From Desulfurococcales archaeon (GTDB lineage Archaea; Thermoproteota; Thermoprotei_A; Sulfolobales; AG1): a stretch of DNA of 32,137 bases. The stretch spans positions 1 through 32,137 of the forward strand of contig WANO01000068.1 of the NCBI GenBank assembly GCA_015521765.1. The letters are read 5' to 3'. The notes beneath the pieces are model-generated. The model had not been told where the DNA came from and made no database searches. It saw only the letters and a program-made list of their open reading frames with translations. The first letter of the stretch is position 1. Each line of letters begins with the position of its first letter. Made by a program: the position numbers and the translations under genes. Shown piece after piece: positions 1 to 32,137 of this stretch.

Positions 1-327
1 ATACAGATAATGTAATACATATCGCCACACTCTATTCAACGGAAAGATGAAAGCTTCTAATAGACAGCTCTGAATGTCTGTAATGCACACATACGTTAAT
101 AGTTAGGACTTCAGGACTATGAGTAGTACAACTATATAGAGCCCAAGAACACCTAAAACACAAAACATATAAATCAAATACATCGCTCCTATGGATTAAT
201 GATGGTGATGTTTTTGGGTTCTAGATATAGATTCCAGAATAGATGTGGCTGTTGGTCTGCTGGCTATATATTTTTATAAATAGTTATTTAAGAAATTATT
301 TTGGTAGATATGCGCGGTTGATGCCTC
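1..327. other. Gene-free stretch upstream of the moxR operon
   Basis: No credible reading frame is seen on either strand. The stretch holds a block at about 129-175 that is nearly identical to the promoter and start region of the coiled-coil gene at 23594 (see findings), an AT-rich segment, and the moxR TATA box near 270-283. On the minus strand the frame opened by the TTG at 131-129 stops after four codons, so no gene survives there. Confidence 0.6.
270..283 (+). promoter_or_regulatory. TATA box of the moxR operon
   Basis: An AT-rich motif (TTTTTATAAATAG) lies about 45-58 nt before the ATG at 328. Archaeal transcription usually starts 22-27 nt after TATA, which would leave a leader of roughly 25 nt. 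It is the only strong TATA candidate close to this five-gene operon. Confidence 0.5.
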
Positions 328-1260
328 ATGCTCTATAAGCTTATTTTCGATGAACTTGTGGCTAAGGAGATTCTGATCGAGAGGGAGCGCGAGATCAGAT
401 ATATCCTAAGCGCACTGCTTGCCAGGGGGCATATACTGCTTGAGGGTGTGCCCGGCGTAGCTAAGACAGCAACAGCTAAAGCTGTATCGAATCTTCTCGG
501 GCTTGAATTTAGGAGGGTTCAGATGACTCCTGATTTGCTGCCTAGCGATATTATTGGTGGCTATATATTTGATCAGAAGACGGGATCATTTGTGCTTAGG
601 AAGGGACCCATATTCACAAACATCCTGCTTGCTGACGAGATCAATAGGGCGAGCCCAAGAACGCAGAGCGCTCTGCTTGAGGCTATGCAGGAGAGGCAGG
701 TTACGATTGAGGGGAACACGTTCAGGCTCGAGGATCCGTTTATGGTTATAGCTACACAAAACCCCATTGAGTTCGAGGGCACATTTCCGCTTCCGGAGGC
801 TCAGCTGGATAGATTCCTAATTAAGGTCAGGGTTGATTACCCATCAACAAAGGGGTTTAGGGACCTGCTGAAGAAGATAGATCAGATAGAGCAGGCCCTA
901 AACACCCTGAAGCCTGTGGTCGGTAGAGAGGATGTGATTAAAGCTATATCTGAGGCCTCGAATGTCAGGGTTGATGACTCGATCCTGGAGTATATAGTTA
1001 ATATAGTTGAAAACACAAGGACCCATCCAGCAGTTAGGCTAGGGGGCTCGCCTAGAGCTGGTATAGCTATATTGAGGATCGCTAGGGCATGGGCCTATCT
1101 CGAGGGGAGGAACTACGTTATTCCAGACGATGTTAAGGCTGTGGCTGTTCCGGCTCTCTCCCATAGGATAATCCTGAAGCCTGAATACGAGATAGAGGGT
1201 GTATCTCAGGATAGGGTGATCCTTGACGTCCTCGCCAAGGTTCCTGTTCCGAGGCCCTAG
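328..1260 (+). CDS. MoxR-family AAA+ ATPase
   Basis: A full-length MoxR ATPase (310 aa). Seen directly: Walker A GVPGVAKT (about residues 40-47), Walker B LLADEINR (about 100-107), sensor 1 ATQNP (about 142-146), and the MoxR-typical [13 protein letters not shown] (about 151-163), followed by a helical lid domain. MoxR ATPases are cytosolic hexameric chaperone-like ATPases, usually encoded with DUF58 proteins and thought to help mature or insert partner proteins. A stop codon just upstream in frame (319-321) makes ATG 328 the first usable start. It leads a tightly packed set with DUF4129-like, polytopic, DUF4350-like and DUF58 genes, so it probably acts on one of those products. The substrate is unknown. 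Confidence 0.93.
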
Positions 1261-2527
1261 ACCCAAACCAATACATCTCTCTCTGCTTCCCTGTATATTA
1301 GCTCTACTCATAGCTGGCTACCCGATTGCGTATGCTCAGCAGCAGCCCGGGCTATTCGAGAACATCACAATCAAGAACTATAAGGGTCTCCACAGCTATG
1401 GCTATGGAGAGCTTATATCTCTGCTGGAGGGCTTCAACGTCACCGATCTAAACTTTCTTCTCAACCTAACGGCGCTGGCCAATTCTGTCCCCGCCAGCGA
1501 TTTGGAGAGGTATAGCGAAACATATAGCCAGCTCGCATCATGTGATACGCTATCCTGCGTTGTTGAGAATGGCTCCGTCTCTAGCGATCTCATGGATCTA
1601 GCCCTCAACATCAGGGATCTAGATCAGTACCCATCGCTATACGAAGACACACAGCTAACTCTATCGTTGAGCGAGCTAAATATCGGTGGTCTCCAGTATA
1701 TCCTTAATGATCCCGAACTGTTTTCGGTAATAGCGGAGCTATACTCCAAGGGCCAGGTTAGCGAGTCTGACATTAGATCGGCATTCGATCTATTTAAATC
1801 GCTCTATAGCGGTGGGGAGATAAGTTATAGACAGTATATGGCTGCCCTAGAACTTTTAAGGAGGCTTGCCGATGCCAGGGGGATGGAGGATCTATCTAGA
1901 GAGATAGACTCGGAGATGCTGAACGCCTTTAACGATAGAACACAGATAAAGAGGCTTCTTGAGGGTCTCAGCTACCTTAAAGATCTAAGACTGCAGGAGG
2001 GGGAGTTATCCCAGCAGGTTGGGCAGAATCAACAGATTTCGGGGTTTAAAGTGGATTCAATACCCAAGGAGTTTCCCATTCAGCAAGCAATAGAGTCTGT
2101 GTCCCAGCCGGGAATGGGGCTTCCAGGGCTTGACTTCTCGGCGATGTCTAACCTGTTTTCCTCTGAGGCCGTTAGGAACACGCTGATCTATATCTCTATA
2201 GCTGTTGGCCTCATTATAGTTCTAGTATACTACAGCAGGATTCATAGAGCAATTACAGCTGCGGTTTCTCAGCCCAGGATCGCTGTTAGATCGATCTATA
2301 CGGTACCAAGCGACATAGATGTCGGCGTGGTTAAAAGGTATTGGGATAGTGTTAGGAAGCTGTCTAGAAAGATCCCTATATCGGATAGCGATACTCATAG
2401 GGAGTATCTTGAGAAGATCTCGAGGAGTATGGGAGAGATCCAGTGGTTCAAAGACCTAACATATCTATATGAGAAAGTTAGATTCGGACACATGAATATA
2501 GGTGTGGAAGAAGAGAGGAGCCGGTGA
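1223..2527 (+). CDS. Secreted/membrane-anchored protein with DUF4129-like C-terminus
   Basis: 434 aa from a TTG that lies inside the 3' end of moxR (38-nt overlap). The start is supported by GGTGATCC directly before it, a good match to the 16S anti-Shine-Dalgarno. After a short basic stretch there is a signal-peptide-like hydrophobic segment ending in AYA-QQQ (about residue 38), then a polar, helix-rich exported region, one transmembrane helix ([17 protein letters not shown], about 317-335), and a cytosolic tail. The tail reads THREYLEK...[14 protein letters not shown], resembling the DUF4129 domain often found in MoxR/DUF58 clusters. Domain assignment is inferred from this motif and the context; the function is unknown. 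Confidence 0.75.
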
Positions 2528-3699
2528 TCGGGCGCTTGGTTAATTTATCTAGAATCACCTTAGAGATCATACCGAGGGTAGGGGCATTCCTAGCCTTTGG
2601 GGAGGTCCTCCCACTGTTCTACAGCGAGATACTGTCTCTATCAGCCATATACAGGCTAGTCGACAATATACTTCAATTCAGCTTGCTCGAGATCATTATT
2701 TCAGCAACACTGATCGGGTATATAGCAACTGGTTTAATATCTATAGCGCTGGGGTCCCCGATATCGTTCATACTAGCCCTATTATTCAAGCTGCTATCCC
2801 TTAGGGGAGATATATCTCTGCTCTCCAACGCGTCGATCCTGGCGGGTTTAGTCCTGGTATTTATGAGTACCGTTATAAGGCTTGGGTACAGACCCAACCA
2901 GGGTGCCTCAATTAGGTTCAGGGGCTCGAAAACCTATACAGCAGTCTCCACCCTCATAGTTGTTTTCTTCGTGTTCAGCGTGGCTATATATGGGTCATTC
3001 TATATAGCATCATTCATCACAGCCTACAATATAGAGGTGGCTAATATATACTTGAAGCCTCTGATGGATTTCCTATTTGTGAACCCTATAGGTAGATTCA
3101 TAGTAATCAGCGTATTCATTGTATACATATATACAGCCCTAAGGAACCTGGGCTCAGCAATAGCCCTATATACATCTCCAAGCAGGAAGCTAGCGGTCTC
3201 GGAGCTGTCCATAGCCGGAGAGCTAGATAGTAGCTATGCGGTTCCATTCAAGTTCATGATTTCACTAGCTTTCTCCGCTCTTGTTTCTCCGCCTCTATTC
3301 TATATCGCTAGAAGGTCTCTTTCGCTCGTCAATATAGATCTGTCGTCTGTATCCCAGGCCATATACTCGTATACGGGGTTCAATATATCTGCATCAGCTA
3401 TAGAGGGGGGACTGGCCCTCCTAATATTCATGGTGTTTTGGATACTCTACCCAAGGCTATTTAGATCGGTTGTTGGCAGGGGATTAGTCGCTGAGGGGAG
3501 CGGTAGAAGCATAGTTGTTTTGGTATTAACCATAGTTATTGTTTACGGCGCCTCATACTATATGGGGCTGGTTTCATCCGACAACCCCCTTGAGCTAAGG
3601 GGTTTGGATGAGCATGTTTCATCGATAGCTTTAAGCTTCTACACATATATCTATTCATTCCTGGAGATATTCCCCCAGCTTCTCGGGTTTGCACCGTAG
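2524..3699 (+). CDS. Polytopic membrane protein of the MoxR/DUF58 operon
   Basis: 391 aa, starting at a GTG that overlaps the previous stop (GTGA) with GAGGAG a few bases before it, so translational coupling is likely. I see roughly nine to ten hydrophobic segments along the whole length and few polar stretches, no catalytic motif and no recognised family signature. Position suggests it belongs to the membrane complex served by the MoxR ATPase, occupying the slot that other MoxR clusters fill with a multi-spanning protein. Function unknown. Confidence 0.75.
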   Translation: MIGRLVNLSRITLEIIPRVGAFLAFGEVLPLFYSEILSLSAIYRLVDNILQFSLLEIIISATLIGYIATGLISIALGSPISFILALLFKLLSLRGDISLLSNASILAGLVLVFMSTVIRLGYRPNQGASIRFRGSKTYTAVSTLIVVFFVFSVAIYGSFYIASFITAYNIEVANIYLKPLMDFLFVNPIGRFIVISVFIVYIYTALRNLGSAIALYTSPSRKLAVSELSIAGELDSSYAVPFKFMISLAFSALVSPPLFYIARRSLSLVNIDLSSVSQAIYSYTGFNISASAIEGGLALLIFMVFWILYPRLFRSVVGRGLVAEGSGRSIVVLVLTIVIVYGASYYMGLVSSDNPLELRGLDEHVSSIALSFYTYIYSFLEIFPQLLGFAP

Positions 3700-3714
3700 A
3701 TTGCGGGGATATGT

Positions 3715-5139
3715 ATGCTCGGGGCTGAAGCAGGAAAACAGAGGCTCACGAAGATCGTGCCCACAGTAATGGTAGCCCTACTCCTGTTTATAGGTCTCGT
3801 TGCGGTTCTCGAGAGGGGACCTCCAGCGGTTCTAGTGTATTCCGGTGCATCGCCTTATAATACGGGTTCTCTGGGGACCTCCAAGCTCTATGGAATAGTT
3901 AGTGATAGGTATGAGAACACGTTTGTTGTTGGGGACTGGGGCAGGTTTCTATCTAGCCCTATCGAGTGCGAGGGTGCAGTAGTGGTTATTATATCGCCCG
4001 AATACCCCTATACATCAAGCGAGGCCCAGGCTATAGGGGATTTCCTGGCTAGATGCAGTTCGCCCGGTATAGTTGTTGCTGATGAGTCGGGGAACAGCAA
4101 CGCGGTTTTATCGGCTATAGGTGTCGGTGTAGGGATTGAGGGAGGCTCAAGAATACTGGATCCTGATACACTTCTCCCCTATCCCGAGGCTCTGTTTTCG
4201 TCTCAATGGTTCAGTGGTGAGGTTGTGCTAGACATCCCGGCTAGTTTGTCGCTTGGTTTCTCGGGCTATGATGTTGTTGGTGTTGTACCGCGGGGGGTTA
4301 TAGTATATAACGGCTCCGGGAACGCTGTTTCGAGAAGCGATATCCCTATAGCCGTAACGGGTTCTGTGGGCGATATACGCTTTCTCATTGTTGGAGATGG
4401 ATCCATATTTCTCAATCAGGCCTTTGACAGTGGTGCGTGGAGGCTTATAGCTGGCTTTATCGATGATGTGTGTAGCGATCGTGAATGCATGGTTATTTTT
4501 GATGGGAGCAAGTTTGAGGCTCTAGATCCCTTATCCTATCTAGATAATCCTGAGCTGGCTGACCCGACGGCTATCCTTACACCCACTTTCCTGGCGAGCC
4601 TGATAACTAGGCTTGTGCATCCAGCCACATGGCTTCCTCCGGCTGTTGCGTGGGTTAACGATTATGTGTCCCATATCCTTAATGTAGATCAGGCCGTTAT
4701 AGTTATAGCCACGATCATCTCTGCCCTCATACTAGGATCTATAATAATGTCTAGAAGCCCGGTATCGGTTAGGGATACAAGGATTGAGGATGTTGTTGAG
4801 AGAGATCCTATAGCCCTCGAGTCCCTGATGAGATCCATTGTTAAACGCGAGTTTAAAGCTGATAAAAGCGATTTTCGCAGGTTCTACGATATGCTTAACC
4901 AGCTGTTTTCGAGCGTTGTTGGTGTCGGGCTAAACGATCCTAGGCTCAAGGATATATTTGTTTCCAGAGGCGTCGAGGGTGAGAAAGCGGAAAGGTTTAT
5001 TTCGAGGATGAATAAGCTTTATAGGAGATCTATGAGGCGTATCGGTCTACCCCTAATAGTTAACTGGTCTAAAGAGCTGGTTAAGCTGTCTCAGGAGGCT
5101 ATCGATATTTTCGAGGCTTTAGGTGCTAAGAGGATTTAA
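3715..5139 (+). CDS. DUF4350-like membrane protein
   Basis: 474 aa. One transmembrane helix at the N-terminus (about residues 14-32), an exported alpha/beta domain of about 280 residues, a second helix (AVIVIATIISALILGSIIM, about 322-341) and a basic cytosolic C-terminal domain of about 130 residues. The exported part (GTSKLYGIVSDRY, then VVVIISPEYPYTSSEAQAIGDFLARC and a later FLIVGDGSIFLNQ) resembles DUF4350, a glutamine-amidotransferase-like fold commonly encoded beside moxR and DUF58 genes. Assignment is by motif pattern plus context. The start is ATG 3715, 15 nt after the preceding stop. No catalytic Cys-His pair is obvious, so a binding or scaffold role is as likely as an enzyme. Confidence 0.7.
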   Translation: MLGAEAGKQRLTKIVPTVMVALLLFIGLVAVLERGPPAVLVYSGASPYNTGSLGTSKLYGIVSDRYENTFVVGDWGRFLSSPIECEGAVVVIISPEYPYTSSEAQAIGDFLARCSSPGIVVADESGNSNAVLSAIGVGVGIEGGSRILDPDTLLPYPEALFSSQWFSGEVVLDIPASLSLGFSGYDVVGVVPRGVIVYNGSGNAVSRSDIPIAVTGSVGDIRFLIVGDGSIFLNQAFDSGAWRLIAGFIDDVCSDRECMVIFDGSKFEALDPLSYLDNPELADPTAILTPTFLASLITRLVHPATWLPPAVAWVNDYVSHILNVDQAVIVIATIISALILGSIIMSRSPVSVRDTRIEDVVERDPIALESLMRSIVKREFKADKSDFRRFYDMLNQLFSSVVGVGLNDPRLKDIFVSRGVEGEKAERFISRMNKLYRRSMRRIGLPLIVNWSKELVKLSQEAIDIFEALGAKRI

Positions 5140-5162
5140 ACCCTTAGTGGGTGTGTGGATAC

Positions 5163-6500
5163 ATGTCTCTAGGGAGGATGTCTGGGGATGCGGTCCAGGT
5201 ATACTCTACGTCGAGGGCTAAAAGCATAATTATGGTTGCGGCCTTCGCTGTAGCTATAGGCATATTTATAGATCCTAGAGCTCTGGGTATAGGGCTCACC
5301 CTGATAATTCTCGTTGTTGCTGTAGAGCTGTATGTTAGGCTTGCCATATCACTGCTTACTAGATCAGCTGTTAGGGTATCAACAAAGGTGGGTATCGAGG
5401 GCAGAGACTCCCAGGTTATTTTCGTTATATGCAACAGCTCCTTTATCCCGATTGCCTTTGTCGAGATCTCACTCGAGTATCCAGAGTACTTAAGGCTTGT
5501 GAAGGGGTCCCGTGGAGGGATAACGCTCATACCCCCTAGAGGCTGTATAGAGTACTCCGTGTGGTTCGCTGGTAGGGCTGGCATGCATAGGATTGGGCCT
5601 TTGAGGGTTGTTGTTAGGGATCCTTTTGGTTTATTTAGGAGCTCTGTCTTCAGGATAGATGTCTATGCATACCTCAAGATCTACCCCAAGATCCAGCCGA
5701 TAGATATGGCTGGTCTATCTATATACACGAGAAGCGTGGGGATCACCAGGTCGAGGAAACCGGGCTACGGCAACGAGTTCTATGGGGTGAGGCAATATAG
5801 GGAGGGTGATGAGGTTAGAAAGATCCACTGGCTAAGAACCTTGAAGCATGGGAAGCTAATCATTAAGGAGATGGAGCAGGAGACATCTCTACATATATTC
5901 TATCTTATACTTGCGTCGGGCCAGATGTTTATGGGGCCCTACTACAACGCCCCATACGAGCATATAGCCCGCATCGTCTCCTCGGTTGCGCTCTATACAG
6001 CAAGAAGAGGGGATTTTATAGGTGGTGCTGTGGTCAATTCAGAAGGTATGAGGTATACTAGGCTCTATAGGGGTTGGGAGGGCTATAGGAGGATCCAGAA
6101 GCTTGTAGCTGAGACCCTTTTCTCCCCAAGCAATAAAGCCCTGAACATCGATTCGGATCGCGTGCTGAAGCTTGTTTCAGGAATTCTTCCAAGAGAGAGA
6201 AATCTAGTAATGATCTTCACTACTTCCCAGGGTGTTTCAAGGGATCTAGTGATCAATATATATAGAGGGCTAGTATCGCTGAGGAACCTGGCTTACGTTA
6301 TAGTCCCTATACAGGCCCTATATGAGGCGATTGAGCTACCTAAGTGGGCTAGACTAGTGTTCAGGTTGAAGGCTTCTGAGAGGCTTGAGTCTGAATTCAA
6401 GTATGTTAAGGATTTGAGAAGCTATGGCGTTAGAACTTTGGCTCTAGACCCGTCTAATGCTGTCTCGGAGCTTATGAGGATTATAGCCTCCACGCTATGA
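5163..6500 (+). CDS. DUF58 domain protein
   Basis: The last gene of the MoxR operon. Two hydrophobic segments near the N-terminus (about residues 20-60) are followed by a beta-rich region and then the DUF58 core: GYGNEFYGVRQYREGDEVRKIHW, with KLIIKEMEQE just after, followed by a vWA-like alpha/beta region. DUF58 proteins are the usual partners of MoxR ATPases; their biochemical role is not established. The ORF track starts at GTG 5151; I prefer ATG 5163, since no convincing ribosome site precedes the GTG. A further ATG at 5178 has AGGGAGG directly against it, too close to serve well. The stop overlaps the convergent permease gene by 6 nt. Confidence 0.9.
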   Translation: MSLGRMSGDAVQVYSTSRAKSIIMVAAFAVAIGIFIDPRALGIGLTLIILVVAVELYVRLAISLLTRSAVRVSTKVGIEGRDSQVIFVICNSSFIPIAFVEISLEYPEYLRLVKGSRGGITLIPPRGCIEYSVWFAGRAGMHRIGPLRVVVRDPFGLFRSSVFRIDVYAYLKIYPKIQPIDMAGLSIYTRSVGITRSRKPGYGNEFYGVRQYREGDEVRKIHWLRTLKHGKLIIKEMEQETSLHIFYLILASGQMFMGPYYNAPYEHIARIVSSVALYTARRGDFIGGAVVNSEGMRYTRLYRGWEGYRRIQKLVAETLFSPSNKALNIDSDRVLKLVSGILPRERNLVMIFTTSQGVSRDLVINIYRGLVSLRNLAYVIVPIQALYEAIELPKWARLVFRLKASERLESEFKYVKDLRSYGVRTLALDPSNAVSELMRIIASTL

Positions 6501-7274
6501 TGTGAGGTTTCTTAGATACAGCTTCCCGCCGATCAGGGTTATAACCACGCTTATAACCGCTATCTTAATGATCGATAGCTGGGGATCTATATCCACAAAG
6601 AGGTTATCGGTGAAAACCCATCTATATACGCCTGCAGCAAGAGACACTGGGTTATTCACCATTAGCTGGTAGAGCGGGTAGGGGAGGTACTCTCTGATCA
6701 GCTTATCGGGGTAGAATACGTTTGAGAAGAAGAATAGAAGGAAGTATGTGAAGCTCCTCATAGTTGCTTGGAGATCGAAGCTCCTCACAGCGGTCGATAT
6801 AGTTATTGATAGACCAGACATCGCTATGGTTAGAAGCACTGATGTGGCCAGGAGATAAGGGATCTTCCATGATGGTGGGACCCCCTCAATAATAAACAGC
6901 AGCGCTATAAAGGGTATCTGGTATATCAGCCCCCTAACTGAGCCGCCGATTATTCTGCCTGCCGCTAGCTGGAGCCTGGTTATGGGCAGTGTGAGGAGGT
7001 ACTGGGTATACTGTCTTCTAACCTCAACGCCAACCTCTCTTCCTATCGAGAATGCTGATGCGAAGATCGCTATAGCAGCTATTCCCGGCGCGATAAATCT
7101 GAAGTAGTCCGGAATATAGCTTCTATTAACGATATTGTTGAATATTAGGGCGAATATGAATAGATCGGTTAGATTCATGCTTATTAATCCAGCAAGCCAC
7201 CATCTATACTTCCAGAACCTCTGGAGGTCCCTTAGGGCTATTACTATTGTCCCTCTACCTATTAAGCTCATCAT
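6495..7274 (-). CDS. ABC-2 type transporter permease (second permease)
   Basis: 259 aa integral membrane protein with about six hydrophobic helices and the typical ABC-2 C-terminal pattern (FYPDKLIREYLPYPLYQLMVNNP, then R in GVYRWVF), where an NP follows the amphipathic loop. ABC-2 permeases pair with a DrrA-type ATPase to export drugs, lipids or polysaccharides, or to extrude small molecules. The start overlaps the stop of the upstream permease by 4 nt, so the two are co-translated. Together with the gene at 7271 it probably forms a heterodimeric channel. Substrate unknown. Its 3' end overlaps the DUF58 gene by 6 nt tail to tail. Confidence 0.85.
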   Translation of the reverse strand: MMSLIGRGTIVIALRDLQRFWKYRWWLAGLISMNLTDLFIFALIFNNIVNRSYIPDYFRFIAPGIAAIAIFASAFSIGREVGVEVRRQYTQYLLTLPITRLQLAAGRIIGGSVRGLIYQIPFIALLFIIEGVPPSWKIPYLLATSVLLTIAMSGLSITISTAVRSFDLQATMRSFTYFLLFFFSNVFYPDKLIREYLPYPLYQLMVNNPVSLAAGVYRWVFTDNLFVDIDPQLSIIKIAVISVVITLIGGKLYLRNLTS

Positions 7275-8089
7275 TTCCAGCCGCCACCCTCTACTTTCTT
7301 CTCAATAAGAAGGATCGTTAGGGACGAAAGCCCTATAGAGAATCCGAGAATATACATGGCCATAGATAAGGGATCAGATATTGTTATATACCTGAAGTCC
7401 TCGAAGAAGAAGAACACTCTAATAAGATCGGTTATGTGCGACAGGGGGTTAACTATAGCTGCATAGTAGTATGGCTGGAAAACGCTCAATACGACTGCTG
7501 GATAGAATATTGTGCTCAGCCTCAGCAGGAGAGCGTCTATGATCCCGAACAGGATATCGGTAACATCACCCGATTTAGCGAAGAGGACTATAGAGGCTGC
7601 GAGGCCGACCACACCTATAGAGAATAGCAGGGCCCCGAACATAGATATAAGTATTGCTACTACATTGTATACTCCAAGCATGAATACAACAAACGCGAAC
7701 ATTGGGAGGGTATATATGAAGCTTGCTATACCCCCACCTATGCTTCTCCCTATAGCTAGAATCTTTCTCTTTATTGGTAGCGACAGCTGGTACTCTATAA
7801 TTCCCTCCTCAAACTCCTCAGCTATCTCGTAGCCTCTGAAGAGCGCTATTGAGAACAGTATCGATGTGTAGACTCCGAAAAGATAGAATTGATAATAGTT
7901 GAATTCGGTAAACCCTCTTCTCACGGCTACGAGGCTAGAGATCAGAACAGCAAATATAGATACCTGGATAATGAACCACGAGAACCTCATGAGCAGAAAG
8001 AATCTGTATCTGGCTATCTTTCTTATGTCCCAGAGAATAACTAGGTAGAGCTGTCTCATAGCCCCCAGCAGGCTGTCCGGGTTTCCCAC
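7271..8089 (-). CDS. ABC-2 type transporter permease (first permease)
   Basis: 272 aa with about six transmembrane helices and an ABC-2 C-terminal motif (IVNPLSHITDLIRVFFFF). It contains EEFEEGIIEYQLSLPIKRK, equivalent to the sequence EVRRQYTQYLLTLPITRLQ in the neighbouring permease, so the two permeases are paralogues, probably from an ancient duplication. The gene starts at the very nucleotide where the ATPase gene ends (8089). It likely forms the membrane part of an exporter together with its neighbour. Confidence 0.85.
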   Translation of the reverse strand: MGNPDSLLGAMRQLYLVILWDIRKIARYRFFLLMRFSWFIIQVSIFAVLISSLVAVRRGFTEFNYYQFYLFGVYTSILFSIALFRGYEIAEEFEEGIIEYQLSLPIKRKILAIGRSIGGGIASFIYTLPMFAFVVFMLGVYNVVAILISMFGALLFSIGVVGLAASIVLFAKSGDVTDILFGIIDALLLRLSTIFYPAVVLSVFQPYYYAAIVNPLSHITDLIRVFFFFEDFRYITISDPLSMAMYILGFSIGLSSLTILLIEKKVEGGGWK

Positions 8090-9093
8090 TACTGTGTCGC
8101 CTCTAGCGTGGCTCCTGTATAGTAGAAGAACACGTCGTCTAGTGTGGGTTCTTTCATAAGGATCTTTCTGATCTTTATGTTGTTTCTGGTGAATATATCT
8201 ATCGCTTTAGCCAGCTTCTCCTCACCTTTATTAACGTAGATCTTTATTACGTTAGTGTCTTTGTTTATCTTTCTCGCCTGAAGCTCCCTAGATAAAGTCT
8301 CCAGCAGGGGAGTGCTTATGGAGCCCTCGAACATAACCTCTATAATATCTCCACCGGGTATTGTGTCCTTAAGATATTCTGGGGTCCCCACAGCTTTTAG
8401 CCTGCCTTTATATATGATCGCTATCCGATCGCTCAGCTGTTCAGCCTCAGACATATCGTTTGTTGCTACTATTATGGTTGATCCCGCCTTCCTGAGCTCT
8501 TTAATCATGTTCCAAACCATATGCTTGGTAACAACATCCAGCTGGGCTGTTGGCTCATCGAATATAGCTAGCTTGGGCCTCTGGATAAACACTTTGGCCA
8601 GCTCAACCTTCTTCTTGTTTCCCCCGCTGAGCTCGGATATCATTTTATTTCTATACTCCCAGATCCCGAGAGTCTCCATAACATCCTTAACCACCTCTCT
8701 AGCCCTCTGCTTGCTGTAGCCCACAACCCTAGCATGCCACATCAGTAGCTCATGCACCTTATCCACCCATAGAGCCTTTGGCTCCTGGAACGCTATACCA
8801 ATATATCTCCTGACCTCGTCTCCATGGGTGGTTACGCTCCTTCCGAAAACATATATATCCCCCGATGTCGGCCTATATACAGTGGCTATAGTCATCATAG
8901 TTGTAGACTTGCCCGAGCCGTTAGGCCCTAGAAAACCGAATATTTCGCCCGAGCATATCTCGAGGGATAGGTTATCTACAGCTACGGTTTTCCCAAACCT
9001 CTTTGTGAAGTTAACTATTTCTACTGCCGCACCGTTGTCTGGGCACCCGCCTGTCTCTATATCGTTGTTTTCGTTATCTGTGTGTTTAATTAT
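8089..9093 (-). CDS. ABC transporter ATP-binding protein, start codon unresolved
   Basis: The ORF track begins this gene at ATG 8898, but that would delete the Walker A motif. The same frame stays open upstream to a stop at 9103-9105 and encodes VEIVNFTKRFGKTVAVDNLS and GFLGPNGSGKSTTMMTI, a perfect DrrA-type N-terminus with Walker A GPNGSGKST. No ATG, GTG or TTG exists in that extension; ATA/ATT codons (9093-9088, 9060-9058, 9018-9016) are the near-cognate candidates. I drew the gene to the first of these. Other motifs: signature LSGGNKKKVELAK (N for the usual Q/E), Walker B LAIFDEPTAQLD, and VATNDMSEAEQ where the H-loop His is Asn. The C-terminal extension is typical of DrrA-type exporters. 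It forms an operon with the two ABC-2 permeases. Confidence 0.85.
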   Translation of the reverse strand: MIKHTDNENNDIETGGCPDNGAAVEIVNFTKRFGKTVAVDNLSLEICSGEIFGFLGPNGSGKSTTMMTIATVYRPTSGDIYVFGRSVTTHGDEVRRYIGIAFQEPKALWVDKVHELLMWHARVVGYSKQRAREVVKDVMETLGIWEYRNKMISELSGGNKKKVELAKVFIQRPKLAIFDEPTAQLDVVTKHMVWNMIKELRKAGSTIIVATNDMSEAEQLSDRIAIIYKGRLKAVGTPEYLKDTIPGGDIIEVMFEGSISTPLLETLSRELQARKINKDTNVIKIYVNKGEEKLAKAIDIFTRNNIKIRKILMKEPTLDDVFFYYTGATLEATQ

Positions 9094-9220
9094 TTTAAAA
9101 CCCTAGCTATTTTTCTTAATTCAAGGAAAATATTTTTGACCGGTACATGGTTATAGCTAAAGTTATTATCAGGTATATACATAAAAAATATTTTATTGAA
9201 GCTAAATATTGCGGTAGCTA

Positions 9221-9230
9221 GATATATAAT
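9221..9230 (+). promoter_or_regulatory. TATA box of the methyltransferase gene
   Basis: GATATATAAT lies about 30 nt before ATG 9258, and GGAGGG at 9247-9252 lies 5 nt before that ATG. The spacing fits a short-leader archaeal promoter with a ribosome site. Confidence 0.5.
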
Positions 9231-9257
9231 AGGTATGTACTTTAGTGGAGGGTGTAT

Positions 9258-9905
9258 ATGCAAGCCAAGACATATAAGGTTTTTGATGAGTATTTCGAGA
9301 GGTACGATCTGTGGTTCAGAAAGAATAAAGCTATAGCTGAGTCGGAGTATATTTTGATCCGCTCAATGATTCGGGGGTCCCCAAGACCGTGGCTCGAGAT
9401 AGGTGTGGGCACAGGATACTACGCGTCGCTTCTCGGTGTTGATATTGGTATAGATCCCAGTGTTGGGATGATCGGTAAGGCGAGATCTAGAGGTATCCCC
9501 CTGCTAGCTGTTTCGAGAGGGGAAGACCTGCCCTTTAGAGAAGAAAGTATAGGCACAGTTTTAATTATAGTTACCATATGCTTCGTTGACGATCCCTCTA
9601 GAGTTCTGGATGAGTCAAACAGGGTTTTAAAGCCAAACGGTGTTCTAGTCCTGTGCGTTGTTCCCAGGGACTCGGCGTGGGGTGAGGAGTATATTCGAAA
9701 GGGCCTTAGGGGACACCCGCTATATAGGTTAGCTAGATTCTATACTAGGAGGGAGATCATGGACATGATTGATCACGCGGGATTCAGGATAGTTGATGTT
9801 GCAGGAGTACTTAGCTTCAGTCCTAGAGACACCCACAGATTTGAGCACCCGTCAAGGAATCTGGATGGCAAGGGATTCATATGCTTCAAGGCTAAGAAGG
9901 CTTGA
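9258..9905 (+). CDS. SAM-dependent methyltransferase, class I (UbiE/Methyltransf_11-like)
   Basis: About 215 aa Rossmann-fold methyltransferase. Motif I is LEIGVGTGYYASLLG (SAM binding), the acidic residue of motif II lies in GVDIGIDPS, the motif III/IV region is EDLPFREESIGTVLIIVTICFVDDP, and the post-motif is VLKPNGVLVLCVVPRDSAWGEEY. This pattern is typical of small-molecule methyltransferases of the Methyltransf_11 group; the substrate cannot be told. The track starts at GTG 9252, but GGAGGG at 9247-9252 is spaced 5 nt from ATG 9258, so that ATG is the better start. The gene is monocistronic, divergent from the ABC operon and convergent with mpgS (15-nt gap). Confidence 0.87.
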   Translation: MQAKTYKVFDEYFERYDLWFRKNKAIAESEYILIRSMIRGSPRPWLEIGVGTGYYASLLGVDIGIDPSVGMIGKARSRGIPLLAVSRGEDLPFREESIGTVLIIVTICFVDDPSRVLDESNRVLKPNGVLVLCVVPRDSAWGEEYIRKGLRGHPLYRLARFYTRREIMDMIDHAGFRIVDVAGVLSFSPRDTHRFEHPSRNLDGKGFICFKAKKA

Positions 9906-9919
9906 GATAGTCTGTGATG

Positions 9920-11086
9920 CTACTTGGGTTCAAAGTAGTGTACATCGCTACTTATTGATATTATCTTCTCCAGGACTTTGGTTGGCTCCAGGTCCGAAAG
10001 ATCATATATTCTTGGTCTTGGGGGCTCATCCCTTATACCGTATTCCTCGAGTGCTTTGCGTATTCTCTCCTTAACCTGATCCAGACCTAGCTTTGAGTGG
10101 TATATGGTGCCTAAGCTAAAGTTAAGCATGTCGGCTATGTGCTCGTCTCCACGCTCGGCGTGTATGTGTGGGTTTCTGGATTCTATCTGGTAGATCTTTA
10201 TTTTATCCGAGATGATCGGGCAGTCACCATCCTCCAGGCCTAGGTAGCACATTTCAATTAGGTTGACGAGCTCGTAGGGCTCTACAGCGAACCCCCCTGA
10301 CCACTTCATTTTTAGGGCTAGGTCTATGGTTAATGCGTGCTCACCGCTATTGGCTGTTTTAATTATGTCTGTCTCATACTTCCTGTATAGGGATAGGGCA
10401 TAGTTGAGTATGGATTCAGTTATTGAGGATACCCTGCCTCTCTTCCTGAGGTATATGTCGGATGAGGCCAGCTTGCCCTTGTAGGGCCACTTGATCCTGA
10501 TCATTGCATACTTGCTCTCAGACATCAGGAACCCCGAGTAGTAGATCATTGCATACTCGTATGCGGATCCAGGAACATAGTTGTCGCTATCAATAAACCC
10601 AACATACTTGTATCCAAAAGCCGCTGCAGTTAGTATTCCCAGGATCATTCCCTCACCCTTCCCTGATCTAACCTTACCGCCACTGATCATCTTCTCAAGA
10701 CTAGTTCCCTTTAGGGCCTCACCCCACACCGGGTCTTGCTGATGGAGAATTATAATACCCCTTCTAGTGTTTCTATGTATGGATCTCACCAGATCAACCT
10801 CATCAGCATATCTATCCACAGGCTCCCTAGATGATGCGGAAACAACAATTACCAGGGATACATGTGGGATCGCGGATATAACCCCCTCGAGGGTTAACAG
10901 CTCCTCATCTTTAACCGGGATCACTATGGCTGTTCTTGTTGCATAGTCTATCAGTAAGTCTTTATTTGCTGTGAAGACCTCTCCAAACCCTTTATAGCCT
11001 AGAGTATCTATTTCTAGGACTCTGATCAGATCGAATATGTTTATGCTTCCAAAACCCTCGAACTTTCTAGGTGACTCGATCATCAT
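9920..11086 (-). CDS. mpgS: Mannosyl-3-phosphoglycerate synthase (GT55)
   Basis: 388 aa, close to the length of known MpgS enzymes. It transfers mannose from GDP-mannose to 3-phosphoglycerate, giving mannosyl-3-phosphoglycerate, the precursor of the compatible solute mannosylglycerate. Family blocks seen: AIVIPVKDEELLTLEGVISAIP (about residues 53-74), HQQDP (about 115-119), VRSGKGEGMILGI (about 139-151), the metal/nucleotide-binding YVGFIDSDNYVPG (about 161-173), and IIKTANSGEHALTIDLA. The start is one of two tandem ATGs (11086 or 11083). No mannosyl-3-phosphoglycerate phosphatase gene lies beside it, although the two are often adjacent, so the second step must be encoded elsewhere. Confidence 0.9.
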   Translation of the reverse strand: MMIESPRKFEGFGSINIFDLIRVLEIDTLGYKGFGEVFTANKDLLIDYATRTAIVIPVKDEELLTLEGVISAIPHVSLVIVVSASSREPVDRYADEVDLVRSIHRNTRRGIIILHQQDPVWGEALKGTSLEKMISGGKVRSGKGEGMILGILTAAAFGYKYVGFIDSDNYVPGSAYEYAMIYYSGFLMSESKYAMIRIKWPYKGKLASSDIYLRKRGRVSSITESILNYALSLYRKYETDIIKTANSGEHALTIDLALKMKWSGGFAVEPYELVNLIEMCYLGLEDGDCPIISDKIKIYQIESRNPHIHAERGDEHIADMLNFSLGTIYHSKLGLDQVKERIRKALEEYGIRDEPPRPRIYDLSDLEPTKVLEKIISISSDVHYFEPK

Positions 11087-11178
11087 GGATAATCACATCT
11101 AGTGAGCGTTATACTGTATATTTGTAACTTAAATCATATTTATAACACTCCTTATAAAACTTTATTGGATTTCACACC

Positions 11179-11190
11179 CATATATAAATT
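11179..11190 (+). promoter_or_regulatory. TATA box of the aminotransferase gene
   Basis: The motif CATATATAAAT lies about 35 nt before ATG 11222 and inside the N-terminal part of the ORF-track call. Its position supports a start at 11222 on a short leader rather than at GTG 11102. Confidence 0.4.
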
Positions 11191-11221
11191 CCTATATAGC
11201 ATCAATCCATATGTGTATATC

Positions 11222-12353
11222 ATGCATGGCGATGTAGGAGCCAAATACGGTCCCTACCCGGAATTCTGCCTAGAGAGATGGCAATCCCTCAGAGAGTGGG
11301 ATGCAAGAATCAATCTAGCCGACAGCGGTGTCGAGCCGTTTATGCTTGAGGACATCATGGATCCGGGATCCCTAGCCAAGATAAAGCTGGGATACGGACA
11401 CACTAAAGGCGATCCTGAATTGAGGAAAATGATCCTGGAGCTCTACAACGCGGATCTATCTGAAGACAACGTGATACTAACCAGCGGCGGGGCGGAGGCT
11501 AACTATATATCTGTGTTATCCCTCGTAAAGCCGGGTGACGATGTAGTTTTCCAGGTGCCGAACTACATGCAGATTGAGGGGTTGCTATATAGTATAGGTG
11601 CTAGAATAAGGTATCTTTGGCTCGATCCCGAGAGGGATTTCCGAATAGATATAGACTCCATCTACAACATTGTTGATAGAGACGTTAAAGCGATCATACT
11701 CAACAACCCTAACAACCCTACTGGGAAGCTGATCGGGGACGAGGCATATAAAGCTATAGTTGATTTAGCTGAGGACTATGATATATGGATAATTGTTGAC
11801 GAGGTGTATAGGGGGCTAGAGATAGATAAGCCACTCACACCTAGCATTGTGGAGATGTACGATAAAGCGATCGCAACCAACAGCCTCTCCAAGGTTTTCG
11901 GTGCTCCAGGTCTCAGGCTGGGATGGGTTGTTTCCACGGTAAGGGAGGCTATAGACTATATGTGGGGTGTTAAGGACTACACATCTATAGCTCCGTCCAT
12001 ACTAAGCCAAGAGATTGCTAAGCATATCATTGCCTCGATGGATAGTGTGATTGGCAGGGCTAGGGGTATAGTCGCCAGGAACCTACAGATCTTTAAAAGG
12101 GTTTTCGGAAACGCAGAGGGTGTATCCATTGTGGAGCCGGATGCCGGGGCTTTTCTTCTTCTCAAGATAATTAGTGGTGAGACAACGCTCAATATATGTG
12201 AGAGGCTCTATAGGGATAGGGGGTATCCTGGTGAATCCGGGTGAATGCTTCATGATCCCTGGATATATCCGGGTATCTCTCGGCTCAGCGGATCATCAAA
12301 GATACGAGAGAGATCTCAAGGAGCTTAAGGAGTTTATAGAAGAATCTTTCTAG
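11222..12353 (+). CDS. PLP-dependent aminotransferase (class I/II), frameshifted near its C-terminus
   Basis: Fold-type I aminotransferase: YGHTKGDPELRK, LTSGGAEANY, ILNNPNNPTGKL, IIVDEVYRG and the PLP lysine motif NSLSKVFGAPGLRLGW are all present. The track gives 11102-12244, but the first 40 codons (from GTG 11102) look non-coding and span TATA-like DNA; ATG 11222 (MHGDVGAKYG) is the likely start. At 12219-12223 a run of five G shifts the frame, so translation ends at 12244 in RGYPGESG. Reading past it with one G fewer continues as RGILVNPGECFMIPGYIRVSLGS to a stop at 12351-12353. The lost part contains the conserved Arg (IRVSLG) that normally binds the substrate carboxylate. It is therefore a real frameshift mutant or a homopolymer sequencing error. 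The substrate is unknown. Confidence 0.8.
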
Positions 12354-12361
12354 TGCACAGA

Positions 12362-12375
12362 TAAAAAATAAAATG
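12362..12375 (-). terminator. T-rich terminator candidate after the acyl-CoA dehydrogenase gene
   Basis: On the minus strand, ATTTTATTTTTTAT occurs about 60 nt beyond the gene end at 12431. Archaeal RNA polymerase terminates at such U-tracts. No hairpin is needed or seen. Confidence 0.35.
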
Positions 12376-12430
12376 AAGCAGTTCCTTTATAATTGGTTCA
12401 CGCTATTTGATTGTGTGGGCAACCACAGAT

Positions 12431-13633
12431 CTATGTTGGCGTCGCCCTATACTCCTTCCCGAGAAGCTCTCTAGCTATGATCATCCTCATAATGTTTGGA
12501 GCCCCCTCAGCACCCGAGAGATAGCTGAACACACCCCTCAAAGCTGATTCAGCAACGAACTCTGTGGTGTAGCCTACAGCCCCAAGCATCTGCGTTAGAT
12601 CCGCTATAGCCTTAAAGCTCTTATCAACGCCCAGAAGCTTCGCTGCGGAACTATATTTATATGCGTTAGATCTAGATTCCTGACCCCTAGCGTATTTATC
12701 GACAACATCCGCGGCTCTAACCACTAGGCTCCACGTGGCTTCAAGCTCGCTCCATATCTCAGCGATTCTAAACTGTATACCCTCGTATCTGGCTAGGGGC
12801 CATCCAAATAGCTCTCTGTTTTTTACATATTCCATCACCTCATCCAGGATCCTGAATGCCGATCCTATAGCTGCCCCACCTATAAGGACTCTAGCCCTCA
12901 TAAACCCTTCCATGGCGTAGATGAATCCCGATCCCTCCTCCCCGATCAGGTTCTCGGCTGGGAGCTTGACATTATCCATCTTTATCGATCCTGTGCTTAT
13001 CCCCTTTCTCCCCATAGTCTCGAATGATCCCGTGGATATCCCTTCAAGATCTATTGGTAGGTAGAAGGCAGATATAGCCTTATACGACCTCTCATCCCTA
13101 GTCTTAGCTAGAAGAAAGAACCCGCCGCCCCAGCTTTTGGCTTCCTGTACACCGCTTATATAGACCTTCTCACCGTTAACTATATAGTGCCTGTTCTCCC
13201 TTCTAGCTCTAGTCCTTATACCGGCCACATCGCTCCCTCCATGGGGCTCTGTAGACGCTATCCCTAGGAAGCTCTCCCCGCTTGTCACCTTAGGTAGAAC
13301 CCTCTCCTTTAGGTGGTTGTCTGCATAGGTCTCAATCATCTTCCCCCATACATTGTTGACAACTATATATACGGGCAGACTCATAGCTGGATCATGATAT
13401 CCAACCTCCCTCATTATGTATGTTGCCGTTGTCAGATCCAGCTCCGGCCCTCCATAGCTCGATGATATATTGGGTGTCAGGATCCCTTGCTCAGCCATCT
13501 TCCTGAAGAGCTCTCTAGGCATTCTGCCCTCATGCTCAATCACTCTATATAGTGGAGTGACCTCTCTAGCTAGAAACTCCCTAACGACTTTAATGATCGA
13601 GTCTAACTCCTTCTCATCTCTGTTAAATGACAT
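12431..13633 (-). CDS. Acyl-CoA dehydrogenase
   Basis: About 400 aa flavoprotein that oxidises acyl-CoA to enoyl-CoA, passing electrons to an electron-transfer flavoprotein. Seen: an N-terminal helical domain; the substrate/FAD loop FLGIASTEPHGGSDVAGI, the family variant of the A-x-TEP-GSD signature; NGEKVYISG; MGRKGISTGSIKMDNVKLPAENLIGEEGSGF; and a C-terminal helical domain with LTQMLGAVGYT and SGAEGAPNIMRMIIAREL, where the Glu of AEGAPN aligns with the catalytic base of the YEGT loop. Start is ATG 13633; the track's GTG 13639 is two codons upstream. A TATA-like stretch sits at about 13680-13700. It lies downstream of fumarase on the same strand, with an 88-nt gap. The acyl chain specificity is unknown. 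Confidence 0.92.
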   Translation of the reverse strand: MSFNRDEKELDSIIKVVREFLAREVTPLYRVIEHEGRMPRELFRKMAEQGILTPNISSSYGGPELDLTTATYIMREVGYHDPAMSLPVYIVVNNVWGKMIETYADNHLKERVLPKVTSGESFLGIASTEPHGGSDVAGIRTRARRENRHYIVNGEKVYISGVQEAKSWGGGFFLLAKTRDERSYKAISAFYLPIDLEGISTGSFETMGRKGISTGSIKMDNVKLPAENLIGEEGSGFIYAMEGFMRARVLIGGAAIGSAFRILDEVMEYVKNRELFGWPLARYEGIQFRIAEIWSELEATWSLVVRAADVVDKYARGQESRSNAYKYSSAAKLLGVDKSFKAIADLTQMLGAVGYTTEFVAESALRGVFSYLSGAEGAPNIMRMIIARELLGKEYRATPT

Positions 13634-13721
13634 ATGCACCTACCCCACACCCATGCTTATGCTGTACTAGGATCGTGACTATATATGCTTTATTATATAT
13701 AGAGCCTTAATCCCAGCCCAG

Positions 13722-15044
13722 CTACCAGATGTTTTTAGCGGGTATACCTGTTCTAGTAAGCTTTCTTAGATCTAGGATCCTGTCTATCTCCTCGTCACTG
13801 AACCCGATCTCCCTCAAAGCCTGCCTGATGGGGGTTCCAGAAGCAACCTTTCTAGCTACCTGTGAGGCTTTATCGTAGCCTATAATCGGCGAGATCACAG
13901 TTATCAGTGCGGGACTTTTCTCAGCTAGCTCTAGAGCCCTCTTCTCATCTGGCGATATCCTATCGATCACATATGTTCTCATCCTTCTCAGAGCCTCCGA
14001 AAGAAGGGTTATCTGCGTCACTATATTGTATCCAACCAGCGGTATACCCATGCTCAGCTCGAATTCCCCGAGGGTGTTAGCCATGGTGTTAGCCTGGTCC
14101 AACCCCACAACCTGTGAGGCCGCAAGCATCGATGCCTCAACAGTTACTGGGTTGGTTTTTCCGGGCATGATACTGCTTCCAGCCACCTCTTGGGGGATAT
14201 CGATCTCGCCGATAGCAGTGAAGGGTCCCGAAAACATTAGCCTGATGTCCTGGCACAGCCTATATAGATCGAGTGCTATAGCTCTGAAAACGCCGCTTAG
14301 AGACACGAGATCTGTTAGAAGCCTCATAGCTCTAAACCTGCTCTCTGCTGGCTCAACATCGATCCCGGTTAGCTCCCTTATAACGCCTATAACCCTCTCA
14401 GGATACTCTGGGTGGGTATTTAAACCTGTCCCCACAGCTGTCCCTCCAAGAGGGAGCTCCCTAACATACTTTACCGCATCCTCGAGAAGCCCGAGATCCC
14501 TCTTGAACGCATCTAGATACGCACCAAACTCCTGGCCCATGGTTACTGGAAGAGCATCCCTCAGATGGGTTCGTCCAGGCTTAACTACATCCTCCGTCTT
14601 CCTAGCCAAGGCCTCAAGGCCCTCAATGAATACATTCAACGCTGGCAGAAGCCTATCCCTAATCTCTCTCAAGGCAGCAAGCCTTATAGCTGAGGGCACA
14701 ACATCGTTAGATGACTGCCCCATATTGACGTGATCGTTCGGATGCACGTTCTTACCGCTTATCTCGCTTGCCCTAGCGGCTATAACCTCGTTGATATTCA
14801 TATTGAGCCCTGTACCCGATCCTGTCTGGAACACGTCCACAACTATAGCGCTATCATGCTTACCGTCAATGACTTCCTGAGACGCCTTAATTATCGCTTC
14901 AGCTATATCTCTTTCGAGAAGCCCGAGATCCCTATTAACCTTGGCGGCTGAATACTTTATAACCCCCATAGCCCATATAATGCTTCTCGGAAACCTTGTG
15001 CCTGTGTTTAGGAACACATCGACTGCTTTAGAAACATACTTCAA
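13722..15044 (-). CDS. fumC: Fumarate hydratase class II
   Basis: 440 aa fumarase/aspartase superfamily enzyme, interconverting fumarate and malate in the citric acid cycle. Seen: [16 protein letters not shown] (about residues 75-89), [19 protein letters not shown] (about 101-119), [18 protein letters not shown] (about 155-172), and the superfamily signature [12 protein letters not shown] (about 289-300) carrying the catalytic Ser. FumC is preferred over argininosuccinate or adenylosuccinate lyase because of the full-length match to the FumC blocks. The start is TTG 15044; an in-frame stop lies a few codons upstream. The N-terminus ([19 protein letters not shown]) is short in the way of Sulfolobus FumC, so nothing is missing. 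It lies between the HIT gene (65-nt gap) and the acyl-CoA dehydrogenase gene on the same strand. Confidence 0.92.
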
Positions 15045-15109
15045 TACTATCCCCGATTAAATATATGTTTATACCAGTTTAAAACAACACCAGCTAGATA
15101 CCAACCAGG

Positions 15110-15556
15110 CTATACCTCGGCTAGAAGCCTAGAGACATGCTCACTCTTTAAGGCCTCCTTATATCTCGATACCACTTCAGAAGCGTACTCGCTGGTTATC
15201 TCTGCTCGAGGGGTTATAGGCCCGGAGGATCCGTCGCCGTATCGTGGGATAACATGCACATGGAAGTGGAATATGATCTGTCCAGCAGAGAGCCCCTTAT
15301 TAGTAACAACCCTGAAGCCAGAGGCCCCCAGCCCCTCCATGGATGCGGCGCCGAAGGCTCTAGCCAGCAGAAAGGCCTTGCTAACAAGCCCTGATGGGGT
15401 ATCGACTATATCGCTGTAATGATCCTTTGGTGTTATCAGTATATGCCCGTAGCTTATTGGGTATTTATCTAGAAACACTATGGTGTCCCGATCCTCATAT
15501 ATGATCCATGCATTCTCAACCCCCTTAACAATGTTGCAGAAAACACATGAACCCAT
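15110..15556 (-). CDS. HIT-family nucleotide hydrolase/transferase
   Basis: A histidine-triad protein of about 148 aa. The triad HFHVHVIPR (His at about 100, 102 and 104 in the track numbering) is the nucleotide-phosphate site, and CVFC near the N-terminus with an upstream-of-triad His suggests the zinc site of Fhit/HinT-like proteins. Such proteins cleave dinucleoside polyphosphates or nucleoside phosphoramidates; which one applies here is not clear. The track begins at GTG 15565, but GGGGAGG is spaced about 8 nt before ATG 15556, so that is the preferred start. It may be the first gene of a transcript that includes fumC. Confidence 0.88.
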   Translation of the reverse strand: MGSCVFCNIVKGVENAWIIYEDRDTIVFLDKYPISYGHILITPKDHYSDIVDTPSGLVSKAFLLARAFGAASMEGLGASGFRVVTNKGLSAGQIIFHFHVHVIPRYGDGSSGPITPRAEITSEYASEVVSRYKEALKSEHVSRLLAEV

Positions 15557-15646
15557 CAAAACCACCTCCCCAGCAATCCATCAAGATATAACTCATGATT
15601 GGCTAGTAAATTAATATTTATCCCTCTATATGGAATCACTATATGG

Positions 15647-15698
15647 ATGATGAAGTGGGCAGCCATGAATAGCTAATGAAGACCTCAACTCACTCTGA
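15647..15698 (+). ncRNA. Weak C/D box sRNA candidate
   Basis: A perfect C box ATGATGA (15647-15653) and a D box CTGA (15695-15698) are 41 nt apart, with imperfect internal boxes between them (ATGA at 15665-15668 as D', TAATGA at 15674-15679 as C'). The D end overlaps the last codons of the minus-strand membrane-protein gene. No convincing terminal stem pairs across the ends, so this is weaker than the candidate at 27107. Confidence 0.25.
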
Positions 15699-16086
15699 CA
15701 ATAATTGGTATGAGAATAATAGATATTGGTATGAGCGGGGCCAAACCCGCATATCTCCAGTGCTTAGGTTTCACTACACCATAGTATATGGATAGGGCAT
15801 GTGTGGCTATGGCTAATGGTAGGCTCTGGATCTCTAGATATTCCACTATATAGCTATATATGGGTAGATAGATCGCTAGAAGATAAGTGAATATGAATCC
15901 CTTTACATCGCTTAACTTATTCTTGAGTACCCCGACAACTATGGGATAGATCACAGCCAGCAGAGCTACATACGCTAGAGACACCAAAACACCATAGGTA
16001 TCTCCAGAATTCAAGAAGAGGCCCGTAACTTTGTTTAGATTGGAGGCAAATAAGCAGAGAGCCGAAGGCAGGCTTAAATCAATCAA
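15685..16086 (-). CDS. Small integral membrane protein, unknown function
   Basis: Up to 133 aa with about four hydrophobic segments (around VLVSLAYVALLAVIYPIVVGVL, FIFTYLLAIYLPIYSYIV, LPLAIATHALSIYYGVV and LAPLIPISIILIPIIV). No family is recognised. The TTG start at 16086 leaves only about 14-41 nt to the divergent enolase start; an internal TTG/GTG pair near 15990 would fit equally well, so the N-terminus is uncertain. No convincing promoter is seen on this strand. Confidence 0.55.
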   Translation of the reverse strand: MIDLSLPSALCLFASNLNKVTGLFLNSGDTYGVLVSLAYVALLAVIYPIVVGVLKNKLSDVKGFIFTYLLAIYLPIYSYIVEYLEIQSLPLAIATHALSIYYGVVKPKHWRYAGLAPLIPISIILIPIIVRVS

Positions 16087-16127
16087 TCTAATTAGCTGGA
16101 TTGCCTAATGATTCAGTGGTGTTGTGT

Positions 16128-17426
16128 GTGGATGATGACTTTATAATCCAGCGTGTCGACGCCCTACAGGTTCTAGATTCTAGAGGAGACCCCACAATAG
16201 AGGTTGCTGTATCAACAAAGAGAGGTGTTGGGAGAGCTATAGCTCCTTCGGGGGCTTCTAAAAGCAGGTTTGAGGCTGTCGAGCTTAGGGATGGGGACCC
16301 CAAGGTCTATAGGGGTAGATCTGTTTTGAGAGCCGTGGAAAACGTGAGGAGGTATATCGCTCCAGCGCTGGCCGGGCTGGATTCTAGGGCTCAGAGGTTT
16401 ATTGATAGAAAGCTGATAGAAATTGATGGTACCCCAAACAAGTCTAGGATCGGGGGTAACGCTATAACGGCGACGAGCCTTGCTGTTCTTAAGGCCGCTA
16501 GCGACAGCATGGGGGTGCCTCTATTTAGGTATGTTGGTGGGTTGAGGGCTAGTGTTCTCCCCATACCGATGATGAATATCATCAATGGGGGTGCTCACGC
16601 GGGCAACGATCTCGCCTTCCAGGAGTTCATGATCGTCCCAGTGGGGTTCGACAGCTTTTCGGAGTCCCTCAGGGCTGGTGTCGAGGTGTATAAGTTCCTT
16701 AAGGATATTCTTAAAGAGCGATACGGTGTAGCGGCCATAAACCTCGGGGATGAGGGTGGGTTCTCGCCGCCTATGAAGAGCATATATGAGGCTTTAGATG
16801 CTCTCTCTGAAGCTGTTAAGAGGGCTGGCTACGATCTTGGTGGGTCTATATATATCTCGCTCGATGTAGCCGGCTCCCAGATATATGATCAGGGTAGCGG
16901 CTCGTATGTTGTTGATGGCTCTAGAAGGGATCTTGATGGCATGATCGATCTATACATGGATATAGTTGAGAGGTACTCTATACTCTCTATAGAGGATCCA
17001 TTCCATGAGGAGGATGCGGAGGGCTTCGCCAGGCTTGTGGACAGGCTTAAGGGTAGGGCGATCGTTGTTGGAGACGATCTGCTATCAACAAACGCTGAAC
17101 GGCTCAGAAGGGCTCTAGAGGGTAAACAGGTTACTGGAGCTCTAGTTAAGGTTAATCAGGCTGGAACATTCACTGAGGCTCTAGAGTATGTTGAGCTGGC
17201 CAGGGATCGAGGGATCATAACAATTATGAGCCACAGGAGTGGAGATAGCGAGGATAATGCTATAGCCCATCTAGCCGTGGGGATGGGTACGCCTATGATC
17301 AAGACTGGAGCACCCGCAAGATCCGAGAGAACATCCAAGTACAATGAGCTCTTGAGGATCGAGAGCTATCTAGCCGGGGAATCAGTGTTCTTCGGTGAAA
17401 AAATTCTGCTGTATATCGCTAGGTAG
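16128..17426 (+). CDS. eno: Enolase (phosphopyruvate hydratase)
   Basis: 432 aa, full length. It converts 2-phosphoglycerate to phosphoenolpyruvate in glycolysis and gluconeogenesis. Seen: VDALQVLDSRGDPTIEV at the N-terminus, NGGAHAGNDLAFQEFMIVP, GDEGGFSPP, SLDVAGSQ, metal ligands in SIEDPFHEED and VGDDLLSTN, the catalytic Lys region ALVKVNQAGT, and MSHRSGDSEDN (the usual motif reads SHRSGETED). The track start TTG 16101 adds nine residues not expected in enolases; GTG 16128 gives the standard N-terminus (MDDDFIIQRV). A possible TATA (GCTTAAATC) lies near 16071-16079. Its 3' end faces the small membrane-protein gene at 17454. Confidence 0.95.
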   Translation: MDDDFIIQRVDALQVLDSRGDPTIEVAVSTKRGVGRAIAPSGASKSRFEAVELRDGDPKVYRGRSVLRAVENVRRYIAPALAGLDSRAQRFIDRKLIEIDGTPNKSRIGGNAITATSLAVLKAASDSMGVPLFRYVGGLRASVLPIPMMNIINGGAHAGNDLAFQEFMIVPVGFDSFSESLRAGVEVYKFLKDILKERYGVAAINLGDEGGFSPPMKSIYEALDALSEAVKRAGYDLGGSIYISLDVAGSQIYDQGSGSYVVDGSRRDLDGMIDLYMDIVERYSILSIEDPFHEEDAEGFARLVDRLKGRAIVVGDDLLSTNAERLRRALEGKQVTGALVKVNQAGTFTEALEYVELARDRGIITIMSHRSGDSEDNAIAHLAVGMGTPMIKTGAPARSERTSKYNELLRIESYLAGESVFFGEKILLYIAR

Positions 17427-17453
17427 ATCAAGGCCGTGCATGGGCACCATGTT

Positions 17454-17687
17454 CTATGGCGTGAATGTCGAGAGTATAATTAGCCCAAAGCCTATAGCGG
17501 CCATCACTAGAGCGAACTTGTGCGGGGTTAACCCAAACAGGAAGTGGCCGAATTTATATGCCCCATACACTATATAGGCGAATAATATAGTCATTACTAT
17601 AGCGAACCCGGTGAACCACAGCACGGCTTTCGCACTAGACATGAACGCTAGCCATGATGTGATCACTGAATATGGATCAAACGCCAT
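17454..17687 (-). CDS. Small two-helix membrane protein, unknown function
   Basis: 77 aa from ATG 17687, which has GGTGG 4 nt before it; the track's TTG 17705 is less likely. Two hydrophobic helices (VLWFTGFAIVMTILFAYIVYGAY and FALVMAAIGFGLIILSTF) are joined by a short polar loop KFGHFLFGLTPHK. No family is recognised. The good ribosome site and clean hydrophobic pattern argue that it is real. It lies tail to tail with enolase (27-nt gap). Confidence 0.6.
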   Translation of the reverse strand: MAFDPYSVITSWLAFMSSAKAVLWFTGFAIVMTILFAYIVYGAYKFGHFLFGLTPHKFALVMAAIGFGLIILSTFTP

Positions 17688-17830
17688 TGAACCACCGTTT
17701 ATCAAGCTATTGAGCTAGATAGATATTTAAACACAACCTCCCTATAGTTCTGGAGGAATCACTAGAGCCTATGGCGTGTACGTGATACCGCTGGGCTTGG
17801 CAGCCGATCTAGAGGTTTACGGATTTAAAA

Positions 17831-17863
17831 AAGCTATATAGTATATATAATCATGTAGAGGTG
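17831..17863 (+). promoter_or_regulatory. Promoter and ribosome site of xdhC
   Basis: An AT-rich TATA region (AAGCTATATAGTATATATAA) is followed by GAGGTG at 17858-17863, 6 nt before the TTG at 17870. The ribosome site decides this unusual TTG start. Confidence 0.5.
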
Positions 17864-17869
17864 CTTTAA

Positions 17870-18772
17870 TTGCCCACTAACCAGGGTATAAGGTTTCAGG
17901 AGAATATGGGCGATTTCGCCGAGCTGTTGAGCAAGCTTGTGAAGGAGGAAAAGGAGTTCGCTGTGGTTATGGTTATAAGGTCCCAGGGCTCCACAGCGGC
18001 TAAGGTGGGTGCTAAAGGAATAGTGTTTCCAGACGGCAGAATTCTCGGGTGGCTAGGCGGGTGGTGTGCAGAGAACGCTATAATGACGGCAGTGATGGAC
18101 GCTATAGAGAGCGGCTCACCCAAGATTGTGAGGCTGGTTATGCAGGGGGAGGATTTAAGAAAGATTGGAGAGGACTATATAGAGGTTGGAACCCCCTGTG
18201 GAGGTGAGGTTGATATATATATAGAGCCCGTCTACCCCAAACCCCAGATAGTTATAGTTGGCGACAACGATGTGTCTAGAGCACTCTCTAAGATAGCCAA
18301 GATTGTCGGCTTCAAGGTTGTTGTGGTTGATTCACTCGCCGTTAAACAGAACTACCCCGATGCAGACCTCATACTCAGGAGCCTAAAGGATATAGCTAGT
18401 GTTAGAATGGATCGACACACATTCGCAGTGTTAACCACAATGGGCAGGGTAGGCATTGAGGAGGAGATTCTAGACACCCTCCTCAAGACCGATGTGGGGC
18501 TTATAGGGGTTGTATCCAGCGTTAGAAAAGCCAAGGAGATACTGGGCAACCTAATAAAGAAGAAGGGATACACGCCAGACCAGCTCTCAAGGATCAGAGC
18601 ACCCATAGGTGTTGATATAGGCTCGCTATCACCAGAGGAGATAGCGCTAAGCATAGTCAGCGAGCTGGTAGCGATTAGGAGGGGTGGTAGCGGAAGATTC
18701 CTTGTAGAGGTTAAGGGGGACCCCCTAAAATCCCTTATGGAGGAGATAGAGGTCCCCCGAAAAAATAAGTGA
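17870..18772 (+). CDS. XdhC/CoxI-family molybdoenzyme maturation factor
   Basis: 300 aa with the two-domain XdhC layout. The N-terminal XdhC_CoxI domain (about residues 15-115) carries RSQGSTAAKVGAKGIVFPDG, LGGWCAENAI and VGTPCGGEVDIYIEPV, the latter two each with a conserved Cys. The C-terminal Rossmann-like domain (about 125-270) starts at IVIVGDNDVSRALSKIAK and ends with RIRAPIGVDIGSLSPEEIALSIVSEL. XdhC proteins bind molybdenum cofactor, promote its sulfuration and hand it to xanthine-dehydrogenase-type enzymes. The TTG start is supported by GAGGTG 6 nt before it. No molybdoenzyme gene is adjacent, so its client lies elsewhere. The glycine loop reads GDNDV rather than the more usual GAGHV. 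Confidence 0.88.
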   Translation: MPTNQGIRFQENMGDFAELLSKLVKEEKEFAVVMVIRSQGSTAAKVGAKGIVFPDGRILGWLGGWCAENAIMTAVMDAIESGSPKIVRLVMQGEDLRKIGEDYIEVGTPCGGEVDIYIEPVYPKPQIVIVGDNDVSRALSKIAKIVGFKVVVVDSLAVKQNYPDADLILRSLKDIASVRMDRHTFAVLTTMGRVGIEEEILDTLLKTDVGLIGVVSSVRKAKEILGNLIKKKGYTPDQLSRIRAPIGVDIGSLSPEEIALSIVSELVAIRRGGSGRFLVEVKGDPLKSLMEEIEVPRKNK

Positions 18773-18807
18773 GTTAAAAACCAGGGAAATATAGAGCCGG
18801 GAGCCAG

Positions 18808-19545
18808 CTACCTCCTGAACCTGATAACGGAGCCGAGAACAATACCTATTATCAGCGCGACAACACCCGCAGCTACAGCGGTTGTTGGATCGCTCACCGA
18901 CACAGTTTCAGTAACCACCCTAGTCTGGATCCTGGTAATCTCCTCAGTCACGGTTTCAGGAACAGTCTCGGTCTCAACCCTTGTTTCCGTTACAGTCTCC
19001 CTCTGAGTAACAACCTCGGTAATAGTCTCCCTCTCAACCTCGGTCTTTGTGGCGGTGACAGTCTCGATCAAGGTAACGGTAGCGGTAACCATCTCCGTAA
19101 CAGTCTCCCTAACTGTTTCAGTCACCGTGGTGGTTCTAGCCTCGGGAAAGCCAACAACCAGAACTCCCTCCATACCCAGCTCCCTATGGTTGGCAACCGG
19201 GCAGTATATGGCGAACACACCCTCCCTATCCGCAGTAAACTCGATGGTCTCACTCTCCCCTGGAGATAGAACGCTTGTTCTAACATTGAATCCAGAGATA
19301 ACCAGCGCATGGATCACGGAGCCCTGATTAGTGAAAGTGATCTTTACGGTATCGCCAACCTCAACCCAGATAGCGTTTGGGGTGAGCTTGAAGTCCTCAC
19401 CAACTATAGTGAACTCCTTAGTTCTCTGCCCACTCCCGCCGTAGGACGGTTGCTCATGGTAGTAGGCAACCAGTATGGGTGTGATGGCTAAAGCGGCGAG
19501 GATGATTATCGACACTATAGTAGGGGTCCCCCTAAACCGCATCAT
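18808..19545 (-). CDS. Membrane-anchored blue copper protein with Thr/Val/Glu repeat stalk
   Basis: 245 aa. An N-terminal hydrophobic signal/anchor (about residues 8-27) is followed by a cupredoxin domain (about 42-133), a low-complexity stalk of about 90 residues built from TVTET/ETVTE-type units, and a C-terminal helix (AVAAGVVALIIGIVLGSVI) ending in RFRR, so the protein is displayed outside the cell. Copper ligands seen are His79, Cys115, His120 and Met125. The C-x4-H-x4-M loop has the spacing of rusticyanin rather than plastocyanin. It probably acts as a single-electron carrier near a respiratory complex. It is followed 7 nt upstream by a second cupredoxin gene and likely shares its transcript. 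Confidence 0.85.
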   Translation of the reverse strand: MMRFRGTPTIVSIIILAALAITPILVAYYHEQPSYGGSGQRTKEFTIVGEDFKLTPNAIWVEVGDTVKITFTNQGSVIHALVISGFNVRTSVLSPGESETIEFTADREGVFAIYCPVANHRELGMEGVLVVGFPEARTTTVTETVRETVTEMVTATVTLIETVTATKTEVERETITEVVTQRETVTETRVETETVPETVTEEITRIQTRVVTETVSVSDPTTAVAAGVVALIIGIVLGSVIRFRR

Positions 19546-19551
19546 AGCCGA

Positions 19552-19995
19552 TTATCCCTCGATAACGAGGTCCCCAACCATTCCAAGGGGCTTATGCGGT
19601 ATACAGTATATAGTGAATGTTCCAGTCTTATCAGCCACGAACTCTATAGTTTCGCTCTGCCCAGGATTCAACCTAACGTTTATGTTGAACTCATCGATTG
19701 TGAATGTATGGAATATATTTCCTACGTTAGTGATCTTGATTCTAACAACATCGCCAGCCTTAACCCTAATGGTTGCCGGCTCAAAGGAGTATTCTGTAGC
19801 TTCAACCTCGATCTCGATAACGTTCCCCTCGGCGGCTCCCCCAACCTCCTCCTTGGCTTGTGGAGCCTCCTGCTGCTGCGGGGCGCCATATATGTTTCCG
19901 TAACCGCCTCCTAGCAGGAAGAATGCGGCTACAGCAACCACTATAACTACAACTATCCCCAGAACTGCTTTTTGGGACACCATCTTTATTACCAT
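19552..19995 (-). CDS. Plastocyanin-like cupredoxin with N-terminal anchor
   Basis: 147 aa: one N-terminal transmembrane helix (VLGIVVVIVVAVAAFFLL, about residues 11-28), a Gln/Ala/Glu-rich linker, then a cupredoxin domain. Ligands are His96 (FHTFTI), Cys131, His134 and Met139 (YCIPHKPLGM); C-x2-H-x4-M is the plastocyanin spacing and differs from the neighbouring copper protein. It probably carries electrons on the outer membrane face. Two in-frame ATGs (19995 and 19983) are possible; AT-rich TATA-like DNA at about 20000-20030 lies directly upstream. Confidence 0.85.
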   Translation of the reverse strand: MVIKMVSQKAVLGIVVVIVVAVAAFFLLGGGYGNIYGAPQQQEAPQAKEEVGGAAEGNVIEIEVEATEYSFEPATIRVKAGDVVRIKITNVGNIFHTFTIDEFNINVRLNPGQSETIEFVADKTGTFTIYCIPHKPLGMVGDLVIEG

Positions 19996-20054
19996 ATATT
20001 ATATATTGTTTAGGGTGTATATATTTTACTATTTAAATTTAATTATGAAAACTA

Positions 20055-20067
20055 AGAGTAAAAAGAT
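20055..20067 (-). terminator. T-rich terminator candidate after the TusA-like gene
   Basis: On the minus strand a CTTTTTACTC-type U-tract occurs about 40 nt beyond the gene end at 20106. It is the expected archaeal termination signal and lies between the sulfur operon and the promoter of the cupredoxin pair. Confidence 0.3.
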
Positions 20068-20105
20068 GCAAATGATACTCTTGGTTAATTAACTAAAACA
20101 TTAAT

Positions 20106-20336
20106 TTATCTATATCTTTCAATAACGATCTCATATAACCCGTTCATTCTCCTAAAAGAGACAACCCTATATCCAAGCTCGTCTCCAAGGCTTTTTATGG
20201 CGTATGATAACTCTGGATCGCTGGTGACCAGCTTAGCCCTTTCACCCTTTCCAAGATCCATAACTATGTTTTTGAGCGCATCACTCCTGCTTGTTGAGCA
20301 CATCGAGCTTAGGTAGGACAGATCTATAGTCCTCAA
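20106..20336 (-). CDS. TusA/SirA-like sulfur carrier protein
   Basis: 76 aa with the TusA layout: TIDLSYLSSMCSTSRSDALKNIVMDLGKGERAKLVTSDPELSYAIKSLGDELGY, where GE...LVTSDPE and the C-terminal strand are typical. TusA proteins carry a persulfide on the Cys at the N-terminal turn. Here that turn is SMCSTS instead of the usual CPxP, so the Cys (about residue 13) is kept but the prolines are gone. The TTG start has GGTGT about 7 nt before it. It begins 16 nt after the rhodanese stop, so the two are one operon and the rhodanese probably loads it with sulfur. The divergent motif leaves some doubt about function. Confidence 0.7.
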   Translation of the reverse strand: MRTIDLSYLSSMCSTSRSDALKNIVMDLGKGERAKLVTSDPELSYAIKSLGDELGYRVVSFRRMNGLYEIVIERYR

Positions 20337-20352
20337 GCCCAGTACACCTAGC

Positions 20353-21186
20353 TCAACCCTTCTCTATAGGGACCCCCACCAGATTACCCCACTCGCTCCA
20401 TGAGCCATCATATACGCGAACCTTAGGGTACTTCAGGAGCTCCTTAAGCACGAAATAAGTGAAGGCCGCTCTCTCACCTATTCTGCAGTATACGATAACC
20501 TCTTTATCCCTGGTTACTCCCTTGGATTCGTATAGATTTCTCAGCTCCTCGATACTCTTAAAGGTGCCGTCCTCTCTAACAGCCTGTGCCCAGGGTATGT
20601 TTATGGCTCCCGGTATATGCCCTGCTCTCTGGGCGGCTTCATTGGGGTATTCTGGAGGCGCCGAGATCTCGCCCTTGAATTCCGCCGGGCTCCTCACATC
20701 CACTAAAGCTACCTTTGGATTTCTCAGGTTCTTTAATACATCTAGGAAGTATGCTCTCTGGGTGAGATCTATCTTTGAAACCTTATAGGTTGTCTTCTCT
20801 ACTCTCGGGATTTCTCTGGTTAGTGGGTACCCTAAATCGATCCATTTCTTCCGTCCACCATCAAGAATCCTAACGTTTTCATGCCCATATATCTTGAAGA
20901 TCCAGTAGGCAAAGGCAGCAAACCAGTTATTGTAGTCCCCATAAAGAATAACCAGCGTATCGTTACCAACCCCAAGCCTACCCATAAGCCTCTCGAAATC
21001 CTCGGGTGATATAATATCCCTCTCGGGATACCTATTGAGATCCTTCCTCCAATCAACAAGGACAGCACCAGGGATATGGCCAACATCGTAGGCTGTAGCA
21101 GGATCGTAGTCGACCTCAACAACCCTTATACCGGGTGAATCAAGATTATCTTTTAACCATTCAGGCCTAACTAATTTATCAGACAC
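20353..21186 (-). CDS. Two-domain rhodanese (thiosulfate/3-mercaptopyruvate sulfurtransferase type)
   Basis: About 280 aa with two rhodanese domains (about 5-125 and 150-275). The C-terminal domain has the active-site Cys237 in YCRIGERA; the N-terminal domain has Asp87 at the same place (YGDYNN), the usual inactive partner. AGHIPGAINIPW and DVGHIPGAVLVDW mark the domain cores. The CRIGER loop favours thiosulfate sulfurtransferase over mercaptopyruvate sulfurtransferase (usually CGxGVT/S), but this is inference. The track start is GTG 21195; GTG 21186 is better placed relative to GGTGAT upstream. Operon with the TusA-like gene: cytosolic sulfane-sulfur transfer. Confidence 0.9.
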   Translation of the reverse strand: MSDKLVRPEWLKDNLDSPGIRVVEVDYDPATAYDVGHIPGAVLVDWRKDLNRYPERDIISPEDFERLMGRLGVGNDTLVILYGDYNNWFAAFAYWIFKIYGHENVRILDGGRKKWIDLGYPLTREIPRVEKTTYKVSKIDLTQRAYFLDVLKNLRNPKVALVDVRSPAEFKGEISAPPEYPNEAAQRAGHIPGAINIPWAQAVREDGTFKSIEELRNLYESKGVTRDKEVIVYCRIGERAAFTYFVLKELLKYPKVRVYDGSWSEWGNLVGVPIEKG

Positions 21187-21204
21187 GCCAATCACCTAAC
21201 AATA

Positions 21205-21235
21205 TAAGGTTAAAAATTTAATAAATATTTTGTTA
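21205..21235 (-). promoter_or_regulatory. AT-rich promoter of the rhodanese/TusA operon
   Basis: On the minus strand, AAATATTTATTAAATTTTT lies about 25-45 nt before the GTG at 21186. It has the composition and distance expected of TATA and initiator elements, but the exact box is not clear in such AT-rich DNA. Confidence 0.4.
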
Positions 21236-21346
21236 ATAAAGTTAAAAAACAAAAAATAAAACCAGAACAAACAGAAAAAAGAACAGGCACATAGACAGAA
21301 ACATAGATAGAATCAAGAACCCCATCGACTCATCCAACAACATATT

Positions 21347-21360
21347 TTTGGGTACCCAAA
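21347..21360. repeat. Perfect 14-nt palindrome
   Basis: TTTGGGTACCCAAA is fully self-complementary with no loop. It sits in the non-coding stretch about 160 nt upstream of the rhodanese gene start and could be a dimeric regulator site. No second copy was noticed in the window. Confidence 0.4.
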
Positions 21361-21757
21361 GCATTTTGGTGACCACAAGAAGCTATAGATCTATAATATT
21401 TTCAATTATATCGTGACCCCCAGAAAACATCGCGTAGCTCACAATAGTTCAATAGCAACATATAAAGCCACCCAAGATAGAAACCAGCCTACACAAACCC
21501 TAATAAACCACGGGAAAAGAGAATCCTTGAAAGGGAAGCCCTTCAACAACAGAACTCATGATCAATACAGCCTCTCATACAACCATCTACTAAAACCACC
21601 CCCTACCCATTGATAGATGATACCGTATAATAGATTATGTCGCATAAAAACAATAAAAATCAAAAACTTTAAAAGATAGGCTTTCGCAAAACATTACGCA
21701 AAGGTGGTGTTAGCCGAAGTACCGGTCTTATAAGATCATAATCCGCCGAAAAATAAG

Positions 21758-21835
21758 GGGCCCTTAGCCCAGTCAAGGAAAGGGCGTCGGCCTTCGGAGC
21801 CGGGGTCCCGGGTTCAAATCCCGGCGGGTCCGCCA
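21758..21835 (+). tRNA. tRNA-Arg (anticodon TCG), CCA encoded
   Basis: A cloverleaf folds as follows: acceptor GGGCCCT with CGGGTCC, D-stem GCCC/GGGC with loop AGTCAAGGAAA, anticodon stem TCGGC/GCCGG around loop CTTCGGA (anticodon TCG, Arg), a 4-nt variable loop GGTC, T arm CCGGG-TTCAAAT-CCCGG, discriminator G and an encoded CCA. The seventh acceptor pair is a T-C mismatch and pair 3 is G-T; the rest is sound. A TATA-like TCTTATAAGA lies about 23-32 nt before it. No intron is present. A degenerate copy of its 3' half lies 1 kb downstream. Confidence 0.85.
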
Positions 21836-21985
21836 CACAAGACTTCCAAGCCATCACTAATCTCAATAATGGGTGTGTCAAACGCGGGAATCTCGAACCT
21901 TAGCCGAGGTACACTCAGTCCTGATAATCATGTGGTATAATCATACGTCTATAGTATCTAGGCTCATTTAAACACAATGGGACTC

Positions 21986-22436
21986 CTAGGACATAACCTT
22001 CAGCCACGGTATTCTCTTGAAGTCCTCGTCGAAGGTTAGGATAGTGTCTATGCCGTAATGTTTGCAGGTTAAGGCTATAATAGTGTCCCCTGGAAGCAAG
22101 CGGTATTTAATCATTGTCTCGTGTATTTCGTCTATAGTCGCCTTGTCCTGTAACGTTATTATATTGTAATCTGATAGCAGGTGACGTAGAGTAGTTAGCT
22201 CGTCATTGACGTGTTCTAAACCGTATTTTCTTATCAATTCTCTTACCTGGTATATGCCTCTGGCTCCGTAATGCTTGCTAAAATATATTCTTATAAGAAT
22301 ATATGAGGCCTCCTCTAATGTTCTAAGGCTTGTGTAGACCTCATCGCTGTTGGATAAGATGTTGACGACTATGTCCGACTTCGGCTTTTATATCATGGAG
22401 CAAGTAGACCAGAGCGTTAGAGTCAACGTATATCAC
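21986..22436 (-). pseudogene. VapC-type PIN-domain toxin, frameshifted
   Basis: The first frame, from GTG 22436, reads MIYVDSNALVYLLHDIKAEV, the N-terminus of a PIN ribonuclease with the first catalytic Asp (YVDSN). One surplus base (GG at 22375-22376 on the minus strand) shifts it to a stop. The second frame carries the rest: DIVVNILSNSDEVYTSLRTLEEASYI, then LLPGDTIIALTCKHYG and ILTFDEDFKR with the later acidic residues. Removing one G gives a continuous protein of about 149 aa. The ORF track shows only the last 83 codons (from 22237). The start overlaps the antitoxin stop (GTGA), the usual vapBC arrangement. It is either a disarmed toxin or a sequencing error. Confidence 0.8.
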
Positions 22437-22651
22437 AGGTGCTCGGCCTCCTCTATCGCCTCCTCTAGGAGCCCTGGATCTACACGACCCAAAGCGCCGC
22501 GATATTTCTCTAGTATTCTTTTCTTCTCCTCTACATCGATTATCTTAACGAGAAGCTCTTTGTTCTCCTCCAAGTCAAGGGGCTCCTCAGGTACCAGCAC
22601 GCCGCCTCTATATCTCACTTTAATTACCTTAGACAACCCCCTTGCACCCAT
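22433..22651 (-). CDS. VapB-type antitoxin (DUF104-like)
   Basis: 72 aa. The N-terminus KVIKVRYRGGVLVPEEPLDLEENKELLVKII matches the DUF104/AF2212-type antitoxins that are paired with PIN toxins, followed by an acidic helical tail (VEEKKRILEKY...LLEEAIEEAEHL) that would bind and cover the toxin. The stop overlaps the toxin start. ATG 22651 is the track start; a TTG five codons later (after GCAAGGGGG) is an alternative. Repeats of TGTTTCCAGA lie in the 130 nt upstream and could be operators. With the toxin frameshifted, the antitoxin may be free of its partner. Confidence 0.75.
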   Translation of the reverse strand: MGARGLSKVIKVRYRGGVLVPEEPLDLEENKELLVKIIDVEEKKRILEKYRGALGRVDPGLLEEAIEEAEHL

Positions 22652-22743
22652 CTAATCTTATAGGCAACGAGCCAATTAGCCTTTCCGCTGGATGTTTCCA
22701 GATTATCAGCGATAACACCCTAGGGAATAATCGTTTGCGAAGA

Positions 22744-22783
22744 GTGTTTCCAGACTATGGTTTCCTCTGGAAACACTGTTTTT
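22744..22783 (+). repeat. 11-bp perfect inverted repeat followed by a T-tract
   Basis: GTGTTTCCAGA (22744-22754) and TCTGGAAACAC (22766-22776) form an 11-bp stem with an 11-nt loop, and TTTTT follows at 22779-22783. On the plus strand it looks like a factor-independent terminator, though no plus-strand gene leads into it. It may instead be an operator or an element end. Confidence 0.6.
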
Positions 22784-22791
22784 ATATCCTG

Positions 22792-22829
22792 GGCCTTCGG
22801 AGCTGGAGGTCCCCGGGTTCAAATCCCGG
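22792..22829 (+). repeat. Degenerate 3'-tRNA-Arg fragment (possible attachment-site relic)
   Basis: GGCCTTCGGAGC (anticodon loop and following stem) and CCGGGTTCAAATCCCGG (complete T arm) are identical to parts of the tRNA-Arg at 21758, with a few changes between them. The acceptor part (TATTCCAAG) does not match and no 5' half with complementary TGGAATA is found upstream, so it is not a complete tRNA. It lies 1003 nt from the matching part of the intact tRNA in the same orientation, as in integration at a tRNA gene. Confidence 0.6.
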
Positions 22830-23101
22830 TATTCCAAGATATTTTGTTGAAGCTTGCGATTTTAGAGAGGAATCGATCTTCCCTATAGATGTGATAATCC
22901 CTATATGCAGGCGCAGAAGCGTTAGATTGCTACTTTCTACGTCCTTTTGATTCTTTCCATGCCTCTAGGGACTATCGGGAAAACTTATAGGTATTTTCTA
23001 ATAATTGAATATACTAGTGTGCAGAGATGATCTCGATGAGCTAGGTGTGCGGACTGCTGGATGAACCACTCCTCACTAATGTGAGTGCGATAAATCCCTA
23101 A

Positions 23102-23294
23102 TCGACTAGAGCAGATACACCCCTACAGGCTGGGATAGGAGATAAGAAAGCCATAATGAACCTGGCCGTGCCAGAAGCATGAAGACACGGCTTCAGGTGA
23201 GCGGTTTCCCTGTTCCACCCGCCTTTCTGCAGGCTTTGGGTTGGTTAGCTATAGTAACTGAGGAAACTCAAACACCATTAGACTTTATACAGTC
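23102..23294 (+). pseudogene. Possible decayed 3' end of a transposase-like (TnpB-type) gene
   Basis: One frame reads ADTPLQAGIGDKKAIMNLAVPEA and stops; after one frame change the overlapping ORF continues with MKTRLQVSGFPVPPAF and TEETQTPLDFIQSQG. The texture (Pro-rich, with EETQTPL and SQG) recalls the variable tails of archaeal IS605-family TnpB proteins. None of the TnpB catalytic or zinc motifs is present, so this is a guess. Many stops upstream show it is not functional. Confidence 0.25.
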
Positions 23295-23594
23295 TCAGGG
23301 TCTGAGGATTATAAGCAGTATTGTTGCTATTATTCCTGCGGATGCTGATACGAGACCGAGGATCACGTAGATAAGCATCTTCTTAACATCATCGATCTTC
23401 CTGTCTAAAGCATCGAATCTAGAATACATCTCGCTTCTAACCTCTTCGATCTTGGTGTCTATATATGTTCTGAGTTCTCTTATCTCCTGCCTGAGATCGG
23501 CTATTTCCCTCTCTATCGACTCCAGCCTCCTGTCTATCTGCTCGTAAGCCCCCTCAAGCCTAGCCAAACGCTCCTCAATACCCGGCTTAGCCAA
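23295..23594 (-). CDS. Coiled-coil protein with C-terminal membrane anchor
   Basis: 99 aa. Residues about 5-70 form a heptad-patterned coiled coil (IEERLARLEGAYEQIDRRLE, later IADLRQEIRELRTYIDTKIE), followed by one C-terminal helix (MLIYVILGLVSASAGIIATILLIIL) and RP. It is tail-anchored in type; such short coiled-coil proteins are frequent in archaeal genomes and have no established function. The TTG start at 23594 is the end of a conserved upstream block (TATA-like TTTATATG, then TTCTTGGGCTCTGTATAG) that recurs at 129-175. The transcript is probably leaderless or nearly so. Confidence 0.65.
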   Translation of the reverse strand: MAKPGIEERLARLEGAYEQIDRRLESIEREIADLRQEIRELRTYIDTKIEEVRSEMYSRFDALDRKIDDVKKMLIYVILGLVSASAGIIATILLIILRP

Positions 23595-23640
23595 CTATAC
23601 AGAGCCCAAGAATATTTAGGGCATAGAACACATATAAAGC
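23592..23640 (-). promoter_or_regulatory. Promoter/start block of the coiled-coil gene, repeated at 129-175
   Basis: The plus-strand text ACTATACAGAGCCCAAGAA, ending in ACATATAAA, matches 129-175 with one difference in the first 21 bases and the same TATA-like end at nearly the same distance. On the minus strand this is a TATA-like box, a spacer, a conserved TTCTTGGGCTCT motif and the TTG start. Confidence 0.5.
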
Positions 23641-23822
23641 TATAGGGATCATAATCTACATCTAAATAGTGTTAGGGAAAACCATATAGCTTCTTGCCTC
23701 TTCGCTTTTATTCTTTTTTGGCACTATTACAACATACCTAAAGCCTTGGTAGGAAACCCTCAACGAGAAGGAGGAAATGATGAGGTCTAGTCCCCTCGCC
23801 GCTTAACCTTTGCTCAAGGAAT

Positions 23823-25640
23823 TTATATGAGGTCCGTAGTGGCTCTATAGCCCGTGAGCACGCCAACGGTGTCTGCTCTATAGAGATCGGGCAACCTGCC
23901 ATAATCTTCGGTAAGGTGTTTAGGCATTAAGGCTATATCGAGGTCCCCGCTCATGATGAGGGATGCGATCTGCCTGTATGATGTGACAAGTATCCTTTTA
24001 ATTTTTGCTTCGCTAGCTATTCCTTGGAGCAGTGTGTTTAGTATTGATTCTGTGGCCTTTCTGCTGCATGTATCTTTTGGTGCGGAGGCCACGCTAATAA
24101 TGTCTCTCTCATCGAGGTCCTCCCTATATATTAGGGTGATCTCTTTCTTCACCCTATCGATCTTGTATTGATCGGGTATAGAATCGAGATCAAAGCCAAA
24201 CCTATAGCTCTCTGAAGACCCCATATAGGCTATAGAGATCTCGGAGCATAGGTAGCCCTCAAACACCGCTTTATCCAGAAGCCATCTGTATGTGGTGAAG
24301 CTATCCATATAAAGATCGAGGACACCACCACCGAAATCAAAGCGCGTATCTATAAACTCTCCACTCCTCAGCCTCCAGACCCTTGGAGGATACCTAAGAA
24401 ACCTAACGCCAACACTCTTCCCATACTCAAGGGACCCTCCCTCAAAGGATAGAGGTATAGTTATGTAGGTATCAGCGAAAGCAAGCCTACCCACCATATA
24501 GCTCTCAAACACCCAGGGAAGAACACGGAGAACACCGTCGGGACCCCTAACCAGTATGGATGGCACATGCGTAACCCTGCCCCTAGCACCCCTAGCCCTA
24601 AGCAGAAGTCTTGCTTTAAGCTCCATATCCTGGAGATGCTCCCTCCTCCCAAGCATTCTGTATAGCACATCCCTAAGGATCTGGGTCAGCGTGAAGAACG
24701 CAGATACAGGGTTTCCCGGAAGCCCTATAACGAGCTTTCCACCCACAACCCCTACCAGAAGGGGTTTGCCGGGCTTATACCTGATCCCCCTAACAATGAT
24801 CCTTCCATCCCGCTCAACAGCTCTATACACATAGTCCTCAGCACCAGCAGAGGTCCCCCCTGTAGTTATTATAGCGTCACACCTTCTAGATAGATCCAGA
24901 AGCCTAGAGGAGATGGCTTCCAGATCATCACCAACAACCCCAGCAACGTGGACATCGAAACCCATGTCGGCGAGGTATCTAGATAGCCCCCCAATATTGC
25001 TTTCATAGATCTTGCCTGGCCTATAGGGCTCGCCTATCTCCAGAAGCTCCCTTCCGGTGGCGAGGAGGCATATCCTCGGCTTCCTATACACCTTAACCCT
25101 CGACACGCCTAGGGATAATAGGGTTGAGACCAGCCTAGCATCAACCACATTGCCTTTCCCAGCTACTACCTCTCCTCTAGCTATATCTGATCCTGGATAG
25201 GCTATATGAGCCCCAGGCGGAGGGACCTCCCTAACAACAATATAGCCGTCGCCCTCCACATCAACAAGCTCTACCGGAACCACAATATCGGCGTTCCTAG
25301 GAAGCATAGCCCCTGTATCCACCTCAACGCATGTCCCCGGATCTATCTGGATGCCTGAGGCATCGTCACCTATTCTTATTCTACCCGATACCCTCAGGCG
25401 TTTTCGTATATCTGAAACAAGATCTATGTATCGCGCCGCGTAGCCGTCCATTAGGGAGATCCTGAATCTAGGAAGATCTACAGGAGAAACAATATCCTCA
25501 GCCAGAACCCTGCCGTAGGAGTTTATGGTATCGACATACTCAGTTTCTGGGGGCCCAACTATATTGAGGCTGAAGATTCTTGATAGGACTTCATCAATAT
25601 CTATGAGGCTTTCAACGGGTTTTCTGGGGGGTCTGCTCAT
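23823..25640 (-). CDS. moeA: Molybdopterin molybdenumtransferase MoeA fused to a binding-protein-like domain
   Basis: 605 aa. Residues about 1-410 are MoeA, which inserts molybdenum or tungsten into adenylylated molybdopterin. Seen: RISLMDGYAAR, TGAMLPRNADIVVPVE, the MPT-binding core ITTGGTSAGAEDYVYRAV, GIRYKPGKPLLVGVV and IGLPGNPVSAFFTL, then the beta-rich domain IV. Residues about 430-605 form a second domain (VLDLYMDSFTTYRWLLDKAV, then ISIAYMGSSESYR, and later VTSYRQIASLIMSGDLDIAL), which has the look of a periplasmic-binding-protein-like sensor fold. MoeA-PBP fusions are known in archaea, but this second half is divergent; it might sense the metal oxyanion or a cofactor. Monocistronic as far as can be seen. 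It may work with XdhC, encoded 5 kb away. Confidence 0.9.
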   Translation of the reverse strand: MSRPPRKPVESLIDIDEVLSRIFSLNIVGPPETEYVDTINSYGRVLAEDIVSPVDLPRFRISLMDGYAARYIDLVSDIRKRLRVSGRIRIGDDASGIQIDPGTCVEVDTGAMLPRNADIVVPVELVDVEGDGYIVVREVPPPGAHIAYPGSDIARGEVVAGKGNVVDARLVSTLLSLGVSRVKVYRKPRICLLATGRELLEIGEPYRPGKIYESNIGGLSRYLADMGFDVHVAGVVGDDLEAISSRLLDLSRRCDAIITTGGTSAGAEDYVYRAVERDGRIIVRGIRYKPGKPLLVGVVGGKLVIGLPGNPVSAFFTLTQILRDVLYRMLGRREHLQDMELKARLLLRARGARGRVTHVPSILVRGPDGVLRVLPWVFESYMVGRLAFADTYITIPLSFEGGSLEYGKSVGVRFLRYPPRVWRLRSGEFIDTRFDFGGGVLDLYMDSFTTYRWLLDKAVFEGYLCSEISIAYMGSSESYRFGFDLDSIPDQYKIDRVKKEITLIYREDLDERDIISVASAPKDTCSRKATESILNTLLQGIASEAKIKRILVTSYRQIASLIMSGDLDIALMPKHLTEDYGRLPDLYRADTVGVLTGYRATTDLI

Positions 25641-25762
25641 CTCGCTCGCCTAGAGGGAATTTTATAGGGTATTCGGGGTGTGGGCTGGATTGCTGGGGGA
25701 TGAGCTGGAGAAAAGATCTATTCTGAAGCCTAGCGCCGCGTGATTTGATCCCCGAGGACTCT

Positions 25763-27022
25763 CTATAGGTGGAATGGTAGTATAGTGTAGAGCTTTGCCG
25801 CGTTGATCATGTCGGACACAAGGATATATTCATCGGGTGCGTGAGCGGTCCCCAGTATCCCTGGGCCTATGGTGGCGGTTTCATAGCCTTTATAGACGTA
25901 GTATCTCATGTCGAGGCCGCCTATACATACTATCCTATTCGGCCTCCTACCAGTGATCTTGAGCATCGACTCCTCGATTGCGTTGAATATCTTCGCGTTT
26001 GGATCAACAACCACAGGCTCCATCTTCTGCACCATAGAGAGCTCAACATCTATACCTAGCCTCCTCGATGCCTCCTTAATGAACTCCTCGATCTCTCTCC
26101 AGGCCTTATCCACAGTCTCCTCGGGCACGAGCCTGCGATCGAAGCTGAATGAGAACTCTCCAGGAACCTGATTGATCTTTTCACCACCCCTAACCAGCCC
26201 GCCGAACATTATAGTTGGCTTGGCGCCCTCCGGAACATCAAACCTATAAGAGCTTCTCCTAGACTCTATGGATGGGGCAAGCTTACTGAAGATCTCTGAC
26301 GCAAGCTTAACTGCATTCTCAAAAGCATTAACCCCTAGCCAGTGTGTTGATGCATGAGCCGATTTACCCTTAACCCGAACAATACCCCATACAAGGCCTT
26401 TATGGCCTATATACACCTGATCTAGAGAGCTGGGCTCGGCTATAACAACGTATCTCCCCCTAACCAGGTTGTTGGATACAACATAACCTGTACCGGCTTC
26501 ACCACCGATCTCCTCGTCCGGAACGAACACAGCTTCAACACCGAAATCAAGCCTGTCTTGGTACTGTGCTAGAGCTGCTAGAGCCGTGGCTATGGATGCT
26601 ACTCCACCCTTCATGTCTGTTGCTCCCCTACCGAAGATCTTTCCGTCCTTTAGAACAGGCTTGAAGGGCTCGGTAACCCTCCATCCTGGGCCTCCGGGGA
26701 CAACATCGTAGTGCCCGTTCAGATGGAGCTTAATGTTGTTTTTATCCCCGATCGATGCCCTAACTATGTATCTGGGGTTCCCCCTGCCCTCCTCTGGGAC
26801 AACCTTATCTACATACTCCTGGGGGACCTCTATAATCTCCACATCTACTCCTTGCTCCTCGAGAAGCTCTCTTGATCTCTTTGCGAAGTCCCCGTATCTC
26901 TCTCCAGAGGGTGAGACTGTTGGTATGCTTAGGATCTCTTTTAGGAACCTGATCGAGAACTCCTCCAGGGATTCTACCCTGCGGGTGAGCTCATCCAGAT
27001 CTATTCTGCCCAAAGCATCCAC
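25763..27022 (-). CDS. M20-family metallopeptidase (ArgE/DapE/carboxypeptidase G2 group)
   Basis: 419 aa zinc-dependent amidohydrolase of the M20 family, which removes acyl groups from amino acids or cleaves C-terminal residues. Seen: HLNGHYDVVPGGPGW (His104 metal ligand, Asp106), GRGATDMKGGVAS (bridging Asp136), VPDEEIGGEAGTGY (general base Glu170 and ligand Glu171), VIAEPSS, the inserted dimerisation domain beginning KGKSAHASTHWLGVNAFE, and near the C-terminus LGTAHAPDEYI with the last metal His. Substrate specificity cannot be told: ArgE, DapE and peptidase roles are all possible. No lysine or arginine biosynthesis genes lie nearby. The start is the first codon of MDALGRIDLDEL at 27022. 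Confidence 0.9.
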   Translation of the reverse strand: MDALGRIDLDELTRRVESLEEFSIRFLKEILSIPTVSPSGERYGDFAKRSRELLEEQGVDVEIIEVPQEYVDKVVPEEGRGNPRYIVRASIGDKNNIKLHLNGHYDVVPGGPGWRVTEPFKPVLKDGKIFGRGATDMKGGVASIATALAALAQYQDRLDFGVEAVFVPDEEIGGEAGTGYVVSNNLVRGRYVVIAEPSSLDQVYIGHKGLVWGIVRVKGKSAHASTHWLGVNAFENAVKLASEIFSKLAPSIESRRSSYRFDVPEGAKPTIMFGGLVRGGEKINQVPGEFSFSFDRRLVPEETVDKAWREIEEFIKEASRRLGIDVELSMVQKMEPVVVDPNAKIFNAIEESMLKITGRRPNRIVCIGGLDMRYYVYKGYETATIGPGILGTAHAPDEYILVSDMINAAKLYTILPFHL

Positions 27023-27106
27023 CTAGATATTAGTGGTATCGTGAAATATATTATAATCCTAAGGAATACTCTATAACGGTGGGTTTGGGTCTAGACCGAT
27101 TTCTAC

Positions 27107-27180
27107 GGATCAATGATGTTAGGGGCCCTCACATGAGGGTAGCCTGAAATGTGATGAGGGGCCAAAGCTCTGAGTGATTC
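27107..27180 (+). ncRNA. C/D box sRNA candidate (2'-O-methylation guide)
   Basis: In the gap between two minus-strand genes, in order: 5' stem GGATCA (27107-27112), C box ATGATGT (27113-27119, one mismatch to RTGATGA), D' box CTGA (27144-27147), 3 nt, C' box GTGATGA (27151-27157, perfect), exactly 12 nt GGGGCCAAAGCT, D box CTGA (27170-27173), and TGATTC (27175-27180), which pairs with the 5' stem over 6 bp including one G-T. Archaeal guides have this order, a 12-nt C'-D spacing, a 3-nt D'-C' gap and a total near 60-70 nt. The C-D' spacer (24 nt) is longer than usual. The guide before D' ends in AGGGTAGC. Confidence 0.6.
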
Positions 27181-27196
27181 AGCAGCTACACACGAT

Positions 27197-28426
27197 CTAT
27201 CTGGCAGAAACCACACGATCACCAATAACAACGCTACGAACACTCTCCACACCACCGCGTTTAAGCAGATGGATTATCGGGTTCCTAACGCTCTCAATAT
27301 TGATCCATTTAGACGCAACACACATAAGCCTGGCCCTAGCACCCTCCCTGATCACGTTGCCCACACCGAAAAGCTCCCCTGGATAGACTGTGGCCATCTT
27401 GAGTATCTCGGCAGGCTCATACACCCACCCCTCCCTCCTGGATAGGTAGGCCAGTAGCTCCAGCTCCCTCCACAGGTCTGGCTTGATCCATCCACCGTTA
27501 TCGGTTCCAACCACAACCCTTATACCGCTTTCCCTGAGGCCCCTCAAGCTAACCACCCGGCCGCTGAACCATAGGGCGCTTCTCGGGCATATCGCCAAAT
27601 ACACCCCACGCTCGCTCAGGTATCTAAGCTCATCCACACCCAGGCTATACCCGTGGACGGCTAGCTTGAGCCTCTCTAGATCCTTAACCAGCTCGAAGTC
27701 CCCCTCCCCCCTAACGTCCTCGGTTTCAGCTATGTGTGACGCTATATAGATGCCGTTCTCCATGGATAGCTTGTCGAGCTTGATTAGCTGCTCCCTGCTG
27801 TAGTAGTGGGGCGAGGACAGAGCTATCCATAGGTTGCCGGCTCCATAGATCTTCTTGATCCTGGATAAATCCTCCGCTACCCCCTTAAGCCACTGCTCCG
27901 GATCGTGCTCGGGCCCCATGTACCGGGGCATATACATTGGCGTGTAGCTCACCAGATCAATCCTTCTAGAGGCATCAACACCGCTCAGGAAACCCCTCAA
28001 CCCACCCTCACGGAAATCGGCTACGGCTGAAACACCGCTCTCAAGACTTAGCTTGAGGAACGCATATATGTAGCTCTCTAGATTCCCGGCCTCTCTATCA
28101 AGGTAGATGTACTTTAGGCCGTATGGCTCGCCCACAAGCGAGTCTATATCGAGGTCGTAGCCTATCTCGGGGAAGCCTATATCTGCTGTGTGCGCATGCG
28201 AGTTTATGAGTGTTGGGGAAACTATGCCTGCTCTACAGTCTAGAAAAAATGTCTCGCCTCCCACTTCAGCACTATTTAGGGAGAAGGATCTTGATGCTAT
28301 ATACGATACTGCCCCGTTCTCGATAACTATGTATCTGCCCCTAACAGCCTCGAGGTCCTCCCCGATCAGTGCTATCCCGGAGTCTATAACTATCCTGCTG
28401 TATCTCTCGGGGGCCAATCCAGCCAT
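27197..28426 (-). CDS. Amidohydrolase (Atz/Trz, cytosine-deaminase-like superfamily)
   Basis: 409 aa TIM-barrel metal-dependent hydrolase. Seen: a small N-terminal beta domain (IVIENGAVSYIASR), the first metal motif NSHAHTAD (His77 and His79), SHIAETEDVRGEGDFE with the third metal His, LAVHGYSLG, and the Asp of VVGTDNGGWIKPDLW, then AEILKMATVYPGELFGVG and a closing beta segment. This ligand set fits mononuclear deaminases and chlorohydrolase-like enzymes (guanine, cytosine or S-adenosylhomocysteine deaminase type). The first metal motif is followed by a longer insert than usual. Substrate unknown. It is divergent from the helical protein gene at 28534. Confidence 0.85.
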   Translation of the reverse strand: MAGLAPERYSRIVIDSGIALIGEDLEAVRGRYIVIENGAVSYIASRSFSLNSAEVGGETFFLDCRAGIVSPTLINSHAHTADIGFPEIGYDLDIDSLVGEPYGLKYIYLDREAGNLESYIYAFLKLSLESGVSAVADFREGGLRGFLSGVDASRRIDLVSYTPMYMPRYMGPEHDPEQWLKGVAEDLSRIKKIYGAGNLWIALSSPHYYSREQLIKLDKLSMENGIYIASHIAETEDVRGEGDFELVKDLERLKLAVHGYSLGVDELRYLSERGVYLAICPRSALWFSGRVVSLRGLRESGIRVVVGTDNGGWIKPDLWRELELLAYLSRREGWVYEPAEILKMATVYPGELFGVGNVIREGARARLMCVASKWINIESVRNPIIHLLKRGGVESVRSVVIGDRVVSAR

Positions 28427-28505
28427 ACCAAGTGGTTTTATGTGGAGGTCTTTAATTAGAGTTTGTATCTGGGCTCTTAGCCTCTGCTGTAATCATTATA
28501 TATGG

Positions 28506-28514
28506 ATATATATA
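28506..28514 (+). promoter_or_regulatory. TATA box of the gene at 28534
   Basis: ATATATATAG lies about 20-28 nt before the GTG at 28534, the distance expected for a leaderless archaeal transcript. This supports the GTG start over the later ATG at 28552. Confidence 0.4.
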
Positions 28515-28533
28515 GTTATAGGGAATAATTAAT

Positions 28534-29067
28534 GTGAGTGAAGTGATCGGTATGCCAAGCGAGTATCCTAAGTATGGAACCATAGAGCACAACGTGCTGA
28601 TTGTTCTGGACGCGATGGAGATAACATCGATGATTCTCAACGAGCTATACCTCAAGGCCGCTTATCTAACTGATGATATGGAGATCAAGATAACCCTATA
28701 CTATCTAGCCAACGATGTGGATAAGCAGCGCAGGTTCCTATCTATGATCAGTAAGGAGTACTTCCTTATGAGGATAAACCTGGAGTCTGGGGAGTTCAAG
28801 AACTTGAGGGATTCTGTGGACTCTATGGTTTCTGAGATCAAGGAGTTCTACATCAGATCTATAAGGTCGAGTGACTTTAGGGAGATAATATATAATATAC
28901 TCAAGATCGAGAAGGAGCTGACATGGTTCATGGATGCTTTTGATCTGCTGATAGCTTCCCTCAACAGGATTAAGGTTGGTGAGTTCCTCAACATGCTCTC
29001 AAACGAGATTATGAGGGATCACAGGTCGAGGATAGAGATAATGGAGAAAATGTTAAAGCGCTTCTAG
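28534..29067 (+). CDS. All-helical protein of unknown function
   Basis: 177 aa, strongly helical, without transmembrane segments or signal peptide. It contains several Glu-rich helices (IEHNVLIVLDAMEITSMILNEL; LYYLANDVDKQRRFLSMISKEY; NILKIEKELTWFMDAFDLL; EIMRDHRSRIEIMEKMLKR). The pattern recalls ferritin-like four-helix bundles and has scattered E/H residues (EH near residue 19, RDH near 164), but no clear ExxH metal pair, so I do not assign that family. GTG 28534 suits a TATA box at 28506; ATG 28552 has GTGATC nearby and is an alternative. It lies 93 nt before the helicase on the same strand and could be expressed with it. Confidence 0.65.
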   Translation: MSEVIGMPSEYPKYGTIEHNVLIVLDAMEITSMILNELYLKAAYLTDDMEIKITLYYLANDVDKQRRFLSMISKEYFLMRINLESGEFKNLRDSVDSMVSEIKEFYIRSIRSSDFREIIYNILKIEKELTWFMDAFDLLIASLNRIKVGEFLNMLSNEIMRDHRSRIEIMEKMLKRF

Positions 29068-29160
29068 ATTCTATATATCTATATGGCTACACAGCGTATA
29101 GAGTTACAGGAGGATTCAATCGGTTGGCCCAACCATAGCTATGGCTAGAGATGATACTCG

Positions 29161-31308
29161 ATGGATCTGGAGTGCCCGTCGAAACCTATACCTCTAGAGA
29201 AGATTGATCTTCCAGCCAAGATAAGGGAGGAGCTGAAGCTTAGAGGATACAGCACTCTAACACCTCCCCAGGCAGAGGCTGTGGCTAGAGGTGTTTTGAG
29301 CGGAAAAAGCATGGTTGTTTCCGCACCAACAGCTAGCGGCAAAACCCTTATAGCCGAGATGGCGCTTATGAGGGCCTCTATGGGTGGCGGGATAGCTATA
29401 TATACATGCCCCCTGAAGGCTCTGGCCAACGAGAAGTTTGATGAGTTCTCTGGATGGAGCAGGAGGCTAGGGCTCAAGCTAGGGATAAGCACGGGAGACT
29501 TCGATGAGCCTGGAGAGAGCTTGAGTAGGTATGATGTTTTGATAACAACCTATGAGCGTTTGGACTCTATCTTTAGGCATAGGCCATCATGGATTGAGAG
29601 GGTTTCCCTCATAGTTATCGACGAGATCCATAGTGTGGGGGACCCCGATAGGGGGCCGATCATCGAGATGATTGTGGCTAGAGCCCTCAGGCTCGGGATC
29701 CAGGTTCTGGGTTTAAGCGCCACCATAGGCAACCCGGATGAGCTGGCTGAATGGTTGAGGGGTGAGGCTGTTATCTGTGATTGGCGTCCTGTGCCCCTTA
29801 TATATGGCTACTATGATCGTAGGGGGTCGAGGTTCGTCTTTGAAGACGGTAGGGTTGAGCGTGTTGTTGGGGACCCCTACATATATAGCTCTAGAGTAGC
29901 TATAGAGAGGGATTACCAGGTTCTCATCTTCTCTCAGTCCCGGAGAAACGCCGAGTCGCTGGCTAGGAGGATTGCTGAGTCTTTGGGTCTTTATGCCCAC
30001 TCTATATCCGGGGGTTTAGCTAGGGACCTCGTATCCGATCTGGAGAGTAGCGTGTCGTCGAGGATAGAGGTTGATAATCTTAAGCCCCTAGTATCTAGGG
30101 GTGTAGCGTTCCACCATGCAGGGCTCTCTCTGGAGGCTAGAAGGATTATTGAGCGCGGCTTTAGGGAGGGCTTGCTGAAGGTTGTAGTTTCAACACCAAC
30201 CCTCGCTGCTGGAGTGAATCTCCCTGCTAGGCGTGTCTTGATCACTACTATGAGGTATTCGGATGGCTACTACGAGCCTATATCGCTGATCGAGTTTAAG
30301 CAGATGGCTGGGCGGGCTGGCAGGCCTCAGTTCGATGAGTATGGTGAGGCCATTATTGTGGATCAGACGCCCTCCAAGGCTATAGAATATATTAGGGGGT
30401 CCCCTGAGCCTGTTGATTCGATGCTCAATAGCGAGAGGAGCCTGAGGATACATGTGCTATCTATACTGGCTTCTGGATATGCAAAGACCTTCTCCGAGGT
30501 TGAGGACTTCTTCTCCGACACCTTCTACGGTTTCAAAAGATCTTTTAGGGGCTTAAGGTCTGTTCTGTCCAGGGTGATCAATGATCTGTCTAGGATGGAG
30601 ATGATAGATAGGAGGAACTCAACAATCGAGGTCACCAGGCTTGGCAGAGTGGTTAGCATGCAGTACATAGATCCTTTAACAGCCCACAGAGCCCTCACCT
30701 ATCTCAGGGGTGAGGAGAGGGTTAAGGGTGATCTATGGTATCTCCACATGATCTGCCAGACGCCAGACTTCATTAGGAGCGGGAGTAGGAGGGGTGGATT
30801 CAAGAAGCTTGAGGATGAAGCAATCGAGCTGGCGGAGGCCGGCGAGCTTCCAGAGCCTCTGGGTGATGTAGACTTCGAGCTCTGGCTTCTTGCGTATAGA
30901 AACGCTAAGGCCCTGAAGCTATGGATAGATGAGTATGATGAGGACTCTATATATGAAATCACCGGCTTGATGCCCGGTGACTTGAGGTCTATGATTGAGA
31001 CAGCAACATGGATAGCCCACGCTATCCATGTTGTTTCCTCGATCTTTAAGGACCTCAGGCACCATTCCGAGTATCTATATAAGCTATCCATAAGGCTTGA
31101 GGAGGGTGTTAGGGAAGATCTTCTTGAACTGATCAAGCTTAAGGGTATAGGGAGGGTTAGGGCTAGGGCTCTATATGATGCTGGCTACCGATCTATCGAT
31201 GATCTCAGAAGAGCCGATCCCAGAGCGATCTTGAGGCTGAGGGGCTTTAATAGGAGGGTGGTTAAGGAGCTGTTTGCCCAGCTCGGTGTTGATGTTCGTG
31301 ATCTATAG
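29161..31308 (+). CDS. Ski2-like superfamily 2 DNA helicase, Hel308/Hjm type
   Basis: 715 aa ATP-dependent 3'-5' helicase of the Hel308 group, which works at stalled replication forks and in recombination. Seen in order: Q-motif region TPPQAEA (about 35-41), motif I APTASGKT (about 55-62), CPLKALANEK, motif II VIDEIHSVGD (about 152-161), motif III LSATIGNPDELAEWL, FHHAGL, motif V TPTLAAGVNLPARRV, motif VI QMAGRAGRP, then the winged-helix and ratchet helices, and a C-terminal HhH segment (LIKLKGIGRVRARALYDAGY). Length and domain order fit Hel308 rather than Brr2 or Lhr. No strong ribosome site stands before ATG 29161; it may be translated leaderless. Confidence 0.9.
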   Translation: MDLECPSKPIPLEKIDLPAKIREELKLRGYSTLTPPQAEAVARGVLSGKSMVVSAPTASGKTLIAEMALMRASMGGGIAIYTCPLKALANEKFDEFSGWSRRLGLKLGISTGDFDEPGESLSRYDVLITTYERLDSIFRHRPSWIERVSLIVIDEIHSVGDPDRGPIIEMIVARALRLGIQVLGLSATIGNPDELAEWLRGEAVICDWRPVPLIYGYYDRRGSRFVFEDGRVERVVGDPYIYSSRVAIERDYQVLIFSQSRRNAESLARRIAESLGLYAHSISGGLARDLVSDLESSVSSRIEVDNLKPLVSRGVAFHHAGLSLEARRIIERGFREGLLKVVVSTPTLAAGVNLPARRVLITTMRYSDGYYEPISLIEFKQMAGRAGRPQFDEYGEAIIVDQTPSKAIEYIRGSPEPVDSMLNSERSLRIHVLSILASGYAKTFSEVEDFFSDTFYGFKRSFRGLRSVLSRVINDLSRMEMIDRRNSTIEVTRLGRVVSMQYIDPLTAHRALTYLRGEERVKGDLWYLHMICQTPDFIRSGSRRGGFKKLEDEAIELAEAGELPEPLGDVDFELWLLAYRNAKALKLWIDEYDEDSIYEITGLMPGDLRSMIETATWIAHAIHVVSSIFKDLRHHSEYLYKLSIRLEEGVREDLLELIKLKGIGRVRARALYDAGYRSIDDLRRADPRAILRLRGFNRRVVKELFAQLGVDVRDL

Positions 31309-31321
31309 CTAACCTATAGCA

Positions 31322-31358
31322 ATTTATATAAGCTACCTATAGCATGGAAAGAAAGGAG
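31322..31358 (+). promoter_or_regulatory. TATA box and ribosome site of thi4
   Basis: The TATA-like ATTTATATA at 31322-31330 lies about 36 nt before ATG 31366, and AAGGAG at about 31353-31358 lies 7 nt before it. The upstream ATG at 31344 opens only a nine-codon frame ending at 31371-31373, overlapping the start. Confidence 0.5.
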
Positions 31359-31365
31359 AACCGAT

Positions 31366-32137
31366 ATGGGTAGCCTATTTAGCCCTGGAGCAAGTGAGGG
31401 GGATATATCCGAAGCTATAGTATCGGAGTTCACAAGAAAACTCAAGGAGTATATAAGATCCGACGTTATAGTTGCTGGCGCAGGACCAGCGGGGTTGATG
31501 GCGGCATATAAGCTATCTATTAAGGGGCTCAAGGTGCTGATAGTAGAGCAAAACAACTATCTGGGCGGGGGCCTTTGGCTGGGAGGCTATCTCATGAACC
31601 CGGTAACCATAAGGGCTCCGGCCAATAGGATTCTTGATGAGCTGGGTGTAGAGTATAGAGAGTATAAGAAAGGCCTATACGTAACTAGCGGGCCCCTCTT
31701 GGCATCGAAGCTTATAGCCAGAACCCTCGAGGCTGGTGCGGAGGTCCTTAACATGACATCTATAGAGGATCTCGTAGTTAGAAATGGAAGGGTGTCGGGT
31801 GTAGTAGTTAACTGGACTCCTGTTCAGGCTCTCCCCAGACAGATAACCTGTGTAGATCCAATAGCTCTCGAGAGCAAGGTAGTTATAGATGCAACAGGGC
31901 ACGATGCCAAGCTAGCCAGGAGGCTTAGCGAGAGAGGGATACTTAAGTCGTCTATAGTTGGCCCCATGTGGGTTGGCGAGTCTGAAGATCTCGTGGTTGA
32001 AAACACCAAGGAGATCTATCCAGGGCTGATAGTTGCTGGAATGTCTGTAGCTGAATACTTTGGATTACCAAGAATGGGACCTACATTCGGAGCAATGCTC
32101 CTATCAGGAGAAAAAGCCGCTGAACTAGCCTATAAGC
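31366..32137 (+). CDS. thi4: Thiamine thiazole synthase Thi4 (partial, runs off the window)
   Basis: 257 codons are visible and no stop occurs before the window edge, which is why the ORF track missed it. Thi4 makes the thiazole phosphate precursor of thiamine from NAD, glycine and sulfur. Seen: the dinucleotide-binding IRSDVIVAGAGPAGLMAAYKL (about residues 30-50), VEQNNYLGGGLWLGGYLMN, the NAD site VVNWTPVQ, CVDPIALESKVVIDATGHDA, and near the end VAGMSVAEYFGLPRMGPTFGAMLLSG, a Thi4 hallmark. Residue 162 in ITCVDP is Cys at the place of the yeast sulfur-donor Cys205, whereas the methanococcal enzyme has His there. Start ATG 31366 has AAGGAG before it. At most a few dozen residues are likely missing. 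Confidence 0.9.
   Translation, partial: MGSLFSPGASEGDISEAIVSEFTRKLKEYIRSDVIVAGAGPAGLMAAYKLSIKGLKVLIVEQNNYLGGGLWLGGYLMNPVTIRAPANRILDELGVEYREYKKGLYVTSGPLLASKLIARTLEAGAEVLNMTSIEDLVVRNGRVSGVVVNWTPVQALPRQITCVDPIALESKVVIDATGHDAKLARRLSERGILKSSIVGPMWVGESEDLVVENTKEIYPGLIVAGMSVAEYFGLPRMGPTFGAMLLSGEKAAELAYK

What the first reader, a model, noticed from the sequence alone, without database searches (positions are those of the whole stretch)
27107..27180. Strong C/D box sRNA candidate with terminal stem and two guide regions
Perfect C' (GTGATGA), D' and D boxes (CTGA), a near-perfect C box (ATGATGT), a 12-nt C'-D spacer, a 3-nt D'-C' gap and a 6-bp terminal stem GGATCA/TGATTC occur together in an intergenic gap. 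Eight bases before D' (AGGGTAGC) complement GCUACCCU, which I recall from archaeal 23S rRNA beside the peptidyl-transferase centre (around E. coli 2436-2443). By the N+5 rule this would methylate a C in that motif. The target is recalled, not computed. The D guide (GGCCAAAGCT) has no target I can name.
Basis: partly seen in the sequence, partly recalled or inferred. Interest (0 to 1): 0.6.

Follow-up and report, generated by a model that had tools for sequence, protein, structure and literature searches.

The report
Archaeal guide RNA for tRNA-Gln wobble
This is a real, widely conserved archaeal guide RNA that most likely directs a methyl group onto the wobble base of glutamine tRNA, and in this organism that tRNA appears to be pieced together from two separately encoded halves, with the guide pairing across the join.

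Summary
In detail: a C/D box sRNA sits at 27107-27180 (+). No dinucleotide shuffle of the window reproduces the box layout (0 of 500). The C'-guide-D block recurs in 112 of 147 genomes of the order. It pairs perfectly with tRNA-Gln(UUG) nt 31-41, and N+5 points at U34. Orthologues in relatives that look like Sulfolobaceae score 46-61 bits against Rfam sR14. Um34 in tRNA-Gln(UUG), with a C/D guide predicted for it, is published for Sulfolobus acidocaldarius. So the activity is known; expression and methylation here are inferred.

It is mostly the 3' arm of a covarying hairpin, is not conserved outside the genus, and relatives' 23S reads GUUACCCC there. The hairpin's 5' arm (GGGGCCCTC) is instead perfectly complementary to 23S near E. 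coli 1980-1988 and tracks that site between two families, but lies too far from D' for N+5.

New here: in this genome tRNA-Gln(UUG) and tRNA-Gln(CUG) are split genes that share one 3' half. The D guide spans the trans-splice junction (37/38).

The parts
27107..27112 (+). 5' arm of terminal stem (GGATCA)
   Evidence: Pairs with 27175-27180, 6 bp with one G-U. Many homologues keep a stem with different sequence, e.g. GGCGGGT/ACCCGCC and GCGGG/CCCGC; in several f1 homologues no good stem is seen.
27113..27119 (+). Box C (ATGATGT)
   Evidence: 6 of 7 to RUGAUGA; conserved as RTGATGW in families f1 and f9.
27120..27143 (+). C-D' arm, 24 nt: TA + GGGG + hairpin CCCTC-ACAT-GAGGG + TAGC
   Evidence: Hairpin pairs covary, outer pair A-U/C-G/G-U, in f1, f9 and one f3 genome.
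27122..27130 (+). 9-nt block GGGGCCCTC complementary to 23S GAGGGCCCC (E. coli 1980-1988)
   Evidence: Perfect match in 23S of same-family G002 and G003; f9 has GGGGACCTC with GAGGTCCCC; 7 of 2520 permutations do as well. Not in N+5 register with D'.
27144..27147 (+). Box D' (CTGA)
   Evidence: conserved in most f1 and f9 homologues.
27151..27157 (+). Box C' (GTGATGA)
   Evidence: Perfect consensus; conserved across the order.
27158..27169 (+). D guide GGGGCCAAAGCT, complement of tRNA-Gln(UUG) nt 30-41, N+5 at U34
   Evidence: GGGCCAAAGC recurs in 112 of 147 genomes; target identified as tRNA-Gln(TTG); -24.7 kcal/mol.
27170..27173 (+). Box D (CTGA)
27175..27180 (+). 3' arm of terminal stem (TGATTC)

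Best explanation
It is an archaeal C/D box sRNA, the local orthologue of the sR14-type guide. The terminal stem with boxes C/D, and boxes C'/D', would form two kink-turn motifs that recruit L7Ae, Nop5 and fibrillarin. The 12-nt D guide pairs with the anticodon arm of tRNA-Gln(UUG) (nt 30-41), and fibrillarin 2'-O-methylates U34, the wobble base. Because this organism makes tRNA-Gln from two separately encoded halves joined at 37/38, the full duplex can form only after trans-splicing. The D' side is not a working N+5 guide. It is a hairpin whose 5' arm carries a 9-nt block complementary to 23S rRNA near E. coli 1980-1988; that block may act as an antisense or chaperone arm. Shown here: box layout, conservation, perfect complementarity to the tRNA, split-gene architecture, covarying hairpin, and presence of a fibrillarin gene. 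Inferred: transcription, RNP assembly, methylation, order relative to splicing, and any role of the 23S block.
For: Box layout in 0 of 500 shuffles. Homologues from box C to box D in families f1 and f9; C'-guide-D in 112/147 genomes of the order and 164/229 of the class. The target was predicted from the guide as a Gln(UUG) anticodon loop; searching GCTTTGGCCC then returned three genes that ARAGORN independently calls tRNA-Gln(TTG). Duplex -24.7 kcal/mol with mature UUG tRNA, -21.0 with CUG (mismatch exactly at N+5), -17.4 with the 5' half alone. Sulfolobaceae-like orthologues score 46-61 bits against Rfam sR14, cut-off 38; sR14 is also the best Rfam match of the window RNA, at 28.1 bits. Published for S. 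[quoted passage not shown] An independent check of the N+5 logic: in four f3 genomes a paralogue whose guide differs by one base (GGGCCTAAGC) matches tRNA-Leu(UAG) at the same anticodon position. Fibrillarin gene present in G000 and five relatives.
Against: No expression, RNP or methylation data for this organism. The Rfam sR14 score is below the curated cut-off. The guide and its tRNA target are both invariant, so guide-target covariation cannot be tested within the orthologues. The C-D' spacer is 24 nt instead of about 12.
Confidence: 0.92

Rival explanations
1. Dual guide: the D' guide AGGGTAGC methylates a C in 23S next to the peptidyl-transferase centre (E. coli 2436-2443).
For: The complementarity is to a real conserved neighbourhood; the family's 23S has GUUACCCC at E. 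coli 2436-2443, giving 7 pairs with one G-U.
Against: Not present as GCUACCCU in any 23S tested (G-U variants occur only at other places and in other families). The 3' bases of the arm are not conserved between genera, and GAGGG is a hairpin arm. The organism's own 23S is not in the assembly.
Confidence: 0.04
2. The C-D' arm is only a structural hairpin that fills a vacated guide position; its match to 23S is a coincidence.
For: Hairpin pairs covary. Family f7 has D' hairpins of unrelated sequence at the same place. tRNA-targeting sRNAs in Pyrobaculum typically have one guide without a target (review PMC7994747). The 23S block is out of N+5 register.
Against: Three f9 homologues that lost the 3' arm keep GGGGACCTC unchanged (L093, L141, L143). 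The block tracks 23S between f1 and f9, and only 7 of 2520 permutations do so.
Confidence: 0.45
3. Methylation acts on the 5' tRNA half before splicing, so bridging the junction has no consequence.
For: 8 contiguous pairs including N+5 lie in the 5' half; predicted -17.4 kcal/mol.
Against: Four of the twelve pairs, all G-C, are lost. In the pre-tRNA the anticodon-loop bases CUUU are expected to pair in the bulge-helix-bulge (read).
Confidence: 0.3
4. The locus is a silent relic of a once functional sRNA.
For: No expression data are available.
Against: Sequence identical from 27107 to 27180 in a sister genome whose flanks differ; boxes and guide intact; the target tRNA is encoded in the same genome.
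Confidence: 0.03

Closest known systems
Rfam RF01145 sR14 and the S. acidocaldarius C/D guide predicted for tRNA-Gln(UUG) U34 (PMC7668247)
   Same: Same D-guide sequence and D half; relatives that bridge the two score 46-61 bits on sR14.
   Different: C-D' arm is 24 nt with a hairpin instead of about 12 nt linear; Rfam score 28.1, below the 38-bit cut-off; box D is CTGA, not the CGGA or CAGA of the Sulfolobaceae-like set.
Wobble-base C/D guides of Pyrococcus (tRNA-Leu, tRNA-Met, tRNA-Trp position 34; reviewed in PMC7994747)
   Same: D-type guide aimed at the first anticodon base of one tRNA.
   Different: Different tRNA; here the target is trans-spliced and the guide crosses the splice junction.
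Split tRNA genes of Nanoarchaeum equitans (tRNA-Glu halves sharing one 3' half; tRNA-Gln(UUG) split at 32/33) and of Desulfurococcales (Asp, Lys) (PMC3218864, PMC4033280)
   Same: Separate halves, complementary leaders, bulge-helix-bulge, one 3' half used by two isoacceptors.
   Different: Here tRNA-Gln at 37/38 with UUG and CUG sharing the 3' half, in a Desulfurococcales-like family; not found in the papers available.

Membership tests
Archaeal C/D box sRNA | Boxes C (RUGAUGA), D' (CUGA), C' (RUGAUGA), D (CUGA) in order | tested here: met
   C 6/7, the others perfect; 0 of 500 shuffles
Archaeal C/D box sRNA | Terminal stem next to C and D for a kink-turn | tested here: met
   6 bp here; stems with different sequence in many f9 homologues, weak or absent in some f1 homologues
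Archaeal C/D box sRNA | 10-12-nt guide next to D or D' complementary to rRNA or tRNA, N+5 target | tested here: met
   D guide on tRNA-Gln(UUG), 11 Watson-Crick pairs, U34 at N+5
Archaeal C/D box sRNA | About 12-nt C-D' spacer with a second guide (usual, not universal) | tested here: not met
   24-nt hairpin arm. I treat this as a variant feature, because homologues with the same D half have both linear and hairpin arms
Archaeal C/D box sRNA | Expressed and bound by L7Ae/Nop5/fibrillarin | not testable with these tools
   Only the fibrillarin gene was checked: present, E 1.7e-103
Rfam RF01145 sR14 | Score at or above the curated cut-off of 38 bits | tested here: not met
   28.1 bits. Described as sR14-like or orthologous, not filed as an RF01145 member
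Rfam RF01145 sR14 | Same D guide as clear sR14 members | tested here: met
   GGGCCAAAGC identical in L196-L198, which score 46-61 bits
Split (trans-spliced) tRNA, for the target tRNA-Gln | Halves at distant loci with complementary leaders, no intact copy | tested here: met
   G000 C62, C34 and C26 on three contigs; same plan in G001, G002 and G004; no full-length match listed in these four. G000 is 64% complete, G002 and G004 94-96%
Split (trans-spliced) tRNA, for the target tRNA-Gln | Bulge-helix-bulge at the junction | tested here: inconclusive
   Fits when read by eye: GG^A and AA^C 3-nt bulges around CUUU/GGAG (two G-U), then 13 bp CGCCGCCACCGCC/GGCGGUGGCGGCG (sequences). The unconstrained cofold shows the leader duplex but not the full motif
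Split (trans-spliced) tRNA, for the target tRNA-Gln | Transcribed halves and spliced product | not testable with these tools
   needs RNA

The most novel reading that the evidence does not exclude
The sRNA works on a trans-spliced tRNA: its D guide reads across the exon junction, so wobble methylation marks, or helps complete, the joining of two tRNA halves. Its hairpin arm is a switchable antisense element for 23S rRNA, linking tRNA-Gln maturation to the large subunit.
Probability: 0.15. Interest if true: 0.75.

Novelty: new variant of a known kind. Interest (0 to 1): 0.5.

Why it matters
It gives a target to a guide that is nearly invariant across an archaeal order, and corrects a plausible but unsupported 23S assignment. 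It pairs a C/D guide with a split tRNA gene so that the guide bridges the splice junction. That makes the order of trans-splicing and wobble methylation directly testable. The six family genomes also show stages of tRNA splitting: the CUG tRNA alone is split in one genus, and both isoacceptors share a 3' half in two others. Finally, it documents a covarying hairpin in place of a guide, with an antisense block that tracks 23S.

Tried and rejected
D guide against 16S and 23S of relatives: no convincing site. One search read eight of the twelve 23S loci on the wrong strand because those loci are not oriented; corrected. 'Hairpin looped out' split guide (TAGGGG + TAGC): rejected because the 3' bases are not conserved. 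D' arm against tRNA-Gln or its pre-tRNA leaders: no convincing match by eye. Exact GCTTTGGCCC hits outside tRNAs and sRNAs lie in unrelated sequence. The unconstrained cofold of the halves formed the leader duplex but misfolded the rest, so the bulge-helix-bulge was read by hand. Literature searches for a split tRNA-Gln in Desulfurococcales found none; the 2018 study of Pyrobaculum sRNAs (Lui et al.) is not in the library, and supplements could not be opened.

Full report
THE OBSERVATION. It lies in the 174-nt gap between an M20 peptidase gene and an amidohydrolase gene, both on the - strand. The layout occurs once in the window and never in 500 dinucleotide shuffles. No Rfam model reaches its cut-off there, but the best sub-threshold match is the Sulfolobus C/D RNA sR14, 28.1 bits, E 4.7e-06.

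CONSERVATION. The sister genome has the sRNA unchanged from 27107 to 27180, while the flank just upstream differs. In families f1 and f9, blast matches cover box C to box D and stop there. The pattern C' + GGGCCAAAGC + D, two mismatches allowed, is found in 112 of 147 genomes of the order and 164 of 229 of the class, against one match of the reversed control among the 147. Family f11 behaves like Sulfolobaceae: its copies score 46, 60 and 61 bits on sR14, above the 38-bit cut-off. The window RNA therefore belongs to the same orthologous set, although it fails the Rfam threshold, most likely because its C-D' arm is different.

THE D GUIDE. Read by the N+5 rule, GGGGCCAAAGCT predicts a target GCUUUGGCCCC with the second U modified, which has the form of a Gln(UUG) anticodon loop. 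Searching the complement in nine genomes returned, besides the sRNAs and unrelated sequence, three loci that ARAGORN independently calls tRNA-Gln with anticodon TTG. Guide and mature tRNA form 11 Watson-Crick pairs (nt 31-41) plus one U-G. The predicted energy is -24.7 kcal/mol, against -21.0 for the CUG isoacceptor, whose single mismatch falls at the N+5 position. Neither 16S nor 23S of relatives has a comparable site. In four f3 genomes a second sRNA has one base changed in the guide (GGGCCTAAGC), and the complement finds tRNA-Leu(UAG) in all four. In S. [quoted passage not shown] The activity of the D guide is thus known from a relative; what is new is its assignment here. A fibrillarin gene is present in G000 and its five family members.

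THE TARGET IS A SPLIT tRNA. No intact tRNA-Gln gene was found in the window's genome G000, nor in G001, G002 or G004. Each has a UUG 5' half, a CUG 5' half and a single 3' half; in G000 they lie at C62:915-964(-), C34:606-643(-) and C26:5325-5359(+). In G000 the 3' half carries a leader GGCGGTGGCGGCG that is the exact complement of the UUG trailer (13 bp) and pairs over 12 bp with the CUG trailer. The junction fits a bulge-helix-bulge with 3-nt bulges GG^A and AA^C, read by eye; the unconstrained cofold shows the leader duplex only. Joining at 37/38 gives a tRNA that differs in one base from the intact tRNA-Gln of G008. In genus g3, G005 keeps an intact UUG gene and G003 a UUG gene with a 19-nt intron that I place at 32/33, while the CUG gene is split in both. 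This suggests that CUG was split first and UUG later came to share its 3' half. Split tRNAs, a 3' half shared by two 5' halves (N. equitans tRNA-Glu), and a split tRNA-Gln(UUG) at 32/33 in N. equitans are known (PMC3218864; PMC4033280). I found no report of this arrangement for tRNA-Gln at 37/38 in Desulfurococcales. The D guide spans the junction: eight of its twelve positions pair with the 5' half, four with the 3' half. The same guide exists where the tRNA is intact, so it did not evolve for the split.

THE C-D' ARM. It is 24 nt long: TA-GGGG-CCCTC-ACAT-GAGGG-TAGC. In 26 related arms the hairpin's outer pair is A-U (17), C-G (6) or G-U (1), and inner pairs 6-8 also change on both sides, so the hairpin appears to be under selection. 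These counts are of sequences, not of independent events. The 5' arm, by contrast, is conserved even in three homologues that lost the 3' arm (L093, L141, L143). It is perfectly complementary to 23S at E. coli 1980-1988: GGGGACCTC with GAGGTCCCC in f9, GGGGCCCTC with GAGGGCCCC in f1, and the single f3 example also fits its family's 23S. Among 2520 permutations of the f9/f1 block pair, 7 match both families anywhere in the rRNA tested. Because the block lies 13 nt upstream of D' here, and 9-17 nt in others measured, it cannot direct methylation by N+5. An antisense or chaperone role, or coincidence with a structural hairpin, are about equally likely to me. In family f7 the same arm holds hairpins of unrelated sequence, which favours structure.

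LIMITS. The window's genome is 64% complete and lacks both rRNAs, so rRNA claims rest on relatives. Nothing here shows transcription, RNP assembly or methylation. Guide and tRNA target are both invariant, so covariation cannot be used between them, except through the tRNA-Leu paralogue.

Noticed in passing
G000:C62:915-964(-), C34:606-643(-), C26:5325-5359(+) (L124, L126, L125): tRNA-Gln(UUG) and tRNA-Gln(CUG) are encoded as separate 5' halves with one shared 3' half and complementary leaders; same plan in G001, G002 and G004.
   Followed up: yes
G003 (L130, L131, L132) and G005 (L045, L139, L140): Apparent intermediate state: only tRNA-Gln(CUG) is split; UUG is intact in G005 and has a 19-nt intron, placed at 32/33, in G003.
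   Followed up: partly
L153, L157, L159, L161 (G060, G036, G073, G045): Paralogous sRNA with guide GGGCCTAAGC, complementary to tRNA-Leu(UAG) at the same anticodon position; the tRNA is found in all four genomes.
   Followed up: partly
L187-L194 (family f7): The same sRNA carries long G+C-rich hairpins of unrelated sequence in the C-D' arm, so this arm seems to be replaced repeatedly by hairpins.
   Followed up: partly
L196-L198 (family f11): Box D of the Sulfolobaceae-like orthologues is CGGA or CAGA instead of CTGA.
   Followed up: no
window 27043-27059 (+): TATA-like stretch GAAATATATTATAATCC upstream of the sRNA, which could serve the sRNA, the divergent peptidase gene, or both; not tested.
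   Followed up: no
window 21758-21835 (+): tRNA-Arg(TCG) gene, the only RNA gene found in the window by Rfam (gathering threshold) or ARAGORN.
   Followed up: no
window 17870-18772, 23823-25640, 29161-31308: XdhC/CoxI-family gene, MoeA-like molybdopterin gene and a DEAD helicase with an archaeal helicase domain 4 near the sRNA.
   Followed up: no
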